A DNA stretch of 64,000 nucleotides, from the IMG/VR virus record IMGVR_UViG_3300037091_000060, positions 36,421 through 100,420 of that record; one strand, 5' to 3'. The position numbers and the translations under genes were made by a program. The notes under the pieces are model-generated. The model ran no database searches, was not told where the DNA came from, and saw only the letters and a list, made by a program, of their open reading frames with translations. How positions within the stretch are numbered: the first letter of the stretch is position 1; each line of letters begins with the position of its first letter. This DNA is from a virus. Positions 1 through 64,000 of this stretch are shown piece after piece.

Positions 1-2
1 GC

Positions 3-53
3 GCGGCGGGACTGGGTCACGTTGAGCCTAAGATTTTGGCACTCACGAAATGA
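3..53 (+). CDS. 3' end of an upstream gene (partial)
   Basis: An open frame runs from the left edge and ends at TGA 51-53, which overlaps the ATG of the next gene as ATGA. The same overlap links nearly every gene that follows, so this is probably the last 16 codons of the preceding operon member. Too little is visible to name it. Confidence 0.5.
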   Translation, partial: AAGLGHVEPKILALTK

Positions 54-778
54 TTACCATTAAACTGATGGGAGGATTAGGAAATCAACTTTTCCAGCGG
101 GCCTTCGGGCTGGCGTTAGAGGGCCGAGGCTATCAAGTTCGTTACGACCCGTTCGCGTTGAAAGAGGGCACTCACCGCGAGTACTCGCTCGGCTACTTCG
201 GGGACTTACCAATCGGTCGTCAAGAGGGGCCGATTGTCAAGGAGGAGGGCGCGGTTTTTAACGCGGCCTATCTCAATCCGCCTGACACGTGCACGATGAT
301 CGGATACTGGCAGTCGGAGAAGTATTTTCTCCCAGTCGCGTACGAGGTTAACGAGGCATTCAGGTTTCGAGGGCCGCGTCCGCTACTGCCCGACTGTATA
401 GCGGTTCACGTGCGCCGGGGGGACTATGTCGATTTGCAACAGTTTCACGGCATGCCTGACATTAAGTATTATACAGAGGGCGTTGAGCACATCCGTCGCC
501 GCGTGGGGGAACCTCTTAAGGTTTTAGTGCTATCGGATGACCGCCAGTGGTGTAGGGAAAATCTCCCCTCTGATTTCACAGTCGTAGAGGGTGCGAACAA
601 GTACGAGGACATGAAGATCATAGCTGCGTGCGGGTTCGCGGTGATCGCCAACAGCAGCTTCAGTTGGTGGGGCGCGTGGCTGGGAAGACAGCGGATAATA
701 GTTGCACCGAAGCAGTGGTTCACAGAGCCGTCAATGGATTCTAAGGATATCGTACCGGAGCGATGGAGAACACTATGA
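50..778 (+). CDS. alpha-1,2-fucosyltransferase-like protein (GT11)
   Basis: The 242-residue protein looks like glycosyltransferase family 11, which moves fucose from GDP-fucose to galactose-containing glycans. The N-terminal GGLGNQLFQ motif (residues 8-16), the HVRRGDYVD motif in the middle and the SSFSWWGAWL motif near the C-terminus are the family signatures, and the length is slightly short for GT11. It starts at ATG 50 in an ATGA overlap and overlaps the next gene the same way. A cytidylyltransferase and three further glycosyltransferase-like genes follow, so it probably helps modify a host or virion glycan. The acceptor cannot be told from sequence. Confidence 0.88.
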   Translation: MITIKLMGGLGNQLFQRAFGLALEGRGYQVRYDPFALKEGTHREYSLGYFGDLPIGRQEGPIVKEEGAVFNAAYLNPPDTCTMIGYWQSEKYFLPVAYEVNEAFRFRGPRPLLPDCIAVHVRRGDYVDLQQFHGMPDIKYYTEGVEHIRRRVGEPLKVLVLSDDRQWCRENLPSDFTVVEGANKYEDMKIIAACGFAVIANSSFSWWGAWLGRQRIIVAPKQWFTEPSMDSKDIVPERWRTL

Positions 779-1188
779 GAGTATACTTAGGCGGCACCTT
801 CGACATCATTCATCCCGGCCACATCAAGCTGTTCCGATGGGCGAAATTTACCTTCGGTGAGGTGATAGTCGCGCTCAACACCGACGAGTTTATCCTGCGG
901 TATAAGGGCAAGGCCCCGGCGATGACCTTCGAGCAGCGTAAGGATGTTCTCTCGGAACTTCGCTCGGTGGACCGCGTTGTCACGAACACGGGCGACGAGG
1001 ACTCAAGGCCATCGATTATCGAAGCCCGCCCGCAAGTCATCGTGGTAGGCTCCGACTGGACGAGAGATCGCATTTTGAAGCAACTGAATATCACTGAGGG
1101 ATTCTTACTGCAATACAGCATCAACCTTGTGATCTACGGCAACTCTGACCCGATACACTCATCAGACATCAAGAAGAGAATGGCATGA
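775..1188 (+). CDS. glycerol-3-phosphate cytidylyltransferase-like nucleotidyltransferase
   Basis: The protein belongs to the cytidylyltransferase family (TagD-like). GGTFDIIHPGH at the N-terminus holds the HxGH nucleotide-binding motif. Near the C-terminus the sequence is IHSSDIKKR, a variant of the usual ISTTxI(K/R) end motif. Such enzymes couple CTP to a phosphorylated alcohol or sugar and release pyrophosphate. An upstream GTG/ATG at 763 is possible, but ATG 775 has GGAG six bases before it and forms an ATGA overlap with the fucosyltransferase gene. At 137 residues it is a complete single domain. It may make a CDP-activated precursor for the neighbouring transferases. Confidence 0.85.
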   Translation: MRVYLGGTFDIIHPGHIKLFRWAKFTFGEVIVALNTDEFILRYKGKAPAMTFEQRKDVLSELRSVDRVVTNTGDEDSRPSIIEARPQVIVVGSDWTRDRILKQLNITEGFLLQYSINLVIYGNSDPIHSSDIKKRMA

Positions 1189-1823
1189 TAATCGAGGCGT
1201 TCATTCCGGATTGGGCAAGCCCCCGGGCGCACGCGGGGGCGTTGGCCGAGGCACTTGAGCCTTTTTGCAAGACGACTATCTTGAGTTCCTTCGACGTGCC
1301 TTTTTCAGTTCAGTGGGCGGAAGCGGTTTCTAAATTCACTGGCGACATATTTTTGTGGGCGATGGCGGACATCGAATTTCGGGACCCTGTTGAAGACATC
1401 TTTGTTTCAATGTACCGCGCCTACACACGTGGCGACATCGTGATGTACGCTCCCAATTTGGACTACACCGCGATGGTGTATGACACGAGCAAGTTACGGC
1501 AGGTCGATCTTGGGCTGTTCGAAGTCGCGGGAACGGATTTAATCTTTGTTAGCCTGCACCGGGACCTGTTGGAATTGCTGCCCCCGCTGGGCTGCAATAC
1601 CCATGCGTGGGCCTATGATTATCTGATGACGCACATCGCGCGCAGCAAACTCGGCAAGAAGGTCGTACGCGACTACAATTTCATGATCGCTCACCCGTAC
1701 GGGAAAGCGTATAGTGAACCAGAAGCTATAGCGCAGCAAAACGAGTGGATACACCATCTGTCTTTTGTACACCAGATGGGCATCCGAGAACAGCAAGCGA
1801 TTCAAGAGAGAACCCATGCTTAA
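1185..1823 (+). CDS. putative glycosyltransferase-like protein
   Basis: The 212-residue protein starts at ATG 1185 in an ATGA overlap. It has no certain family. The pattern of an N-terminal beta strand, then FLWAMADIEFRDP with an acidic D-I-E centre resembling the metal-binding DxD of GT-A enzymes, and the company of other transferases suggest a glycosyltransferase. There is no signal peptide or membrane segment. The assignment rests mainly on context. Confidence 0.45.
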   Translation: MIIEAFIPDWASPRAHAGALAEALEPFCKTTILSSFDVPFSVQWAEAVSKFTGDIFLWAMADIEFRDPVEDIFVSMYRAYTRGDIVMYAPNLDYTAMVYDTSKLRQVDLGLFEVAGTDLIFVSLHRDLLELLPPLGCNTHAWAYDYLMTHIARSKLGKKVVRDYNFMIAHPYGKAYSEPEAIAQQNEWIHHLSFVHQMGIREQQAIQERTHA

Positions 1824-2598
1824 GTTATTCACTTTCGTGAGTACGAACCCCGCGCTGCTCGAACTTCAGTACAACAGCTTTCTGCGACACATGAGGGAGC
1901 CGTTCGAGTTCGTCGTTATAAACAACGGCGCGCTCACGGACCACGACAAGTACATTGAGATTGCCAAAGAGTGCATGCGCCTCCACCTTCGGTTCATAAG
2001 TGTGATGTACGACCCTATCCTCGCAGACCGACTGCGCAATTTAGGCGGCCACCGAGTGCTCGTCGGTAATATGTATGCTAACATGACTGCGGCCTGCGGA
2101 TACGGGGTCGCGTGGGCGTGGGAGAACGTGATCTCGAAACAGCGCGGCACCGTCTGTCTGATGCACCACGACATGCTGATGGTGCGCGACGCCGTTCTGT
2201 CAGATCAGATGGAGGATGCTGACTTGGTCTTTGTCCCGCAATCCCGTGAGGGCGTGCCCGTGCACTTGTGGGAGGGGTTCGTTCTCGCCAACATCGACCG
2301 CATACCTGTGATGGATGCAGCGTGTTGGTGGTACGGTGAGATCGGTGATGTCAATGTGGACGTCGGAGGGATGTCACACTACTGGTTTCAAGCGCACCCG
2401 CACCTGCGTTGGAAGGGAATTCCTACAGTCTCAGTCGAGGATACGCCCGACGTGAGTTTTCACCCAGCGGTATTTGAGCATCTGTATCTCGATGGCGAAC
2501 CAACAATTCTACACTACCGCGCGGCATCCGACTGGATGAAGCTGGGGCCAGAGTACCACGAAAAGAAGATGCTGTGGCTAAGGGAGCAACTGCGATGA
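1816..2598 (+). CDS. putative GT-A-type glycosyltransferase
   Basis: The 260-residue protein begins at ATG 1816, preceded by AAGAGAG and overlapping the previous stop by eight bases. An in-frame ATG at 1765 lies inside the previous gene and lacks a ribosome site. The N-terminus (LKLFTFVSTNPALLELQ) and a later VCLMHHDMLMV strand with an acidic residue after two histidines fit a GT-A fold. No named family is certain. It sits between two other transferase-like genes in one transcription unit. Confidence 0.5.
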   Translation: MLKLFTFVSTNPALLELQYNSFLRHMREPFEFVVINNGALTDHDKYIEIAKECMRLHLRFISVMYDPILADRLRNLGGHRVLVGNMYANMTAACGYGVAWAWENVISKQRGTVCLMHHDMLMVRDAVLSDQMEDADLVFVPQSREGVPVHLWEGFVLANIDRIPVMDAACWWYGEIGDVNVDVGGMSHYWFQAHPHLRWKGIPTVSVEDTPDVSFHPAVFEHLYLDGEPTILHYRAASDWMKLGPEYHEKKMLWLREQLR

Positions 2599-3455
2599 TC
2601 GCAGGAAAAGTAAACATAGTTATCCCGCTCTACAATCAAGAGCAGTACATCACTCAGTGTGTCAATTCAGCCCTCGCTCAAACGTATCCGAATTTTGACG
2701 TGACCGTTATTAATGATGGCTCAACCGACTATTCGAGACAGGTGTTACAGGAAGCGATTGACGCTTATTTGAACGTAGACAGCGTCAAGAGGGCTGAATT
2801 TTATAAGGTGGTGGAAGAGAAAGGTCTTGAGACCAAACGAACCAGCGATAACAAATATCCGGACCACGAAGAAAAGTGGGCCTTGTGGGCGAGCTACTTT
2901 CCGAACGGTGAGCGCGTCCCGCCTCTCGTAATCGACCAACCGAATAAAGGTCTTTCTGAGTCTCGAAATATAGGGATTAGAAGCGGGGACGGGGAGTTTA
3001 TTTTACCGCTTGACAGCGACGACTGGATTGATGTAGACTATCTAAGTAGGACCGTGCCCAAGATGGCGGACCCGAAGGTGGGCATCGTCTCCACCGATAT
3101 GCAGTACGAGGGGCTGTTGCGCAACCGCATCGCACCGCGCGGTCTAACGTTAGCGCATCAGATGAACTGCAATGACCTTCCAATCTGCTCGCTGATTAGA
3201 CGAGAGGCGTGGGAGCAAACCCCCGGGTACGAGACCATTTTCATCGAGGTAGCGGGCAGCACGAAGGTTCCCGGATACGAGGACTGGAATATGTGGATTG
3301 ACATTTTGAAGCGCGGCTGGACCGTGGCGGTCGTCAACGAGCCGCTGTTCCACTACCGCGTGAAACCAGTTTCGATGATAACGCAGGCGAAATCGAAGCA
3401 CAACGGACTGGTGCGCGTGATTCATCTTCTGCATCCGGATTTGTGGAGACAATAG
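2595..3455 (+). CDS. family 2 glycosyltransferase
   Basis: The N-terminus VNIVIPLYNQEQYI and the motif INDGSTDYS are the UDP-sugar binding start of GT2 enzymes. LPLDSDDWID around residue 138 is the DxD metal site, and GYEDWNMW resembles the ED(W/Y) catalytic-loop motif. The length of 286 residues is normal for a single GT2 domain. ATG 2595 overlaps the previous stop as ATGA. About 50 residues between the NDGSTD motif and the nucleotide-binding core are longer than usual and probably form an insert. The donor and acceptor sugars are unknown. Confidence 0.88.
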   Translation: MIAGKVNIVIPLYNQEQYITQCVNSALAQTYPNFDVTVINDGSTDYSRQVLQEAIDAYLNVDSVKRAEFYKVVEEKGLETKRTSDNKYPDHEEKWALWASYFPNGERVPPLVIDQPNKGLSESRNIGIRSGDGEFILPLDSDDWIDVDYLSRTVPKMADPKVGIVSTDMQYEGLLRNRIAPRGLTLAHQMNCNDLPICSLIRREAWEQTPGYETIFIEVAGSTKVPGYEDWNMWIDILKRGWTVAVVNEPLFHYRVKPVSMITQAKSKHNGLVRVIHLLHPDLWRQ

Positions 3456-4102
3456 TGAGGATAACTTTTATCGGCGACGTGCACGGGAAGACCGACCAGT
3501 ACCAGAAGAAACTGCGCCAGAAGTTCGCGGGGAAGCGCACCTTTCAGATCGGAGACATGGGCATCGGCTTCAAGGGCGTCCCCGGCATTCACAAGGACAT
3601 CCAGACGAACGGCGACCATAAATGGATTCGCGGGAACCACGATGACCCGGCGAAGTGCCGACAGCAGTTCGGATACGCGGGCGAGTACGGCTACCTGCCG
3701 GAGGACAAATTATTCTTTATGGGTGGCGCGTTCTCCATCGACCGCGCGTGGCGCACCCCCGGCGTATCGTGGTGGGGCGACGAGGAACTCAGTTGGCCGG
3801 AACTCGCGAAGGCCGTCGACTTGTACATCGCGACGAAGCCGGAGATCGTGGCGACGCACGACTGCCCCAGCCGCATCTCAGAGTATATGCTGACCGTAGT
3901 GCTCCCCGGCTTCCGACCGGAGAAACTGGACTGCATGTCCAGCCGCACCGCAGCCGCGTTGCAGCAGATGTTGGACATTCACCGCCCGAAATTTTGGGCG
4001 TTTGGGCACTATCATTGCGACACGTCGTTTGAGTGGCAAGGAACGAAGTTTGTTTGTTTGGCTGAACTCTCAGAGTACACTCTGGACACCGATGAAGAAT
4101 AA
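3455..4102 (+). CDS. metallophosphoesterase (calcineurin-like)
   Basis: The binuclear-metal motifs of calcineurin-like phosphoesterases appear in order: FIGDVHG at the start, IGDMGIG, IRGNHDD, ATHDCPS and FGHYHCD near the end. It could hydrolyse phosphomonoesters, cyclic nucleotides or nucleic acid; sequence does not choose. GTG 3455 is preferred because GGAG lies six bases upstream and it overlaps the prior TAG as TAGTG. A GTG at 3443 is also in frame. A second metallophosphoesterase follows after a broken GIY-YIG gene. Confidence 0.85.
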   Translation: MRITFIGDVHGKTDQYQKKLRQKFAGKRTFQIGDMGIGFKGVPGIHKDIQTNGDHKWIRGNHDDPAKCRQQFGYAGEYGYLPEDKLFFMGGAFSIDRAWRTPGVSWWGDEELSWPELAKAVDLYIATKPEIVATHDCPSRISEYMLTVVLPGFRPEKLDCMSSRTAAALQQMLDIHRPKFWAFGHYHCDTSFEWQGTKFVCLAELSEYTLDTDEE

Positions 4103-4239
4103 AACTTACTTTGTTTACGCTTACTTTCTAGGTAAACGAGCCATTTATGTTGGGCACACCACCAATCTCAAAGAACGAACAACGAAGGCACCAAAGTGAT
4201 CGCATGAAAAAGTGGTGGACCGACCGGAGACGACAGTGA
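4092..4239 (+). pseudogene. frameshifted GIY-YIG nuclease remnant
   Basis: ATG 4092 opens a 35-residue frame beginning KTYFVYAYFLGKRAIYVGHT, the N-terminal half of a GIY-YIG nuclease motif, which stops at TGA 4197. The next frame continues with RRHQSDRMKKWWTDRRRQ and ends at TGA 4237-4239. That TGA overlaps the GTG of the following gene as GTGA. Joining the two frames near 4176-4186 gives a 48-residue product and restores the overlap pattern seen across the operon. Even joined, it is shorter than a normal GIY-YIG domain of about 90 residues, so it is probably a decayed nuclease. A sequencing indel cannot be excluded. Confidence 0.6.
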
Positions 4240-4862
4240 ATTTTTATTTAATTTCGGATACGCATCTAAAACACGAGGCCATGAAGACATACTGTCTACG
4301 CCCGCCCAACTTCACAGAACTCATACATAAGAACGTGATGAACACAGTGAAGGCAGAAGATACGCTGATACATTTAGGCGACGTGGGCATAGGTAAACAC
4401 GCGGATTGGACGTGGATGGTGCGCGCATGGCCGGGTCGTAAAATACTGATACGTGGTAATCACGATAGGGCACACTCTTGTGGATGGTGGGCAGAAACAG
4501 GCGGCTTTGATTTCGCGTGCGACTCGATGGTCTTCCGCAACGTGCTACTCACCCACGAGCCAGCGAACGCGATCATAAAATCTGACGGCCATCGTCCGTA
4601 CGGCGCGCTGGAAGAGGGTCTGCCGCAAGACTGCGAACTGAACGTGCACGGGCACCTTCACAACATCTGGGACGGATTCGCCAGCGAAGGACGTTTGGAG
4701 CGCGACAAGGAACTGCTCGGAATAGACTTCACCAAACGACTAAAGCACTCGTGGCAGCGGCTGTTCGCCGTGGAGTACACGAACTACATGCCCGTCGAGT
4801 TCAACAAATTCATATCACAGCCTGACAAGTATCAGGCGAGGGGGCCACGTGGCCGACTTTAA
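4236..4862 (+). CDS. metallophosphoesterase
   Basis: The motifs FYLISDTHLKH, IHLGDVGIG, IRGNHDR, LLTHEPA and NVHGHLHN are those of small phage metallophosphoesterases with a binuclear metal centre. GTG 4236 is chosen because GGAG stands seven bases before it and the start overlaps the upstream stop as GTGA. An earlier in-frame GTG at 4212 has no ribosome site. It shares the fold but little sequence with the phosphoesterase two genes upstream, so the pair does not look like a recent duplication. The substrate is not known. Confidence 0.85.
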   Translation: MNFYLISDTHLKHEAMKTYCLRPPNFTELIHKNVMNTVKAEDTLIHLGDVGIGKHADWTWMVRAWPGRKILIRGNHDRAHSCGWWAETGGFDFACDSMVFRNVLLTHEPANAIIKSDGHRPYGALEEGLPQDCELNVHGHLHNIWDGFASEGRLERDKELLGIDFTKRLKHSWQRLFAVEYTNYMPVEFNKFISQPDKYQARGPRGRL

Positions 4863-5376
4863 TCAGGCACTACAGAAAACGCTGATTCACGAGGGCGGGT
4901 ATCAGAACCGTCCGCTGGACAAAGGCAACTGGTACAACGGAATCAACTACGGCACGAAGTACGGCATCACTGCCACCGACGTAGCGCATTACTTTCCTAC
5001 GCTCATTTCGGACTTGAACTGCGTTCGTAATCTGACGACGGCACAGGCCACGATAGTCTACAAGGGCGGGTACTGGAAAGACCTTTACTCCCAGATCAAC
5101 GCGCAACTGGTCGCGGAGAAGCTGTTCGACATGGGCGTGCTGATGGGCGTGGGGACTGCGGTGAAACAATTGCAGATCACTTTGAAGAACGCGATTGCGA
5201 TTGTGCCGGACGGCGTGTTCGGCCCCCAGACCTTGGCCGACGTTAACCAGCAGGACGGTGCTCAACTTCTAAATAGTTACCGCACCACGCTTCTCAATCA
5301 CGCGGTCAACATCGTCAACGCCAACCCGAACGACGCTGGATTTATACAAGGCTGGATTAACAGAATCAACAGTTGA
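4849..5376 (+). CDS. endolysin, GH108 lysozyme-like with peptidoglycan-binding C-terminus
   Basis: The N-terminal LIHEGGYQNRP carries the glutamate of the HEGGY signature of GH108 (DUF847) muramidases. TKYGIT a little later matches the conserved (N)YGIT stretch. The C-terminal half with PDGVFGPQTLADVN resembles the peptidoglycan-binding domain usually fused to this family. At 175 residues it has the normal length for a Gram-negative phage endolysin that cuts peptidoglycan glycan chains. GTG 4849 overlaps the metallophosphoesterase end by 14 bases. No signal peptide is seen, so it needs a holin; candidates lie in the virion operon. Confidence 0.85.
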   Translation: MADFNQALQKTLIHEGGYQNRPLDKGNWYNGINYGTKYGITATDVAHYFPTLISDLNCVRNLTTAQATIVYKGGYWKDLYSQINAQLVAEKLFDMGVLMGVGTAVKQLQITLKNAIAIVPDGVFGPQTLADVNQQDGAQLLNSYRTTLLNHAVNIVNANPNDAGFIQGWINRINS

Positions 5377-5386
5377 AAGGGCTCCC

Positions 5387-5716
5387 ATGATAAAAAAGTG
5401 GGTGATGACAAGGTTCATAGAGTGGGCTCCGGGGGAAAAACATCCGGCGACCCCGGTTAAGGTGTTCAAGAACGTCCACGACTGCGATAAGATTCGCCGC
5501 GTTCTGCTGGCGCGGTGCAACATCTGCAACTATGTCGTATCTCGCGACCCGATAGCGGTGAAGGAACTGCTTTATAAGTGCGACAACAAACGGTGCTGTT
5601 TGATAAGTCCCGGGCTGCACCAAGTGTGTGACGTTTGTTACTGGATGTGGCGCGCGTTGTACGCGAATCTAGGATTGAAAGACCAGAGGTACTTCAAAGA
5701 GGGAGGAGAGTTATGA
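5387..5716 (+). CDS. hypothetical cysteine-rich protein
   Basis: The 109-residue protein starts at ATG 5387 after GAAAGG. Cysteines in RCNICNY and in KRCC, followed by CDVC, suggest a zinc ribbon or treble clef. I do not recognise a family. It ends in an ATGA overlap with the next gene. Confidence 0.6.
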   Translation: MIKKWVMTRFIEWAPGEKHPATPVKVFKNVHDCDKIRRVLLARCNICNYVVSRDPIAVKELLYKCDNKRCCLISPGLHQVCDVCYWMWRALYANLGLKDQRYFKEGGEL

Positions 5717-5943
5717 GACACAAAATCAGCACGGTAGTATTTTCACAAGGTTGGCTGGACGGCCAGATTGAGAGCATGATCGCGAATACCGCAGCCCATC
5801 AAAATGAGGACCCGACCGGGCACTTAATAGTGGCGCAGATTGCAGAACAATGGGCCATCATCACCGCTGCGCTGGACGACCTGATTAAAGAGAACGGCGA
5901 ATTGAAGCGCAAGCTGTCTGTGGTTGAGAGCGCGTTTTTATGA
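5713..5943 (+). CDS. hypothetical small helical protein
   Basis: The 76-residue protein is set by ATG 5713, which overlaps the previous stop as ATGA and follows GGAGGAG. The second half (AEQWAIITAALDDLIKENGEL and onward) is a likely coiled coil. No family is recognised. Confidence 0.6.
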   Translation: MRHKISTVVFSQGWLDGQIESMIANTAAHQNEDPTGHLIVAQIAEQWAIITAALDDLIKENGELKRKLSVVESAFL

Positions 5944-6122
5944 ACATCCGCGAGTGCAGACAGTGCCACCGGATGGTCGACTTCGACGAACCGTGGTGCG
6001 ACCACGAGACGATGGAAGAGAGCGCGTGGATAGACATTCGCGAACGAGCCGCCGCCTTCGGTAGAGACGCAGCCGTGATAGACGACATCGTAGAGCAAGC
6101 GGCGAAAGACCTAATCAAGTGA
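5940..6122 (+). CDS. hypothetical zinc-motif protein
   Basis: The 60-residue protein begins RECRQCH and has a second pair WCDHE, a C-x2-C and C-x-H arrangement that could bind zinc. The rest is acidic and helical. It overlaps its neighbours as ATGA and GTGA. The function is unknown. Confidence 0.6.
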   Translation: MNIRECRQCHRMVDFDEPWCDHETMEESAWIDIRERAAAFGRDAAVIDDIVEQAAKDLIK

Positions 6123-6646
6123 ACCTAAAGTGGAACGCGTCGCTCAGTCGTTTCGAAGCCGAGTTCTCGGACTTCCACGGGGACCTTGCTGCCGTGAAGG
6201 CGGCGGGTTTCAAAACGGATGGTCGCCCGGACTGGATTTGGTACACATACAAGGCCGAACCACTGAACGCGCTACGCGATAATCGTCCGGCCAGCGGACT
6301 GACCATCACAGCGGACGCGAAGGCGCAATTTGCCGTGCTGTACGCGGTCGAAGAACGCAACGCGAAGACGAAGGCCGAATTCGCGGAGCACACGAAGGCC
6401 TTAAAAAAGAAGATTAAAGAAGAGACCCACGAGGGGACGACCCCGGTAATCGTCCCCGCGAAGGGCTACATCGAAGCCAGCGACCTCCCCCCGTTCACCC
6501 CTATTTGTACGCAATTCAACCCCCCGAACAAGCCGTCCACTGTATGCATCATCTGCGGGGACCCCGTTTGGTTTTATGAGAGGCAGAACCCGCCAGTTTG
6601 TTTATGGTGCGAAATAAAAGTACTTGACAACAGCGATGGAATATGA
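6119..6646 (+). CDS. hypothetical protein with C-terminal zinc ribbon
   Basis: The 175-residue protein starts at GTG 6119. Residues 1-60 form a compact domain (KWNASLSRFEAEFSDFHG and following). The middle is a charged, lysine-rich helix around residues 80-105. The C-terminus has CIICGD and CLWCE, a four-cysteine ribbon. The layout suggests a nucleic-acid or protein adaptor, but no family is certain. A promoter-like site lies at its 3' end. Confidence 0.6.
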   Translation: MNLKWNASLSRFEAEFSDFHGDLAAVKAAGFKTDGRPDWIWYTYKAEPLNALRDNRPASGLTITADAKAQFAVLYAVEERNAKTKAEFAEHTKALKKKIKEETHEGTTPVIVPAKGYIEASDLPPFTPICTQFNPPNKPSTVCIICGDPVWFYERQNPPVCLWCEIKVLDNSDGI

Positions 6647-6652
6647 GAGGAT
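6624..6652 (+). promoter_or_regulatory. sigma70-like promoter with extended -10
   Basis: TTGACA at 6624-6629 is a perfect -35. After a 17-base spacer ending in TGA stands GAGGAT at 6647-6652. The TGn before the -10 recurs at five other sites in this window. It lies just before the ribosome site AGGAGG of the 6671 gene. Confidence 0.5.
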
Positions 6653-6670
6653 GTATTTAGGAGGTTACAC

Positions 6671-6778
6671 ATGCGATTTGATGATGCAGACGAGTCCGCA
6701 CCGACATTTGTGGAACTGTTCATTTTGTACATACTCGGGATGGCCCCTCCTGAAGTCGAGGACACGCCGCCCCAATGA
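6671..6778 (+). CDS. small hypothetical protein (35 aa)
   Basis: ATG 6671 follows a textbook AGGAGG with a six-base gap and opens a 35-codon frame ending at TGA 6776-6778, which overlaps the next ATG as ATGA. The middle (FVELFILYILGMA) is hydrophobic and could be a short membrane helix, flanked by acidic ends. A promoter-like site stands directly upstream. Confidence 0.6.
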   Translation: MRFDDADESAPTFVELFILYILGMAPPEVEDTPPQ

Positions 6779-6957
6779 GCCACAACTGCAAACTGACGGA
6801 CAAGGACGGGTTCTACACCTTCACCTGCTCCCGCTGTCGAGCCTGTTACGTTTGCAAGCACAAGGCGGTTTATTTCGACGAGGCAGGTAAGTGGATGTGG
6901 AAATGTCGTGACGGTAAATTTCGGGAAGTCATCTTAGACGGGAGAATCCAATCATGA
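6775..6957 (+). CDS. hypothetical zinc-binding protein
   Basis: The 60-residue protein has CSRCRACYVC, an array of cysteines at spacing C-x2-C-x2-C-x2-C after an earlier NC. This suggests a small zinc knuckle. It starts and ends in ATGA overlaps. No family is recognised. Confidence 0.6.
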   Translation: MSHNCKLTDKDGFYTFTCSRCRACYVCKHKAVYFDEAGKWMWKCRDGKFREVILDGRIQS

Positions 6958-7361
6958 GCGACAAACAGAAGCACAAGAATCCCCGCACCAGACAACCGCA
7001 AAAGGCATCGGCCCCGCTCACCGCAGAAGAGCAGGCCAAGATTATCGCCGCCCGGGAGCAAGCGGAGAAGGAAGCGAACGAGGAAGCCGCGCGCCTTCAA
7101 CTCTACGGCAAGTCCGTCGAGAAGATGTCGCACCGTCAACTCCGTTCCGAACTCGTGAAGACAATCAAGCGTGAAAGCGCGGGCCGTCCCCCGGAGCCAA
7201 TTCCGGGATTGACCGTTGCCTTCGCATCCGTCCTGCTGCTGGTGTTGGACAATACGAAGACCAGCCCCGTGTTCGACACAGACAAGAACGGCAAGCCGAC
7301 CCGCGTGGCACGGCTGGACCAGATTAATAAACTCGGTAGGCTGCACCCGTACCCGCTGTAA
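6954..7361 (+). CDS. hypothetical protein
   Basis: The 135-residue protein has a basic, disordered start, a charged helix (EEQAKIIAAREQAEKEANEE) that should form a coiled coil, and a C-terminal globular part with VAFASVLLLVLD. I do not recognise it. ATG 6954 overlaps the previous stop as ATGA; its TAA overlaps the next start as TAATG. Confidence 0.6.
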   Translation: MSDKQKHKNPRTRQPQKASAPLTAEEQAKIIAAREQAEKEANEEAARLQLYGKSVEKMSHRQLRSELVKTIKRESAGRPPEPIPGLTVAFASVLLLVLDNTKTSPVFDTDKNGKPTRVARLDQINKLGRLHPYPL

Positions 7362-7486
7362 TGTGGGAGGCACTGTTTTGTCCCGTTCACGGTATCGTGC
7401 CCTTCGTGGTCCGATACCTTAGCGCGGCGGACCCGCAACTTTTGTGCTTGACAATCAAGTCGTATTATGAGAGGATAACAAAATGA
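7361..7486 (+). CDS. small hypothetical protein (41 aa)
   Basis: ATG 7361 shares its A with the preceding TAA, and the frame of 41 codons ends at TGA 7484-7486 inside the next ATG. Both overlaps match the operon style and fill an otherwise empty 120-base gap. The product begins MWEALFCPVHG; no function can be given and no good ribosome site is seen, so translation would rely on coupling. Confidence 0.5.
   Translation: MWEALFCPVHGIVPFVVRYLSAADPQLLCLTIKSYYERITK
7448..7476 (+). promoter_or_regulatory. sigma70-like promoter with extended -10
   Basis: TTGACA at 7448-7453, then a 17-base spacer ending TGA, then GAGGAT at 7471-7476. The arrangement and the TATGAGAGGAT core are the same as at 6624-6652. 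It precedes the gene at 7483, whose ribosome site overlaps the -10 region. Confidence 0.5.
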
Positions 7487-7692
7487 ACGGCATAAACGAA
7501 AAGAATCACCGCGATAAAAAGAACGAGACCAGCGCAGAGAACTTCCGCAAGGAAAAGAGAGCGCGCAACGACGCGCGCGGCAAACAGAAGTGGGTCCCAA
7601 GTTCGTTCACGGGAACCTTAGAAGAACTCGATAAGTTATCTGACGCAAAGGTACGGGCAATTGTCCCGGCGCACTGGGAGAGATCATGTTGA
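7483..7692 (+). CDS. hypothetical basic protein
   Basis: The 69-residue protein has a very charged first half rich in lysine, arginine and asparagine and a helical second half (LEELDKLSDAKVRAI). ATG 7483 follows AGAGG by eight bases. Nothing about the family can be said. Confidence 0.6.
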   Translation: MNGINEKNHRDKKNETSAENFRKEKRARNDARGKQKWVPSSFTGTLEELDKLSDAKVRAIVPAHWERSC

Positions 7693-7733
7693 TTCAACCC
7701 CCGGCCCACGTAGCGAAGGCAGCGAAAGAGTAA
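7686..7733 (+). CDS. possible leader or coupling peptide (15 aa)
   Basis: ATG 7686 follows GAGAG, overlaps the previous stop and opens 15 codons ending TAA 7731-7733, immediately before the next ATG. It may only couple translation of its neighbours. It is too short to judge as a protein. Confidence 0.25.
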   Translation: MLIQPPAHVAKAAKE

Positions 7734-7922
7734 ATGACCAACCGTTACACGGTCGACGGCATCCTCGTGGAGGCCACCAAAAGTATCGGTGGTCTCTTCT
7801 ACGAGGTGACTGCTGTGAAGACGGGACAGACGATACGCGTTCTCGTCAAGGCATTTGAAAGTATAGCGAAACCAGTACCAGAGATCATGAGTTCGGCAGC
7901 AGACTCGGAGGCAGCGACATGA
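7734..7922 (+). CDS. small hypothetical protein
   Basis: The 62-residue protein starts at ATG 7734 right after a TAA and ends in an ATGA overlap. The first 40 residues alternate like short beta strands (YTVDGILVEATKSIGGLFYE). No family is recognised. Confidence 0.55.
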   Translation: MTNRYTVDGILVEATKSIGGLFYEVTAVKTGQTIRVLVKAFESIAKPVPEIMSSAADSEAAT

Positions 7923-8290
7923 GCTACGTTGAATTTAATTCTTTACTCGGTAAAACCTTGAAGGCGGTCTATCAGACCGACAACGATGTTATAACTTTTG
8001 CGACAGAAGACGGCGAAGAGTATCAATTGTATTATGAACCAGACTGCTGCGCAAGTTGTGTCGTCGAGGACGTTGTTGGCGATTACAACGACCTAGTCGG
8101 CTCGCCCATCATTCGTGCAGAAGAAAACAGCAGCAACGAAAACCCAGAGGGCGTTCCTGTGTCAGACTATCAGGAAAGTTTCACTTGGACATTTTACCGG
8201 ATTGGCACCGCGAAGGGCACCGTCGTTATCCGCTGGTACGGTAGCTCTAACGGTTACTATTCCGAGTCTGTTAGTTTTAGGAAGGTATGA
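7919..8290 (+). CDS. DUF7448-like protein
   Basis: The 123-residue protein resembles the DUF7448 family of small phage and bacterial proteins: LLGKTLKAVYQTDNDVITF, then YEPDCCASCVVEDVVGD with three cysteines, then WTFYRIGTAKGTVVIRWYG and SNGYYSE at the end. The family has no known function. The start and end overlap neighbours as ATGA. The assignment is from memory of the family pattern. Confidence 0.7.
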   Translation: MSYVEFNSLLGKTLKAVYQTDNDVITFATEDGEEYQLYYEPDCCASCVVEDVVGDYNDLVGSPIIRAEENSSNENPEGVPVSDYQESFTWTFYRIGTAKGTVVIRWYGSSNGYYSESVSFRKV

Positions 8291-8580
8291 TCGTCGCATT
8301 CCAACCCGGGGGCAACATACGTGCCGCGCGCGTGGTGCTAAAGCCGGACGAGACGGTCCCGACGCGGTACAACACGCCGGAGGCTATCGTTTACCGAGAG
8401 GGCGAGAACGGCGGCCCTTGGATTTTAGTGAAGCCGCAGTACACGGTTCTACCAGCGGATTCCCCGCTACTGTCGCAGCCAGTGCTGCCGGACATCACTC
8501 TGCCCGTAGAGCCAGAGGGTAGCGCATTTGACCATACAGACATCATCAGAATGGACGACGACTATGACCCTCCGAAATAA
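8287..8580 (+). CDS. hypothetical protein
   Basis: The 97-residue protein has a beta-rich N-terminus (IVAFQPGGNIRAARVVLKPD) and an acidic, proline-rich tail. ATG 8287 overlaps the previous stop as ATGA, and its last 17 bases overlap the SprT-like gene. No family is recognised. Confidence 0.55.
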   Translation: MIVAFQPGGNIRAARVVLKPDETVPTRYNTPEAIVYREGENGGPWILVKPQYTVLPADSPLLSQPVLPDITLPVEPEGSAFDHTDIIRMDDDYDPPK

Positions 8581-9004
8581 GATACTGTTATCTATTCTAG
8601 CCGGGGTCCTTTGGTTTGCCGGATGCGAGGGGCTGGACCACGTCCATCCCCGCGTCTCCAATAAGTCCGACGGCTGCATCACTGCCGTCTCTCAGGCACA
8701 ACTTCAAAAGTGGTACGCGGACGCGAACAAAGATTACTTCGACGACAAGCTGCCTCATGACACCGAGATTGTCTGGGAGAGTTTGCGATACAAGAAGGCG
8801 ATGGCCGACACCGTGTGCAACGAGCAAGGCTGCAAAATGCGTTTAGACCCGTACGTGAACATCGCCCCGGTCACGGCGCAGTTAAGTGAGTATCACGAAA
8901 TGTGCCACGTCGCGACTCAGGGTGCAGACTTCATGCACGGCCCCGAATTTCAGAAGTGCATCCGGATGCTCTTCGACAAGGGAGCGTTGGACGGATTAAT
9001 TTAG
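8564..9004 (+). CDS. SprT-like zinc metallopeptidase, predicted lipoprotein
   Basis: The 146-residue protein has the SprT-type core: DYFDDKLP, then the zinc motif HEMCH within SEYHEMCHVATQG, followed by HGPEFQKC. Before this stands a lipoprotein signal: positive residues, a hydrophobic stretch and LWFAGC. SprT-like domains are usually cytoplasmic DNA-protein crosslink peptidases, so an exported version is odd. ATG 8564 is chosen since it gives the signal sequence directly; ATG 8528 adds 12 residues inside the previous gene. Confidence 0.75.
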   Translation: MTLRNKILLSILAGVLWFAGCEGLDHVHPRVSNKSDGCITAVSQAQLQKWYADANKDYFDDKLPHDTEIVWESLRYKKAMADTVCNEQGCKMRLDPYVNIAPVTAQLSEYHEMCHVATQGADFMHGPEFQKCIRMLFDKGALDGLI

Positions 9005-9035
9005 GAGAACACGTGAACTCTTACAGGAGAAAATC

Positions 9036-9182
9036 ATGGAACTTATTGAATTAAAAGCATTAATGGCCGCGTCAGTTTTGCCGCACATCCCGAGGAAATC
9101 TGTTGATATTCGACAGACTGAGGTAGAGCAAGCGGTAATTATAGCGCAATGGATTTGGGAAGAAGCCTTAAAGCAAGGATAG
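9036..9182 (+). CDS. small hypothetical protein (48 aa)
   Basis: ATG 9036 follows ACAGGAG with an ideal gap and opens a 48-codon frame to TAG 9180-9182. The product begins MELIELKALMAASV and is mostly helical. No family is known. Confidence 0.55.
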   Translation: MELIELKALMAASVLPHIPRKSVDIRQTEVEQAVIIAQWIWEEALKQG

Positions 9183-9229
9183 ACGAAGGTAGTGTAAGAG
9201 AACAGACCGTTCTAACAACAGGAGGATTT

Positions 9230-9403
9230 ATGCGTGGAGAAAGAAAAGTACCGACAGAGTGGCCCTCGTGGCAACGGATGGAGAGAAACGAAACATGGCT
9301 CGCTGAGACGCATAAACTTCAGCAAGCGAAAGAGAACGCGGTCGCAAAGAAAAAGCATCTGAGCGACATCGAATTTTTGAACCAGAACGAGAGGGGAAAA
9401 TAG
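9230..9403 (+). CDS. small hypothetical protein (57 aa)
   Basis: ATG 9230 has AGGAGG six bases upstream; the longer frame from 9149 overlaps the previous gene and lacks such a site. The product is basic and helical with many lysines and glutamines. The HNH gene starts directly after its stop. Confidence 0.55.
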   Translation: MRGERKVPTEWPSWQRMERNETWLAETHKLQQAKENAVAKKKHLSDIEFLNQNERGK

Positions 9404-9844
9404 ATGTTGTGTGGTGAGAAATCAGTTCGCCACACATTTCCTTGCGGCTGTTCGGGAACATTATCTATTAATCGGAGTAAATTTATCGACGTAAGAAATC
9501 ATCGAGGTGGGAGAAAGTCTGCCCATTGTCGCGTGATGGCAATATTGAGTGCCTCGCAACAAAGAGCCAAAAAGTATAAATATACTCCAGTCAATCGAGA
9601 CACGCTACATTCTCTAGTTAGGAAGTTAATGAGAGTCAAAGAGTGCTGGCGTTGCAGACAACCGCTAGAGTGGGTCTTCGGTCGCGGAAAGACGCCGCAC
9701 CTCCACCACGACCACGAAACCGGAGAGGTTCATGGTTTCACACACCCAAGCTGCAATCCAAAGGCGTTGCTACACGAGATTGATGATTTGAGAAAAGAAC
9801 TCGCTATTTTAAAAATTTCACTTGACAAGACTCTCCAATCATGA
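9404..9844 (+). CDS. HNH endonuclease, recombination endonuclease VII type
   Basis: The 146-residue protein has CWRCRQP, then LHHDHETGEVHGFTHPSCNP, the metal-finger and HHDHETG core of endonuclease VII-like HNH enzymes, which are common freestanding homing nucleases. An extra N-terminal segment with CGC and a helical C-terminal tail flank the core. ATG 9404 follows the prior stop and GAGGGG. Unlike five HNH genes on the other strand, it has no pseudoknot before its start. Confidence 0.82.
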   Translation: MLCGEKSVRHTFPCGCSGTLSINRSKFIDVRNHRGGRKSAHCRVMAILSASQQRAKKYKYTPVNRDTLHSLVRKLMRVKECWRCRQPLEWVFGRGKTPHLHHDHETGEVHGFTHPSCNPKALLHEIDDLRKELAILKISLDKTLQS

Positions 9845-9850
9845 GATGCT
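9822..9850 (+). promoter_or_regulatory. sigma70-like promoter for the integrase gene
   Basis: TTGACA at 9822-9827, a 17-base spacer ending TGA and GATGCT at 9845-9850 repeat the pattern seen at 6624 and 7448. Transcription would start a few bases before the ribosome site GGAG of the integrase gene at 9871. Confidence 0.45.
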
Positions 9851-9870
9851 TTGGATACGGAGAAACGCAT

Positions 9871-10743
9871 ATGACTTTTCGAGAACAGGCTGAGAAATAT
9901 ATGCTTGAGATCGCTAATCGAAAGGGTGCCCCAGCGAGAGCTACCACCCTTCACGTCTATCGCTCCGTTCTCGATGCCCGCGTACTTCCCGCTATCGGCG
10001 GGGCAGATATGGCGGCCATTAACAATAAAACCGTCAAGATGCTCGTCGGTCGTCTCGCAGAGGCCCGATTGAGTCCTGCCACCATATCCTTGACGGTCGC
10101 ACTTGTGAAACAGATCGTCGCGTCCGCCACGGATGACGAGGGTACCTACCTGTACCCGGTGAAATGGAACCCCAAGTTTATAGACGCTCCCCGGGTCGAC
10201 CCAGCCTCCCAGACCACGCCTATTGCCTCGGTTGCTGCCATTACGGCTGCATTACAGACGACATCGGGCGAAGTTGGGGTATTGGTAGCCTTATTGGCTG
10301 GAACGGGCCTACGGGTCGGGGAAGCCCTCGCCTTGAAGGCATCTGACTGGGACCGGGACGCGGGCACCCTCCGAATTCACTCCACGATGGTCAAGGGCCA
10401 AGTCCAGCCGGACCCGAAAACGAAGGCCGGGAACCGGGTGGTCGACCTAGACCCCTCGCTGAATCGATTCCTTAGCGCGCTGCTTCCGACCGAGGGCCGC
10501 CTGTTTTCATCCCCGGAGCGCACCCTGCACTTCCGCCTTGCGAAGCTGGGCATCCACGGGTTCCACAGTTTGCGCAGATTTCGCATCACGTATTTGCAAG
10601 GCACGGCAATCCCGCCTACGCTGGTGAAGTTCTGGGCGGGTCACGCGGCGGGAGACATCACAGAGCGTTACACAAAATTCGGAGCACAAATTCAAGAGAG
10701 GAAGGTCTGGTCGGAGAAGGCCGGATTAGGGTTCTCGTTGTGA
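9871..10743 (+). CDS. int: tyrosine recombinase / phage integrase
   Basis: The 290-residue protein has the SAM-like N-terminal core-binding domain and a catalytic domain with GTGLRVGEAL (first arginine), HSLRRFR (HxxR), WAGH and the nucleophile in ERYTKF. A lysine in TKAGNR fits the beta-hairpin lysine. Such enzymes integrate phage DNA at att sites. ATG 9871 with GGAG eight bases before it is preferred over ATG 9841, which forms an ATGA overlap with the HNH gene but lacks a ribosome site. No attachment site could be identified in the window. Confidence 0.9.
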   Translation: MTFREQAEKYMLEIANRKGAPARATTLHVYRSVLDARVLPAIGGADMAAINNKTVKMLVGRLAEARLSPATISLTVALVKQIVASATDDEGTYLYPVKWNPKFIDAPRVDPASQTTPIASVAAITAALQTTSGEVGVLVALLAGTGLRVGEALALKASDWDRDAGTLRIHSTMVKGQVQPDPKTKAGNRVVDLDPSLNRFLSALLPTEGRLFSSPERTLHFRLAKLGIHGFHSLRRFRITYLQGTAIPPTLVKFWAGHAAGDITERYTKFGAQIQERKVWSEKAGLGFSL

Positions 10744-10823
10744 TGTTCCACATCTACAAATGGATTTTCGTCCTCACTGGGAACCAGTGGGCATGGGACA
10801 AGTTACAGGAGAAACGACGATGA
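10743..10823 (+). CDS. small hypothetical protein (26 aa)
   Basis: ATG 10743 overlaps the integrase TGA as TGATG, and the 26-codon frame ends at TGA 10821-10823 inside the next ATG. It begins MFHIYKWIFVLTG and is hydrophobic. The double overlap supports translation, the size does not allow more. Confidence 0.4.
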   Translation: MFHIYKWIFVLTGNQWAWDKLQEKRR

Positions 10824-11002
10824 CCAATTCACACATTAAGATAATTTTGTTTGGCGTGGTGCTGTTCATTATGTCCACGATACTGACGGTCGATTTAATA
10901 AACCGCCAGTGCCACGGTCAGTGCTTTCAGAAACATGACAAGGGTTGCCAAGCGCGCTGCTTCGACCGGGGTGTGTGCCCGATGTCCGGGGGAGACCAGT
11001 AG
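10820..11002 (+). CDS. small membrane protein with cysteine-rich tail
   Basis: The 60-residue protein begins at ATG 10820 with ACAGGAG before it. Residues 6-25 (IKIILFGVVLFIMSTILTVD) are one membrane helix. The tail has six cysteines (CHGQC, CQARC, C, C), suggesting a disulfide-stabilised or metal-binding segment outside the membrane. The function is unknown. Confidence 0.6.
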   Translation: MTNSHIKIILFGVVLFIMSTILTVDLINRQCHGQCFQKHDKGCQARCFDRGVCPMSGGDQ

Positions 11003-11190
11003 TGCCCGGTAAGGACATCCCGGCAATCGAGTGGAAGACCCTCTTGGACGCCGACCACGTCGCGCATGTCGGCCCCGCACTAGACGGAAGAATGATGTCG
11101 GGGCATAAACTAACTCTGGCCTGCGCTTGCTGCCCGAAGGTAGACCGGACACGCTACGCCTTAATCGTTGTACACAACGTAATTCACTGA
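11002..11190 (+). CDS. small hypothetical protein
   Basis: The 62-residue protein starts at GTG 11002, which overlaps the prior TAG as TAGTG. CACCP in the middle could bind a metal. A start at 10945 would run through the previous gene. No family is recognised. Confidence 0.5.
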   Translation: MPGKDIPAIEWKTLLDADHVAHVGPALDGRMMSGHKLTLACACCPKVDRTRYALIVVHNVIH

Positions 11191-11198
11191 GAGGGAAT

Positions 11199-11429
11199 AT
11201 GAGAGCAGAAGTAAAGAAGATAGGCGAGAAGGAATTCGAAGTTGTGCTGGGGAACCACGTGATCGGGACCGCGAAGTCGGACTGCGACGCGCGCTTCCAC
11301 ATGCACGCTATCAACAGAGAGATTGACGCGCTAACCGAGAGGCATGATTGGAAGGGACAGGCTGACGGGTATCACGGCGGCGAATCTGAAAGTGAAAAGT
11401 TCCAAGACGAGTTAGAACCTCTCCCATGA
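11199..11429 (+). CDS. hypothetical protein
   Basis: ATG 11199 follows GAGAGGG. The 76-residue product is charged, with a short beta start (EVKKIGEKEFEVVLGN) and a helical middle. It ends in an ATGA overlap with the next gene. Confidence 0.55.
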   Translation: MRAEVKKIGEKEFEVVLGNHVIGTAKSDCDARFHMHAINREIDALTERHDWKGQADGYHGGESESEKFQDELEPLP

Positions 11430-11665
11430 AATGTATCACAGTGAAGGGTGAACAGTTCCGGCACCAGTTCTTATACACGGGTGTCGGCGATGAGCGTCGG
11501 TGCCACTTCTGTCAGTTGACCGTGCTGACATCGAGTGATGAAGTGATGGAAGAGACCTACCCCGGGCAGACGTACTTCCATGAACACAACCCGAACATCA
11601 AACGCGCGGAACAGGATTATAAGGCTCAAAATCCTCGGCGTACTGATCTCGGTTCGAAGTCGTAG
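11426..11665 (+). CDS. hypothetical protein with CxxC motif; last gene of the plus-strand operon
   Basis: The 79-residue protein has CHFC in its middle and a basic tail. Its last 68 bases overlap the 3' end of the convergent glycosyltransferase-like gene on the other strand, so no room remains for a separate terminator between the two transcripts. Confidence 0.5.
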   Translation: MKCITVKGEQFRHQFLYTGVGDERRCHFCQLTVLTSSDEVMEETYPGQTYFHEHNPNIKRAEQDYKAQNPRRTDLGSKS

Positions 11666-12374
11666 CCATAATCTCCCTCGCGCGCTGTATCCTCGTTCCT
11701 AAATCCAGCCCGTAATTTTTGTAAATATCCAAACTGTCATAAGCCCGAAAACCGATGTGCGCGCAAACCGGAGCCTTCGGGTACGCGGGCAGCCAGTCGT
11801 TCTGGCGCATCACATTGCGAACGAGACCATCATCAAGTTGGGTGATTTCGTGCCATGCCCCGAACGTACGGTCTAGATATCCACGCATGTCTTGAAAGTA
11901 GGCGTCGCAAATATGGGGAATAAGCCTGTCCAAGAGCGGACGACGCAAGAGGCTACCCGGGTTGGTGTAAAGGTGGCGGAACTTCCAACGGCCATCGTGG
12001 TGATACCGACCGCAACTGGCGACCGCCGTCTGGCTCTCATGCCACTGAAAATAGTACGGGTAGATTAGAACATCCTCCTCGATGAGGTAGACGTTCTCCG
12101 CGCACTTCGCGGCGTTCTTAATCGCGTGCAAGATGTTCCAACTGCCGGAGGGGGCCTTCGCGTGAGGACGGGCACGAAATAAAATAGCCTCCGGAAGGTA
12201 GAGATCGCGAACGATCTTCATCTCACGGAGGCGAGAATCTGATACCGAGTCGGCGTAGATGTGAACCGCTGGCCTACCTGCCGCGCTTGCGAGTTTTTCC
12301 AGTGTAAGCGCGAGCAGTTCCGGACGGTTTGCTGCCGGAATTGCCACCACTTGCGTTGTTAAGTTTTGGCCCAC
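11598..12374 (-). CDS. glycosyltransferase-like protein
   Basis: The 258-residue protein has a GT-A pattern: QVVAIPAANRPELLALTLEK as first strand and helix, SGSWNILHAIKNA, and VYLIEEDVLIYP, where EED takes the place of the DxD metal site. GTG 12374 is chosen because GGAG stands six bases before it. The open frame continues to 12479, but that part overlaps a gene with a better ribosome site and looks out of frame. It is the last gene of the long minus-strand operon and overlaps a plus-strand gene at its 3' end. It may glycosylate a virion or host component. Confidence 0.6.
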   Translation of the reverse strand: MGQNLTTQVVAIPAANRPELLALTLEKLASAAGRPAVHIYADSVSDSRLREMKIVRDLYLPEAILFRARPHAKAPSGSWNILHAIKNAAKCAENVYLIEEDVLIYPYYFQWHESQTAVASCGRYHHDGRWKFRHLYTNPGSLLRRPLLDRLIPHICDAYFQDMRGYLDRTFGAWHEITQLDDGLVRNVMRQNDWLPAYPKAPVCAHIGFRAYDSLDIYKNYGLDLGTRIQRAREIMATTSNRDQYAEDFEPYNPVPRV

Positions 12375-12489
12375 TGTCTTCTCCAAACGCCGCGTCCCAC
12401 TTCTCTTGCGAAACGTTGTTGACCCCCCACGTGGCCTTGATCGCGCCTCGTGCGAGTTTGTCTCCACTTCCGATATCACCTAGTGACAT
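12274..12489 (-). CDS. hypothetical phage protein
   Basis: ATG 12489 follows AAAGGAG by seven bases, the strongest ribosome site nearby. The 71-residue product has a structured N-terminus (LGDIGSGDKLARGAIKATWG) and a basic, glycine- and serine-rich tail. About 100 bases of it overlap the start of the glycosyltransferase-like gene in another frame, which is more than usual here. The function is unknown. Confidence 0.6.
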   Translation of the reverse strand: MSLGDIGSGDKLARGAIKATWGVNNVSQEKWDAAFGEDSGPKLNNASGGNSGSKPSGTARAYTGKTRKRGR

Positions 12490-12491
12490 TG

Positions 12492-12656
12492 TTATTCTCC
12501 TTTATAATCCGGATGCTGCAATTCTTTTGGAATGTCCGCCTCAAGTTCTGCGGGCAGAGGCTTATTGGGGTCCGCTCCCGGCCAATTGGTCCGGACGTAG
12601 TTCTCCCGCGTTACCGGGGTGCCCTTCTTTTTCAAGTAGTCCAGAACGTAATCCAT
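12492..12656 (-). CDS. small hypothetical protein (54 aa)
   Basis: Starts at ATG 12656 after AAAGGAT; an ATG at 12665 is also in frame but too close to the ribosome site. The product begins MDYVLDYLKKKGTPVTREN and ends QHPDYKGE. It lies directly behind a strong promoter and in front of the 12489 gene, whose ribosome site is inside its last codons. The function is unknown. Confidence 0.6.
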   Translation of the reverse strand: MDYVLDYLKKKGTPVTRENYVRTNWPGADPNKPLPAELEADIPKELQHPDYKGE

Positions 12657-12671
12657 AAGTCTCATCCTTTT

Positions 12672-12700
12672 ATCGTAGCATTTTCTACTGGGGTTGTCAA
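12672..12700 (-). promoter_or_regulatory. sigma70-like promoter with extended -10
   Basis: On the minus strand TTGACA (12700-12695) and TACGAT (12677-12672) are 17 bases apart, and TGC stands before the -10. It would drive the three small genes between 12656 and 11598 separately from the tail-fibre genes upstream. Confidence 0.65.
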
Positions 12701-12708
12701 GCCTTATT

Positions 12709-13683
12709 TTAACTGTTCGACGCGTTAATGAGCGCGGGCGTAAAGTTTATGTTGGAGAGGTTCGTGTTGGAGACGACCACGTACGCTCTGCGGAGGTACA
12801 CCCGCACGTTCGCCGGGTCCGTTGCCTCGATGATGTACTCGCCAACAGGAACTGTAAACGAGTAATTTCCGTTCGCGTCGCTGATCGTAAACAAGGTTTG
12901 AGTTTTAGAACTATCGACGCGAGTCGGCGTCATTTGAATCAAAATATTCGAGAAGCTAACGCTCCCGGACACGTTAACAGACCCCGCCGTCAAGCTACAG
13001 ATATCAACTGGCGGCTGGGTTGCGCCAGCGGGACACGGTGTAAGTAGCGACCCGTTCCCTGTATCACCGTTCGACAAAGTATTTCCGTTTCCCGAACTAT
13101 CAAGTGTAAGATTGTCCCCACAAAACTTCCACCACCCTACTAGGTTATTAGAACTTGGCGTACCGCCTAAAGCGACGGACGCTATCTGCGAGTCAGAGAG
13201 CACGGTATTGTAGATGCGTAGGTCGGAGAGTTCACCGTCGTACTGGTTGGTGCCGCCGTCGTTACCGATATATGCAAACCCGGCTGTGTCGTTTTTCGGA
13301 GTCTGCCCCGTTGGTACCGTGGCCTCCGCAGTGTAAGTGATCTCCGCGCCGTTCCGGTAGAGTTTCAAAGGACCGCCGTCCACTATATCGAATGACATAG
13401 TGTAGTGGAACCAAGTACCCAGTGTGAGAAGGTTGGTTAAGGAATCTGATGTCGCGGGACCAGATGGGTTGTACTTTATCTTGACGCCCATTTGTCCGCT
13501 TGAACTAATCCAGCAGACATCTGTGTAGACACTGGCCGGGGCCTTCACGAACATAGCTGGCTGGGAGTTCGGATATGACAAGGGCTTGACCCACATGCAG
13601 ATAGTCCCTTTACCAAGATTCCCGTATGCCGTAGACCCCGGTGCCGTCAGTCCCGATGTGGTGCCGTTCGTTCGTACGCTCAT
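12709..13683 (-). CDS. tail-fibre-like protein: LamG-like lectin domain plus carboxypeptidase-regulatory-like domain
   Basis: Residues 1-195 look like a LamG/concanavalin-type beta sandwich that often binds sugars: GTICMWVKP, the WFHYTMSFD strand, LKLYRNG, DGELSDLRIYNTVLSDSQI and NLVGWWKF. Residues 235-320 hold a CarboxypepD_reg-like Ig fold (SDANGNYSFTVPVGEYIIEA). The same C-terminal fold ends the neighbouring 863-residue protein and forms the whole protein at 49542. It is probably part of the host-recognition apparatus. ATG 13683 follows TAA of the gene before. Confidence 0.72.
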   Translation of the reverse strand: MSVRTNGTTSGLTAPGSTAYGNLGKGTICMWVKPLSYPNSQPAMFVKAPASVYTDVCWISSSGQMGVKIKYNPSGPATSDSLTNLLTLGTWFHYTMSFDIVDGGPLKLYRNGAEITYTAEATVPTGQTPKNDTAGFAYIGNDGGTNQYDGELSDLRIYNTVLSDSQIASVALGGTPSSNNLVGWWKFCGDNLTLDSSGNGNTLSNGDTGNGSLLTPCPAGATQPPVDICSLTAGSVNVSGSVSFSNILIQMTPTRVDSSKTQTLFTISDANGNYSFTVPVGEYIIEATDPANVRVYLRRAYVVVSNTNLSNINFTPALINASNS

Positions 13684-16275
13684 TTAACTTCCGTTCCATG
13701 AGTTCACAGCCGATGGCGTGAGATTAATATCCGTGTTGGCGTTCACGCCGTCTACCACCACGAGGACTTGAAGTCTATACACGAAACCCGACGCCCATGC
13801 GCCGATGTAGTATCTCCCGACAGGCAGATTGGAGAAGCTATAATTGCCAGAAGAGTCTGAGAGGGTAGTGAAAATCTGAGTTTTGCTGCTGTCAAAGTGA
13901 TCGCTGACACACTCGACCAGCGCGCCAGTTTTGACAACATTTCCTGAGATGGCCCCAGAAGTAGGAACAGGAATGCCCGTCACAAAGTTCACCGTTGAGC
14001 CGGGGGCTAACAAGGTTCCAGCGGCTGGATTAGAACTGATAACGAGACCGCCCGAACCAGTTATTGTACCAACTGCGAAACCTTCACTGATTAACAGTGC
14101 TATGGCCTGCGCTTGAGTTAAACCAATCAAACTCGACGAGAGAACAAGGCCCGTATTGCCGCCCGCCCATAAACTGATCTGTGCATCAGTGAGGGCAATC
14201 GTGTTATTGATCTGAATTCCGGGGAATCCGGATGTGATCGAGGCAGCGTAATCCTGCGCTTGCAGAATCAGGAACCCGTTCTGGTAAACCGACAAGACAA
14301 TGCTGCCGTCACTTCCTTGGGTGGATGCAAGCCTGATGACATCACCAACTTGCACAGTAAGGTTGTTAGGGGTTGCGTTTGGATTAGAGAGAACAGTTCC
14401 TACGTTGTTGACTGACTTTCCGATTTGGAAATCTACGCCACCTGTAATTGTGCCTGTCGGCGAAGTGAGTTGTGCGTAGTAATAAGTGTGTGTCGCGACT
14501 TGTCCCAAAACAAGCGGGAGTATGAACTGAGCCGTACGTCCACCCACCATAGCGTGTACCGTTATCTCACTGTATTGGTTTACACCAAAAGATGCTCCAG
14601 TGTATAAGCCTACGCAGCGGCTTCCGGCAGTAGTTGTTGCTTCAACAAATGGTCCGGCAACAATTTTTAAAGCACCAGCCGTAGCCTGGGTGGTCCAGTT
14701 AGCAGATAAAGGTCCCACCCCGCTTGTGAACGCATCCACCGCAACTTGGGTGGTACCGTCTTCGTTCGTTGATACAATCGCGGCCAAGGTAGAGCCTACG
14801 GGAGCAAGAGCTAGGCCGCCTTGATAAACTTGTGGCCCGGTCGAGTCACCCGGCGAACCGACATAGTACATACCGACACGGTTCAACGTTGGCATGTAAA
14901 GTACCGACGTGGCGTAAGCACCTGATTCCGTTGAATTCAAAGACTCCCATAATCCGGAACGGTGAATAGAGTGATGAACGAGCGTCCAGTTAATCAAGTC
15001 GGTGGAACTGTAAAGTACGGTCTCAAGCGGGTCGAAGTTAGGGGCTGATGGGTTTCCTTGTCCCGGTTGGTTGGCGGTTCCGTACATGTAGTAGGTCGAG
15101 CCAATTTTGAGAACGCTGCAATCCATCCCGAAGACGTTTGCTAGAACAGGATTGCCTGAGTTCTGCATCGCCCACGTAATACCGTCGGCTGAAGTTGCGA
15201 GGTAGGTGTTTGGCGCACTACCTGTTCCGTTCAATGCTGAGAACAAGGCATAAAATATTCCAGCGATGACATCAGCGATCACTAGATAATAAACATTGGG
15301 ATACGTCCCACCTGTAGGGAGGTTCGTTGCAGTCTGAGCCGACCAGTGTATCCCGTCCGCGCTGGTGGACATGTAAGCCGTGGCAGAACCTATAGAAGCG
15401 GCTGGTTGGCCCCAGTGATAGTAAATTCCATTGTACTTGAAGACCTGACCGTTAGCGTACGCGCTGATGACTGGATTTGATGAATAGCGTGTCCAGCTTA
15501 TACCGTCTGCCGACTCAGCGTAATTGACCCCGTTGAGATTAGTAAACCAGCCCTTGTATACGCTAGGACCAGCCAGAATCTGTGGATTGGTGTCGTAGAT
15601 AACGCCCTGCATCCCCGTTACGCCAGTCCCGAAGTTACCACCCGAGGCCACTTCCGCAGCGGTGGGCGCGAAGATTACGCCCTGCTTTGTCCAGATACCA
15701 TCTTGTTGAACGGAATTATAACCGCGCCACGATGCAACTTGGGAATTCACGACTGCGTTGGTTGCTGATTGGAAGAACCCCGGTGCGCCACCGGACGGAA
15801 AAGTTGCGTCTCCGATATAGAAAATTCGGGTGCCGTTCTGATAAACAGCAATGACCGCCCCGAGTGCAGAGAGTGACCACACGTCACCGGAAGCAATAGT
15901 TAACCCGGAAACCGTAGAACCAAGTTGGGTTGCAGACCCAGCAGTAATCTTTTGTACAATGAGAGTGGCAACGCCGCTGGCGTGAGTGATGGCAGCTTGG
16001 TATCCACTATTTCCCGACGTATAACGAACACCCAAAGTAAGCACGTTCGTTCCGGTCGTATTTAGTGATTGAATTGTAACTTCCGAAATCTGATCGTTGC
16101 CCCAAGTCAAGGCCGTCCACAATTGTCCGCAAGAGGTATTTATAGCGGTAGGTTCGGCGTAGAAGGGAGACCCAGCGGTAATCGCGGACTCTGCTAGGTT
16201 CGGCCACGCAGACCACCCCGCAGCGAGACTGCCGGATGCGAAATTGTCAGATGCTAGTAGGGTGTTGTTTGCCAT
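13684..16275 (-). CDS. large tail fibre / spike with beta-propeller-like, PASTA and carboxypeptidase-regulatory-like domains
   Basis: The 863-residue protein starts with a beta domain (DNFASGSLAAGW), then around residues 205-500 has propeller-type repeats such as SAD-GISWTRYSSNPV, TSADGIHWSAQT and TSADGITWAMQNSG, as in GH43- or sialidase-like glycan-active enzymes. A second DNF-type domain follows. Near residue 730 GLTQAQAIALLISEGFAVG and SSNPAAGTLLAPGS match a PASTA repeat. The last 90 residues are the Ig-like DSSGNYSFSNLPVGRYYIGA domain. Catalytic residues cannot be named. It is likely a receptor-binding or capsule-active fibre. Confidence 0.65.
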   Translation of the reverse strand: MANNTLLASDNFASGSLAAGWSAWPNLAESAITAGSPFYAEPTAINTSCGQLWTALTWGNDQISEVTIQSLNTTGTNVLTLGVRYTSGNSGYQAAITHASGVATLIVQKITAGSATQLGSTVSGLTIASGDVWSLSALGAVIAVYQNGTRIFYIGDATFPSGGAPGFFQSATNAVVNSQVASWRGYNSVQQDGIWTKQGVIFAPTAAEVASGGNFGTGVTGMQGVIYDTNPQILAGPSVYKGWFTNLNGVNYAESADGISWTRYSSNPVISAYANGQVFKYNGIYYHWGQPAASIGSATAYMSTSADGIHWSAQTATNLPTGGTYPNVYYLVIADVIAGIFYALFSALNGTGSAPNTYLATSADGITWAMQNSGNPVLANVFGMDCSVLKIGSTYYMYGTANQPGQGNPSAPNFDPLETVLYSSTDLINWTLVHHSIHRSGLWESLNSTESGAYATSVLYMPTLNRVGMYYVGSPGDSTGPQVYQGGLALAPVGSTLAAIVSTNEDGTTQVAVDAFTSGVGPLSANWTTQATAGALKIVAGPFVEATTTAGSRCVGLYTGASFGVNQYSEITVHAMVGGRTAQFILPLVLGQVATHTYYYAQLTSPTGTITGGVDFQIGKSVNNVGTVLSNPNATPNNLTVQVGDVIRLASTQGSDGSIVLSVYQNGFLILQAQDYAASITSGFPGIQINNTIALTDAQISLWAGGNTGLVLSSSLIGLTQAQAIALLISEGFAVGTITGSGGLVISSNPAAGTLLAPGSTVNFVTGIPVPTSGAISGNVVKTGALVECVSDHFDSSKTQIFTTLSDSSGNYSFSNLPVGRYYIGAWASGFVYRLQVLVVVDGVNANTDINLTPSAVNSWNGS

Positions 16276-19200
16276 TTATTTCGCTCCGTGAAGATTCAGG
16301 TACTTGCTCTTCAAAACTGGCATATCGCCCAAATTAGCGACGCCCGACTTCTGGGTGTTGCCTCCAAAATCGAAGGTATCTGGCTCCAGTTTTGGAGTCT
16401 TAGGTTTTTCGGCGTTCTCGGATATTTGTTCACGGGCGGTCTTCGCGTACGCGCTGACTTGCTGTTGCGCCTGTGACTGAGTGATCTTGCCGTCCTTGTA
16501 CTTGCCCCAGATGTCATCAATTGCCGTGCGATGGGCTGGGCTGCTCTTCAACTCCGCTGGGAAGTTCTTACGAACCTGTTCCCACGTGATCGATTGTAGT
16601 TGGCGCGGCTGTATGCCGAGTTCCGCAGCGGCTTGACGGTAGGCCTCGGCGTGGACGGCGTACGTGCCCTTCAATCCTGTGGCGGCGACGCTCAGTCTCC
16701 CGAAGTTGTCTAGTACCTCTGGGTCCTTTCCACTCAGCGGACGCTGGTGGCCCGCAGCCACGGCGTGCGTGTCGATGGTAACATGGCCGCCCGGGTTATT
16801 CGGGTCCACGATGTTGTTGTAAAAGTTTCGAACCTTGTGCGACCCGCCTAGGTTGCGGCTGATATTCTCGCGAGAACCATCGTCCAGTATGTTCACGCCC
16901 TTCGCGATTTCGTTCAACGCGCCCCACGCGATCTTGGAATTGGAACCGTCGTTGTTCGTCATCGTGTGAGTGTAGTCGCCTGTGCCCGGGTCTACGTACT
17001 TAAACGAGCGGTCGTTGTGCGTCTCATCCCAGATACGAATGAACGCGGCCTTCTCCAACGGCTCGGTAAGCTGGTTCAACGTTCGGTCGCCAATCGCGTC
17101 GGCCATCCCACCCAGACCAATCTCTCCGGCCTTCTTGTGGGCCTCTGGTGCCAACGAGTCGTCCGCATGCTGGTGGTAGATGTCGGTTGTGCGTTCGGCC
17201 AGCCCGACGTTCATGTTCCAATCTTTTTGAGGCGACATCGCAGCTAACACGCCCGCGCCCTGCTTGGTGCTCTTGCCGTACTTGGAAGCGATGCGGTCGC
17301 CGATCTTGTTCGCGCTCTCGTACCACTTCGCTGTAGCGTCGCGAGTCTCTTTCGGAACCTGATTGTAAAGGTCCTTCAAGTTACTCTTGAACTGGTCGAT
17401 ATATTTGCTGATGACCTTCTGCGGGTCTTTCAGTCCGTCCGGAATTCTCATCCCGGGCATCTCGCGAATCTTGTTCGCAATCTTCACCGCAGCCTCGGGT
17501 GTGACCGAGTGCATGCCAATGTGGACGTTCTCGGTGTGCGGGTCGGCTATCGCCTTCGTGCCAGTGGGAACCGCAGTCGAGATGATTCCCTTCTGCTGGT
17601 CTTCGGTGCCTTCCGCGTTCTTACCGAAATTAAAATCCTCGCCACCCGTGCCCTCTCCGGTGCCGCCAGTTGGGATAGTCTCACCGCTGCCTAAGTGGTA
17701 GATCGCCTTCTGGTTCGCGTCCTGACCCGCCGCAACTGCGGCGTCACGGTCTGTGTGCAGCTTGGTGATATCCAGTACCGACTTCCCAGTGTCCGGGTCC
17801 TTCCACGTTCCCACGGCGCGGTCGCCCTGCGATAGCAGGTCCGCGTTGTCGGCCTTGAACTTCGCCAGAACTTCCGGAGTCAGCTTGTCGACTGACAGGG
17901 TACGATCTGGGTGCGCGCCGACAGAATACAAATCCTTACCAGCGAGGTTCTCGCCCTCTGGCGTGAAGGTAGAGCCACCGTTAGCCTCGTGCGCGGCCAC
18001 TTGATCGGTCTTGTTGACGTTCGACTGTTCCAACGCCTGAATCTTTTGCAGCATCGGCTTCACGTCGCTGGCACTTGGAAATTCCTTTTCGGTTGAAAGG
18101 GTGTTGCGGGTTTCTGGAGAGATATCCGCGCGCTCCATGCGCAAGATGCCGTTACGGTCTCCGTTCGCGCCGAATGAACGGGCCATTGCGTCAGCCTGCT
18201 CCGCACTAACTCCATCTTTTGGTACCGAGAATGCGAGCGTATTACCGCCGCGCTCCCGAGACTTATGCACGCGAATTGCCTTTGACTCGTTTATAAAATC
18301 TTGACGGTTATCCTTATAAACGGTCCCATCGCCAAAACCGTTGGCCCCGCCGCCGTGCTCTTCAATGGCTTCGGTATGATCTACAGGTAAATCGATGTAA
18401 CGGCCATCTGGTGTAATGAAACCAGCGGCACGAGAAATCTTCGGGTCATCGTGGACACCGTACGCACGCTTGATGTTGGCGAGAACCTCATCGTGATCGA
18501 TGTTCGACTGCTCCGTCTTCGGTTTATCCGCAGCCGCGTACTGAGCACGAGACGCGCGCAACTTCTCTGCGGTGGCCTCCGGTGTAACGGTTTCCTTCGG
18601 AGAGAATCCTAACGTGGTCCCAGACTCGGGGTCGTGGAACATGCGGACGTGGTTGTCCTTGTCGAACTCCATGCGCCCGCCCGGGACACCGCCGCCTTCC
18701 TTGATGGCCGCGTCATCCGCAGCATCTCCCGTGGAACGCTCCGGTGGGACACTCGGCGTCTTCTTTATTTCGCTTTTCTCGACCCTATCGGCTGTTTCAC
18801 CCTCTCCATCGCTTCCGCGAACGACTTGTCCGCGTCCGCTTTCACTTCCTCCTGTGTCCTTCTCTTCCGCCCCGTCGCCTGCTGGGCGTGCATCTTTCTC
18901 GCCGCCTTCCCCAGTTCCCCCAGAATCTGGTCCAGAGTCAGTTCCTTCGTGCTCATTGTGTGCCTCCAATATATCTCGTTGAAACTGCATCATTCTACCA
19001 CGGCTCATGTGCAGACTCTCGTGCAAACCGTCTTCACGAACTGCGGCATTAGCTTTAATTCTATCCGCAATATGTGGTTGTGTCAAGAACTTTCTTGTGG
19101 CCTCATACTGCGCGTCTATGTAATCCTCGACCTGCGAGGGGGTCCAATCTGGGTAAGCTGTGCGTACAGCGGTGCGCGCGCCACTCACATCAGTCCTAGT

Positions 19201-22023
19201 TGCTGGATGGCTCATCGCTTCGTCTTTCGTCATCCCGCCGAATACCTCGTGGCTCACTGGACCAGCTAATTTCTGATTAACCCTCTTATCAATCTGAGAC
19301 AACAATTTTTCCGGGTCAACGATTCCGTTTTTATCTACAATGCTAGACGTATCATATACATACGCAGCCCCTGAACCCTTCGGCATGCTGGGGTGTTTAT
19401 CACTGCGAATTTCAATTCCGGTTGGCTCGTCTACCGCGTCCATAGCAGCGTGTGCCACCTCGTGAATGTGCGCGTCATTTGATGATACTTTCGTTCCAGT
19501 AATTTCTGTTGCAGGAGAGTGAGCCTTCATTGCAACTGAGTGCGACACTAGCGCAGACTCATCGCTACGTCCTAGTGAAACTAAGGTCGGATTTAGTTTG
19601 GTCGGCTCGCCGTCCGTCGCTCTCTGGTCGGCTTCGCTGATGATGTCGCTCTCGCTCTTGGGGCCTTCCGCTGCCGGGAGCGAGGTCTTCGCTGCCGCCG
19701 CGTGAATTTTACGATCTGCTGCATCCGCTTTCTCGATTTGAAGATTGATTCTCTTCATATCGCCTTCTAACTTTCCACCATTCTTCTTGATTGCAGCCAC
19801 GTCTTTCTTGAAGTCGTCTTCCAACTCCTGATAGCTCAAGGTCGCAGCATCTGGGTCGGAGGAGTTCGCTATCAGTTCTGCGTGCAAATCCTCGTTCTCG
19901 CGTGGAGTTAGATCGATTGGCTCTGGTGCCGCGACTGGCGTGGGCGTTGGTGGTTTCGGAATTGCAGGGCTGCCCTCTCCGGTGATCTTAGTTGGCTTAC
20001 GGTCGGTGCCCTTGTACTTCATCGCCTTCTCGATGAGTTGATTACGAGTCTTGGCGCGAGGAGAGAAGAAATCAGCGAGCGGGTCTGCCGCAGCTTCGCC
20101 TATACCTGCGCCAACCATCGCGCCGTGGACGCCGCCAGCTTCCCCACCGACGACTGCGCCTGCTACTGCTCCACCCTTGCGGGTCAACTTCGCTACCAAG
20201 CTGCCTAACTTGCTTTGGCCACCAGTGCCACGAACGGCTACATCGCCACGATTGGCTCTGATTTGCGCTCCCACGGCATCGCGCACGCGAGCCAGTGACG
20301 CAGTCTCGCTTCTAGCCTCTCTAGAGTTTTCGATTCCGTGACCTTCTAAATTGTTGTGAAGCGCATCACGCGCGGCTTCTAACATGAAAAAGCGGGCCGC
20401 AAACTCTGGGTTCGTTTCAATCATGTTGTTGATGTCCCAGTTGTTCGCACCCTTCATCGCACCGCGCTGGTAGTTGTTCAACTTCGTGATTAGCTCTATG
20501 GTCTCCCCCACAGTCGGGTTGGCAGCGGTTGGGAACTTGTCCAACGTTTTCGCAGCATTGTCAAAGTTGCTGTCTACCTTCGCCATCTCCATTAACTTTT
20601 GGACAGCGATGTTCTTCGGAGACAAAGAATCTTCCGGCTTTGTACCCGCAGGTTCACTGACAACTGGTTCGTCTTTGTACGGCTCGGCCTTTTCAAATAG
20701 GTTATTCTCGATGCCATCGCGGCCCTCTTCGATTGCGCTATACATCGCCGGAAGGTCCGTAATCTTGGTACCGCCCGCCTTCGCGGCCTCTGTGTGAGCT
20801 AGTGCGCGGTCCAAATCCTCATCCGAATATCGGTTCGTTCCCTTGTTTTTCGGCACGACCTGCTCAATCAAATCTTTTGCTTTCTTAGAGTCGCTGGCGG
20901 TACGTTCGTACTCCGCAGCCTTCGCCTTTTCGTCGGCTGATGTAATACGACGGTGTAGTTTCTCCAACTCGATTTTCGCGTCGGCGCGGGACTCAGATGC
21001 TTGGTCGAATGCCTTTTGAGCATCACCCACGTTCTTTGCAGCCTCATTTGCAAGCTGGCGTGCTGCATCTGTTTGTTGTGGAGTTCCTTTACCATCGGCC
21101 TCCGCTTGTGCCGCATCGAGTGCACGCTGGTGAACTTCCGCCGCCTGTCCGCGTGATGTTTCTAGATTACGTGAACGGTTGGTGTACTCTGTCTCCGCTG
21201 CGGTGTTTTTGTTTACCGCAACTCCGAAGCGTTCGATGACCGGGTTAAGTGCCTCGTGAACCTGACGTCCGGCGACGATGGCGGCAACGTTGCCGACCAT
21301 CTCCTGTGTATCCGGGTCTGCGCCCATCGCGGCGGCGGCTTTCACAGCCATCTGTTGGGCAGCCATCGCGGGAGTAATAACTGCGAGTGCCTCCGGCTGA
21401 AGCATGGCCGCAGGACCTAGTGCCTCAAACGTTCCGGCTACCGTTTTGTTGGCTGCGATTTCTAATTTCTTCGCATCTTCACCGTGAGCAGCGGCTGCTG
21501 ATACTGGGTTCACGCCGTGAGCGATGTCTGTTAGTGTTGGTGCAACTGCACGCTTGACATCGATGGCACCTTCGAGTGCTGCAGGCGCGCCTGTTAAAGC
21601 ACTGACACCCGGCATCATCTTCGCCGCGCCCGGTGCCACGCCGTACTCGGTGCCCTTCGCACCGAACTTGCTCAACATCGAACCAACCCAAGTTGAGTGG
21701 GTTCCGTTCTTAACGTCACCTTGAACATCCTGCAACCAAGAATGGAAGTCGTTTGGACGCGCACTCATTGATGTCGGACCTGCGCCAGCGAACGCTTTAT
21801 CAGCAACGTCGCGAGACGTGGTTGGTACGACACCACTTGGCGTAGCAATCGGAGTTGACTTGCTCATGTCAACCTTTATCGGTGCAGCTTGCTGTTGCTG
21901 TCCAATCGGAGTTGACTTGCTCATGTCAACCTTTATCGGTGCAGCTTGTTCTTGCGGAGCAGCGTCCTGCGGCGGTGCGTCAGGAGTCTGCTCGGGAGCC
22001 TGCTGTAGTTCTTCGTTACTCAT
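16276..22023 (-). CDS. very large internal virion protein (about 1915 aa) with DUF7178-like C-terminal region
   Basis: The N-terminal 60 residues are disordered and hold an exact repeat of KVDMSKSTPI. Residues about 270-420 form long coiled coils. Around residue 870 the motif HEVAHAAMD resembles a HExxH zinc site. The C-terminal 350 residues (PKETRDATAKWYESAN, GVLAAMSPQKDWNMN, THAVAAGHQRPL) match what I remember of DUF7178, a domain of giant phage virion polyproteins. Position after tail genes, size and low hydrophobicity fit a protein ejected into the host. ATG 22023 overlaps the previous stop by eight bases; GTG 22035 is possible. Confidence 0.6.
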   Translation of the reverse strand: MSNEELQQAPEQTPDAPPQDAAPQEQAAPIKVDMSKSTPIGQQQQAAPIKVDMSKSTPIATPSGVVPTTSRDVADKAFAGAGPTSMSARPNDFHSWLQDVQGDVKNGTHSTWVGSMLSKFGAKGTEYGVAPGAAKMMPGVSALTGAPAALEGAIDVKRAVAPTLTDIAHGVNPVSAAAAHGEDAKKLEIAANKTVAGTFEALGPAAMLQPEALAVITPAMAAQQMAVKAAAAMGADPDTQEMVGNVAAIVAGRQVHEALNPVIERFGVAVNKNTAAETEYTNRSRNLETSRGQAAEVHQRALDAAQAEADGKGTPQQTDAARQLANEAAKNVGDAQKAFDQASESRADAKIELEKLHRRITSADEKAKAAEYERTASDSKKAKDLIEQVVPKNKGTNRYSDEDLDRALAHTEAAKAGGTKITDLPAMYSAIEEGRDGIENNLFEKAEPYKDEPVVSEPAGTKPEDSLSPKNIAVQKLMEMAKVDSNFDNAAKTLDKFPTAANPTVGETIELITKLNNYQRGAMKGANNWDINNMIETNPEFAARFFMLEAARDALHNNLEGHGIENSREARSETASLARVRDAVGAQIRANRGDVAVRGTGGQSKLGSLVAKLTRKGGAVAGAVVGGEAGGVHGAMVGAGIGEAAADPLADFFSPRAKTRNQLIEKAMKYKGTDRKPTKITGEGSPAIPKPPTPTPVAAPEPIDLTPRENEDLHAELIANSSDPDAATLSYQELEDDFKKDVAAIKKNGGKLEGDMKRINLQIEKADAADRKIHAAAAKTSLPAAEGPKSESDIISEADQRATDGEPTKLNPTLVSLGRSDESALVSHSVAMKAHSPATEITGTKVSSNDAHIHEVAHAAMDAVDEPTGIEIRSDKHPSMPKGSGAAYVYDTSSIVDKNGIVDPEKLLSQIDKRVNQKLAGPVSHEVFGGMTKDEAMSHPATRTDVSGARTAVRTAYPDWTPSQVEDYIDAQYEATRKFLTQPHIADRIKANAAVREDGLHESLHMSRGRMMQFQRDILEAHNEHEGTDSGPDSGGTGEGGEKDARPAGDGAEEKDTGGSESGRGQVVRGSDGEGETADRVEKSEIKKTPSVPPERSTGDAADDAAIKEGGGVPGGRMEFDKDNHVRMFHDPESGTTLGFSPKETVTPEATAEKLRASRAQYAAADKPKTEQSNIDHDEVLANIKRAYGVHDDPKISRAAGFITPDGRYIDLPVDHTEAIEEHGGGANGFGDGTVYKDNRQDFINESKAIRVHKSRERGGNTLAFSVPKDGVSAEQADAMARSFGANGDRNGILRMERADISPETRNTLSTEKEFPSASDVKPMLQKIQALEQSNVNKTDQVAAHEANGGSTFTPEGENLAGKDLYSVGAHPDRTLSVDKLTPEVLAKFKADNADLLSQGDRAVGTWKDPDTGKSVLDITKLHTDRDAAVAAGQDANQKAIYHLGSGETIPTGGTGEGTGGEDFNFGKNAEGTEDQQKGIISTAVPTGTKAIADPHTENVHIGMHSVTPEAAVKIANKIREMPGMRIPDGLKDPQKVISKYIDQFKSNLKDLYNQVPKETRDATAKWYESANKIGDRIASKYGKSTKQGAGVLAAMSPQKDWNMNVGLAERTTDIYHQHADDSLAPEAHKKAGEIGLGGMADAIGDRTLNQLTEPLEKAAFIRIWDETHNDRSFKYVDPGTGDYTHTMTNNDGSNSKIAWGALNEIAKGVNILDDGSRENISRNLGGSHKVRNFYNNIVDPNNPGGHVTIDTHAVAAGHQRPLSGKDPEVLDNFGRLSVAATGLKGTYAVHAEAYRQAAAELGIQPRQLQSITWEQVRKNFPAELKSSPAHRTAIDDIWGKYKDGKITQSQAQQQVSAYAKTAREQISENAEKPKTPKLEPDTFDFGGNTQKSGVANLGDMPVLKSKYLNLHGAK
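21847..21948 (-). repeat. perfect 45-bp direct repeat inside the giant virion gene
   Basis: Positions 21847-21891 and 21904-21948 are identical over 45 bases, 57 bases apart. They encode the twin KVDMSKSTPI segments of the disordered N-terminus. The identity at the DNA level points to a recent duplication. Confidence 0.9.
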
Positions 22024-24343
22024 CTGGTGTCTCACCCGGATTTACTTTACGTAAACCGTTGCCCGCTGCGTCGTGCCAATACAGCGTCTTACCATCTGGT
22101 CCCGGTCCAAAGCCTGTTGCTTTCGGTAGATCGGATGGACGCTGTATCGCGCCCTTGGGAGCGTTAGCTGGTAGACCCGCTGACTTCGTTGGCTGTTGCT
22201 TTTGTTCCTGCGGCTGCGGGAAATCCTTAAGCAGGTAACGGTTGTCGCCTATCATCTCTTTCTTACGATTACCTAATAGGTTGCGCAAGGTTTCAGAGAC
22301 ACCCTTGACTTGGTCCTTGGTAAACTTCTGGTTGAAGAGTGCTTGTGCTTGAACCAATTTTGCGTCGCTGGTGCCGCTGCCGGAGCCGCCACCTTGCAAA
22401 ATCTTAGCAACTTGGTCGGCAACTTCCGTGACGGTTGCATAATACGCAGCCATCTGTGAGTCACCTGTGTTGATCTTAGCCCATGCCTCTGCGTTGTTGA
22501 TGGGTGGGAATTCTGTACGGTTTATTTTGTCAGACTGTGACACCAACTCACCCAAGTTACCGCTCTTGTTATCTTGTCCGGTCAAAGAATTTAGGTACTT
22601 TAGTGTGTTCTGAGTTGCTGGGTTGTTAGCAAACTTGAAGTCGGTCTGCGCCTTCGCAATATCAAAGTGCTTACCCGTTGCTGCCATCTCTTGCTTGTCA
22701 GCCTCGTTTAAGGTTGCTTGATATGACTTGGCACGCTTCGACAACTGGCTCGGGTCCATATTCCCCGTACGCAGCAGGTCAGCAGCTTGGGAAACATCGC
22801 CCGACTCGTCCGCCTTCTTAAGAGCTTCCTTAGTTGCCGCCTCGCGATCTTCCTTCCGAATCTGACGGTCTTCATCAGCCTTTGCTACCGCGAGATTCTG
22901 TGTAACAAGGTCCCCCAATTGCTTTTTCTGCGTGGCTGTGTAATCATTAGTCGGGTCATCTAGCATTGCTTTAGCTGATGCCGCTAGTCCTGTAGCCTGT
23001 TCGCCAGACGCGCCGATTGACTTCTTTTGCAGTTCGCTATACGTTGTACCGAAATCACTGCTCTTCTTTTCGAAGGCATTAACTTGCTTTTCAGTGAACG
23101 CGTCTGCCGCGAATTGCTTCAACTTCTCATGCTCTTCCTGCACGTCCGCAAGCTGGCTCTTTGCCCAATCATACGCGGGCTGATTCTTCTGCGCTTGCGC
23201 ATCAGCCATCTGCTTCTGGTAATCATCGATCTGCGCGTTGCCATTCGCAATCTGTTCTTGGACCCCGCCGTACGGGTCGCCCGGTTTGTGTGAGATGGCA
23301 GCTTGGATGGTCGGGTCCGTCAAGGCTGGTCTCAGCGTTTTAATTTCATCGGCTGACAACGGCTTCTCCCTACCGTTATTCAAATGGTTGACGGCCATTC
23401 TGTCCGCCTGCATGGTCGTGTCCATCGCAACGAACTGCCCCGTGGTCAATTTCGTGCCCACAGGCATCTTGGTGCCGTAAAAATTCTCCATGTGAGCAGA
23501 CATAGCTGCGTCGACCGCGTGGTCATCTGGCGCGCCGTCCTTAGTTGCTTTATCAATGATGGTGTAGCGCGGCGTGGTAACAGGGTCTCCGTACTTGTCT
23601 TTCTGCGGTTTACCGTCTGCGTTTGAAACAGGCTCGCTGCCGATCTCGCGAACGTAGTGATTGAGCGCGAATTTCGGGTCCTTCATTTTCTTTTGTACTT
23701 CGTCAAAACTAGCCTCGACGTTGTTGTGGTTCAAATCCATGATGTCATTGAAGTGCTGGTTGCCCTTGTGAAACTCCGCAGCATCCTCCGCACTTTGTTT
23801 GAACGCGTTACGGTGCAGCGCGATGGTCTCGGCCTGAGTCTTCGCCATCAAGATATCGTCTTTCTTCGCTTGCGCGAGACGCTGGTTGCGAGCGTTCAAG
23901 GTGTTCGCAACGCCTGATAACCATCCGCCCTTTGTGTCGCTAGCGTGGGCCGCGTCACCGAATCCGGCTGCAACTTCACCGACCGCACTCGACAACTTAC
24001 CGCCGAAGGAACCGGGACGCGGCTGGTCGCCGCCCGCTGGTGCTGGTGTTGGCGCATCCGGGTCTGCCGCTGGCTTCGTTGTATCTACCGGGGCCGCATC
24101 CTTCGCAGCCTTAGCGTCCCGAATGGCTTTGGTCTGTTGACCTAAGGGTGAATTCGCCTGCACCTCTGTGATGTGCTGCAAATAGCCCGCTACGATACCG
24201 TCTAAACCCGAACCAGCGAGGATGCCGCCGCCCACAGCGGCTGGTGAGGCCGGAGGCGCGGTCCCTTGGGTATCCGCAGCTTGAGTCGGGGCCTGCTGTA
24301 CGCCAGCGAGTGCGCTCGGAATCTGGTTGTCGTTTTCAGTCAT
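22016..24343 (-). CDS. large helical internal virion protein
   Basis: The 775-residue protein has an alanine- and proline-rich disordered N-terminus and then long charged helices with coiled-coil character throughout (EDAAEFHKGNQHFNDIMDLN; EEHEKLKQFAADAFTEKQV). There is no enzyme motif. Its place between tail genes and the giant virion gene fits an internal core or ejection protein like those of podoviruses. ATG 24343 has AAAGGA upstream. Confidence 0.5.
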   Translation of the reverse strand: MTENDNQIPSALAGVQQAPTQAADTQGTAPPASPAAVGGGILAGSGLDGIVAGYLQHITEVQANSPLGQQTKAIRDAKAAKDAAPVDTTKPAADPDAPTPAPAGGDQPRPGSFGGKLSSAVGEVAAGFGDAAHASDTKGGWLSGVANTLNARNQRLAQAKKDDILMAKTQAETIALHRNAFKQSAEDAAEFHKGNQHFNDIMDLNHNNVEASFDEVQKKMKDPKFALNHYVREIGSEPVSNADGKPQKDKYGDPVTTPRYTIIDKATKDGAPDDHAVDAAMSAHMENFYGTKMPVGTKLTTGQFVAMDTTMQADRMAVNHLNNGREKPLSADEIKTLRPALTDPTIQAAISHKPGDPYGGVQEQIANGNAQIDDYQKQMADAQAQKNQPAYDWAKSQLADVQEEHEKLKQFAADAFTEKQVNAFEKKSSDFGTTYSELQKKSIGASGEQATGLAASAKAMLDDPTNDYTATQKKQLGDLVTQNLAVAKADEDRQIRKEDREAATKEALKKADESGDVSQAADLLRTGNMDPSQLSKRAKSYQATLNEADKQEMAATGKHFDIAKAQTDFKFANNPATQNTLKYLNSLTGQDNKSGNLGELVSQSDKINRTEFPPINNAEAWAKINTGDSQMAAYYATVTEVADQVAKILQGGGSGSGTSDAKLVQAQALFNQKFTKDQVKGVSETLRNLLGNRKKEMIGDNRYLLKDFPQPQEQKQQPTKSAGLPANAPKGAIQRPSDLPKATGFGPGPDGKTLYWHDAAGNGLRKVNPGETPDE

Positions 24344-24355
24344 TTTATTAGTCCT

Positions 24356-24973
24356 TTATTTATGCGCCCCGTATATGCTTGCAGCAGAACCCGCGAGCGC
24401 GGTAATGCCGCCTGCGATGTCTTGACCCATCTGGTTGTTTTCCTGCGTGATCTGAGATGCTTGACCGAAGGCGTTTTGGTTCTCGCCGATTGCACCACTC
24501 TGCGCACCGTTTGGGTTGTAGTCTTGAGCCAACGCCTGCATGCCGCCCAACGCGGTATTGTAGTTTCGGTTGCCTTGCTCTTCGTCCGCGAGAGCGATGT
24601 TGCCCTCTTGACCAGCCAAAGCGTTCGCCGCGCCGGAGCCGATCTGAGACTGAATCTGTTTCTGGATGCCAGAAGTTAGACCGCTGGTTCCGCCGCCGCC
24701 CTGTCCCGCGCCGTACGTGCGGGCCGCCTGCTGCGCTGCGGTGTTTGCACCGCCAGCGGCGTTAATCGCCTTCGTTTCTAAGGCCGATCTCTCTGCGCCA
24801 CTGAAGCCGTTCTGGCTCGGACCAGCAGCGAGAGTCGGAGACAGCGTTTTGTTGAGCACGTCCAGCACGCCTCCTTGTCCAGCGAACAGTTTGGCGTAAT
24901 TCCCTTGCAGTTGATTTGCAAACGCTTGGCTCGATGCTTGGAGCGACTTTTCGTCTGATGATGGTCCGCACAT
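24356..24973 (-). CDS. small internal virion-like protein
   Basis: The 205-residue protein is rich in glycine, alanine, serine and glutamine, with an amphipathic first half and a more hydrophobic C-terminal stretch (MGQDIAGGITALAGSAASIYG). This composition is common for podovirus internal proteins that enter the host envelope. It starts in a TAATG overlap. The assignment is by position and composition. Confidence 0.45.
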   Translation of the reverse strand: MCGPSSDEKSLQASSQAFANQLQGNYAKLFAGQGGVLDVLNKTLSPTLAAGPSQNGFSGAERSALETKAINAAGGANTAAQQAARTYGAGQGGGGTSGLTSGIQKQIQSQIGSGAANALAGQEGNIALADEEQGNRNYNTALGGMQALAQDYNPNGAQSGAIGENQNAFGQASQITQENNQMGQDIAGGITALAGSAASIYGAHK

Positions 24974-25401
24974 TATTTTTGTACCTCAAAATCCAGTTGG
25001 TAATCGTCGTCTTCCACTGGTTTAAAACCTAAACGTTTACACATGAACGCCACTAAAGTCGGGCTGACTGAGTTGAATATCATGCCCTTTTTGTCTGGTA
25101 ACTCTTTGAAATACCCAATCAACGATTCCATGCACTTCAACATCCCGACAACCAGTCTGCGCTTCGAGACGACGGACTCGGGCGCGAACTGGGTGTGGAT
25201 GCGAACATACCCGCCTTCCTCATCAAGTCGAACGTAGGTCAGGGGACCACGCTCGTCCATCAGACAGAAGGCGAGTAAGCTACCTTTGACACCAGTTAAC
25301 CACCACTCAGGATGTCCGAGGTGGAAGTGGTAAGGGTCGTGTTGAATCCACTCACTGATTTGTTCCAAATCATCGGTGGTGGACGAGGTGAAATTAATCA
25401 T
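24973..25401 (-). CDS. GNAT-like acetyltransferase fold protein
   Basis: The 142-residue protein starts at ATG 25401, overlapping the previous TAA as TAATG; the open frame to 25503 is not used. Strands LLAFCLMDERGPLTYVRLDE and the end TLVAFMCKRLGFKPVEDDDY recall the GNAT fold, including the late AFMxKRLGF element. The classical acetyl-CoA loop (R/QxxGxG/A) is not clear, so activity is uncertain. Genes of this type are often found beside podovirus internal proteins. Confidence 0.5.
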   Translation of the reverse strand: MINFTSSTTDDLEQISEWIQHDPYHFHLGHPEWWLTGVKGSLLAFCLMDERGPLTYVRLDEEGGYVRIHTQFAPESVVSKRRLVVGMLKCMESLIGYFKELPDKKGMIFNSVSPTLVAFMCKRLGFKPVEDDDYQLDFEVQK

Positions 25402-27137
25402 TACATGGCCTCTAACTTCATATGCACTTCGTAGATCATTGTTCCCGGCACGTTCGAGGCATAGCCGACGGCCCACTGGAAGGAAGTTCCCGCCGCCACC
25501 CACACAATCATGCTGCCAGTGAGTACGGAAACCGTTGTGTTTATAGAGTTCGACGTGACCGCCGCGCCCGTCTCATCAGCCATCAACATGATATTGCTCT
25601 GAGCGACTGAATCGGTTCCGTCCGTGTATGCTATCGTGACTGGCCCCAACGTAGAAGATGTAGCGTCTACTGTCGTGACTTTCAAATAGGCCGAGATACG
25701 ATACAACCTAGTCAAAGGTGGGTTAAGGAAGGTTGTCGGCGCGATTGCAGCGGACTGCGCTGTCAGGTCGACAGTGGCTTTCTCGATAGCAACTCCGGCA
25801 CCAGCTAAGTCCGCAGCCGAAATCGTGCCAACTGTGAACGCACCGCCGACGGTGGTCTGCTTTACAAAGTCCCCAGTTCCGCCCGTCGCACCGAGGTTCG
25901 CCCCGGTTCCGCCAGAGAACGTCGATAGAACTCCCTGACTGTTACTAAGATTTATAGGCGCGGGAGTGCGAAATCTTGGGATGCCAGCGACCAAAGTTGT
26001 AGTTGAAATTTCCAACACTTCAACATTCGCGAGAACCGACGCTAGACCATAAATTCCGCCGTCTTGAAGGTAGACCTGAATTGTGAGGGTCTCCGCTCCC
26101 GCTAGCGTGTTTGGCAACAACCAAACAGTGCTTTGAGCGTTCGACAAAAACGATTGTTCGAATCCGGTGTACGAGTCCGCGATGAAAATCGGAGTAAGAC
26201 CCTGAGTGTCTGATATGCTATACCCGGTTTTGGCGATGCCGTTAGGATTGGAAGCAGTTACAACCGCGCGAAAAATTAACAGCAACGCGTGTCCGGCCCC
26301 GGTAGGAGCCAGCGTCACAGTAATCTGTGATGTACCGCCGTTACTTCCGCTAGCACTTTGATAAACCGTCGGAAGTGGTCCCGCAAAGATAGCGATGTTG
26401 GTTGCCCAGCTTGCGTTGTTTGCTGTGACAGCACCCTCGGTTGCGACGGCACCAACCCCGGCGACCATCGCCTGTTCCATGATCGGATTAGTTGTGGTAT
26501 GTCCCGGTAGCGCAGTCCAGCCTACGGGGTCCGATGCGAAAGACCCAGCAGTTATGGTGCCGACGTACAATGCCCACGAAGGAATTACAGAGGCCACGCC
26601 GCTCGTTGTTGTAACAATGGTGCCGAGAGACGTCGCACTTCCACCATTGGTCCCGAAGGACGCGTCGAAACCGCCCGCGTTTGCAGGAGGCCCGGAGAAT
26701 ACAGTCAGAGCGGGTTCTGCCGCCCATCCGAGAACCAACGGCCCCGGGAGAGTGACTGTCTGCGTTGGGGGAGTAAGTTCCGGTGGGACGTTCAGTGTGA
26801 TTTGATCTGAGTCGCTACCACCGCCTGAACCGGACCCGCCAGAGCTAGTACCGCCGCCAGCCTTGGTAACCACGGAGGCACTCTTCGTTGCCGCGTTCAC
26901 TGACGCGATAGCCGCAGGGGCGGGCGGCATCAACGAGAAATTCGGAACACGAGGCGAACCAGTTGCGGTACTTACAAAACTAGTATCGTGTTGCAACCCC
27001 GGGGCGATTGAGCCTGCAAAAAGTGGCGGCGAATCGTGGGGAGCAGGCGCAGTCGGACCAGCGGTAGGGTTCGGAGACTCCGCTGGCTCCCAGTTGTCCG
27101 GAACCTCTCCCTCTTTAATCAGGTTGTTGTTTGCCAT
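25401..27137 (-). CDS. virion structural / tail-appendage protein
   Basis: The 578-residue protein has a proline- and glycine-rich N-terminus, a GGGTSSGGSGSGGGS linker near residue 95 and then beta-rich sequence with hydrophobic and threonine-rich strands. The C-terminal 200 residues contain a GGTGANLGATGG turn and IEKATVDLTAQS, typical of phage fibre tips. No enzyme motif is seen. It begins in a TAATG overlap with the nozzle gene. Confidence 0.5.
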   Translation of the reverse strand: MANNNLIKEGEVPDNWEPAESPNPTAGPTAPAPHDSPPLFAGSIAPGLQHDTSFVSTATGSPRVPNFSLMPPAPAAIASVNAATKSASVVTKAGGGTSSGGSGSGGGSDSDQITLNVPPELTPPTQTVTLPGPLVLGWAAEPALTVFSGPPANAGGFDASFGTNGGSATSLGTIVTTTSGVASVIPSWALYVGTITAGSFASDPVGWTALPGHTTTNPIMEQAMVAGVGAVATEGAVTANNASWATNIAIFAGPLPTVYQSASGSNGGTSQITVTLAPTGAGHALLLIFRAVVTASNPNGIAKTGYSISDTQGLTPIFIADSYTGFEQSFLSNAQSTVWLLPNTLAGAETLTIQVYLQDGGIYGLASVLANVEVLEISTTTLVAGIPRFRTPAPINLSNSQGVLSTFSGGTGANLGATGGTGDFVKQTTVGGAFTVGTISAADLAGAGVAIEKATVDLTAQSAAIAPTTFLNPPLTRLYRISAYLKVTTVDATSSTLGPVTIAYTDGTDSVAQSNIMLMADETGAAVTSNSINTTVSVLTGSMIVWVAAGTSFQWAVGYASNVPGTMIYEVHMKLEAM

Positions 27138-30100
27138 TAGATTTCAATTACTAGTCGCCCGAATATTGTCAGGTTGAAAAGTTCATCGGGGTTAGCCGTC
27201 ACGCCCATATCCACTCTTAGCTGCAAGTGTCTGCAACGCGCCAATGAACCTGTGGTATCAAAGTAGTAGCGATTCGGACTGTAACTGGTCGGTGAGATCG
27301 TGTCGCCGTACAACGACGGCGGGTCAAACTGCGGCACGCCTAGCGCACCGTTTACGAACGACGTGAAGGTGCCGTTTAATTCGTTCAACAGATAGCTCAC
27401 AGTCGGCTGATAACTGATGCCTGAGAAATCCATCTCGAAGAATCTTAGCAACGCAATCGCTCCCGGCTTCGCCAACATTATACTGCCCATCGTAAAGTTT
27501 GCATCATACGGAGTGCCGTTGTCAGTGAAGACCGTCAAATCACGAGTGGATAGAACTGCGGGCGACGTTGGGCCACCGATTAGCAAACGATGAATGCCCG
27601 GTGCTGTCTCCACGCTCTGAACCAACTTGCAGCCGCCCGTAATTGCTGCGAACGGAGACCAAATCGGTTCCGGGCCTTGAGAACCGCCCGGTACTTGACG
27701 TGGGTTTAGACGGTACCACCCAGTTGAACCGTCGGATACGAAGATACAGTTATCAGTTCCGTTTCGAAGAATCGATACATAAATATTCTTCGGATTCCAC
27801 GTGGCATCGCCAATTCCGAACGACGGTTGATTTGCAAACTGGTCCCCCAGCGCATATCCATAAGTAGACACGTTCAACGAGGGGGTAATGACATTGAATG
27901 AGTTATCCGCTGCAAAGAAATATATTTCTCCCGCGAACACGTCACACGCGTTGAAACTTAGTAGACCGATTCCCGGTGCCATCGTGTACGAAAAGAACGT
28001 TCCTGTTGCAGGTCCGCCGCCAATCATCTCGATGCTGTCGGTTAAGAATGTCACAATGCCTTGCGACGTTCTGATTAAACGTATAGCTGGCGCAAGGAAA
28101 GGAAGTTCGTCCGCTGCATTGAAGGCCTCGTTTGGATTCCCGACGTTGGTGTCTGGACCGCCTGAGAACGGAACGCTCTGACCGTTTATCATATTTACAC
28201 CCCAGATGCGGGTGTAGTTATATGTCATTGGCAGGTAGCTGTTCAACGGTGGGTCGTTCACGCCGTTAATCGGAGCAGGTAGAAGAACGTTTAATCCCGG
28301 AAAGGTTCCTGTGGCTACGCTCGGTAAGAAATCTTTGAAAGTCCATCCCTTACCACCGTAGATTGGTGCTTGAGACGGGATGTTAGGAATTTCTGTTAAC
28401 TCGAACATGTTGGCAGAACCGCTCGCGCTGTCTGCGGAACGATAAATCACGATAGTGTCGACTTGTGGGTCTGGACTGTAGTCACCGCTGATAGTGTTTA
28501 TCGCGCCCGTGTTCGCACCGATGATCTGATTTACAGGAGACGCAGACGAGATCGCGTTTGTTTGAGAACCGAATGGCGGTTGAAGAAAGGCCTTGCCGCC
28601 CGGAGGGATTGCCCCGCCGCCCAGTGGTCCAACCGAATAGAAGTCGTCCAAAGGTCGCGCCTTGTAACTGTAAGCGTATGCTAAACCAAACGACCAAGCA
28701 ATTGATTGCGACGAGGCGGCGGATGCAGCCTGCCACGTAATTGTGTCGTCCGTGGTAGTCGGGGGCGTCGATAATATAGTAGACCACGTCGGCACTGTGC
28801 CGCCCGACGTGCCAGACGAAATCACGGCCTGCACGTTACCGCTCCCGATGACCTCGGAACCGCCGAAGGGTTCAGACGGACCCGGTGGCTGAAATCCTTG
28901 TGTCGGTAAATTCCAAGTTTGAAGTGCAGCCCAAGGGACGTTGGGTCCAACGCAGGTCCATATGATGCCGCCGTCGGTTGTGGTCGACATGTAACCCGTA
29001 CTAAACGTTGGTACGGTGCCGCCACTGAGTCCTGTACCACCCGCGACCAATCTGGTGCAGACTTGAAAAGTTGAACTTACAGTGTCAAAAATAACACCAA
29101 AGGTGCTCCCTTGTGCAGACCAAGGAACGTAGGCGAAATTAGCCTGCCATGCGGAAGGGCCTAGATTTAACCACTGAACCTCTCCGTCGCCTTGTACAAA
29201 ACCGATAGGCGATGCAGGAGGAAACGGCTGGTAGCCCGTTCCTGATGTCCCGGCTGTTGTCGGAACGAACAGATAAACTGTGGTACCCGGCGCAGCCGGA
29301 AGATTGCCAGTTAGAACGATATCTGAGTTCGTCGCATTAATTGTCGCAGGACTTCCAGTGGTGTGCCACAACGCGTACGAGTGAGACGGGTGCCAACGCA
29401 TCAAGGCCATACCCGCAGGGGTTGCATAACTTCCGATTGCAAACCAGTGCAAGCCAACGTTGCCTGTATTGTTTATGTCTGGGTAGCCGCCGCTGGGTCC
29501 CGGATACGCACCGTTGAACTTCGGTTCGTTATTCGGAGTGTTCGCTTGGCCGAGGCCGCCCGAGTTCTTGTAGTTACCGTAAACCGCCGACTGCGTAGTC
29601 GGGCCTGCGATTGCTCCCGGCTTCGCGTATGACTCGCCACCAACGCCAGCGGACCCGAGGTCAGTATAAAAACCGCCCGGTACATAATCTGCGAGCGCAC
29701 CCATGTTAGTCCACACCACACCGTTATCGTTTACAGTCCCGCCCTCGTTGGTCGGCCAAGTCGGCTCACCGTTTCCAGTGGTGCCGAACTGAGGGGTGGT
29801 CGTGTTCAATCCGTTTGCGTTCACGCCAATGACTTGCCAAATCTGTGAAGGCGAGTTGGTGTCGAGTGTAAGACCCATTGTCGAGAAGACAGTTGCAGCC
29901 TGCCACACAGATGCGCCTGCGCCTGATGGACTGATGCTAACCCCGGGCTGCTTAGTGGGGGCTATGATGCCCCAATTCCAAACAGAAACTGAACTTCCCG
30001 CAGGAGTGCTAGGGAAATTAATATTCAGCGGGGTATACTTATGAGTAGTGATTCCATCACCCGCGAACAACACGCCCGCTACAGCGACAAAGTATGTCTG

Positions 30101-31450
30101 ACCTGCGATGCCGAATAGCGTCCCGTTCGCGCCCACGCCCCCGGGCCACTTCGCCCAAAGTAGAACCTTAGTGCCATTCTGGTTATCAAGATAGACACCG
30201 CCTGCTGTAATTCCGGTTGCTCCGATTGTTTCAGCAACACCGATTGCATTTTTCAATGTCACGGTTGTTGTGGTCGACGCAGTGATAACGAAGGTGCCGT
30301 TGTTTTGAATGTTGGCTACGAATCCAGCTACTGCCATGTACAAACCAGCGTAGCCGTTGTTTGCACCGCCCGGGAAAGTGCCCGTGTAAACAGTTGTTCC
30401 AGCCGACGCGTCAGCTGCACTCGTAACAACCATCGGACCACTAGTTCCGGTGTCGATGATTAACTGGATTGTTCCATTTGCAAGTTGGAAAGAGAACGCG
30501 CGATCTGGTGGTGTCGGATATACTGCACTCACATGGACGCCGTTCGCCCCAGAGACTGTTGGAACACTGATGTTGGTCGCAGATGAGATAGTGACTGGAC
30601 CTGTGGTAACTAACGCGCGACCCGTAAGAGTTCCGCCGTTGAGCGTTATGGCTGACGTTGCGAGGATATCTCCCGAGAAGACGTGGGTGTGTGCATCGAA
30701 TGTCGCCGCACTTCCGACTACCCAAATAACATTGTCGGCGATTGCGCCGTTAATCAAACTGATTGTGGTCGCAGCGGTGTCGACATTAAGTGCCGAACCG
30801 ACTTGGAAAACGAACACGGGGTTCACAAGACCCGCACCGTCTAGCGTGATGGTGCCGCCTGTGAAGTGCAGCGTCGATGACGCCGCGCCCACGAAACCGG
30901 GGCTGCCGTTGTAGCCTGTAGCCGTTGCGGTAAAAGTCTGATTAGCGTAGGTGCCAAGGATAGCGACCGGAGTCAAACCATTAAAGAACGTGAAGGCCGT
31001 CGTTAGATCAACTTGGTTCTGTGCAGTGGCTGTGACCACCGATGCCGGAGGAGTGAAATTCGCACTCGTAAATCCAGTGATAGAACTTGTTGGGAAAGAG
31101 CCAACGTTACCACCAGTTATCAACGTCGCGCCCGTATTAGTTACACCCGCAGAAGCGAGAGCCGCGTACAAAGCGGCGGTTCCAAGCTGCACTTCTACGA
31201 CTCCGCTGGTCCCCATCAAGGTAGAGCCGGGACGGCGCATCAAGGTTAGCCGATTGGTCAACTCAATGTTGCGACCGCCTAGAAGAGCATCAGGACGACC
31301 GCCATAATAGTGTTTCTGCGCAGGGTCAGACGGGTCGTGCAGTACCGCACGCTGCGTGTACAAACCCGTGAAGGCATCGTCCATGAAGAGCGCAGTATAC
31401 TTTGGCTGCTTATTCGGCTGTGCTCCTGCTGCTTCAAATGCAGTGGTCAT
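27137..31450 (-). CDS. large tail nozzle-like protein with inserted DUF3494 (ice-binding-like) domain
   Basis: The 1437-residue protein starts with KYTALFMDDAFTGLYTQRAV and ends with propeller-like sequence (YNYTRIWGV, GIVTFLTDSIEMIGGG, YFFAADNSFNVITPS, STGWYRLNP) that resembles podovirus tail tube protein B/nozzle. Residues about 90-305 are a DUF3494 domain: TNTGATLITGGNVG, GTITLDGAGLVNPVFVFQVG, NVIWVVGS, SGDILATSAITLNGGTLTGR. Around residues 338-420 is a beta insert shared with two neighbouring proteins. The nozzle role is inferred from position and the end domains. Confidence 0.6.
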   Translation of the reverse strand: MTTAFEAAGAQPNKQPKYTALFMDDAFTGLYTQRAVLHDPSDPAQKHYYGGRPDALLGGRNIELTNRLTLMRRPGSTLMGTSGVVEVQLGTAALYAALASAGVTNTGATLITGGNVGSFPTSSITGFTSANFTPPASVVTATAQNQVDLTTAFTFFNGLTPVAILGTYANQTFTATATGYNGSPGFVGAASSTLHFTGGTITLDGAGLVNPVFVFQVGSALNVDTAATTISLINGAIADNVIWVVGSAATFDAHTHVFSGDILATSAITLNGGTLTGRALVTTGPVTISSATNISVPTVSGANGVHVSAVYPTPPDRAFSFQLANGTIQLIIDTGTSGPMVVTSAADASAGTTVYTGTFPGGANNGYAGLYMAVAGFVANIQNNGTFVITASTTTTVTLKNAIGVAETIGATGITAGGVYLDNQNGTKVLLWAKWPGGVGANGTLFGIAGQTYFVAVAGVLFAGDGITTHKYTPLNINFPSTPAGSSVSVWNWGIIAPTKQPGVSISPSGAGASVWQAATVFSTMGLTLDTNSPSQIWQVIGVNANGLNTTTPQFGTTGNGEPTWPTNEGGTVNDNGVVWTNMGALADYVPGGFYTDLGSAGVGGESYAKPGAIAGPTTQSAVYGNYKNSGGLGQANTPNNEPKFNGAYPGPSGGYPDINNTGNVGLHWFAIGSYATPAGMALMRWHPSHSYALWHTTGSPATINATNSDIVLTGNLPAAPGTTVYLFVPTTAGTSGTGYQPFPPASPIGFVQGDGEVQWLNLGPSAWQANFAYVPWSAQGSTFGVIFDTVSSTFQVCTRLVAGGTGLSGGTVPTFSTGYMSTTTDGGIIWTCVGPNVPWAALQTWNLPTQGFQPPGPSEPFGGSEVIGSGNVQAVISSGTSGGTVPTWSTILSTPPTTTDDTITWQAASAASSQSIAWSFGLAYAYSYKARPLDDFYSVGPLGGGAIPPGGKAFLQPPFGSQTNAISSASPVNQIIGANTGAINTISGDYSPDPQVDTIVIYRSADSASGSANMFELTEIPNIPSQAPIYGGKGWTFKDFLPSVATGTFPGLNVLLPAPINGVNDPPLNSYLPMTYNYTRIWGVNMINGQSVPFSGGPDTNVGNPNEAFNAADELPFLAPAIRLIRTSQGIVTFLTDSIEMIGGGPATGTFFSYTMAPGIGLLSFNACDVFAGEIYFFAADNSFNVITPSLNVSTYGYALGDQFANQPSFGIGDATWNPKNIYVSILRNGTDNCIFVSDGSTGWYRLNPRQVPGGSQGPEPIWSPFAAITGGCKLVQSVETAPGIHRLLIGGPTSPAVLSTRDLTVFTDNGTPYDANFTMGSIMLAKPGAIALLRFFEMDFSGISYQPTVSYLLNELNGTFTSFVNGALGVPQFDPPSLYGDTISPTSYSPNRYYFDTTGSLARCRHLQLRVDMGVTANPDELFNLTIFGRLVIEI

Positions 31451-32592
31451 TACATCCCTCTACCTGTACTTCCGGTTTGAGTTATAGCAGTCGTTGACTG
31501 ACGTTCTACATCATGAGCAATCCACTGTTGAATGAACGCGTTCTTCTGCGTCTCGGTTAATCCTGTTGCCTTTGCCAAAAACGCTGCGATGCCGCGCTGT
31601 CTATACAGTTGTGCGCGCCCGTCATCAACAACCGCGAGTGCTTCTGAGAGGAACAAATTGTTGAACACGTCGGAGAACTGATCGGGAATCGGTGCCCAAC
31701 TCAGGTTGTTCACAAAACCTGCTTGAGCAGCATTCGCCACGCCAGCGTGAGTTTCGTTAACTTGCGTTGTAGTTGTACCTACTAAGGTCGTGGATGTGGA
31801 AGAGGTCACTGTGAATGCAACATCGTTGCCAACGTTAGTAAAACCAGTCATCGTGAAGATCATACCAGCGTACGCGTTCGCTGCACCGCCAGTAATAGTT
31901 CCCGTGTATGTGGTGGTGGCACCAGAGACCGTAACTTGTGTCAAAACCAAAGACGACACACCATTGGGATTCGCTACGACCAATGATGTCGCGCTGCTGC
32001 TCACAACTGTGAACGAACCACTGTTTATTAACCCCATCCCGGTTATGACCGCTGTCGAACCTGCGGGGAATGATGCAGGATTGAAAACACCAGTGTACGT
32101 TGTATTTCCGGCAGACGCATTAGCAACTGCGGTAATGAAGAACGGCCCGAACTGAGCGGCAGTCTTCTGGTACGTAACTGTGACCGTATAAATCTTATCG
32201 GGGACGCCGAGGAAACGGAACACGCATCCCGCTACTGAGTCTGAGGACTGTACCGACATCGAGTTCGGGCGCTGTTGAAAAGCAGAAACGGCCAACGACG
32301 CGGTGTTAAGGAGGTCTTTTATCTCCCAGATATTACCTTGGTCGTCCGTAAGAGAGACCTTCTCCACGAACGCTAGGTCAACGACGGCTGCTCGGGTGTA
32401 ATCTTGAGTCCCTACTACAGTCGAAAACGTTATCTCGGCGCGATTCCAATACCAAGTCAACGGCGGATTCATCATCGTGTTGCGAATCATTGAAGCGATT
32501 GAAACCGCAGGTTCGTTTCCACTTCCCGCCGTCAAAGGGCTGTACTGAATATATGGACGAGCGAAATTAATTGTGTTTTGTAGGGTGAGCAT
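31450..32592 (-). CDS. tail adaptor-like protein (tail tubular protein A type) with two beta inserts
   Basis: The 380-residue protein has an N-terminal helical part (LQNTINFARPYIQYS, MIRNTMMNPPLTWYWNRAE) and a C-terminal part (FNNLFLSEALAVVDDGRAQLYRQRGIAAFL) like podovirus adaptor proteins that sit under the portal. Between them lie two copies of a beta module of about 65 residues (GNTTYTGVF...; GATTTYTGTITGGAANAYAG). ATG 32592 overlaps the GIY-YIG stop as TAATG. Confidence 0.6.
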   Translation of the reverse strand: MLTLQNTINFARPYIQYSPLTAGSGNEPAVSIASMIRNTMMNPPLTWYWNRAEITFSTVVGTQDYTRAAVVDLAFVEKVSLTDDQGNIWEIKDLLNTASLAVSAFQQRPNSMSVQSSDSVAGCVFRFLGVPDKIYTVTVTYQKTAAQFGPFFITAVANASAGNTTYTGVFNPASFPAGSTAVITGMGLINSGSFTVVSSSATSLVVANPNGVSSLVLTQVTVSGATTTYTGTITGGAANAYAGMIFTMTGFTNVGNDVAFTVTSSTSTTLVGTTTTQVNETHAGVANAAQAGFVNNLSWAPIPDQFSDVFNNLFLSEALAVVDDGRAQLYRQRGIAAFLAKATGLTETQKNAFIQQWIAHDVERQSTTAITQTGSTGRGM

Positions 32593-33152
32593 TAAGCAGC
32601 CTCTGTGCAGTACTTACAATTTTGCGAAGTCAACCCACGGCTAATGTGCCAACGGGTGTGCATGCCTTTAGGGCCGCCAATCTTGCCGCTGATTTTTCCA
32701 TATACCCGGCCAGCAGCAACCCTGTCATAGTCAGGCGAAAAGATACCTTTCTTTTCTTTCTCCATCAGAGCACCGCAAGCCAACCCACCTTTAGAAGAGA
32801 TAGATCGAAGATGCCCGGATTCAACCATCATACGTCCAGCCATACGACCTCCCACAGCACCAAATTCTGATGTGAGGCCGAAATATTTCTGGTCTAAAGG
32901 AGAGAATTGATTTGACAAAGGACCACTACGAAACGTGTTGGCGCGAAGAATTTCCATGTGTTCAGAAGCAACTAAATGCCACAGGAAATCATCACTATCG
33001 TCCTCGATGGTCTTTGCGAGTTTCAGAAAATGATTTGAGTATTTCGTTTTATCGTATTCACGCCAACGAACTTCTAGCGCACGAACTGTGCTGCCCACTT
33101 TAACAACCTCTCCGGTTGTCTTGTCTACAACGTGATAGATTTGTCCAATCAT
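32592..33152 (-). CDS. GIY-YIG family nuclease, probable mobile gene
   Basis: The 186-residue protein opens MIGQIYHVVDKTTGEVVKVG, where IYH and VKVGST take the places of the GIY and YIG strands, followed by WREYDKTKY. The middle has glycine-rich repeats (GAVGGRMAGRMM, GKISGKIGGPKGMHTRWH) of the kind seen in DNA-binding tails of GIY-YIG homing nucleases, and it ends CKYC. ATG 33152 stands one base after the stop of the upstream tail gene; the frame to 33188 overlaps that gene. It splits two tail adaptor genes, as homing genes often do. Confidence 0.7.
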   Translation of the reverse strand: MIGQIYHVVDKTTGEVVKVGSTVRALEVRWREYDKTKYSNHFLKLAKTIEDDSDDFLWHLVASEHMEILRANTFRSGPLSNQFSPLDQKYFGLTSEFGAVGGRMAGRMMVESGHLRSISSKGGLACGALMEKEKKGIFSPDYDRVAAGRVYGKISGKIGGPKGMHTRWHISRGLTSQNCKYCTEAA

Positions 33153-33153
33153 A

Positions 33154-34737
33154 TTAAGGTCTGGGATAATTATACGGCCAACTGCCACCTTGGAAGTTGT
33201 TGCGACTACGGGCTGCGCCGAATACGGTACGCTGTGGAACGAACTTGTTCTCTTCCAACTCGCGATCTTCTTTCACGCGAAGGGCTAACAGTGCCTTTTC
33301 CCACAACGCCCACTCGGGTTGGAACTTCGCGAATACGGCCTTCTCTGGGGAGCGGCGGTAAAGTTGCGCAACGAAGCCGTCGCGGAAGTGCTGCTCTAAC
33401 TCATCTGGCAGCGGTGCTAGTGTCTGGTTCAAGTCAACGAAGCGGACTGGCTTCATTTGTGATACTATATTAAACTCCCACTCCGCGCCTGTCTGTGAAG
33501 GTACCGGGGTGAAACGGAAGCCCCAGCCGTTCGGGTCCAACACGGTCCACTGGGTCGATGCGCCTGTGCCGCTGACGGTCGTACCGGGAACTGCGTTACG
33601 TGCCGCGACTGGTGGTGTGGTCCCTTCGATGCCGTACGTAGTTATCAGCAAAAAGTTACCGTTCGAATCACGAATCTGAGTGATCGGATTCTTTGGCTGA
33701 CTATTGTTAGCTGAGTTGTTCACGTAGCCGCCTGACTCGTATGTGCCGGGGTTCACGGCCATCGTAACAGTTATAACTGGCGCAGTGAGCACGGTGTCGT
33801 TGATGTTTGTGACAACCCAGTCGCCGTTATACGCTGTGGGAAACGCGCTCGCGATGTTCATCGTCTGCCCGACTATGATGGTCGGGAGGATGCTCGTTAT
33901 CGTGAAGGTCGCAGAACCACCGCCCCACGAGGCCGCAGTTACGACTGAGCCTGTCGGCTGAAGGTAGACCGAACCGGGTTGCGGGTTGTTGCCAATGGTC
34001 GGGCCGCCTACGTTTGCTTGTCCCCATACCCCGTAATACAACGTACGGTTCGGGAACCAGTTGCACTTGAAGCCGGGATTGCCTAGACCTATACGAGCAC
34101 CGCCCGAGTAAGCCGCTGTTAGTTGAGGTAGTTGACGACCAACTTCGACGGTCGTGTACGGTTTCGGAATCGATGAGTTGTTGATGTCGAATGCGATGCC
34201 GCGCTCCAACCACGATAGATTCAAGAGCGGGCCGCCTGCTGAGACAGCGGTAGCCGCGTGTGTTTCCGGCACGCCGCCTGCGTTTCTTAGCACCAGCGCG
34301 CCCGCTGATGAGGCTACGCACATGAACGTGCCGTTGTTGCCTGCCTGTACAAAGCCTGTGATTACGAACGGTATGCCGACGTAACCGCCGAACGCTCCGT
34401 CAGGCATCGTGCCTGCATAAGTTGTGTAGCCTTGGGAGGCCGAGACCAGAGTAACCGCAGTGAGCGTCAACGTGCCACTCAAGCCTGCTGCATTCACTAC
34501 AGCGTAGTCCTGCTGAAAGCTGTTGCTAAAAATCGGAGGGACGTTGAACTCATTCCACTTGAACGGAAAAGGAACGGCGCAGATCGCAGTCATAACCTTA
34601 TTGGCGATGGACAGTGCGACTACCTGTGTAAATCCCGCAGCGTTGATGACTGGCTCTAAATCGCCGTACGTCTGACAGTCGTCGACTATGTTTTGCAACG
34701 TGACTGTCGACTGGTTCGAAGTGTTATAGATTGACAT
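33154..34737 (-). CDS. second tail adaptor / connector-like virion protein
   Basis: The 527-residue protein resembles the next structural gene in layout: a helical N-terminus (LQNIVDDCQTYGDLEPVINA), beta inserts, and an end with LPDELEQHFRDGFVAQLYRRS that matches the adaptor C-terminal helix. Residues about 93-168 are one copy of the shared beta module (YTTYAGTMPDGAFGGYVG ... NNGTFMCVASSAGALVLRN). ATG 34737 has AAGGTGA upstream. It is probably a head-tail connector component. Confidence 0.55.
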   Translation of the reverse strand: MSIYNTSNQSTVTLQNIVDDCQTYGDLEPVINAAGFTQVVALSIANKVMTAICAVPFPFKWNEFNVPPIFSNSFQQDYAVVNAAGLSGTLTLTAVTLVSASQGYTTYAGTMPDGAFGGYVGIPFVITGFVQAGNNGTFMCVASSAGALVLRNAGGVPETHAATAVSAGGPLLNLSWLERGIAFDINNSSIPKPYTTVEVGRQLPQLTAAYSGGARIGLGNPGFKCNWFPNRTLYYGVWGQANVGGPTIGNNPQPGSVYLQPTGSVVTAASWGGGSATFTITSILPTIIVGQTMNIASAFPTAYNGDWVVTNINDTVLTAPVITVTMAVNPGTYESGGYVNNSANNSQPKNPITQIRDSNGNFLLITTYGIEGTTPPVAARNAVPGTTVSGTGASTQWTVLDPNGWGFRFTPVPSQTGAEWEFNIVSQMKPVRFVDLNQTLAPLPDELEQHFRDGFVAQLYRRSPEKAVFAKFQPEWALWEKALLALRVKEDRELEENKFVPQRTVFGAARSRNNFQGGSWPYNYPRP

Positions 34738-34745
34738 GCGTCACC

Positions 34746-34906
34746 TTAAATTAGTTTGTGCTCGCGAAGAATCTTCATCACGAGTGCCTCTGCCGCTTGC
34801 TCCGCGTTATGCACAGCCGCGCTGATGTCTCCGGCTGGCCCGCGCCGCCTACAATCTCTGCCGTTGTCGGCTTCGCGCTGTTAGGGTTACCAGCATTTAC
34901 TGACAT
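34746..34906 (-). pseudogene. frame-disrupted small virion-operon gene
   Basis: ATG 34906 follows AGAGGT and opens MSVNAGNPNSAKPTTAEIVG before an early TGA at 34780-34778. The overlapping frame, displaced by -1, reads AGDISAAVHNAEQAAEALVM and ends at TAA 34748-34746, two bases before the ribosome site of the next gene. A -1 shift near 34830-34845, a G/C-rich run, would give one 53-residue protein. It may be a real frameshift site, a mutation or a sequencing error. Confidence 0.5.
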
Positions 34907-35019
34907 GAAAATACCTCTAGCGCAGATACGGAGACGCTAAGATTATAAATTCCATATGTGGTGGATTGGGACGTCTGGGTGGTTGCTACGGTGGTCATCT
35001 TGGTCCCTGAGAAAGGAAT

Positions 35020-35039
35020 AGGGCGGGAACCGCCGCCCT
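35020..35039 (-). terminator. GC-rich hairpin after the 35067 gene
   Basis: GGGCGG and CCGCCC form a six-pair stem with a six-base loop in the 160-base gap between two genes. No U-run follows, so it could be a weak terminator or an mRNA-stabilising hairpin. Apart from this, 34907-35066 holds nothing I recognise. Confidence 0.4.
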
Positions 35040-35066
35040 TCGGGGCCTTGTGGCCGTTGGTGAAAC

Positions 35067-35618
35067 TTAAATCTGTAGGTTCGGTACTTCCAAGCCTTCG
35101 GCAGACTTCGGCAAAGGACTCGTTGTCATTGTGGCGAAGCGTTCTGATGATGACATCTTGTTGCTAGAATCTTCTGCCATCTCCCACGCTCTGCGCCAAC
35201 CGATGTTGGTCCAGTTCGGAATCTTACTTCCGTTACGAGTCAAGTACTCGTCTGTGTCGCCCGGGAGCCAACGTGCGCTGCACAAGGTGCACTTAATGAC
35301 CTGAGTGCGGTCGGTGAAGATGTGAAAGTAAACTGCGGGGTCCTTCGCTTGCGCGCGCTGACGGGTGCTACCACCCTTCATGTGCTTGCAATTCTTCTGG
35401 GCCTCGATCTTCGCGATTGTGTAGTTCTCGCTGTCTCTGCGGCGTTGCTTGTCGCGGGCTTGTAAGGCCACTTCCAACGCGGCTTCTTTCTCAGCAACGC
35501 GAACTTCCTTCGCCATCATGATGCTTAACAGCGCGGAGAAATCTGCGTCCGAGATATTGCCTTTTGATGCCTTCGTCAAAATGCTGTTCACATTTGGCGG
35601 GGTCTGTTGATCTGACAT
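35067..35618 (-). CDS. hypothetical protein with CKHxKGG zinc-like domain (copy 1)
   Basis: The 183-residue protein has a helical, charged N-terminus (MAKEVRVAEKEAALEVALQA) and then CKHMKGGSTRQRA, HIFTDRTQVIKCTLC, a probable Cys/His metal site. The same C-K-H-x-K-G-G ... H-x-F-x-D-x-T ... C-x(2-3)-C pattern occurs in the protein at 39872. The two copies flank the capsid region. ATG 35618 has AAGGTG upstream. The function is unknown. Confidence 0.55.
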   Translation of the reverse strand: MSDQQTPPNVNSILTKASKGNISDADFSALLSIMMAKEVRVAEKEAALEVALQARDKQRRRDSENYTIAKIEAQKNCKHMKGGSTRQRAQAKDPAVYFHIFTDRTQVIKCTLCSARWLPGDTDEYLTRNGSKIPNWTNIGWRRAWEMAEDSSNKMSSSERFATMTTSPLPKSAEGLEVPNLQI

Positions 35619-35692
35619 ATTACACCTTGAAAGGTTGGCAAGTGAATCTTCAACCGCCCTGTTTTGGCCCGGGGTCAGGCAGATTGTGCGGC

Positions 35693-36391
35693 CTATACGC
35701 TGGCGTTATAGCTTGCGACAGGGTCCGATTGTCCGAGAGCCTCTTGGTCTTCGATGTCAACGTAACGCGTAGCGTTGCGCTTCTCCCAAAGACTGCGGAA
35801 GTATCTCGCGGAAATTACGTTCGGCGATGGTACGCCGAAGATTTTGTGGCACTGCTCTTCTGTGATAATCTCTTTCTCAACTAACTGAACTGCAACCGTG
35901 CGCCAGCCTCGGAAGGCCTCGCCGTTCGGGATGCCGTGGGCGTCCAACTTCAACACCGACCACTCGTACATCGCCGGAACTTGAATGAAACAGACGTAAC
36001 GGAGTTTATCGTGGCGGTACGGCGGGGTCGCCCAAAGACCGAGGGTGCCTCTCAAACCGTTGTCCATCACGATTGCCTTGATTCCGCCTTCTTTCAACTT
36101 CGCCATAAAATCGATAGTGGAGATCGGATTGATCTTGCGCGCGACCTCGTTGGTCAACTGCTCCTGATCGTCCCACTTGTACGCCGCTGCCATCTTGTTC
36201 GAGATTTCTTTCTCGGCGGCGAATGACTCTCTCGCAAACTCTTTATACTCTTCTGGGTGCGAAACCCACTTGGGCGTGCCGCCCGCGAGCATCTTTTGAA
36301 TGCTCTCATGTGTAGCGTTCACATCGTGGTGCTCATTGTACGGCTCTGCGTCGATACCCTTGATGAACGGCTGATCTGGTTGATGAATCAT
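35693..36391 (-). CDS. hypothetical virion-operon protein
   Basis: The 232-residue protein has no motif I can name. It is globular with mixed strands (IKAIVMDNGLRGTLGLWATP, LRYVCFIQVPAMYEWSVLK) and a basic helix near the end. ATG 36391 overlaps the HNH stop as ATGA. Its place after the capsid gene suggests a head-completion or decoration role, which is only inference. Confidence 0.45.
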   Translation of the reverse strand: MIHQPDQPFIKGIDAEPYNEHHDVNATHESIQKMLAGGTPKWVSHPEEYKEFARESFAAEKEISNKMAAAYKWDDQEQLTNEVARKINPISTIDFMAKLKEGGIKAIVMDNGLRGTLGLWATPPYRHDKLRYVCFIQVPAMYEWSVLKLDAHGIPNGEAFRGWRTVAVQLVEKEIITEEQCHKIFGVPSPNVISARYFRSLWEKRNATRYVDIEDQEALGQSDPVASYNASV

Positions 36392-36801
36392 TGTTGGTAC
36401 CCCTTTAAGTATTCGATTGCGTTGGTGAGGATGATTATGGAGTCTTTGAATCTACCGAGACCGAGATTGCAATCTTCGCATAGGAGACCGCGACGGCACT
36501 TGTCACAACTTCGCATTGGGCGGCAGCACTTATGGTTGTGGTCTATGTGCGGTGTCCCTTCAAACTCTTTACGACAGACGGCGCAACGATTATCTTGTTT
36601 CGCCTTCTTGGCATCGTACTGCTCTTGCGTGAGACCATGTCGTCGTGACCGATGAACCGCAAGTATTCTGTCTTTATTTTTGCGATAGTAAGGTCCGTAA
36701 TACTCTCTATTACGAGTCAGTTCATCTTCACGGTGGCTATCATAGAATCTTTTGTTTTTCTCGCTCGACGTGAGCGGTGCCTCTGGATTAATTCTTTTCA
36801 T
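36388..36801 (-). CDS. HNH endonuclease VII-type nuclease (beside the capsid intron)
   Basis: The core CAVCRKEFEGTPHIDHNHKC with CDKCRRGLLCEDCNLGLGRF is the recombination endonuclease VII fold: two cysteine pairs and the HxDHxH site. The N-terminus is a basic helical segment with RFYDSHREDELTRNREYY. ATG 36801 is preferred to GTG 36813 because GGAG stands seven bases before it and GTG is itself part of the regulatory pseudoknot. It sits 100 bases downstream of the split capsid gene and has its own promoter, and could have mobilised the intron. Confidence 0.85.
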   Translation of the reverse strand: MKRINPEAPLTSSEKNKRFYDSHREDELTRNREYYGPYYRKNKDRILAVHRSRRHGLTQEQYDAKKAKQDNRCAVCRKEFEGTPHIDHNHKCCRPMRSCDKCRRGLLCEDCNLGLGRFKDSIIILTNAIEYLKGYQQ

Positions 36802-36810
36802 TTTTCTCTC

Positions 36811-36853
36811 CACGAAAAGAGTTGATTAAGGGAGCACGTTCGTGCGTACTCCC
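36811..36853 (-). promoter_or_regulatory. Shine-Dalgarno-sequestering pseudoknot, copy 1
   Basis: In RNA sense a nine-pair stem with one G-U pair (36853-36845 with 36838-36830) closes loop CACGAA (36844-36839). The loop is complementary to UUCGUG (36816-36811), which runs straight into the GGAG ribosome site of the HNH gene. This forms an H-type pseudoknot. Confidence 0.75.
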
Positions 36854-36862
36854 CTAATCTGC

Positions 36863-36891
36863 ATCTTAACACAAGTTGCAACCTGTGTCAA
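36863..36891 (-). promoter_or_regulatory. sigma70-like promoter with extended -10, for the HNH gene
   Basis: TTGACA (36891-36886), 17 bases, then TAAGAT (36868-36863), with TGT before the -10. Transcription would begin a few bases before the pseudoknot, so the element would be the 5' end of the mRNA. Confidence 0.7.
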
Positions 36892-36900
36892 GAGGAAATT

Positions 36901-36993
36901 TTACTGAATTGCCGGAACTGAATCAATGAAGCGAATACGCTGGGTATTCACGCCAGTAGCAGGTGGCAACGTCACTGTTTGATGGAATTTGTC
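36901..36993 (-). CDS. major capsid protein, exon 2
   Basis: After the intron an open frame DKFHQTVTLPPATGVNTQRI and ten more residues ends at TAA 36903-36901. It has no start codon or ribosome site of its own. If exon 1 ends after CTT at 37222 and exon 2 begins at GAC 36993, the phase is kept and the protein has 345 residues. The exact splice sites are not proven. Confidence 0.6.
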   Translation of the reverse strand, partial: DKFHQTVTLPPATGVNTQRIRFIDSVPAIQ

Positions 36994-37221
36994 CTATGTG
37001 TTACATTACTTTTCAGTAATGGGTTGGTCATTTCTGCCAACCACTCATGGTTTGATTCCCATGAGAGCAGACTATCGCATCGCCTTTCGGCGTTCTCTCG
37101 CTTAGTCGTTCACGGTGCCTTTCGGCTTCCGCCTTGTTCCCGTCTCAGGGTTCAAGTCAATCAGAGAGAATTCTCACTCGTACTACGTTACTGAGTGACC
37201 CCGCTCTTAAGCTGCTAGCTT
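36994..37221 (-). ncRNA. group I intron in the capsid gene
   Basis: The core elements can be paired in order. P3 is UUCUCUC (37170-37164) with GAGAGAA (37099-37093). P4 is CUUG/CAAG and P5 is CCC/GGG, joined by AA on both sides. P6 carries a GAAA-capped hairpin. P7 is GACUA (37107-37103) with UAGUC (37074-37070). P8 is CGCC-GAAA-GGCG at 37092-37081. Three P9-type hairpins follow, the last GAAA-capped (37021-37004). It carries no ORF. A nine-pair stem (37226-37218/37212-37204) probably is P1/P2, but I could not find the usual U-G pair, so both ends are approximate. Confidence 0.8.
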
Positions 37222-38166
37222 AAGAGATGTTGAGGAACACCATCCACCGATTGTTGAGACGGGGTCAAAGCTGGAAGCAGGAGCATCGGTCACAACTCTG
37301 CAATCGATGGTCTTCCAATCGCCCTCGTCCAAGTCAGTGTCGCCCGGAACCTGCAACCATACACCGATCATCGCGTAATTTCCGAACACATAAGTTCTGT
37401 ATCCGATCTTACCCGTGCCGAGGTAGTTGGCCGTCGTGGTTACGAACGGGGTCTGCATGAAGCCTATGTTCGTGCCCGGTAGGACGATGACCTTATTCTG
37501 GTCGCTGCCCGCCATTGCGTCGAACTTCTCCATGTTCTCGTACTTCCACAAGTCAACGATGCTGTTGTTCACAGTCGTTGCGTTGTAGATGTCGCCCAAC
37601 ACGTTCGGGCTGACTGCGCCCAAGAACATGCCACGCTTGCAAGGCAATACGTTCTTTGAAACAAGCTGCTGCTTCAATTCACGGATTGTGCCTAGGTCTA
37701 GCGTGTACGGAGATGCTAGCAACGTGTTCTGGTTGACCTGTGAGTCTACGCCAGATGCGCTGTCAGCAACTGCGCTGTACAACTCGCTGATGGACTGCCC
37801 AGCTTGGTAGCCGAGTTCCACTGCGCTGTTGCCCACCAACTCATCGATTGCGGCTGCGATTGCAAACGAACTGAAGTTGGCGTAGTTGTTCCACTCACCA
37901 ATCTGGGCGGGTGAAGACAACTGAGTGATGACTTCCGGGTTTCCCACGGTGCCGTCAGCACTCTGTACAATGTCGCCCGTGAGCGTGTTGTACTGGAAAA
38001 ACGTACGGTTTACGCCCATGTGAAGACCTTGTACACGTCGTTCTGCTGCTCCAACGAATGCGTTGGTGTTGCCCTTAAGGTTCGGAATCAATTCCTTATC
38101 GAAAATGATTGCCTGTGCCGTTAGGACGTTTGATACGTTTGACCCCGAAGGGTTTGGACCGCTCAT
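37207..38166 (-). CDS. major capsid protein, exon 1 (HK97-fold)
   Basis: The 319-codon frame encodes a phage capsid: an N-terminal extended arm, GVNRTFFQYNTLTGDIVQS, a long spine helix (FAIAAAIDELVGNSAVELGY), a P-domain-like region and LGTGKIGYRTYVFGNYAMIG. It follows a scaffold gene as usual. The stop at 37209-37207 lies inside the intron stem, and the last codons after about 37222 are intron sequence. The natural C-terminus is exon 2. There is no clear ribosome site before ATG 38166; a UUCG-capped hairpin stands upstream. Expected function: main shell protein. Confidence 0.85.
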   Translation of the reverse strand: MSGPNPSGSNVSNVLTAQAIIFDKELIPNLKGNTNAFVGAAERRVQGLHMGVNRTFFQYNTLTGDIVQSADGTVGNPEVITQLSSPAQIGEWNNYANFSSFAIAAAIDELVGNSAVELGYQAGQSISELYSAVADSASGVDSQVNQNTLLASPYTLDLGTIRELKQQLVSKNVLPCKRGMFLGAVSPNVLGDIYNATTVNNSIVDLWKYENMEKFDAMAGSDQNKVIVLPGTNIGFMQTPFVTTTANYLGTGKIGYRTYVFGNYAMIGVWLQVPGDTDLDEGDWKTIDCRVVTDAPASSFDPVSTIGGWCSSTSLKLAA

Positions 38167-38188
38167 GGTGTTGCCATAGTCTGGGTCT

Positions 38189-38202
38189 CGGCGCGAACGC
38201 CG
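38189..38202 (-). promoter_or_regulatory. UUCG-capped hairpin in the capsid leader
   Basis: CGGCG-UUCG-CGCCG lies between the scaffold stop and the capsid start. A UUCG tetraloop gives great stability; such hairpins at the 5' side of highly expressed genes can protect mRNA after processing. No U-run follows, so a terminator is less likely. Confidence 0.6.
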
Positions 38203-38211
38203 GGAAGATTG

Positions 38212-39504
38212 TTACTTGACAGGGATGCCGTAAGACGCAAGCTGCTTAACGAACTGAGGGTCGTTCTTCAGCTTTGCCTTCATTACCTTCGGGTCCATGT
38301 CTCGAACTGTCTTCAAAAATTCCTTTCTCGCGAGTGCTGGGTCTGGTAGCCCCGGGCGTTGTGCGCTTAATGAACCCGGTGCTATACTCCCACCTACTCC
38401 CGGACGACGGGCCGCTGGTTGCGCATTGTGCGCGGCGGCAGACGTCGGAGCCGTTGCTTCAACCACAGGAGTGACTACTGCCTGTGGAGGGGCTTGTGTT
38501 TCTAGTGCTGGCACTGTTGCTGCCGTTTCCGCTACTACCGGGATTGCCGGGGTCACGGGCGTTGCTACAGCGGCTGGTGCAACCGGATTAGCGGCTACAA
38601 CAGCGGGTACGGTTGCCGAAGGTTCTACCTTGGCAAGTTTGTTTCCCTGTTCCTTAAGGTCTTGGAATGCGGCCTCAAGGTTGTCCAGAGTAAATTCTAG
38701 GTTGTGGTCTCGGAAGTACTCGTCGATAGCTACCGAGTTAGCTGTGCACGGAACATAGTCGTGCAAGTGACGGCGCATGAATTCGTTGGAGATCGCGCGC
38801 CCGTTTTCTTGTTGTATCTTGGCGCGAAGTTTATCTTCGCGTTCCTTATACGAGGTCTCGATCACCTCGTGAATAACATCGGTGACCTTAGCCGTGTCCT
38901 TCGATTCTAGAGCGATGCGCGCGGCTTCCGCGATCTCTTCTGGCGTCAAGAGAGTCTTCTCTTTGAAGGTCAACTTCTGTTTCTTTAGACGGTGAAATGC
39001 GCGTGTCGCATTCTCGTGCGCGTCGCGCTTCTTGATCGCCAACTCCGGGAGCGTACGTGCCTCCAAGTGAGTCGGGCGTCCGATGGGTGTTCCGTCTTCG
39101 TCGCGAACCTGATACTCTTCGACGTAGCGTGTGGCCTTGCCGCTGGCGTCGCGAGTGATCGTGACCCCTGCACCCTTCCACTCTGCGTCTTCCTCTTCGT
39201 AGGACTTAGCAACAGGAACTGCTTGTGTTGGCACAACCTCAATGGCTTGTGCTGGCACGGCTGCCATCTCGGTCGCCTGTGCTGCGAGTTCTTCTGTCGA
39301 CGGGGGGACGACGCGATTTAATTGCGCGTCTAACTCCTCTTCCTTCTGTTTTGCTTCTAACATCAGCGCGCTAATGCGCGTGGCAACGCCGCTTCCGCGC
39401 GTTCCCATCAACTTCTGCATATCAGCAGATGTCTCTGGATTTTTGATAGCTAGTAGAATAGACTTCAAGTCCATCTTCAGAACTTGTTCAAGAGTTATTG
39501 ACAT
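38212..39504 (-). CDS. capsid scaffold-like protein
   Basis: The 430-residue protein is charged and helical in its first two thirds (SALMLEAKQKEEELDAQLNR, EEIAEAARIALESKDTAKVT), then has a long alanine/proline/valine-rich linker (about residues 300-385) and a short basic end. Such low-complexity helical proteins directly before the capsid gene are scaffolds. No protease motif is seen. ATG 39504 follows AAGGAT. Confidence 0.6.
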   Translation of the reverse strand: MSITLEQVLKMDLKSILLAIKNPETSADMQKLMGTRGSGVATRISALMLEAKQKEEELDAQLNRVVPPSTEELAAQATEMAAVPAQAIEVVPTQAVPVAKSYEEEDAEWKGAGVTITRDASGKATRYVEEYQVRDEDGTPIGRPTHLEARTLPELAIKKRDAHENATRAFHRLKKQKLTFKEKTLLTPEEIAEAARIALESKDTAKVTDVIHEVIETSYKEREDKLRAKIQQENGRAISNEFMRRHLHDYVPCTANSVAIDEYFRDHNLEFTLDNLEAAFQDLKEQGNKLAKVEPSATVPAVVAANPVAPAAVATPVTPAIPVVAETAATVPALETQAPPQAVVTPVVEATAPTSAAAHNAQPAARRPGVGGSIAPGSLSAQRPGLPDPALARKEFLKTVRDMDPKVMKAKLKNDPQFVKQLASYGIPVK

Positions 39505-39516
39505 GTGGCATCCTTA

Positions 39517-39885
39517 TTAATTCTGTTTCGGTTCCTTTGCAGGAGATTCGATTGGCATGCGAAAACGCGCGGGCGGTTCGAAAACAGCCGTTGAACTTTC
39601 GCGCTGCTGTGCTTCTAGTACGGCGTTGCGTTGGTGCAACTTCACCGAGTCAAGTACCTCGGCTGAAAACTTGTTCATAGCGTGTGCGGTGGTTTGGAGA
39701 CCTGCAAGCACTTCGCTGTAGCGTTCCTGTGTCGGCTTCAATTTGATGACTTCCTGCGTCGCGGTGCGGCAGGCCTCGGCCATCAGCTTCACGAGAATTT
39801 TCCAACCCGGTTGATTCACGAGTTGCGCCAGTGCCAATCTCTCTTCGAAGGGCAGTCCGTCGCCTAATAGTTTACGATCTGACAT
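39517..39885 (-). CDS. hypothetical helical virion-operon protein
   Basis: The 122-residue protein starts at ATG 39885 with GGAGAGG upstream, overlapping the previous gene by 14 bases. It is mainly helical (PFEERLALAQLVNQPGWKIL, MAEACRTATQEVI) with a proline-rich tail. The place between portal and scaffold suggests a small head protein. Confidence 0.5.
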   Translation of the reverse strand: MSDRKLLGDGLPFEERLALAQLVNQPGWKILVKLMAEACRTATQEVIKLKPTQERYSEVLAGLQTTAHAMNKFSAEVLDSVKLHQRNAVLEAQQRESSTAVFEPPARFRMPIESPAKEPKQN

Positions 39886-40342
39886 TGGGTCCTCTCCAGA
39901 AGGCTGCACTGCCGCCGCGTTCTGACGATGACGGGCGATTGGTGGACGACGCTAACAGATTCTTTGCGGTGAGCCAGTTCTCATCCTTGGGACCACGACT
40001 CACGAATCCGCAGTTCAACAGGCACCAGATTTTAACCGTGCCATCGGAGAACGTGTGCATCGCCATATTATAATCTTTGAAGACACCTTGGACGCTGGTG
40101 CCGCCCTTTAAATGCTTGCAGAACGGATTGGGCGGGTCTGGATTTCTCGGTACGAGCTTGAACCCTTTGTAGCTCTCGCGACTTCTAAACTCCCGAAGGA
40201 ACTCGTCCGCTAATCGGACTTGTTCGGCTTGCGCGGCCTTGCGCGCGTCTTGTTCGAGTTGCTGTACGAGCGGCGCGAACTTCCCGTTCACAAATGTGAG
40301 TATGTGAAGCCAGAGGTTCCACATCCAGAGTTTAATTTTCAT
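39872..40342 (-). CDS. hypothetical protein with CKHxKGG zinc-like domain (copy 2)
   Basis: The 156-residue protein begins with an amphipathic/hydrophobic segment (MKIKLWMWNLWLHILTFVNG), then a charged helix, then CKHLKGGTSVQG, HTFSDGTVKIWCLLNC. This matches the domain at 35067, differing by one residue in the last cysteine spacing (C-x3-C instead of C-x2-C). ATG 40342 has AAGGAAC upstream. The function is unknown. Confidence 0.55.
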   Translation of the reverse strand: MKIKLWMWNLWLHILTFVNGKFAPLVQQLEQDARKAAQAEQVRLADEFLREFRSRESYKGFKLVPRNPDPPNPFCKHLKGGTSVQGVFKDYNMAMHTFSDGTVKIWCLLNCGFVSRGPKDENWLTAKNLLASSTNRPSSSERGGSAAFWRGPNVRS

Positions 40343-40376
40343 TGTATTGTTCCTTTCCCTTTCAGGTATTGTGGTA

Positions 40377-40392
40377 GGGGCGTTTCCGCCCC
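40377..40392 (-). terminator. GAAA-capped hairpin after the portal gene
   Basis: GGGGCG-GAAA-CGCCCC stands between the portal stop and the next start. It has no U-run. It may reduce read-through or mark an RNA processing point. Confidence 0.45.
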
Positions 40393-40399
40393 CACTGAA

Positions 40400-42496
40400 T
40401 TATAAAGCTGTTGTTGCGCCGAAGCCTTGCGTCTGGTCGCCGCCGACGCCCATTGCTGGCTGCGTAGACTTTTCGATAGAAGCGCGGAAGGCCTCGTTGC
40501 CAGCCTTACCGAGTTGCTTCTGATTCTCTGTCACTTGTTCCTGTTGGAACTTCTGCTGCTGCATATCCATCGCGTTCTTCTGCTGCGCGGCCTGCAATGC
40601 GGCAGGGCTGTTCGCTTGATGTCTCGCCTTCTCTGGGTCCGTCATCATGCGTAGGAAGGCCTGACTGAACTTCCATCCGGCTGCGTCAACGAATGCTTGG
40701 AAGATGGCTGGTGCATCGAACTGGTACCCGGCGTCGTTGGCGTTAGCGACGAACGTTGGGTTGTTCAAAAGCTGAATCATGATCGGTAGGGCCTGTGCCA
40801 TTTCTTTCTTGGCACCTAGGCTTGAACCCGCGAGAACTTCGTACTCGACCTTGGCGTTGCGCAGCTTAACGTGGTCGACCTTGAAGTCGTTGCCGATCTT
40901 CTCACCGAGGATGTCACGGATGACGCTCGTCGGAAGTAGGTCGTTGTCTAGATCGTCCATCTGGAAGAGCCACGGCACAAAGACCTGTCTCACGAAGCGT
41001 CCGGTTGGGCCGTCTAGACGGGCCGCGTTGGCCCCGATGACTGCCGCCGCACCTGTGGCATTCCTCATGCCCGTTGTGGCGATGCCCGCGTGACCCGCGC
41101 CCTGCATGACCTGCTCGTTCGCGCCGGAGGTTGCTGCACCTGCCGACTGCGACTGCTGGATGAACTCGAAAGCCTGCGGTGGTACCGGAGGCATCTGTAG
41201 GAACTTGAAGGCCTTCTCAACGTCCTCTTCGACGTCGATGATGCCGCCTTGCTCCCAACGCGTGTTCTGCGTGACCGCGTTAAAGCCTTTCTTACGAAGG
41301 GCGACTGGCTGCAAACAGTATGCCAGCAAATCAAGAGCAAGGTTAGTTACGCCCTGCTCAACAATTTGCTCGCTACCGATAAGCAGGCCTAGTCCCTGCC
41401 CATAAAAGTTGTCTGGGATGTTGCGCCAGTTGGCTGAGAAGAACGGAATCTTCCCGAACGGGTTTGCCTCATTGCGGATTAGAATGTTGTGGCCGTTGAA
41501 GAGTAGGACCACGATAACTTTCTCGTCGTCCCAGTGCTCCAAGATTTCTAGCGGTGCTCTGTTCGGGTCCGCTGACGTTGCCACGTTGCGCGGGCGCGCG
41601 TGCTGCAAATAGCCCATCATCCCTTCCGGGATGGTCATCGTGATGTTGTCCGGCCCGCCTGAAGTCGCCTTCGCGAACATCGCACGTAGGACAGACTCCT
41701 CCGGGATGTTATAACCCTCGGTGCCGCGCAGGCGGTCCAAGTCTTGGTACGTCGCGTAGTCGCGGTAGACAACCCACTTCGCGGCACGGATGTCTCCGAC
41801 GCGACATGATGGGTCAACGAGAACTGTACGAATGTCGCAGAACTTTAACCACGGATGAGATACCTTTTTCTTATAAAACTCGATCTCGAAGTCGTCCGAG
41901 TCAGGCGTATCGATTGGCGCGGTCTCCAAACCATCTGGGACCTGAACCTTCGGCGCGTAACGCTTGTACTTTTTCTCGGTCTTTTCGTACTCGACGTAGC
42001 CCCACTTCCAGATCGCAGTGCCTAGCAATGCCATCTGCTCCAACCCACGCTCGACCTCTTCCTCGAAGCGCATCGCCTTCAACTGGAAGGTGAACAGCGC
42101 GGTCTTGGCTGTTACGAGTTCCTGATCTGTGCCCGGGCTGGGACGAAGTAGGAAGCAAGGGTCCTCATAGAAAATGCCCTGCATAATCTTCGGGATGATC
42201 GAACTGATGTGGTTCGACACCATGAACTTTGGTACTGCTGAGTTGGCGGCGTTGCCGTCGCTGTTGGATGAAATCGGCGACTGGTACAGCAAGTCGCTCA
42301 TCGTCCATCCGCTGGCCCACTGATTAATGTTTACGAAGTTGTCCGCCGTCTCGGTATCTGTTAAGACTAATTTTATGGCAGCGACATCGTTGAAAAGGAT
42401 AGTGCCAGTTTCGCTGTCGATGTACGTATTTTCTGTTGTTATCTCATTCGCAGGTACTTGTTCGAGGGCTGCAACCTGTTGGTCGATATCGCTCAT
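40400..42496 (-). CDS. portal protein (podovirus head-tail connector type)
   Basis: The 698-residue protein lies between terminase and scaffold. The core has FMVSNHISSIIPKIMQGIFY, WKWGYVEYE, CRVGDIRAAKWVVYRDYATY, PFFSANWRNIPDNFYGQGLG and a glutamine-rich C-terminal barrel region, consistent with large portals of N4/T7-like phages. ATG 42496 overlaps the terminase stop as ATGA and has GGAG upstream; the frame to 42505 is not needed. It would form the ring for DNA entry and tail attachment. Confidence 0.8.
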   Translation of the reverse strand: MSDIDQQVAALEQVPANEITTENTYIDSETGTILFNDVAAIKLVLTDTETADNFVNINQWASGWTMSDLLYQSPISSNSDGNAANSAVPKFMVSNHISSIIPKIMQGIFYEDPCFLLRPSPGTDQELVTAKTALFTFQLKAMRFEEEVERGLEQMALLGTAIWKWGYVEYEKTEKKYKRYAPKVQVPDGLETAPIDTPDSDDFEIEFYKKKVSHPWLKFCDIRTVLVDPSCRVGDIRAAKWVVYRDYATYQDLDRLRGTEGYNIPEESVLRAMFAKATSGGPDNITMTIPEGMMGYLQHARPRNVATSADPNRAPLEILEHWDDEKVIVVLLFNGHNILIRNEANPFGKIPFFSANWRNIPDNFYGQGLGLLIGSEQIVEQGVTNLALDLLAYCLQPVALRKKGFNAVTQNTRWEQGGIIDVEEDVEKAFKFLQMPPVPPQAFEFIQQSQSAGAATSGANEQVMQGAGHAGIATTGMRNATGAAAVIGANAARLDGPTGRFVRQVFVPWLFQMDDLDNDLLPTSVIRDILGEKIGNDFKVDHVKLRNAKVEYEVLAGSSLGAKKEMAQALPIMIQLLNNPTFVANANDAGYQFDAPAIFQAFVDAAGWKFSQAFLRMMTDPEKARHQANSPAALQAAQQKNAMDMQQQKFQQEQVTENQKQLGKAGNEAFRASIEKSTQPAMGVGGDQTQGFGATTAL

Positions 42497-44727
42497 AATC
42501 TCCACGGCCCTTTATTGCCGAAGACTTTCATCCTCGGGTCCTGCGGCGTTGGCGGTGCGACCTCGATTAAGGTCGGTACTGCCTCTGTTCGCGTTTGAAG
42601 CTGTTGTCCGAAGTAGCGGTCGTATTGTTGCTGCTTGCGGAAGTGCTTCGCTTGCTCTTCCTCTAACCGTCTCTCTTCTCCCGGGTCCGGCAGTGCGCCA
42701 CTTGTAGGTCTTGAACCTGCGGGAAGGATATAGATGAGGTAAGAGATTGCATCTGGGATATCGTCTTTACGTCCCTTGTTCTTTTTCTCGCCTGTGTACT
42801 GAATGAACTGTTTGAAGGTCTCGTCAATCCAAGGACCCATAACGAAGTGTAGGCGGTGTTCGCTGAGAAGGATTTCGACGCTCTTGATTCGGTTGCGCTT
42901 CGCGTTCTCTTCTCTCGATGGCTGTCTGGGGAAAATGTATGGCTGGTAGCCGAACTTGTTGCCGACACGAGTGATCTCGTCTCGTAACATCTCGTAGCCG
43001 TTCGACTGCTCGATCATCGTAACCTTCGGCCCCCACTTCTTTGAGAGGGATATGATCTGGAAGGCTAACTCTGAGTACTTCCACTTGTCGTAGATGATCT
43101 CAAGGATGACGAAGGACCACTCGCCTGCATCATTCTTATACAAGCGGGCGACCACTCCTACTGAGTAGTCTGAGGTCTTCTTATCTGACAACGCCCAGTC
43201 CCAGACGATGTAGATGTCGCCGGACTTCGGCGCGGCCTCGCGCTGGTACATATGCGAACGAAGATCGGCCTCGGTGAAGCTGATTCTGAATCCGCTGTCT
43301 TCGGCGGCGTCGGTCGGCTCGTTCAACTGCTGGTTGCGGAAATACTTCTCACCCTTCTTGAGAAGGATGCCGCGTAACTTTTTGAAGGTAGAAATCTGAG
43401 GGAAGGTCAGAGTGACCATTTCTTCGGTCAGATGGAATATGTTTACTTCCGCGTACTCTGGCTTGACTGTCCAGCATCCGCGCGCGTGGTACTTAATAGG
43501 CGCGATTTCGCCTGTCTCCGCATTCGGACCAAGGCGAGTTCCGTACCAGTCATCGGTGAAGTAGCGGGTACCGATGTGATCTATGAATCCGACGAACGGC
43601 TCCAAATAGTCGTCTGTGCCGTCGTACTTGACTTTGATCTTGGCGCGGCCCTCTTCGTTGTTCGAGTTTTCGTCGGTGACGATATCGTCGCCCTTCTTAA
43701 CGTCGCAGTGCCAACCTGAAAGGTTAGCGACAATCGAGTTAACCCACAGCGAGCCTTCCTTCTGATTGTGTAGGCGGGCGGGGCAGAACAACGGTTCTTT
43801 CGAGGTTCCGTCAACACCGCGCAGAACGTACTCGGGGAACAGCAAGTGAAACGCTGTCGGTTCTGCTCCGGCTGACAAGTTAAAGTAACCTTTGATTTCC
43901 TGCGCAAAGGACACGGCGAGTTTATACTCACCTGTGATAATAAAGATTCTGATGTCGGGACAATTCAGCAACCACTGAGCGGCATCAACTCCGTTGATCG
44001 TGCTCTTGTAGTATCCGCGACTGTCCAACAGCATCATCTCGCGCTCGCGCCACTGGTGCTGGTCGTCGACCATGTCGTGAAAGTCGTCGAGGGTATAGCC
44101 TTCGAAATACATAGGCTCCACAGCCGGACGGCTGCGGTCTACGGTGCCGTCTTGATTCAGCCACGGGCCGCCGAAATTCTTCGGAACGAACTGGTCGCAG
44201 GTAACTTGGTGCACGGTGCGGTATAAACCCTTGCCAAGCAAACGAGAGAGCCAAAACAAATCTTTGCGCGCGCGATCTCTTAAATCGAGCCAACGCCAGA
44301 AAGACACGACGTCATTAACTTCGTAACTGATATCTTCGGTGGTACGGTGACCACGTCCCTTCTTTTTCTGGGCGGGGTCGACCTCGGAACTCTGGATTCG
44401 AATGGCCGTCTCGGAAGGGTTGGGACGTTTCGGACCCTTCTTGGTCGCCTTGATAGCGGTGGCCTCATCGTCGTCTTCGTCGGCATCTCCGTTCTCCGGT
44501 TGACCGTAAAATAGACGCACGAGTTGTGTATAGCTACGAGCCTCGCTCTTAAATCTTTTGCCCGCCTTGTCGTGAGCGGCTACCTCTTCCAAAAGCCGAG
44601 TCATTGCAAGTTCTTTCTCAGCGAGTGCTGCTTGTGTTGCCTTTACGACTTCCGCGCTGTATGGTTCCGGTAGACCCTTATCACGCGCTCTTTTATTGGC
44701 TTGCTTCTGCTGGGATGTTAATGCCAC
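42493..44727 (-). CDS. terL: terminase large subunit
   Basis: The 744-residue protein has an ATPase core with MLLDSRGYYKSTIN (Walker A-like, near residue 240), RIFIITGEYKLAVSFAQEI after it, and a C-terminal nuclease domain with YIVWDWALSDKKTSDYS (first aspartate) and KKNKGRKDDIPDAISY (last acidic pair). The first 140 residues form an extra, charged extension with an acidic run. GTG 44727 follows AGGAG. It packages DNA into the prohead. No small terminase is evident beside it. Confidence 0.88.
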   Translation of the reverse strand: MALTSQQKQANKRARDKGLPEPYSAEVVKATQAALAEKELAMTRLLEEVAAHDKAGKRFKSEARSYTQLVRLFYGQPENGDADEDDDEATAIKATKKGPKRPNPSETAIRIQSSEVDPAQKKKGRGHRTTEDISYEVNDVVSFWRWLDLRDRARKDLFWLSRLLGKGLYRTVHQVTCDQFVPKNFGGPWLNQDGTVDRSRPAVEPMYFEGYTLDDFHDMVDDQHQWREREMMLLDSRGYYKSTINGVDAAQWLLNCPDIRIFIITGEYKLAVSFAQEIKGYFNLSAGAEPTAFHLLFPEYVLRGVDGTSKEPLFCPARLHNQKEGSLWVNSIVANLSGWHCDVKKGDDIVTDENSNNEEGRAKIKVKYDGTDDYLEPFVGFIDHIGTRYFTDDWYGTRLGPNAETGEIAPIKYHARGCWTVKPEYAEVNIFHLTEEMVTLTFPQISTFKKLRGILLKKGEKYFRNQQLNEPTDAAEDSGFRISFTEADLRSHMYQREAAPKSGDIYIVWDWALSDKKTSDYSVGVVARLYKNDAGEWSFVILEIIYDKWKYSELAFQIISLSKKWGPKVTMIEQSNGYEMLRDEITRVGNKFGYQPYIFPRQPSREENAKRNRIKSVEILLSEHRLHFVMGPWIDETFKQFIQYTGEKKNKGRKDDIPDAISYLIYILPAGSRPTSGALPDPGEERRLEEEQAKHFRKQQQYDRYFGQQLQTRTEAVPTLIEVAPPTPQDPRMKVFGNKGPWRL

Positions 44728-44744
44728 GGCGTACTCCTATTGGT

Positions 44745-45005
44745 TTACTGCGATGATGCGTCTGTGACTTCCTTCACTTGGCGAGCCTTCGCGGCTAATT
44801 CGTCCCCGGTAGTCGTGGGAGCAGCAGCGGCGGCCTTTCGAGCATTATGTGCATGAGCGTAATCGGATGTTGGTGCGAGGGCTTTCTTGGGTGCGGTCGG
44901 GTCTACTTTATTCCCGGCCTGATGTGTTACGCTGGACGACAAGTTGTTTGAGTCATCAAGTGCTTTTTGTGCGCTCGCGAGCGCGGATGTTATAGGGTTG
45001 CCCAT
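44745..45005 (-). CDS. small hypothetical protein
   Basis: The 86-residue protein is polar and helical, rich in alanine, aspartate and serine. It lies where small terminase or accessory genes often stand, but has no helix-turn-helix that I can see. ATG 45005 follows AGAGGAG. Confidence 0.5.
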   Translation of the reverse strand: MGNPITSALASAQKALDDSNNLSSSVTHQAGNKVDPTAPKKALAPTSDYAHAHNARKAAAAAPTTTGDELAAKARQVKEVTDASSQ

Positions 45006-45014
45006 GTTCTCCTC

Positions 45015-45485
45015 TTACTGCGCCTGTGCGCGGCTATCTGGGGCTGGTGCGTCGCTATCTTGAGTGGCGTTTAAGTCTCGACAAACCTTCACTTCTACGT
45101 TCGCGTTTTTCGCTAGCTGGGTGCCATCGGCTGCGACGCCATAAACAATCGCAACTACCTCGTCGCCGTTCAAAAACACACCAGAGATTTTCCCTTTGCC
45201 AGCCTCTTTTATTACCAGCACGAGGTCGTTGTGGCCGTAATGCTTTCCGTTCTTATCGGTGGACGTGTACTCGTAAACAACTGGCTTCTCAGGCTTCATG
45301 TTAGTATCTGGCCCGGTCTGGAACTCGGTAAAGGTGACGCTCTTTCCGTCTCGGTATACGAGGTGAGCCGCAACGAACTTACCCGGCGAACAAGCACCGA
45401 TGTCGTAACCAACCGCCCTGTTAAGAAGTCCGCAACCGGAGAACAACAGGGTTGCCGCGAGCACTGCGGTGCAAAGAGCCTTCAT
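45015..45485 (-). CDS. predicted lipoprotein
   Basis: The 156-residue protein has a lipoprotein signal (MKALCTAVLAATLLFSGCG; lipobox with cysteine 18), then a beta-rich domain (KFVAAHLVYRDGKSVTFTEF, KGKISGVFLNGDEVVAIVYG) and a disordered tail. It could be an outer spanin-like or superinfection protein, but no family is clear. ATG 45485 follows GGAG. Confidence 0.6.
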   Translation of the reverse strand: MKALCTAVLAATLLFSGCGLLNRAVGYDIGACSPGKFVAAHLVYRDGKSVTFTEFQTGPDTNMKPEKPVVYEYTSTDKNGKHYGHNDLVLVIKEAGKGKISGVFLNGDEVVAIVYGVAADGTQLAKNANVEVKVCRDLNATQDSDAPAPDSRAQAQ

Positions 45486-45497
45486 GGTGTGTCTCCG

Positions 45498-45767
45498 TCA
45501 CTTCTGGATATTGATGTCGTTTACGATGGTCGTGTTCTGGTTCTGACGGGTGTGCATGTCGTCGAGAGCGTCGTGAGCACAAAGCAAGCCTTGGATGGCC
45601 GTGACGGCCAACGCAAAATTCCCGTCGAGTTTGCCTCTGAATGCTAAGACTATACAGGACGCGCCGAATACGACGGCCCAAAACTCGCTGAGGCCGCCAA
45701 AGAAAACATACACAGGTGTGAACGCACCAGCGTGAATAATTTGTGAGGCCTTGTCCTTCCAGCCCAT
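45498..45767 (-). CDS. putative holin (two membrane segments)
   Basis: The 89-residue protein has hydrophobic stretches at about residues 14-45 (FTPVYVFFGGLSEFWAVVFG) and 50-65, short charged ends and a polar tail. Size and layout fit a class II holin, but holins share little sequence. It starts in a TAATG overlap next to a lipoprotein gene. Confidence 0.45.
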   Translation of the reverse strand: MGWKDKASQIIHAGAFTPVYVFFGGLSEFWAVVFGASCIVLAFRGKLDGNFALAVTAIQGLLCAHDALDDMHTRQNQNTTIVNDINIQK

Positions 45768-46204
45768 TACTTCTTAAACCCGCCCATCGTGTGAGCGAAG
45801 TTCGCCATATGGGCGACGTGAGAATTATCCGAGTTACGGGCACTCTCTAACTTCTCTGCCGGGATGGTCTCGTCTTGAGGGATGCCGAGTGCCTTGTGAA
45901 GGCCGCCCTTGCGCAGTTGGTGCATCGCGCGATAAAGTGATACGTTTTTCTTTGCCACGGGTTTATCCTTGGGAATTACTTTCTCCCCGCCTTGAAGATT
46001 ATAGACGCCGTCCTTCGGTACAACACCGCCTGTGTGCATGCTGGGGACGGCAGGCGTGCGGTCGGTCGCGTCAAACGTCGGATGTTTCTCACTCATTATG
46101 GACTTGCTAACGGCATTTGCCGCAGTACTTATGCGGTTAAGGTCTTTGTCCTTGGCTGATTCTACTTCCTTTTTGACTTCGTCCGTTCCGTCGCCTGTTT
46201 CCAT
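45767..46204 (-). CDS. hypothetical virion-operon protein
   Basis: The 145-residue protein contains MHTGGVVPKDGVYNLQGGEK, a short glycine motif often seen in phage tape-measure and assembly proteins, within an otherwise helical chain. Its role is unknown. ATG 46204 has CAGGT upstream. Confidence 0.5.
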   Translation of the reverse strand: METGDGTDEVKKEVESAKDKDLNRISTAANAVSKSIMSEKHPTFDATDRTPAVPSMHTGGVVPKDGVYNLQGGEKVIPKDKPVAKKNVSLYRAMHQLRKGGLHKALGIPQDETIPAEKLESARNSDNSHVAHMANFAHTMGGFKK

Positions 46205-46205
46205 A

Positions 46206-46448
46206 TTAAACCTGTGGAGGTGCGCCTGCGGCTGGTGGTGCGCCCGCGCCCGGTGCCACTGGCTCCGGCTCGCCCGGATTCGGTGCCGAAGTGTGGTCCA
46301 TCATGTGGTCCATCATCGCATCGTGATCTGCTGCCGCGCCCTTGACGTCCTTATGAGGGCCGTCTTCGTGAACGTGGTGAACAGTGTGACTTCCATCTCG
46401 GTGGTGCTCTATGTGCGAGTGAGTGAACTTGTGGTGTTTCTTAGCCAT
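46206..46448 (-). CDS. histidine-rich small protein
   Basis: The 80-residue protein has about 17 histidines in its first 55 residues (HHKFTHSHIEHHRDGSHTVH), then a proline/alanine tail. It may bind metal or be unfolded. ATG 46448 has GGAG upstream and overlaps the HNH gene end by eight bases. Confidence 0.55.
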   Translation of the reverse strand: MAKKHHKFTHSHIEHHRDGSHTVHHVHEDGPHKDVKGAAADHDAMMDHMMDHTSAPNPGEPEPVAPGAGAPPAAGAPPQV

Positions 46449-46863
46449 TGAAAACTCCGTGCTTCTTCAAATAATCTATAGCTCTTTCTAGAACAACAAT
46501 CTTATCTTTTGCATTTCCTAAAACAAGATTACAAAATCTGCAAAGCAGTTCTCGACTCTTCCCTGTTACGTGGTCGTGGTCTAAATGCGGAGTCAACAAC
46601 GGCTCTGAACAAATAGCACAACGCCCGCTCTGCGCTATTAGCATCTCGTCGAATTTCTGTTGCGTAACCCCAAACAGCCGCTGATATTTTCTGATTATAT
46701 CTGGTTTCTGGCTATCGTGATATCGTCGTCTGTGTCCAGCGTTAACTCTATCTTTGTTCTTTCTGTCTGAACGAAGTTGAATTTCTTTACATCGCTCTGG
46801 ATGACGCTCGCGATATCGACTCTGCGCTTCTCGGCGTTGCTGTAATACTCTTTCCGTTCTCAT
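46441..46863 (-). CDS. HNH endonuclease VII-type nuclease
   Basis: The core CAICSEPLLTPHLDHDHVTG, then LCRFCNLVLGNAKD, is the endonuclease VII fold. The N-terminal half is a basic helix rich in arginine. At 140 residues it is close to the size of the HNH at 36388 and shares the LGxxKD...AI-YLK end. ATG 46863 follows AAAGGAG, which lies within a pseudoknot element. Confidence 0.85.
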   Translation of the reverse strand: MRTERVLQQRREAQSRYRERHPERCKEIQLRSDRKNKDRVNAGHRRRYHDSQKPDIIRKYQRLFGVTQQKFDEMLIAQSGRCAICSEPLLTPHLDHDHVTGKSRELLCRFCNLVLGNAKDKIVVLERAIDYLKKHGVFNG

Positions 46864-46871
46864 TTTGTTCT

Positions 46872-46910
46872 CCTTTAAAGAACGACAAAGAGGGTGTTAA
46901 AGGCACCCTC
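46872..46910 (-). promoter_or_regulatory. Shine-Dalgarno-sequestering pseudoknot, copy 2
   Basis: Stem GAGGGUG/CACCCUC (46910-46904 with 46896-46890) closes loop CCUUUAA (46903-46897). The loop is complementary to UUAAAGG (46878-46872) that begins the AAAGGAG ribosome site of the HNH gene. Confidence 0.75.
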
Positions 46911-46919
46911 CAAGTCTAG

Positions 46920-46939
46920 CCCCGGGAGCAACCCCGAGG
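46920..46939 (-). terminator. hairpin after the phosphatase gene
   Basis: In RNA sense CCUCGGG and CCCGGGG pair over seven positions with one U-G, just after the 46946 stop. It may end or attenuate upstream transcription before the HNH unit. Confidence 0.4.
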
Positions 46940-46945
46940 AATCTT

Positions 46946-47851
46946 TTAACTCATTAAACTATCGTGTGTAGTGCTCTCATTCAATAAAGCCGCTGCGTAA
47001 TAGCTGCCAGAGGGACGCTTGTAAACTCCGACAACGCCGCCCGGGCGAACCTTAATCGCGTTGTGGTCCTGATGAAACAAGTGACTCACTTGGTGAATCG
47101 TTGAACTGTGGGCGAAGACAATCGATGGGCGGCCTGTCTTTTCGCCCTCTGCAATTGCCATCTTAATCTCTGGGTTTGTTCGCTCGCGGAAATCGTTGAT
47201 GCGCTCCCCGCCCGGAATTTTCTCGTCTGGGTACTTCTGGTAGTGGATAATTTCTTCCATGTTCTTGTCGGTCTTTTTCTGGCCGGAGAACTTGCCCACA
47301 TTCAGCGCGTCGAAATTCTTAACGACTTTCGCCTTGCCGGGACCCAATGTTATATCGGCTGTCTCGCGCGTGCGGTCTTTACTGCTGCGAAAAGCCGCGC
47401 CGAGTTGTTGGCCGCCGAGGTGGTTCGCTAGGAACCCGCGAACGTCCAAAGCCTGCTGACGGCCTACGTTATCGAGAGGGATTTCCATCTGGCCGCGAAA
47501 GCGTTTTTCTTTATTGAACTCTGTCTGGCCGTGACGGACGAAGAGCGCGACAAGTTTCGGGGCTGGATTGATCTGAGTCAATTTATTCTCCGGCTCTACG
47601 AATTCGCAACACTGGTGCACCGCGTCGGTGATGATCGCCAAACCCCTCTCATCGTGCTGAACTTCGGGGTCGGCCATCATGACTTCTTGTCGGCAACGGT
47701 TCTTATCCTTATTGATATACTCGCAGTTCGCACAGTTGTAAGGTCCGTCGCTGGCGAAGCCTGCTAACTTTGTACTCTTGGGCCAGATCGGGCCGACCTT
47801 GGATATTAGATCATTTAGTCCACGAATAATTGTAGGCCAATTCTTAGCCAT
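46946..47851 (-). CDS. histidine phosphatase (phosphoglycerate mutase-like) with N-terminal cysteine cluster
   Basis: Residues about 100-290 are a histidine phosphatase: LFVRHGQTEFNKEKRFRGQ with the RHG catalytic histidine, PLDNVGRQQA, SSKDRTRETA, and AHSSTIHQVSH with the second histidine. Residues 1-95 carry four or more cysteines (NCANCEY, RCRQEV, CCEFV) resembling a small iron-sulfur (HiPIP-like) or zinc site. This fusion is uncommon. ATG 47851 overlaps the prior stop as TAATG. It removes phosphate from an unknown small molecule or protein. Confidence 0.78.
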   Translation of the reverse strand: MAKNWPTIIRGLNDLISKVGPIWPKSTKLAGFASDGPYNCANCEYINKDKNRCRQEVMMADPEVQHDERGLAIITDAVHQCCEFVEPENKLTQINPAPKLVALFVRHGQTEFNKEKRFRGQMEIPLDNVGRQQALDVRGFLANHLGGQQLGAAFRSSKDRTRETADITLGPGKAKVVKNFDALNVGKFSGQKKTDKNMEEIIHYQKYPDEKIPGGERINDFRERTNPEIKMAIAEGEKTGRPSIVFAHSSTIHQVSHLFHQDHNAIKVRPGGVVGVYKRPSGSYYAAALLNESTTHDSLMS

Positions 47852-48039
47852 TACTCTTCCTTTTTGCGGGCCTCGCGCGCGTGCTTATATGAGGGCAGAC
47901 CCTTTTCTGGTGTCGCCGCGAACTCGTGTAGCTGCTTGTGGGACATATCAGCGACGCCCTTGTTTCGAGCATAGAGTTTTTCAGGACTGTGTTCGGCAAT
48001 TGCCATCACAATTCTTTGCGCTTTCGATTCCGCTGGCAC
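47851..48039 (-). CDS. DUF3008-like small protein
   Basis: The 62-residue protein reads SKAQRIVMAIAEHSPEKLYA, then MSHKQLHEFAATPEKGLPSY, close to the SKAQ...FA-T---GLP pattern of DUF3008 phage proteins of unknown role. GTG 48039 follows AGGAATC. Confidence 0.65.
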   Translation of the reverse strand: MPAESKAQRIVMAIAEHSPEKLYARNKGVADMSHKQLHEFAATPEKGLPSYKHAREARKKEE

Positions 48040-48044
48040 GATTC

Positions 48045-48383
48045 CTACCTCTCAAGATATTTGAGAATCTTTTTCTGTAATCTCTCAAACCACCCAAGTC
48101 GAGTGTTGCACTGTTGACAAAGAACGCCGCGATAATCCTGATTAAAAACATTCGCTGGCCCTTTATGGTCGAGGCACATCTTCTTGGGACGCTTACCACA
48201 AATCTCACAACATTTACGACGCTTTCTTTTTGCTTGGGCGGCAGTCAAGCCATAGCGATGTTTAGCATCCCGATCATCGCGAATGCTTTTAGATTGTTCT
48301 GGGTTGCGCTTTCTCCATCCCGCGCTTATCTCGGGATGATTTCTACGCCACGCATTTTGCTTTTCTTTGGTATCGTACGGCAT
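48045..48383 (-). CDS. HNH endonuclease VII-type nuclease
   Basis: The 112-residue protein has CCEICGKRPKKMCLDHKG and LCQQCNTRLGWFERLQ, a compact endonuclease VII core with LDH in place of the usual HxDHxH, so one histidine may be lost. The N-terminal half is basic. ATG 48383 lies behind a pseudoknot whose 3' arm contains GG of UAGGAG. Confidence 0.82.
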   Translation of the reverse strand: MPYDTKEKQNAWRRNHPEISAGWRKRNPEQSKSIRDDRDAKHRYGLTAAQAKRKRRKCCEICGKRPKKMCLDHKGPANVFNQDYRGVLCQQCNTRLGWFERLQKKILKYLER

Positions 48384-48390
48384 ATACTCT

Positions 48391-48430
48391 CCTAAACAAA
48401 GTGCGACCCGAGGCGTGGTTTAGGCACGCC
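48391..48430 (-). promoter_or_regulatory. Shine-Dalgarno-sequestering pseudoknot, copy 3
   Basis: Stem GGCGUG/CACGCC (48430-48425 with 48417-48412), loop CCUAAAC (48424-48418). The loop is complementary to GUUUAGG (48397-48391) overlapping the UAGGAG ribosome site. Confidence 0.75.
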
Positions 48431-48441
48431 CCGAATCTGCG

Positions 48442-48460
48442 CCCCGGTAATGAGCCGGGG
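48442..48460 (-). terminator. hairpin after the 48466 gene
   Basis: CCCCGG/CCGGGG with a seven-base loop stands between the 48466 stop and the next pseudoknot. It is terminator-like without a clear U-run. Confidence 0.45.
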
Positions 48461-48465
48461 AATAT

Positions 48466-48696
48466 TTACTTAATCCAGTGAAAATGCTGCGCTATCTGAT
48501 GAAGCGCGCCCACAACGGGGATGACGCAGACCATTTGAATCTTCTGCCAAAGACGATCACTTTTCGCATCATCTTCGAGTGCCGCGACCTTAGTCTTTTG
48601 CTCGCCGCGAAACTCGCGAAAGTCGCCGTGGTACGTCTCGACAACCTTGGTCAGTTCAGTGATCGCTTCTAAAATTTTTGAGGTCTCATCAGTCAT
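48466..48696 (-). CDS. XhlA-like membrane protein, possible holin component
   Basis: The 76-residue protein has an N-terminal coiled coil (ILEAITELTKVVETYHGDFR and on) and one C-terminal hydrophobic segment (MVCVIPVVGALHQIAQHF). This is the layout of XhlA/hemolysin-type holin partners. There is no good ribosome site before ATG 48696. Two short hairpins lie in the leader at 48708-48760. Confidence 0.5.
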   Translation of the reverse strand: MTDETSKILEAITELTKVVETYHGDFREFRGEQKTKVAALEDDAKSDRLWQKIQMVCVIPVVGALHQIAQHFHWIK

Positions 48697-48798
48697 AAAA
48701 TTAATGGTAGGCTTTTACTACCTGTGCTCGGGGGTTCCACCCGATAGCCCGTAGTGATCGCCATTATAAACGGCGCATCAGCCAACGGAGAAAATGTA

Positions 48799-48818
48799 GG
48801 GGAGCCTCTCGACTCCCC
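48799..48818 (-). terminator. terminator-like hairpin after the 48826 gene
   Basis: In RNA sense GGGGAG and CUCCCC close an eight-base loop, followed by UACAUUUU. The U-rich end makes this the best rho-independent terminator candidate of the virion operon. The rest of 48697-48798 holds only small leader hairpins. Confidence 0.55.
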
Positions 48819-48825
48819 GAGGGGT

Positions 48826-49437
48826 TTAGCTTTCGATTGTGAATTCGTTCAAGCCAGCCTTGTTAGTTGCGTCCGAGGTTCCGAACGTCACACCAACAAC
48901 GAAGCCCACCACCGCGCCCTGCGCAAGCAGCACGTTGCCTAGGTTGAAATCGAGACCTGATACAATCGAGGTCACGGTGGTCGAAGCGATTACTGCCCCG
49001 CGAATTGACGCTCGATAACTACCGATCAGCAATCCGGGAGTCGGCGGGCTAACGAGCGATACGCCAACGAGAGATGCCTGAATTGCCCAAGGCTCAATCG
49101 CGAAGAACGGAGTGATCGCGCCTGTGGTAGCAACCGACGTGTAGACCGGAGCAGAAATCGTTCCAGTTACGGCGTACAACTGCACGGTCACGGTGCCGGA
49201 TGGGTCACCACTATCTGAACCAAAGCTGCCGCTTGCCATCACATCAAACTGCTGGCCGTTGAATACGTTGGCTGCCGGGAGAAGCAACGCACCAACCGCG
49301 CTAGTTGCAGACGGAGTTGACGGTGCTACGCCGATGGACGGGCCAAGCGGGCGAGGGAAATATTTTACGGTGGTGCCGAGTCCGCCGACCTTAGAACTGA
49401 ACTGGCCGTTGACTCCGAAATCTAGTACGTTACTCAT
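48826..49437 (-). CDS. virion structural protein, beta-rich
   Basis: The 203-residue protein starts at ATG 49437 with AAGGAA upstream; the frame to 49470 adds eleven unlikely residues. It is rich in valine, threonine, serine and glycine with alternating strands, typical of head decoration or fibre proteins. No family is recognised. Confidence 0.5.
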   Translation of the reverse strand: MSNVLDFGVNGQFSSKVGGLGTTVKYFPRPLGPSIGVAPSTPSATSAVGALLLPAANVFNGQQFDVMASGSFGSDSGDPSGTVTVQLYAVTGTISAPVYTSVATTGAITPFFAIEPWAIQASLVGVSLVSPPTPGLLIGSYRASIRGAVIASTTVTSIVSGLDFNLGNVLLAQGAVVGFVVGVTFGTSDATNKAGLNEFTIES

Positions 49438-49541
49438 TGGGTGTTTTCCTTTTAGTGTACGCCGCCACAACGGGAAACCGCCGTGGTGACGCTTTTATGG
49501 GAAGCCGTTCTTAGATCGTGCTGAACGGATTGCCAAAACTC

Positions 49542-49835
49542 TTAGTAGTTAGTTGCTTGTGGGGGCGCGTTCGCCGCAGTCAGTGCGGTAGGGGTCAAAT
49601 TTATTCCCGTGTAAGCCGATGTACCATCCACCACGACTTGAACCGGGTGATAGTAAACGCTGGCATTAAGAAAGGCCCGCATGATGTGCGCGCCTGCTGT
49701 TTGGACCGTGACTGAATAATTGCCGGAGGCATCGGCTGCGCTGAATATGACATTCTTTGTCAAAACATTCAGACACTGTATCTGCGCGCCGACTGCCGCT
49801 GCGCCACCTACGTTGCCGCTGATTGTGCTTGACAT
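49542..49835 (-). CDS. carboxypeptidase-regulatory-like single-domain protein
   Basis: The 97-residue protein is one Ig-like domain: SGNVGGAAAVGAQIQCLN, AADASGNYSVTVQTAGAHIM, VQVVVDGTSAYTGINLTPTA. The same fold, with the same VVVDG...INLTP end, closes the 863-residue fibre at 13684. It probably decorates the virion surface. Confidence 0.65.
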   Translation of the reverse strand: MSSTISGNVGGAAAVGAQIQCLNVLTKNVIFSAADASGNYSVTVQTAGAHIMRAFLNASVYYHPVQVVVDGTSAYTGINLTPTALTAANAPPQATNY

Positions 49836-49836
49836 G

Positions 49837-50916
49837 TTAAGACCCGTGAGCTACGAGAACATAGTCAAGCCAATAGGAGATATTTCCGCCGAGGTTGATG
49901 ACCTGAATGATGTCTTCCTGCGCCGGGTTGTTGGTCCAAGTGTCGAGTGACAACGCAGCTAGGGTTGCTGATGAATTTAGTCTGGTGAAGTACTGGCCTA
50001 GACGGGTTCCATCGGTTGGGCTTACTGCCGGGTAGTGAACCACGCCAGCGTAATCAACATTCAAAACGACATTCAAACCTTTACCGCCTTCGCCTTGATT
50101 TACAATCTGGATTATGTCTAACTTAGGAGCACCTGCACCTTGAGAGGTGGGTTGCGGCCACGCGGTGAGAACCGACGAACCCAGATTGCGAGAGATGAGA
50201 CAATTTTGTGATGGTCCGGGGCCGGGAGGGGGCGGGGGCGGTGCAAAGGATGGAGCCGTGATAAGTTCTGCCGCCGCGATAGTGATCGCGCCGTTACCGC
50301 CGCCGACTGCGAGCGCGCGCCCGTTGAGGGTGCCGCCGCCGAGGGTGATGGATGTGAAAGCGAGAATGTTTCCTTGGGTCAGCGCGCCGGGGCCGATGCT
50401 CGTCCACGAGCTACCGACAACCCAGATGACGTTGTTGGCTTGTGCGCCGTTGACGAGGTTGATCGTCCCGGCGATAGCCTGTGTGATGGTTGAAGCAGTG
50501 GAGTAGAACACGAAGAGGGCGTTCGGGTCGCCTTGCGCGTCGAGCGTGACGGCGGTGCTGATGGCGATGGAACTGGCGCTGACGTACACGCCTGTGTAGT
50601 AGGTGCCGTTTGGAGCGCCGGGGCTGTGCTGAATGCCGCTGACGCCGATGTCAGCAGTTGTGAGCGCCATCGTCTGGGGCAGACCTGAGTAATACAAAAA
50701 GGCGTTATTGCCGTCGATGCGCGCCTGCTGAGCGTTGGCGTTATCTATAGCCGCTGGGGGAACAAAGTTCGCGCCCGTGAATCCTGTCTGGGTTGCCGTG
50801 GGGAAAGACCCCACGTTGCCACCCGAGATCAGGGTCGCGCCAGTGTTCGTTTCGCCCGCATAAGCAAGCAAGGCGTAATTCGCGGAAGTCAAAAGTTCTG
50901 TTTGTACGTTTGGCAC
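49837..50916 (-). CDS. DUF3494 ice-binding-like domain protein
   Basis: Residues about 10-225 are a DUF3494 beta-solenoid: TNTGATLISGGNVGSFP, LDAQGDPNALFVFYSTA, NNVIWVVGSSWTSIGPGA, GNILAFTSITLGGGTLNGRA. A PPPPPGPGPS linker joins a second beta domain of about 120 residues (KLDIIQIVNQGEGGKGLNVV). DUF3494 includes ice-binding proteins but also many adhesin-like ones, so ice binding is not implied. GTG 50916 has GGAG ten bases upstream. A related domain is inserted in the nozzle-like protein at 27137. Confidence 0.72.
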   Translation of the reverse strand: MPNVQTELLTSANYALLAYAGETNTGATLISGGNVGSFPTATQTGFTGANFVPPAAIDNANAQQARIDGNNAFLYYSGLPQTMALTTADIGVSGIQHSPGAPNGTYYTGVYVSASSIAISTAVTLDAQGDPNALFVFYSTASTITQAIAGTINLVNGAQANNVIWVVGSSWTSIGPGALTQGNILAFTSITLGGGTLNGRALAVGGGNGAITIAAAELITAPSFAPPPPPPGPGPSQNCLISRNLGSSVLTAWPQPTSQGAGAPKLDIIQIVNQGEGGKGLNVVLNVDYAGVVHYPAVSPTDGTRLGQYFTRLNSSATLAALSLDTWTNNPAQEDIIQVINLGGNISYWLDYVLVAHGS

Positions 50917-50975
50917 TGTATGATATCTCCAAAATTAAAATCTAAATCTAACTCTGAAATCCTATCGTAAACTGT

Positions 50976-51221
50976 TTAGGCTGAAAGAGCCGCTGCAGCC
51001 GCTGCTTGTATCGCCGCACTCTTAGTAATGTGGTCTGCAGTAAAAGCCGATCCTTCCACTGTCGTACCAAGCACTACGGCAGGGTGCACTGATACGCACT
51101 TCGTGTGATCAACCGACACAAATTTATGCGTCCTTGATGCTTGCGGAACGGTGTCGTCCCATTGGTAGGAGATGACGCAGCCGCAGGTATTCGGGGACCA
51201 GGTTGTAACTTGTAAAGACAT
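50976..51221 (-). CDS. small hypothetical protein
   Basis: The 81-residue protein has an N-terminal beta part with three cysteines (NTCGCVISYQWDD, TKCVSVHP) and an alanine-rich helical end. ATG 51221 has AGGAG upstream. It may be a small virion component. Confidence 0.5.
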   Translation of the reverse strand: MSLQVTTWSPNTCGCVISYQWDDTVPQASRTHKFVSVDHTKCVSVHPAVVLGTTVEGSAFTADHITKSAAIQAAAAAALSA

Positions 51222-51222
51222 A

Positions 51223-53088
51223 TTATGCTCCTACTCCCGTTATGGGCAGAAGATGTGTTCCCGGAGGAAGACCGGGGAATCCGGGAGAAGCGCTTCCAGC
51301 TTGAGCCGCCAATACTCCTATAGAATTGAATACCATTGAAGTACCCGTTCCTCCAACGATGATTTGATAATTAACTTCGTCAGTAGCAACGACTGAATCG
51401 GTGTTGACTAAATCCTCGAAATACCCGATTGTGCTGCCCGGAATCGAGACTACTTGATTTCCGTTACCGGCATTTTTTCTCAATTTCACAGTGCTTGATA
51501 CTGTTATAGAACTAACAGTTACACGAGCCGCTAAATTGCTTAAAGTACTGACTTGTTTTGAAAATTGAAAATCACTCTCGGTAGTGCTAACCATACCGTT
51601 GCCCGAAAGAGGAAGATTGGTGGTAACAGATTGAAGTACAACGAACCCTTGCAATACCCCATTTAGAAAATAATATGATCCATTAACGGTAACAAAGAAA
51701 ACACCAAAGTAATTAACAGTGAATGCCGTGGCTTCGGCACCGAACGTTATATAATAGTTTACGAAACTCCCAGAAACAATACTGTCGGTATGTACGTTAT
51801 CCTCAAAAAGCCCCGTGGTTCCGGCTAAAATGCTAAGTACCAGATTTCCGTTCACACCGGCATTTCTCGTTCCGAAGGTAGTCGTAGTTGTTCTGCTATT
51901 GACTTTTATATTTATCTGAAGGTTTTGAAGAGTTCCCGGGGTTTTTATTTTAAATTGCGAGGTAGCCTCGGCTACGGCTCCTGTTACGACTGCACCGTCA
52001 ATCGTAAAAAACCGGGTGACGTTATTAGCCTGAATGTTAATTCCGGCGGCAGTATTATAACATGTAAGATTTTCTACTGTTTGTGCTGCATTTAAACTGG
52101 CAAAGTTTACAGAAACTAACGCCGAAACAGTCGTTGTAGTAGTAGCCCACGCATAATTAACGGTATCTCCTGAAGCAACTTGGTCATAATTAGAAGTATC
52201 TTGAAATTCCCCCGTTGTAGTGTTAGGAATGGATACTGTTTGTGCTCCCGTGACTCCGTTTTTCTGAAAGACGAGTGTAGTAGTACCAACGCCGGTATTG
52301 GTTAAAAGACGAGTATACAAACCTGTAAAAATTCCTGCCGTTCGCCACGTCGTAATAGGAATATTGGACACGACAACAAGCGGACCTTGGCCAAACCCCT
52401 GCCCTGGCACGGGACTAACGGAAGTACTAACCGCTTGCTTGGCTCCCAATAATTGCGGAACTTTATTATTAGTCGATGATGGTTGCAGTTCAACTGCTGC
52501 GGCGGCCCAGTTCACGCCCGCGCCAAGAGTGACAGACGTGACTACAGATACGGCGTTGATGGCCGTGTTATCTACGGCGGCAGTTTGTACAGTAGCTGCC
52601 CCCGCGCCTGACGCAGTGTGATCTCGAAGAGTGCCAGTAGCTATAGTTAAAGATTCTGTACTTCCAAGGTTGTTAGCCAGAGCCGCAACGACATAGCCGT
52701 TCGGGCCGATAGCTAAAGTGATCGTCTCGGGAGTTGAAGCGGCCCCTGTATTTGTCCCGTTTGCCCCGACCGCGCTGACACCACTATACTCGCTAACAAC
52801 GGCGGCATTTCCAGTAGACGTTGCGCTGTACGTAATCGTGACCGTAGTAACGCCAGCAACAATGTTGGTCGCAGTCCAAACTTCCGCCCTGACCGTGTTC
52901 GTTACTCCAGCTCGGACAATGTAGGTGTTTGATCCGGTGTTATCGACTATGCCGGTGATCGTCTGAACGCCAGCTACTCCCGATTGAACAACAAGAGTAT
53001 TACCCGCAGCGGGGGCGATTGTAACCGCCAAGGTAGTAGTCGAACCGTTGCTGTTCGCAACAGCGTCTTTTACGAAAGCTATCGCCAT
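51223..53088 (-). CDS. beta-rich virion appendage protein
   Basis: The 621-residue protein consists of repeated beta domains. The first 200 residues resemble a bacterial adhesin-type module (TLVVQSGVAGVQTITGIVDN, VVSEYSGVS). Three further units share the pattern KNGVTGAQTVSIPNTTTGEF / RNAGVNGNLVLSILAGTTGL / KNAGNGNQVVSIPGSTIGYF, each followed by a D-S-V strand. It is probably a fibre or decoration protein. Confidence 0.55.
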   Translation of the reverse strand: MAIAFVKDAVANSNGSTTTLAVTIAPAAGNTLVVQSGVAGVQTITGIVDNTGSNTYIVRAGVTNTVRAEVWTATNIVAGVTTVTITYSATSTGNAAVVSEYSGVSAVGANGTNTGAASTPETITLAIGPNGYVVAALANNLGSTESLTIATGTLRDHTASGAGAATVQTAAVDNTAINAVSVVTSVTLGAGVNWAAAAVELQPSSTNNKVPQLLGAKQAVSTSVSPVPGQGFGQGPLVVVSNIPITTWRTAGIFTGLYTRLLTNTGVGTTTLVFQKNGVTGAQTVSIPNTTTGEFQDTSNYDQVASGDTVNYAWATTTTTVSALVSVNFASLNAAQTVENLTCYNTAAGINIQANNVTRFFTIDGAVVTGAVAEATSQFKIKTPGTLQNLQINIKVNSRTTTTTFGTRNAGVNGNLVLSILAGTTGLFEDNVHTDSIVSGSFVNYYITFGAEATAFTVNYFGVFFVTVNGSYYFLNGVLQGFVVLQSVTTNLPLSGNGMVSTTESDFQFSKQVSTLSNLAARVTVSSITVSSTVKLRKNAGNGNQVVSIPGSTIGYFEDLVNTDSVVATDEVNYQIIVGGTGTSMVFNSIGVLAAQAGSASPGFPGLPPGTHLLPITGVGA

Positions 53089-53099
53089 TTAATCTCTGT

Positions 53100-54170
53100 T
53101 TAGAAGTACATGAAATTGTAATCAACGGTATTTGCGGGGCCAGTCAGACCCGATCTAGTGGTCGTGAACGCAATCGAGATGGCCGTACTAAAAGCTATAC
53201 CCATCGCATTCAAAACGTTGGCGGCGGAACCGGCAGGAATACCAAAAGACAGTTTAGGAGCGGTTGTTCCCAGAGTAACGCTGCCTGTGGCAAGATCAAA
53301 TATCTGGCAATAAACGAAACCGACGTTGTTATTGAATATATACCAACCGTAGATTTGACCTGCGCTGGCTTTAACCGCCGTGGCAGTTGCACCGATAGTT
53401 CCAGTTGCCGTCAACGTACCGCCTTGCGTAACTGGCAAGTTCGTGACACGCTGGGCACCGGTCAAAGTTACGGACGCGAGAACCTGATCCCCTTCAGTCC
53501 AAGTTGGATTCGCGGCGTTTGCTAATGCTGGAAGAACTCCTAGTTGTGTAGATGGGGGTGCAGAGTTATTAGTTTTCGTTCCGATGACTCTGTGGTTTCC
53601 AGCTAAGTCCACAGACTCAAGGACTAATTGACCTTCTGTCCACGACGGCGCAGCCGCGTTCGCTAACGCGCTCAAAGCCATCGTGCCGTCAGCAGCCGGA
53701 GCTGCGTTGTTGTTAGTGAGTGTTCCGCAAATTCTCTGTCTGCCCGAGAGATCGACGGACTCTAATACCTGGTCGCCTTCAGTCCAAGTCTGTGTAGCCG
53801 CGTTAGCGACAGCGGGCAGCACACCGAGGTTGTTGCCGTCTGGGACTACGGCATTGTTGGTTTTTAATCCTGTTATAGCCGGGTTACCGGTAATAGTAAC
53901 TGGAACGGTGGACTGATCGGATGCGATAACGACGGGCAACGAAGCGGCCATAGTCTTCTGGCCTTCTGAAATCGCGACACCGCCAACTTGTATTAAATTA
54001 ACGTTACCTGTTGTGCCACCACCGCCGCCCACAACAACGTTGACTTTTAAATTTCCTGAAGAATCTAATTCTAACGAACTGGCGTCGCCATCATTAAGAA
54101 CCGGAGGCACGGCATCGTAAACTCCTCCAATTACCTGCGCTGTCGTTGGTTTTGAGCTGTTGCGACCCAT
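53100..54170 (-). CDS. repetitive virion appendage protein
   Basis: The 356-residue protein contains at least three copies of a unit of about 40 residues, LGVLPALANAANPTWTEGDQ followed by VLESVDLSG-RV-GT-TNN. The C-terminal 110 residues form a separate beta domain. The N-terminus (GGVYDAVPPVLNDGDAS) resembles that of the protein at 56148. ATG 54170 has GGAG upstream. Confidence 0.55.
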   Translation of the reverse strand: MGRNSSKPTTAQVIGGVYDAVPPVLNDGDASSLELDSSGNLKVNVVVGGGGGTTGNVNLIQVGGVAISEGQKTMAASLPVVIASDQSTVPVTITGNPAITGLKTNNAVVPDGNNLGVLPAVANAATQTWTEGDQVLESVDLSGRQRICGTLTNNNAAPAADGTMALSALANAAAPSWTEGQLVLESVDLAGNHRVIGTKTNNSAPPSTQLGVLPALANAANPTWTEGDQVLASVTLTGAQRVTNLPVTQGGTLTATGTIGATATAVKASAGQIYGWYIFNNNVGFVYCQIFDLATGSVTLGTTAPKLSFGIPAGSAANVLNAMGIAFSTAISIAFTTTRSGLTGPANTVDYNFMYF

Positions 54171-54198
54171 AGTTTCTCCAGTTGCTTAAAATCTAAAT

Positions 54199-56148
54199 TT
54201 AGTATTCAAAGCCTACGATGAGAACGTCCCAAGTAGGGCCGTTCGTAACGAATATAGTGTTCGCCGTTAAACCTATTTGAGTGGTTCCGTTTCCAGCGAT
54301 CTCAAAACCGTCAGGAATCGTCGTTTGAAATCTGTCATACACCAGAGCCGTCGCTGGTGTTGCGGACACCAGAGACATAAGAACTGGTGTACTAGTAACG
54401 ACGACCGCGCCACCTGTGTTCAAGCGTAAATTAAATGTCGTTTTCTGAGCCGTGGCTGTAACGTTTCCGCGAGAGGCAACGTTAATACTCGTGATGCGAA
54501 ACGTCTTGCCGCTGGTAACCACGAAAGAAACACCAGTCGTTGTCGCTGCGGTTCCGGCAGACTTAGTCAACGTGATCGCTGTTTCAGTTCCGGACGTTCC
54601 CGCAACCACACCAGTTGCAGAAAACGTAATAGCCGTTCGACCTGAGTCTTTAAGGTCTTGTGTACCAAGAGCGTTGGCCGCTTGCGTTCCCTTTACAACG
54701 GAGTTTAACGCCGCGCCTATGCTATCTGAGATACCGACTTTCTGAATCCCTGCGGCTGCCGTAACGGTTGCTGTGCCCGCGACCGAAGATAAGTCGGTCT
54801 TCAATGCGGTGGTTCCGGCTATGACGCCCGGGACCGTGGTTCCGTCAGTAATCTTTACTGACCCGATGGTGTTCGCGCCCGTGGGCAGCGCGTTTGTGAT
54901 AGCTGTTACCGCTGTGATGGTTCCGCTATCTACGACCATGTGAAGATTGGTTCCGGTCGCCTGAGATGCAGTAACCGTTCCAGAAACTGGCTGCGTAACG
55001 CCGGACCCGTCGACCTTCAGCGCGGTCATTGAGGCCACGCCTTGAACTGAAATCACATCCGCCGAAGCGGTGCCCGCCGTACCTAACGCGGGTTGTTTTG
55101 CTGCGGTTGAAGCGCCTGCCGGAAGCGGCAGAGACACGGAAGAGACTGGCTGAGTTACAGCCGACCCGTCTACCTTCAACGCCGTCATGCTCGCGACACC
55201 TTGGACGCTTATAACATCAGCGGAGGCCGTGCCAGCAGTTCCAAGGGCGGGTTGTTTTGCTACAGTACTCGCGCCCGCAGGTAGCGGCAAAGCTGCCGCG
55301 CTTACAGGCTGCGTTACCGCAGAGCCATCAACCTTCAGTGCATTTGTAAGCGCAGGTTGATCTGTTGCTAGAACAACACGAAGCGTACCAGCAGACTTAG
55401 TACCGCTATTAGTGTCTGTCGCGGTCCCGGCCACTTGAGCGACGTTCGTAGAGGCGTTGGCTGGTGGAGTCGTTGTTACTGTACCACTAACGGGCTGCGT
55501 TACTCCGGAACCATCTACCTTCAAGGCTCCAGCGGCTGATACAGATGCGACGTTCGTTCCGCCAGTATCAACGAGTTTAGTCTTTTGCGTTCCGCCCGTA
55601 AGAGTAGCGTCTAAGGCCAAGAACCCACTTGTTCCGATGTTCGCGGTAACTGTTCCCGATACCGTCTGGGTATCCGCTGGCTTTGTGCGTGTAGAGAGCG
55701 CGACGTCGATGTTATCCGTCTTCGCCTTGATAAGAGCGAGCGTTGCATCGGTTGATGCCCCGGCAGGCAACGGTAATGAGACGGCACTAACAGGTTGAGT
55801 CGGGAGAGGCGACGGACCCGCGAGTGTTAAGACGGCTGTAACTGCTACGCTCGTCCCGCCAGAAAAACCTGTGCAAACTAATTTATAAGAGAGGTTCCGA
55901 GATATCACGACTGTCGTCGTGTTCGAAGCAACGGCGTCCCAAGTTCCTACGATCTGTGTATCTCCCGTAGGGAGCGACGCTACTAAATTAAAAGTCAGTG
56001 TTGTAAAGACACCAACTTCGGTCGCGGTTAACAGAACCGTATAATCATTCGGCGCAATAAACGGCGCAGAAACCGCTTGACCTAAAGATGTAGCTGTAGG
56101 TAAGATTGTCTGAGCAAGCCCGTATGAGACCGCAATATAAGCTGGCAT
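54199..56148 (-). CDS. long repetitive virion fibre protein
   Basis: The 649-residue protein has a beta N-terminal domain, a middle built from repeated segments (ALKVDGSAVTQPVS, LPLPAGAST-AKQPALGTAG, TASADVISVQGVASMT) and a C-terminal beta domain of about 130 residues. Such repeats form extended shafts in phage fibres. It starts in a TGATG overlap. Confidence 0.6.
   Translation of the reverse strand: MPAYIAVSYGLAQTILPTATSLGQAVSAPFIAPNDYTVLLTATEVGVFTTLTFNLVASLPTGDTQIVGTWDAVASNTTTVVISRNLSYKLVCTGFSGGTSVAVTAVLTLAGPSPLPTQPVSAVSLPLPAGASTDATLALIKAKTDNIDVALSTRTKPADTQTVSGTVTANIGTSGFLALDATLTGGTQKTKLVDTGGTNVASVSAAGALKVDGSGVTQPVSGTVTTTPPANASTNVAQVAGTATDTNSGTKSAGTLRVVLATDQPALTNALKVDGSAVTQPVSAAALPLPAGASTVAKQPALGTAGTASADVISVQGVASMTALKVDGSAVTQPVSSVSLPLPAGASTAAKQPALGTAGTASADVISVQGVASMTALKVDGSGVTQPVSGTVTASQATGTNLHMVVDSGTITAVTAITNALPTGANTIGSVKITDGTTVPGVIAGTTALKTDLSSVAGTATVTAAAGIQKVGISDSIGAALNSVVKGTQAANALGTQDLKDSGRTAITFSATGVVAGTSGTETAITLTKSAGTAATTTGVSFVVTSGKTFRITSINVASRGNVTATAQKTTFNLRLNTGGAVVVTSTPVLMSLVSATPATALVYDRFQTTIPDGFEIAGNGTTQIGLTANTIFVTNGPTWDVLIVGFEY
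55024..55341 (-). repeat. two 53-residue coding repeats with diverged codons
   Basis: Units 55341-55183 and 55182-55024 are 159 bases each and encode nearly the same 53 residues, differing at about four. The DNA differs at many third positions, so the copies are old or were kept different at the base level. Confidence 0.8.
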
Positions 56149-56915
56149 CAGACCTCAATCCCTGCAACATTAACTCGGTAGTTTCCAGTTGCGCCCGCCG
56201 GAGCGCTGCTTACGTTAAGATTCAAAACGTTGTTTATAGTGGACGACAAGATTCCGTTTCCGAGATCAATCCAGCCATCTGAAAGATTTAAATTCCCGCC
56301 AAATAATACATCCGTTGCCGTCGCTACTGCCGGAAGAAGAACTTCATATGTTCCTATCGTTATGCCAACTGCTGCGTCTTGAAAAGACAAAGTGACTACC
56401 GATGCCGCCGTAGCTGTTAGATTGCACCCAGTAATCTGAAATCGCATTAACTGAAATTTCTTACCGGCAGTGGGCGTCCAAACGGCGCTGTTACCAGAAG
56501 TCCCGGCAGTAACAGATACTGTTTTATAAATAGTAGGCGATACTTGCGTTGCAGGAAAGTTCGATACAGCTACCGTCCCAGAAACTGACTGCGTTGCTGG
56601 AAAGTTACTTACTGCAACTGTCGATAGCGGTGTCAGCGTAGCAACTTGTGCAGCCGTTAAAATAACGGGCAGACTTGCTGCCGCTGGTGCCTGACCTAAC
56701 GAGATCGGCGCGCCACCAACCTGAGCGAGATTCTCGCTGACTACAGTGCTGCCGCCGCCAACTGCGACGTTGACAAGGAGGTTTCCCTGACTGTCACATT
56801 GCAGAGAGCAGCCTTGCTGGTCTTGAGGTGCAGGAGCGGTCGCGTTATAAACGGCACCAGTTACGATAGGTGTTATCGATGCTGGGCTTAACAACGGGCC
56901 TCTCGGTAATGCCAT
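56148..56915 (-). CDS. virion appendage protein
   Basis: The 255-residue protein starts at ATG 56915 after AGAGGA. It carries a twin VAVSNFPATQ motif and a C-terminal beta domain similar in style to that of the next gene. It is probably the first of a set of decoration or fibre proteins. Confidence 0.5.
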   Translation of the reverse strand: MALPRGPLLSPASITPIVTGAVYNATAPAPQDQQGCSLQCDSQGNLLVNVAVGGGSTVVSENLAQVGGAPISLGQAPAAASLPVILTAAQVATLTPLSTVAVSNFPATQSVSGTVAVSNFPATQVSPTIYKTVSVTAGTSGNSAVWTPTAGKKFQLMRFQITGCNLTATAASVVTLSFQDAAVGITIGTYEVLLPAVATATDVLFGGNLNLSDGWIDLGNGILSSTINNVLNLNVSSAPAGATGNYRVNVAGIEV

Positions 56916-56924
56916 CAAATCCTC

Positions 56925-57293
56925 TTAGCGGTTTCCCCGCTGTCTGGCTCTCCACACCGCGTGGTCGCTTTGAGCGGACGGGTCGGGTGGTATCAGGCCT
57001 GAGTTCTCGTGATGAGATTTTCTAAGTGACGCTGCCATCTCTAAAAAATCTGGAGCGGTGGCGCGGGAAGCTATTTGCTCCCGTCTCTCTTCTACGCTTA
57101 AAAATGTGGGCTGCTCTTCCACGTCGGTTCTCGGCCCAAGATTTCTGCCACGGACTAGCTCGACGAGCGGCGCGACCTCTGGAGTCTTGGGAGCGGGCAC
57201 TGATTGGGTCTTAATAAAAACATACCACACTGATGCCGATGAAATTAAAACGGCTGCGGCAGCAAATGCTTCCGCGAAAATTAGTGCGCTCAT
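56925..57293 (-). CDS. membrane-anchored hypothetical protein
   Basis: The 122-residue protein has one N-terminal hydrophobic helix (LIFAEAFAAAAVLISSASVW) and a polar, proline-containing cytoplasmic or periplasmic rest. ATG 57293 overlaps the previous stop as ATGA. The role is unknown; a spanin-like or anchor role is possible. Confidence 0.5.
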   Translation of the reverse strand: MSALIFAEAFAAAAVLISSASVWYVFIKTQSVPAPKTPEVAPLVELVRGRNLGPRTDVEEQPTFLSVEERREQIASRATAPDFLEMAASLRKSHHENSGLIPPDPSAQSDHAVWRARQRGNR

Positions 57294-57520
57294 CGCGCTC
57301 GGCTTACTGGGGCCTTGGATGTCGTTGCGAACGAAAAGCCCGCCTGCTTAAATGCGGCGGCAACTTCGCGGCGAAGAGAACTCAAATCAAGTGTCTGCGC
57401 GGCGAGTGCGGCTTCTAGAACGGAGATTCGGTCTTTTAGTCCTTGGTGTTCTGAGAGCACCTTGTTGACGGCGCTGATTTCTAAAAGGCTATTGGGCTGC
57501 TGCCTGTTGTCGGTGAACAT
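57290..57520 (-). CDS. small coiled-coil protein, first gene after the tRNA array
   Basis: The 76-residue protein has a heptad pattern (NKVLSEHQGLKDRISVLEAA). ATG 57520 follows GAAGGAG only eighteen bases after the CCA of the last tRNA, so the virion operon may be read through from the tRNA array. Confidence 0.55.
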   Translation of the reverse strand: MFTDNRQQPNSLLEISAVNKVLSEHQGLKDRISVLEAALAAQTLDLSSLRREVAAAFKQAGFSFATTSKAPVSRAR

Positions 57521-57537
57521 TGGACTCCTTCAAAGAT

Positions 57538-57611
57538 TGGTTCCGGCGCGTGGACTCGAACCACGATAAACAGATTCAGAATCTGCTGGCCTACCGTTGG
57601 CCGACATCGGA
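57538..57611 (-). tRNA. tRNA-Gln (CTG)
   Basis: Full cloverleaf with anticodon loop TTCTGAA, T-loop TTCGAGT and encoded CCA. One A-C mismatch in the acceptor stem. Confidence 0.9.
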
Positions 57612-57620
57612 ACTGAAAAT

Positions 57621-57695
57621 TGGTTGGGCAAGAACGATTCGAACGTTCATCGAGCGGATTCAAAGTCCGACGTGTTACCGTTACACTATCGCCCA
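57621..57695 (-). tRNA. tRNA-Gln (TTG)
   Basis: Cloverleaf with loop CTTTGAA, T-arm GAACG/CGTTC, encoded CCA. The first pair of the anticodon stem is a T-C mismatch. Confidence 0.9.
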
Positions 57696-57703
57696 ACAGA
57701 AAA

Positions 57704-57777
57704 TGGTCCTAGCTAATCGAGTTGAGCGATTTCTACTTGTGTTTCAAACAAGGGTGCAACCCCTACACCAAACTAGG
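57704..57777 (-). tRNA. tRNA-Phe (GAA), abnormal T-loop
   Basis: Acceptor, D and anticodon arms are good (loop TTGAAAC). The T-stem AATCG/CGATT is intact but its loop is CTCAACT instead of the usual TTCGANT. CCA is encoded. It may be damaged or need special folding. Confidence 0.75.
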
Positions 57778-57784
57778 ATTAAGA

Positions 57785-57869
57785 TGGAGGAAGAATGATG
57801 AGTCGAACACCACACCTTTCGGTGCCCTCCGGGTTCAAACCGGATTGCGAGCCACTCGCAGAATCTTCC
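57785..57869 (-). tRNA. tRNA-Ser (TGA)
   Basis: Class II tRNA with loop TTTGAAC, long variable arm with a GAAA-capped stem, encoded CCA. Position 73 is T rather than the usual G of serine tRNAs. Confidence 0.85.
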
Positions 57870-57878
57870 ATAAATTGT

Positions 57879-57927
57879 GGTCGTGAGCACCCTACTCTTT
57901 ATGGGGCTGCTCTTCGTTCTGCCGACC
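57879..57927 (-). ncRNA. tRNA-sized structured element A
   Basis: GGTCG/CGACC close an element that contains a long inner hairpin (GAGCA-CCC with GGG-TGCTC around loop CATAAAGAGTA). It sits between two tRNA genes but lacks D and T arms. It may be a decayed tRNA or a separate small RNA. Confidence 0.4.
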
Positions 57928-57941
57928 AGCAGATTTAAAAT

Positions 57942-58033
57942 TGGCGGACGATGTAGGATTTGAACCCACGATACCCATTTAAGAGTATGGCGCGTTAGCA
58001 CCGCGCTGCGATCAGCCTCTCTGCCAATCGTCC
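57942..58033 (-). tRNA. tRNA-Ser (GCT)
   Basis: Class II tRNA, anticodon stem GCGCG/CGCGC with loop GTGCTAA, long variable arm, G73, encoded CCA. Confidence 0.9.
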
Positions 58034-58039
58034 GTAAAA

Positions 58040-58114
58040 TGGCATGAGAGGATGGACTCGAACCACCGTAGTCGGGTTTGGAGTCCGACGTCCTAGCCGC
58101 TGAACGACTCTCAT
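58040..58114 (-). tRNA. tRNA-Trp (CCA)
   Basis: Acceptor ATGAGAG/CTCTCAT, loop CTCCAAA, T-loop TTCGAGT, G73, encoded CCA. Confidence 0.9.
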
Positions 58115-58127
58115 GTAGAAAATGAAT

Positions 58128-58200
58128 TCTGGGGAGCGCGCCTAACGTCTCCAATCTTCCGTTCGCTTGGAACGGGTGCTCGTATCGACGACTTCGAACT
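58128..58200 (-). ncRNA. tRNA-sized structured element B
   Basis: A region with a CCGTTC/GAACGG hairpin and outer GAGC/GCTC pairing lies in a tRNA-length gap. No cloverleaf could be drawn. The function is unknown. Confidence 0.25.
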
Positions 58201-58212
58201 GCCAGAAAAAAT

Positions 58213-58300
58213 TGGTGGATAGTGAACGACTCGAACGTTCGAAGCCCACAAGGGGCATCTGGTTTACAGCCAGAGGCAATTGCCGCTATGCGAACCATCC
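58213..58300 (-). tRNA. tRNA-Tyr (GTA)
   Basis: Loop CTGTAAA, long variable arm as in bacterial tyrosine tRNAs, A73, encoded CCA. Confidence 0.92.
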
Positions 58301-58309
58301 ACAGAAAAT

Positions 58310-58377
58310 TGGAGCCGGAAGTTATGGTTACGACCCAAGGCTTCATCCCCTCATGAAGGAACTTATCCCCTCCGACA
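58310..58377 (-). ncRNA. degenerate tRNA-like element C with CCA
   Basis: A seven-pair acceptor (GTCGGAG/TTCCGGC), T73 and CCA are present. The central hairpin CTTCAT/ATGAAG has an irregular loop, and no normal T-arm can be formed. It looks like a decayed or unusual tRNA. Confidence 0.45.
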
Positions 58378-58384
58378 TAGAAAT

Positions 58385-58458
58385 TGGAGCGGCGTATGAG
58401 AGTCGAACTCATACCTGAACCTTGGCAAGGTTCCACGCTACCGCTACGCCAACACCGC
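58385..58458 (-). tRNA. tRNA-Gly (GCC)
   Basis: Acceptor GCGGTGT/ACGCCGC, loop TTGCCAA, T73 as in glycine tRNAs, encoded CCA. Confidence 0.92.
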
Positions 58459-58466
58459 TCAGAAAA

Positions 58467-58540
58467 TGGAGCACCGAAAAGGAATCGAACCTTTACGTCC
58501 GCTTTACGAAAGCGGCATCATGCCACTAGATCATCAGTGC
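58467..58540 (-). tRNA. tRNA-Thr (CGT)
   Basis: Loop TTCGTAA on stem CCGCT/AGCGG, T73, T-loop TTCGATT, encoded CCA. Confidence 0.92.
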
Positions 58541-58546
58541 AAAAAT

Positions 58547-58621
58547 TGGAGCATCGACGTGGAATCGAACCACGGCGTTCGCATTACAGGTGCGACATCA
58601 TGACCACTAGATCATCAATGC
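58547..58621 (-). tRNA. tRNA-Thr (TGT), C33
   Basis: All arms are intact and the anticodon loop is CCTGTAA, so the normally universal U33 is C. T73 and encoded CCA. Confidence 0.88.
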
Positions 58622-58628
58622 TCAAAAC

Positions 58629-58702
58629 TGGAGCCAAGACGTGGAATCGAACCACGACCTAATCCTTACCAAGGATTCGTTCTGCCACTAGACTATCTAG
58701 GC
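58629..58702 (-). tRNA. tRNA-Thr (GGT)
   Basis: Loop TTGGTAA on AATCC/GGATT, T73, encoded CCA, one T-T mismatch in the acceptor. Confidence 0.9.
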
Positions 58703-58710
58703 TCAAAAAT

Positions 58711-58787
58711 TGGAGCGGCGTATCGGATTCGAACCGATTCTCGGAGTTTGGAAAACTCATGTGCTAGCCGTTGAACACTAACACCGC
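58711..58787 (-). tRNA. tRNA-Gly (TCC)
   Basis: Acceptor GCGGTGT/ACGCCGC as in the other glycine tRNA, loop TTTCCAA, T73, encoded CCA. Confidence 0.9.
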
Positions 58788-58789
58788 GT

Positions 58790-58877
58790 TGGTTGCGCAG
58801 GTGGGAGTCGAACCCACGAGTCCCTTTCGGGATGAGGCTTATGAGACCTCTGACATCGGCCACTAGTCGACCGCGCA
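58790..58877 (-). tRNA. class II tRNA with CAT anticodon
   Basis: Anticodon stem GAGGT/GCCTC with loop CTCATAA reads AUG, but the variable region is a long arm (TCCC-GAAA-GGGA) and position 73 is A, as in leucine tRNAs. The D-arm GACTAGTGGCCGATGTC is also leucine/serine-like. Identity is uncertain. Confidence 0.8.
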
Positions 58878-58885
58878 ATTGAAAT

Positions 58886-58959
58886 TGGTATCTAACCGTG
58901 GATTCGAACCACGATAACGCCCCTATCAAGGGCGAGTCCTACCGTTGGACGAGTCAGAT
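58886..58959 (-). tRNA. tRNA-Ile (GAT)
   Basis: Loop TTGATAG on CGCCC/GGGCG, A73, T-arm CGTGG/CCACG, encoded CCA. Confidence 0.92.
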
Positions 58960-58961
58960 AT

Positions 58962-59036
58962 TGGTGGACGGTGGCGGATTCGGACCCCCACTTCATCGGT
59001 GCAAGCGACGCGTGCTCCCATTAACACTAACTGCCC
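58962..59036 (-). tRNA. tRNA-Ala (TGC)
   Basis: Loop CTTGCAC, A73, encoded CCA. Mismatches in acceptor and T-stem and a TCCGAAT T-loop make it somewhat degenerate. Confidence 0.82.
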
Positions 59037-59046
59037 ACTGTAAAAT

Positions 59047-59120
59047 TGGTACCGCTACAGGGACTCAAACCCTGTCTACGAGGTTGAAAGCCTCGTTGCC
59101 TATCCATAGCAGATAGCGGC
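59047..59120 (-). tRNA. tRNA-Glu (TTC)
   Basis: Loop CTTTCAA on CGAGG/CCTCG, T-loop TTTGAGT, encoded CCA. Confidence 0.9.
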
Positions 59121-59130
59121 ATTGAAAATT

Positions 59131-59204
59131 TGGCACGGCTGCGGAGAATCGAACTCCGGCCACGCGCCTGAGAAGCGCATGTTCTGCCACTAAACTACAA
59201 CCGC
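59131..59204 (-). tRNA. tRNA-Glu (CTC)
   Basis: Loop TTCTCAG, T-arm CGGAG/CTCCG, G73, encoded CCA. Confidence 0.9.
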
Positions 59205-59212
59205 ACTGAAAA

Positions 59213-59250
59213 TTGGCGGGTCCCACCGAACCGAAGTCCGTATTTTCCCC
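59213..59250 (-). pseudogene. truncated tRNA 3' fragment (element D)
   Basis: A stretch of about 38 bases ends in an encoded CCA and has a tRNA-like spacer on both sides, but only a T-arm/acceptor-like 3' part remains. Confidence 0.4.
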
Positions 59251-59259
59251 ATTGAAAAT

Positions 59260-59335
59260 TGGTAGGCAATAAGAGAATCGAACTCTTCCGCTCTGGGTGT
59301 AGGCCAGATGTATACGACCAGTTTACTAATCGCCT
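59260..59335 (-). tRNA. tRNA-Val (TAC), C33
   Basis: Stem TCTGG/CCAGA with loop CCTACAC; position 33 is C, not U. A73, normal T-loop, encoded CCA. Its 5' end overlaps the stop of the HNH gene by two bases. Confidence 0.87.
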
Positions 59336-59744
59336 ATCTATCCAATCGAGACTCCCTACAATAGTGCGCTAATCCTGTCCAGCGACCCCTATCTACTGTA
59401 AAGTTTTCAATTGGTTCAAACTTTTTACATCCAACGCACCACGACATACCGTCTGGTGCAATCTTACGCTTGGCGACGCCGCCATGAAACGTGTGCGGCT
59501 TATTACATCTCATGTGAGAGAACGCCACATTATCTAAATCCCAAAACAAGTCAGCGGAGAGACCTTCCCACGGCTTGACGTGCTCAATGCTTAATTCGTC
59601 GATGTTCTCTATTTTCTCGCTGCATCGAACACAGACATTGTCGTCGTACTTCGCAAGTTGACGAAACAAGACCATCTTACGAAGCCTGCTGCACGCTGCG
59701 CCGTGAGACATACCTAAAGTTTCTACTGCCCGTTTGTTTGACAT
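59334..59744 (-). CDS. HNH endonuclease (classical HNH type) inside the tRNA array
   Basis: The 136-residue protein has CVRCSEKIENIDELSIEHVK, then FWDLDNVAFSHMRCNKPH: a Cys pair, the EH of the HNH site and N...H. The C-terminus adds CVGCKKF and HYC, a second metal knuckle. Its N-terminus looks like a DNA-binding helix (VETLGMSHGAACSRLRKM). It differs from the endonuclease VII-type genes and has no pseudoknot; AGGAG precedes ATG 59744, in the loop of a small GGTC/GACC hairpin. Confidence 0.82.
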   Translation of the reverse strand: MSNKRAVETLGMSHGAACSRLRKMVLFRQLAKYDDNVCVRCSEKIENIDELSIEHVKPWEGLSADLFWDLDNVAFSHMRCNKPHTFHGGVAKRKIAPDGMSWCVGCKKFEPIENFTVDRGRWTGLAHYCRESRLDR

Positions 59745-59785
59745 AATCGTTGGTCTCCTTGACCGTTGATTGATGTGCAGAAAAT

Positions 59786-59861
59786 TGGTGGACCCAGAAG
59801 GAATCGAACCTTCATCCCTCGCTTTAAGAGAGCGGTACTCTAGCCATTGAGCTACGAGTCC
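59786..59861 (-). tRNA. tRNA-Lys (CTT)
   Basis: Loop CTCTTAA, T-arm GAAGG/CCTTC, A73, encoded CCA. One C-A mismatch at the base of the anticodon stem. Confidence 0.9.
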
Positions 59862-59869
59862 ATAAAACT

Positions 59870-59944
59870 TGGTGCGCCGCCCGAGGCTCGAACTCGGACA
59901 TTGGGCTTAAAAGGCCCCATTGCTGCCGCTCGCATCCGCAGCGC
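59870..59944 (-). tRNA. tRNA-Lys (TTT)
   Basis: Loop CTTTTAA, acceptor GCGCTGC/GCGGCGC, T-arm CCGAG/CTCGG, A73, encoded CCA. Confidence 0.9.
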
Positions 59945-59998
59945 ATATTTAATAAAAGTGCCATATTTACACATGCTGTAAATATTGAATCTTGGTCG

Positions 59999-60284
59999 CG
60001 CGATAGCCCGGTTTCTGTCTAGGACGAACATTCCTCTAAGCCTGCTACCCGACTCTCATCGCGCTCAACAAGCGCTCAAGTCCTATTTGCAGTTGCACCC
60101 GTGTGGAGTACCTTCGCTCGAATGGCGAGTAGTTTGCTTATCAGGCAAACAACTCAGCACGAAGCCTTACCCGTACGCTTGCGCGTCCCGCAACTTCCAC
60201 GGCACGATGTTGAGATGTGACCGGAACTTCCTCGATATGTGATCGCATATATTTCTTGCGAATTATATACTCTCGCATATCGCG
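59999..60284 (-). ncRNA. rnpB: RNase P RNA (compact form)
   Basis: In RNA sense the gene has the conserved blocks of bacterial RNase P RNA in order: GAGGAAGUUCCGG (like GAGGAAAGUCCGG, near 60233-60221), GUGCC soon after, GCAACUGCAAAUAGG (near 60096-60082), GGGUAGCAGGC, AGAGGAAUG-UCGUCC and GACAGAAACCGGGCUAU at the 3' end. CGCGAUA at 60284-60278 pairs with UAUCGCG at 60005-59999 as P1. At about 286 bases it is shorter than the 377 of E. coli, with a reduced specificity domain. It removes 5' leaders from tRNAs and lies among them. Confidence 0.85.
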
Positions 60285-60374
60285 TTCGTCTACGCTACCA
60301 AAATTTTGCCCGATACTATGTTGGGTCGGAACCGCCCACTCGCTGTGTTATAGTCTTGCGGCATGACTCAAACT
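60285..60374 (-). other. spacer between tRNA-Cys and RNase P RNA
   Basis: Ninety bases with a GGGCGGTTCCGACCC imperfect hairpin. No promoter of the type seen elsewhere could be found, so RNase P RNA may be cut from the tRNA transcript. Confidence 0.3.
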
Positions 60375-60448
60375 TGGAGCATGAAGAGTGAATCGAACAC
60401 TCGATGCCTCTTTTGCAGAGAGGTAGCTTACCACTTGCCGATTCATGC
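60375..60448 (-). tRNA. tRNA-Cys (GCA)
   Basis: Perfect acceptor GCATGAA/TTCATGC, loop CTGCAAA, T73, encoded CCA. Confidence 0.92.
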
Positions 60449-60454
60449 AAACTC

Positions 60455-60532
60455 AGTAGACACCCTACCGCTGTCATCGCAACCCTGTCTTTATGCCTTT
60501 ATGGACAGGGCGGCTATTTCGATAGGTACAAG
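60455..60532 (-). ncRNA. tRNA-sized structured element E
   Basis: GCCGC/GCGGT outer pairing encloses a seven-pair hairpin CCCTGTC/GACAGGG. It occupies a tRNA slot in the array but is not a cloverleaf. The sequence CCATAAAG in its loop also occurs in element A. Confidence 0.35.
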
Positions 60533-60534
60533 AT

Positions 60535-60627
60535 TGGTGCGCCACACAGGATTCGGAATTCGGACCTGTACGCCTGTTAGGGCAGAGGGTTTTAAATCCT
60601 CCGTGTCTGCCATTTCACCAGCAGCGC
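60535..60627 (-). tRNA. tRNA-Leu (TAA) with duplicated T-loop
   Basis: Class II tRNA, loop TTTAAAA, A73, encoded CCA. T-stem ACAGG/CCTGT is intact but encloses 14 bases, TCCGAAT repeated twice, instead of 7. Confidence 0.85.
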
Positions 60628-60633
60628 GAAACT

Positions 60634-60876
60634 TTAATCGTCTACGATGTGTTCTTCACACGAGGTGTGATTCTTTGCTCGTGGTTTGTTGCAATCTACG
60701 CGAAAACAGGTGGTCGGTTCTACATACTCTTTAACCACAATTTCTTGGTTTTCGTAAACATAGCCTGCCGCTACCGGAACAGTCTCGCCGGAATAAATCT
60801 TTTTAGGGAAGTCTGAGCCAACCCTGACTTCGATGATACCCGGACCCAGATTCACAACTAGCACGCGTGTAGTCAT
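60634..60876 (-). CDS. small protein encoded inside the tRNA array
   Basis: The 80-residue protein has a beta-rich first part (RVLVVNLGPGIIEVRVGSDF) and a C-terminal CFRVDC ... CEEH set that could bind zinc. ATG 60876 follows AAGGAAG. No family is recognised. It stands between tRNA-Leu and the class II TAT tRNA. Confidence 0.6.
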   Translation of the reverse strand: MTTRVLVVNLGPGIIEVRVGSDFPKKIYSGETVPVAAGYVYENQEIVVKEYVEPTTCFRVDCNKPRAKNHTSCEEHIVDD

Positions 60877-60892
60877 TGTCTTCCTTTCGAAT

Positions 60893-60981
60893 TGGTTGTC
60901 GACGATGGTGTCGAACCATCCTGCAAGCCTGATCTAGGCCAAGGGTTTATAAGACCCTGCCGCGAGCCGTCGCAGTCGACA
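60893..60981 (-). tRNA. class II tRNA with TAT anticodon
   Basis: Perfect acceptor TGTCGAC/GTCGACA, loop CTTATAA on AGGGT/ACCCT, long variable arm (GCCT/AGGC), A73, encoded CCA. The D-arm is short. AUA reading with a leucine/tyrosine-type body makes the amino acid unclear. Confidence 0.78.
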
Positions 60982-60990
60982 ATTGAAACT

Positions 60991-61077
60991 TGGTCGCCAA
61001 CCAGAGACTCGAACTCTGACGCCCTTTCGGGCACCGGGTTTTGAATCCGGCGTGTCTGCCAATTCCACCAGCAGGCG
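60991..61077 (-). tRNA. tRNA-Leu (CAA)
   Basis: Class II, loop TTCAAAA, variable arm GCCC-GAAA-GGGC, A73, encoded CCA. Confidence 0.92.
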
Positions 61078-61084
61078 ATAAACT

Positions 61085-61159
61085 TGGAGGACCGCTTCGG
61101 ACTTGCACCGAAATTTCGTGGTTCGTAGCCACGCGACGTGTCTATTGGTCTAACAGTCC
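61085..61159 (-). tRNA. tRNA-Arg (ACG)
   Basis: Loop CTACGAA on CGTGG/CCACG, T-loop TGCAAGT, T73, encoded CCA. A34 would need editing to inosine by the host enzyme to read CGC and CGA. Confidence 0.9.
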
Positions 61160-61164
61160 AAAAC

Positions 61165-61239
61165 TGGAGCACCCACTCGGATTCCAACCGAGGTCATCAC
61201 GGTAGAAACGTGAGGTCCTGTGCGCTGAACGACAGGTGC
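61165..61239 (-). tRNA. tRNA-Arg (TCT)
   Basis: Loop TTTCTAC on TCACG/CGTGA, T-arm CTCGG/CCGAG with loop TTGGAAT, T73, encoded CCA. Confidence 0.9.
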
Positions 61240-61246
61240 ATAAAAT

Positions 61247-61331
61247 TGGTAGCCCGCAGAGGACTCGAACCTCTACGCCCGAAGGCGTCCGTTTCTAAGA
61301 CGGACATGTCTGCCAGTTCCATCAGCAGGCC
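61247..61331 (-). tRNA. tRNA-Leu (TAG)
   Basis: Class II, loop CTTAGAA, variable arm CGCC-TTCG-GGCG, A73, encoded CCA. Confidence 0.92.
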
Positions 61332-61341
61332 ACAGAAAAAT

Positions 61342-61431
61342 TGGGCGGCATTTATCAGCGCGCGCCGTCCATCGCGCTTCGGGTTCCAATCAAGGAACCG
61401 AAGCCATTGCGCCTAACCAGCTAGCGACGCC
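61342..61431 (-). ncRNA. tRNA-like element F with long hairpin
   Basis: GGCG/CGCC acceptor-like ends followed by CA, and a long hairpin (CTTCGGTTCC with GGAACCCGAAG, loop TTGATT) plus a GCGCG/CGCGC hairpin. Its 5' part overlaps the last codons of the HNH gene. It is not a standard tRNA. Confidence 0.35.
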
Positions 61432-61925
61432 ACGTCACGGGAGCTACCCGGAAATGTTATAGGCTTCTGTTGTACAACCTCTTTCATCCATGTCAGGTAA
61501 TTCATTACCGCTTCGTCTGACATTTTAGAAAACAAACCTTCGATACTGTTACAATCCCTATGAATGAACCCTCTCGGTTCACCTGTCTCGTGGTTGTGGT
61601 CAAAACAACTACCATTCGAACCTTGGAGACTCAACACGCCACCACAAGCGACACAAAACCCTTTCTGTGATTCCCAGATTTTTAACATCTCATCTGGCGT
61701 TATTGTCGGAGACGAGTACCCTTTAGACTTTGCCAACGACCTGAGTCTTGGGAGTAAAACTCTAAATCTTCCCACAAGACCACTTGGGCCTTCGCCCATC
61801 CTACGTGCTCTCACGCGCCGACACTCGGACGTTACCGAACATTTCTGACAAATAAAATACGTTCTTCCGTGTCCGTTTTTCTTCGGCTTATTCCTTTCAT
61901 TGCCACAAATAGAGCATAACTTCAT
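61413..61925 (-). CDS. HNH endonuclease VII-type nuclease in the tRNA array
   Basis: The 170-residue protein has two metal knuckles: CSICGNERNK with CQKC at the N-terminus, and the nuclease core FCVACGGVLSLQGSNGSCFD HNHETGEPRGFIHRDCN. HNHETG is the active region of endonuclease VII-like enzymes. ATG 61925 has GGAGG upstream inside a pseudoknot. It separates tRNA-Asn from tRNA-Leu. Confidence 0.83.
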   Translation of the reverse strand: MKLCSICGNERNKPKKNGHGRTYFICQKCSVTSECRRVRARRMGEGPSGLVGRFRVLLPRLRSLAKSKGYSSPTITPDEMLKIWESQKGFCVACGGVLSLQGSNGSCFDHNHETGEPRGFIHRDCNSIEGLFSKMSDEAVMNYLTWMKEVVQQKPITFPGSSRDVASLAG

Positions 61926-61933
61926 TTCACCCT

Positions 61934-61969
61934 CCGCAATAGAGTGTCGGGGGTGATTGCGGCACCCCC
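61934..61969 (-). promoter_or_regulatory. Shine-Dalgarno-sequestering pseudoknot, copy 4
   Basis: Stem GGGGGUG/CACCCCC (61969-61963 with 61955-61949), loop CCGCAAU (61962-61956). The loop is complementary to AUUGCGG (61940-61934), which leads into the GGAGG ribosome site. Confidence 0.78.
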
Positions 61970-61988
61970 AACCGATGTACGTACAAGA

Positions 61989-62063
61989 TGGCTGACCCAG
62001 TAGGATTCGAACCTACACCCTCTTCATTAACAGTGAAGTGCCCTGCCGTTAGACCACAGGTCA
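61989..62063 (-). tRNA. tRNA-Asn (GTT)
   Basis: Loop CTGTTAA on CTTCA/TGAAG, G73, T-arm GTAGG/CCTAC, encoded CCA. Confidence 0.92.
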
Positions 62064-62072
62064 GTAGAAACT

Positions 62073-62146
62073 TGGTCGAGAATGGGTGAATCGAACACCC
62101 GCCTCATGTATCCGAAACATGGAGACTACCACTATCAGAACTCTCG
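62073..62146 (-). tRNA. tRNA-Pro (CGG)
   Basis: Loop TTCGGAT on CATGT/ACATG, A73, T-arm GGGTG/CACCC, encoded CCA. Confidence 0.9.
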
Positions 62147-62154
62147 ATAAAAAT

Positions 62155-62228
62155 TGGCGCGGGTACCGGGAATCGAACCCGGCCTACCACAGTGACAGTG
62201 TGGCGTCATGCCGACAGACCCTACCTGC
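62155..62228 (-). tRNA. tRNA-Asp (GTC)
   Basis: Loop CTGTCAC on CCACA/TGTGG, G73, T-arm CCGGG/CCCGG, encoded CCA, one A-C acceptor mismatch. Confidence 0.9.
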
Positions 62229-62238
62229 GTCGTAAACT

Positions 62239-62312
62239 TGGTCGAAAGTGCTGGAGTCGAACCAACGCCACATGCTTCCAAAGCACGCATGCTACCGTAA
62301 CACTTACTCTCG
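62239..62312 (-). tRNA. tRNA-Pro (TGG)
   Basis: Loop TTTGGAA on CGTGC/GCATG, A73, encoded CCA. Confidence 0.9.
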
Positions 62313-62322
62313 ACAAAAATGT

Positions 62323-62395
62323 TGAGTACGGTGGGACTCGAACCCACATCGGCGCGCGTTATGAGCGCGCTGCTTTACCATTAAGCTACGTCCTC
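62323..62395 (-). tRNA. tRNA-Met (CAT)
   Basis: Class I tRNA with loop CTCATAA on GCGCG/CGCGC, A73. The encoded 3' end is ACA rather than CCA, unlike the rest of the array, so host CCA addition would be needed. One G-A acceptor mismatch. Confidence 0.85.
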
Positions 62396-62400
62396 GACAA

Positions 62401-62462
62401 TGACATGTGCAACTGTGCGGGAGCTACCCGCGTCTGCACTGTGCCCGCGTAAGCAGGCGAGC
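62401..62462 (-). other. nested hairpin between tRNA-Met and the 62485 gene
   Basis: In RNA sense GTGCA/TGCAC encloses GCGGG-TAGCT-CCCGC. It may stop or shape the transcript; no gene is seen in this gap. Confidence 0.35.
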
Positions 62463-62484
62463 CATCGCTTTAAAGAATAAACTT

Positions 62485-62667
62485 TTACTTCGCTGCTGGT
62501 GCCGCCTTTTTCGCTGCCTTCAAAATGAACAGGTTACGAATCGTGATAGCTGCTGAACCAGCCGCCATCATTTCGAACGGTACCGCGCCGAGGTAGTTAT
62601 AAAATCCGTGCTGCGCGAGAATCGAACCTATGACTCCGGTTCCGATCAACTTCACGCCCGCGTCCAA
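62485..62667 (-). CDS. small membrane protein
   Basis: The 60-residue product has two hydrophobic stretches (LIGTGVIGSILAQHGF, MMAAGSAAITIRNLFIL) and a basic alanine-lysine tail. The visible start is TTG 62667, but the frame stays open upstream with coding-like sequence (YEDRPGARAFGTFLDAG), so the true start may be a rare codon such as ATT near 62715. No ribosome site is clear. Confidence 0.5.
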   Translation of the reverse strand: MDAGVKLIGTGVIGSILAQHGFYNYLGAVPFEMMAAGSAAITIRNLFILKAAKKAAPAAK

Positions 62668-62716
62668 GAACGTGCCGAACGCTCTCGCGCCGGGGCGGTC
62701 TTCGTAAATTAAAATT

Positions 62717-62791
62717 TGGGGTGGGCACCCAGTATCGATCTGGGGCCGAGAGGTTCACAACCTCCCGTGCTACCATTACACCATGCTCACC
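62717..62791 (-). tRNA. tRNA-His (GTG)
   Basis: Loop TTGTGAA, C73 opposite an extra 5' G (position 62791), the histidine identity pair, encoded CCA. T-loop is ATCGATA. It is the first tRNA after the array promoter. Confidence 0.88.
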
Positions 62792-62802
62792 GTCGTAAAC
62801 CT

Positions 62803-62832
62803 ACTCTACCACAGGAAGCCGGATGCCGTCAA
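62803..62832 (-). promoter_or_regulatory. promoter of the tRNA array
   Basis: TTGACG (62832-62827), 18-base spacer, TAGAGT (62808-62803) with TGG before the -10. Transcription would start just before tRNA-His. Confidence 0.6.
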
Positions 62833-62838
62833 GCGAAA

Positions 62839-63024
62839 TTATAGAAGCGACTTTACGCGGGTAACAACCTCGCGGTAATCGGCGATGATGCAAACTGACG
62901 CTTCCGATTCGATCTTTGCGATCTCAGCCTTGATAGCAGCTAGCTTGAAGTTGGCCGGATGATGGACGCGACCTGCGCCAAAACCTATGGCGAGCGCGAA
63001 CGCGAATAAAATCATGAGTCCCAT
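62839..63024 (-). CDS. small membrane-anchored protein
   Basis: The 61-residue protein has an N-terminal hydrophobic helix (MGLMILFAFALAIGFGAG) and a helical rest. It may also be an i-spanin-like protein. ATG 63024 overlaps the previous TAA as TAATG. Confidence 0.55.
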   Translation of the reverse strand: MGLMILFAFALAIGFGAGRVHHPANFKLAAIKAEIAKIESEASVCIIADYREVVTRVKSLL

Positions 63025-63248
63025 TAGCTCTCCCCTTTCGTGGCCTTCGCCATCTCGACCAGCAGCAGTTGGAACTGGCGGTCGTATAATTTTTCTAACT
63101 CTGGAAACTTCTCAAACGTGTCTCGAATCACTTCCGTCGCGGTCACTAACCTTTCAAGTTGGTCGATAGCTGGGTCGATTATTTCCGTTTTCGTTTCTGT
63201 AACCGGAGAACTCACGTCATCCGGAAGAATCATCCAAGGGACGCTCAT
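63024..63248 (-). CDS. small hypothetical protein
   Basis: The 74-residue protein begins MSVPWMILPDDVSSPVTETK and continues as an acidic helix. ATG 63248 has AGGTG upstream; GTG 63257 is in frame. The function is unknown. Confidence 0.5.
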   Translation of the reverse strand: MSVPWMILPDDVSSPVTETKTEIIDPAIDQLERLVTATEVIRDTFEKFPELEKLYDRQFQLLLVEMAKATKGES

Positions 63249-63264
63249 TATGAACACCTGCGTG

Positions 63265-63762
63265 TTAGTTGTTCAGATAGAGTTTATTTTTATATCTTCT
63301 TTCTCTCTTCTGTCTCTCGTGCTGTGAAGCCCAAACTGCATTAGCGTCCCGCTCAATCGTTGACTTGTGAGGGCAGACACCGTCGTTGCACTGCCGCCCC
63401 ATGTTACAGTTGTGACACAAAACGCGGTATTTGCCTTGAGGGTAACCATGCTTTCTTAATTGCAAATAAAAATTATAACCGCCATCGTTATTGCGACGCA
63501 AAGGGTCTTCCTTAGCATTACCAAAGATGTGATCTATTGCTAAGAAATAAATCTCGGTTTCGCCACAGCAAGAACAACAGCCCCCATACGCGTCTATTAC
63601 CTTCTGTCTGAGTTTTCGCTGGCAATCTTTGTGATACCGTCTCCGACAGATTTTACAATGATAATCCTTTCCTTGTTTGCCGTTAATGTTCGTACCAAAA
63701 TCATCTAGGCTCTTATCGGTGCCGCAACGGCCACAGCGTTTGGTTTCAGTAGATGCTATCAT
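63265..63762 (-). CDS. HNH-family endonuclease with two zinc knuckles
   Basis: The protein has CGRCGTDKSLDDFGTNINGK with CKIC at the N-terminus and CCSCCGETEIYFLAIDHIFG, then VLCHNCNMGRQC, the HNH core with IDH and HxxC. CPHK near the end adds another metal ligand set. This pattern is common in phage HNH proteins. ATG 63762 directly follows GTG 63765; GGAGG stands four bases before it and is covered by a pseudoknot. Confidence 0.8.
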   Translation of the reverse strand: MIASTETKRCGRCGTDKSLDDFGTNINGKQGKDYHCKICRRRYHKDCQRKLRQKVIDAYGGCCSCCGETEIYFLAIDHIFGNAKEDPLRRNNDGGYNFYLQLRKHGYPQGKYRVLCHNCNMGRQCNDGVCPHKSTIERDANAVWASQHERQKRERRYKNKLYLNN

Positions 63763-63769
63763 CACTCCT

Positions 63770-63803
63770 CCACAAAGGAGTCACGGGGTGTTGTGGCACC
63801 CCG
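63770..63803 (-). promoter_or_regulatory. Shine-Dalgarno-sequestering pseudoknot, copy 5
   Basis: Stem CGGGGUG/CACCCCG (63803-63797 with 63790-63784), loop CCACAA (63796-63791). The loop is complementary to UUGUGG (63775-63770), whose GG begins the GGAGG ribosome site. A competing small hairpin ACUCC/GGAGU could also cover the site. Confidence 0.75.
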
Positions 63804-63844
63804 CTAATTCGGCTCATGACTTCCGAACTTCTCCAAATCTTTAA

Positions 63845-64000
63845 CTAATTATTAGGCCCATGACTCTTGTGCTTCTCTTCGTGCTCGTTGATCGGATAGC
63901 GGTTCAAACCAGTCTGTTTCTTCTGGAGATTCACGGCGGTGTTCAGTTCGGCCTTCGCCGTTGTTACTTGAGAAACCGGAGGAGTCGGGCGACCGGGATA
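63845..64000 (-). CDS. 3' part of a gene cut by the window edge
   Basis: An open frame enters from the right edge and ends at TAG 63847-63845. The visible 51 residues are polar and end KHKSHGPNN, with YPGRPTPPVSQ at the edge. No family is recognised. Confidence 0.5.
   Translation of the reverse strand, partial: YPGRPTPPVSQVTTAKAELNTAVNLQKKQTGLNRYPINEHEEKHKSHGPNN

Follow-up and report, generated by a model that had tools for sequence, protein, structure and literature searches.

The putative major capsid gene of the virus, a soil phage, was found to be interrupted by a 240-nt element that, on the sequence evidence, is supported as a group I intron for which splicing is predicted. The window analyzed here comprises 64,000 nucleotides of a virus record 100,420 bases long. 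The reading as a whole, that of a group I intron in the capsid gene that is mobile, most likely by collaborative homing, was assigned a probability of approximately 0.93. Splicing itself is regarded as almost certain.

The capsid ORF is located on the minus strand within a head module arranged in the order terminase, portal, three further genes, capsid, and HNH gene. The corresponding reading frames are as follows:
44727-42493 (-): terminase, in the head module upstream of the capsid gene
42505-40400 (-): portal, in the head module upstream of the capsid gene
38166-37207 (-): capsid ORF as read, ending at TAA 37209-37207

The window capsid protein was not recognized in profile searches of PHROGs or Pfam. 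Among annotated proteins, the closest to it is the "major head protein" of Tunturiibacter phage Tunturi_3 (37% identity), and the probable identity as a capsid protein rests on the annotation of this homologue and on the gene order after terminase and portal. Because Tunturi_3 supplies the nearest annotated relative, the host may be one of the Acidobacteriota. The structure predicted for the 341-residue capsid protein from 15 homologues has a mean pLDDT of 30 and was unusable for fold comparison. Elsewhere in the window (57538-62790, minus strand), about 32 tRNA genes, together covering nearly every amino acid, form an array. The tmRNA called in this array, which overlaps a pair of tRNA-Lys genes, is probably spurious.

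A scan of viral contigs for relatives of the capsid gene provided 45 loci. The interrupted gene was divided by comparison with these relatives as follows:
37233-38166 (-): 5' exon of the major capsid gene, residues 1-311 and the first base of codon 312; gapless alignment to intron-less relatives up to residue 311
36993-37232 (-): group I intron, 240 nt, no ORF; preceded by U, ending in G, missing in intron-less relatives, with the frame restored by exact excision
36901-36992 (-): 3' exon, the rest of Tyr312, 29 residues (KFHQTVTLPPATGVNTQRIRFIDSVPAIQ), and the stop; 100% match in locus L001 and near-identity to intron-less relatives

Past residue 311, the intron-less capsids continue with YKFHQTVTLPPATG...IDSVPAIQ and the stop. 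Their uninterrupted reading, ...GGWCSYKFHQTVTLPPATG...IDSVPAIQ and the stop, is the same sequence as that obtained by exact removal of 36993-37232 from the window. From the DNA comparison the junctions are ...TGG TGT TCC T / CAACATC ... CACATAGG / AC AAA TTC CAT CAA, where the slashes mark the cuts. The predicted join connects ...GGTGTTCCT directly to ACAAATTCC with the spanning peptide GGWCSYKFHQ, and the spliced product contains 311 residues, Tyr312, and 29 further residues, for a total of 341. The last base of the 5' exon is U, which forms a U.G pair at the splice site in the unconstrained fold, and the last base of the intron is G. Each of the 12 C-terminal introns (eleven distinct) is preceded by U and ends in G, and removal of any of them restores the same reading frame.

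A preliminary description of this DNA had placed the stop of the capsid frame at 37207 inside a hairpin, and TAA 37209-37207 does lie within a perfect one (CUCUUAAGC/GCUUAAGAG, 37226-37218 paired with 37212-37204). The downstream capsid-like frame with no start of its own was likewise recovered, ending at 36901. The intron, given earlier as the approximately 228 nt after the stop, instead begins 25 nt before the stop by comparison with the intron-less relatives. The earlier figure of 345 residues for the spliced capsid is incorrect because eight intron-encoded residues (STSLKLAA, the eight codons before the stop) had been kept; intron removal does restore the sequence of the intron-less homologues, at 341 residues. 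Frame restoration, the core, and covariation thus uphold the interpretation of a group I intron splitting the capsid gene, while the original splice sites and product length had to be replaced.

The structural elements assigned to the intron are listed below:
37199-37235 (-): P1, CCU/C (37235-37232, slash at the splice site) with GGGG (37202-37199), U37233.G37201 at the 5' splice site; unconstrained minimum-energy fold
37226-37204 (-): P1 extension hairpin carrying the in-frame TAA 37209-37207; unconstrained minimum-energy fold
37174-37198 (-): P2, UCACUC paired with GAGUGA; fold, with a loop that is variable in L003, L010, and L033
37093-37170 (-): P3, 37170-37164 with 37099-37093, enclosing P4, P5, P6, and P6a; compensatory changes
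37156-37153/37136-37133 (-): P4; compensatory changes in P4-P5
37150-37148/37141-37139 (-): P5; compensatory changes in P4-P5
37131-37129/37115-37113 (-): P6; compensatory changes in P6-P6a
37126-37124/37119-37117 (-): P6a; compensatory changes in P6-P6a
37070-37107 (-): P7, guanosine-binding helix, GACUA 37107-37103 with UAGUC 37074-37070; invariant in 11 introns
37092-37089/37084-37081 (-): P8, inside P7; compensatory changes
37065-37059/37050-37044 (-): P9; nearly all pairs compensatory
37042-37037/37027-37022 (-): P9.1; nearly all pairs compensatory
37021-37015/37010-37004 (-): P9.2; fold only, not conserved throughout the relatives

The elements P3, P4, P5, P6, P7, P8, and P9 are thus present in the order of a group I core, as previously described, with a pseudoknotted P3/P7; P1, P2, P6a, P9.1, and P9.2 are added here. 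The free fold of the whole element has a z of -6.2 relative to shuffles and places the U.G pair of P1 exactly at the splice site. In the aligned cores of eleven distinct capsid introns, 95.4% of the cells in the proposed helices are paired, and both-sided changes appear in 26 of the 42 pairs. The covariation score for these introns is 0.521, compared with 0.176 for shuffled alignments and at most 0.094 with slid partners. Compensatory change was detected in every tested helix except P7, which never varies in the 11 introns and so carries no covariation signal. The proposed pairing of P7 rests on its position and sequence only.

A covariance model of the intron core gave 183.6 bits on the window intron and detected no second copy in the 100-kb record. 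When this model was applied unfiltered to 7 kb of T4, the two best matches, although weak (E about 0.2), overlapped the cores of the nrdB and td introns. The Rfam group I model (RF00028), proposed earlier as a check, gave no match in the window intron at gathering or permissive thresholds. With a T4 control containing td and nrdB (L050, NC_000866 138500-145500), Rfam at gathering thresholds also reported no group I intron, and its silence in phage DNA therefore means little. Introns of subgroup IA, which is common in phages, contain P7.1/P7.2 helices between P7 and P3'. In the window intron just three bases (37102-37100) separate P7 from P3', so that P7.1/P7.2 are absent, and the intron is assigned to no subgroup.

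Two explanations that dispense with a group I intron were weighed against these data. The gene could encode a truncated 319-residue capsid ending at 37207, with the 3' piece as a decaying remnant, and the ORF as read does end at this position. This explanation is very improbable, as the 30-residue C-terminal end is encoded by all complete relatives and much of it is invariant, the 3' exon of the window is intact and in frame after exact removal, and the structure of the insert covaries. Homologous capsids ending at the 37207 stop, which the preliminary description had singled out as evidence against an intron, were found among the relatives examined solely in intron carriers. The insert could also be an element of another type (a bypassed or programmed-frameshift segment, a group II intron, an intein, or a regulatory RNA at the gene end), in keeping with the lack of a group I match in Rfam. 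That model, however, is blind to the phage introns of T4, and the core model places its weak matches correctly on td and nrdB. An intein is excluded because the frame contains stops, and the group I order of P3-P9, the pseudoknotted P3/P7, the U/G junctions, and the U.G pair in P1 all argue against another class of element, which is hardly credible.

As a group I intron, the element would fold in the mRNA into P1-P9.2 and bind guanosine in P7. The RNA would be cut after U37233 at the U.G pair in P1, and the exons would be joined after the terminal G of the intron to provide the 341-residue capsid protein. Translation of the unspliced mRNA would end at the stop codon in the P1 extension, which probably keeps ribosomes out of the ribozyme core. 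The intron would be mobile, most likely through the downstream free-standing Endo VII-type nuclease, which would cut intron-less capsid alleles, and repair of the cut allele would copy the intron, the 3' exon, and the nuclease gene together. This collaborative homing route is given even odds. The two nuclease genes that bear on it are the following:
36388-36801 (-): endonuclease VII-type HNH gene, free-standing and immediately following the capsid gene; PF02945 E 3.6e-17, phrog_2914 E 2.2e-24
L002 4157-4756: GIY-YIG-like nuclease gene of locus L002, in the same slot as window 36388-36801

The ORF call for the HNH gene opens at GTG 36813, and an ATG at 36801 is preceded by GGAGAG. An ORF-less intron with an adjoining free-standing nuclease gene is the layout of collaborative homing. 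Locus L002 is approximately 98% identical to the window over the flanks of this region, 41166-37238 and 36395-34844. The intervening 843 bp are not alignable as a block. In the window this slot contains the intron, the 3' exon, and the Endo VII-type HNH gene, and in L002 it contains an intron-less 3' exon and the GIY-YIG-like gene. Such a difference is the expected remnant of a cut capsid allele repaired from a donor phage, and the block replacement is consistent with joint movement of the intron and the nuclease gene, as collaborative homing would entail. A nuclease gene is found in the slot of 10 of 11 intron-bearing loci versus 15 of 24 intron-less loci (Fisher p 0.12; p 0.02 if all capsid introns are counted, with kinship ignored), and the link between intron and nuclease across loci is suggestive only. 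The downstream HNH gene and the intron are not strictly paired, as nuclease genes also occur in intron-less slots, and for this reason the homing step is no more than suggestive. Between the structural genes at 32592-33188 (minus strand) is a 198-residue ORF (GQIYHVVDKTTGEVVKVGST...) that by eye resembles a free-standing GIY-YIG-type nuclease; it has no PHROG or Pfam match.

The intron could instead have spread by reverse splicing into the abundant capsid mRNA, or by ordinary phage recombination, a possibility to be taken seriously at somewhat under even odds. The intron family is spread over capsid genes belonging to several PHROG families and, within one gene, over about ten sites, a distribution for which one site-specific nuclease is insufficient, and nuclease genes are present in the slot without introns. 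A role for the neighboring nuclease is favored by the replacement of intron and nuclease gene as one block between near-identical phages and by a layout that mirrors the tested F-CphI/psbA case (PMC6083498).

Introns of the same family appear at about ten places in the 341-codon capsid gene, four of which are within 20 nt:
After the first base of Trp309: L015, L016, L039
After the first base of Tyr312: window, L003, L010, L033
After the second base of Phe314: L034, L045
After His315: L026, L027
Four residues before the stop: L033, L039
Near codons 21, 28, and 30: L034, L024, L025, L036, L035
Trp92: L045; core weakly recognized by the family model

When five loci with two or three introns were spliced in silico, the complete capsid frame was recovered and every cut had the U and the G. 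For L035 the frame was restored with U/G cuts as far as a further insert at codon 94. Three introns are present in L034, the first two separated by 21 nt of exon, and the equivalent exon in L024 is 22 nt. This short exon is flanked by the introns near codons 21 and 28 in L034 (2047-3000) and L024 (1928-3000), and also in L025 and L036; in these four loci one of the paired introns contains an HNH-like ORF. Inserts of about 0.2-1 kb occur at capsid codons 92-94 in L035, L036, L037, and L044, none of which has ends that restore the frame at a U/G junction. Those of L035, L036, and L037 contain a LAGLIDADG-type ORF, and that of L044 is short. In L083 and L111, homologies to the Tunturi_3-type capsid are scattered in several pieces over several kb, and the L083 contig has up to five intron cores. 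In the intron tree, introns from the same site tend to group (10 changes versus 14.7 in shuffles), with most branches poorly supported.

The distribution of the lineage was surveyed with two DNA patterns. The first, from the P6-P3' core and blind to the host gene, identified 68 viral contigs, in which the core model detected 109 introns (up to five per contig). Major capsid genes contain the intron in 52 of the 68 contigs (tblastn and PHROG matches on representatives). Of these, 33 are of the Tunturi_3 type and the others match PHROGs 9953, 1357, 14242, and 267/283; of the remaining contigs, five have the intron in portal genes and the rest in other or unknown genes. The second pattern, from P7'-P9.1 and likewise blind to the host gene, matched at least 119 stretches. 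Among the matches listed are 105 new places, of which capsid genes account for about 78 and portal genes for 12. The same pattern occurs twice in the genomes of 84,980 bacterial and archaeal species. Across both scans, major capsid genes of several PHROG families are the hosts in roughly three quarters of the contigs, which were not dereplicated, with both patterns derived from capsid introns; PHROG identity was taken from representatives and groups were joined by BLAST of flanking ORFs. Portal protein genes with the same intron family inside or adjoining were observed in L091, L093, L094, L078, L115, L148, L179, and L196. The capsid preference is not absolute, because matching core fragments are also found in the split ribonucleotide reductase gene of cultured Roseobacter phage CRP-118 and the split DNA polymerase gene of cultured phage phiEa1H. 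There is about one chance in two that the lineage of the window intron, one of short group I introns, is specialized in phage head genes.

The intron accounts for the misread C-terminus of the window capsid and for the fact that, in metagenomes, many soil phages seem to have broken capsid genes. The window and L002 would constitute a natural plus/minus pair for collaborative homing at the capsid gene. Given the apparent capsid bias, it becomes testable what directs group I introns to some phage genes rather than others. If true, a bias across capsid families would need capsid-linked spread, for example by nucleases targeting capsid genes or by reverse splicing into the most abundant late mRNA.

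Introns in phage capsid genes are already known. In mycobacteriophage LittleE, splicing of a group I intron in the major capsid gene was proven by RT-PCR (PMC3706429), and this gene shares with that of the window the U before the intron, the G at its end, and an in-frame stop soon after the 5' splice site. The LittleE intron, however, is about 820 bp with an endonuclease ORF inside, whereas the 240-nt window intron has no ORF and a nuclease gene outside, and the capsids are unrelated. In cyanophage S-PM2, F-CphI is specific for the intron-less psbA gene and the intron blocks cutting (PMC6083498). There, as in the window, an ORF-less group I intron is accompanied by a free-standing Endo VII-motif nuclease gene beside the split gene, but the split gene is psbA rather than a capsid gene, and cleavage of the intron-less allele is a prediction for the window nuclease.

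Core genes broken by group I introns are also found in the crAss-like Zeta phages, which have intron-rich capsid genes, one in five pieces (PMC7886860), and in the Jug phages, with a mean of 18.5 introns per genome and metatranscriptome support for splicing of 37 of 76 predicted introns (PMC12363816). These gut Bacteroidota phages carry introns in many genes, whereas the present 100-kb record has one intron, from a lineage found mainly in head genes. In Erwinia phage phiEa1H (FQ482084), an intron-core match over 48 nt lies between DNA polymerase parts A and B, and an HNH gene directly follows the 3' half of the split gene, as in the window; the interrupted gene differs, and the family-model match is weak (16.7 bits, E 0.19). 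The paper on the Tunturi phages makes no mention of introns (PMC11924767). In Caudoviricetes sp. MW202674, a core of the same family (88 bits) lies between two annotated pieces of a P22-type coat protein, which represents another capsid family and has no intron annotation. The possible novelty, which may equally prove real or not, is a lineage concentrated in the head genes of several capsid families.
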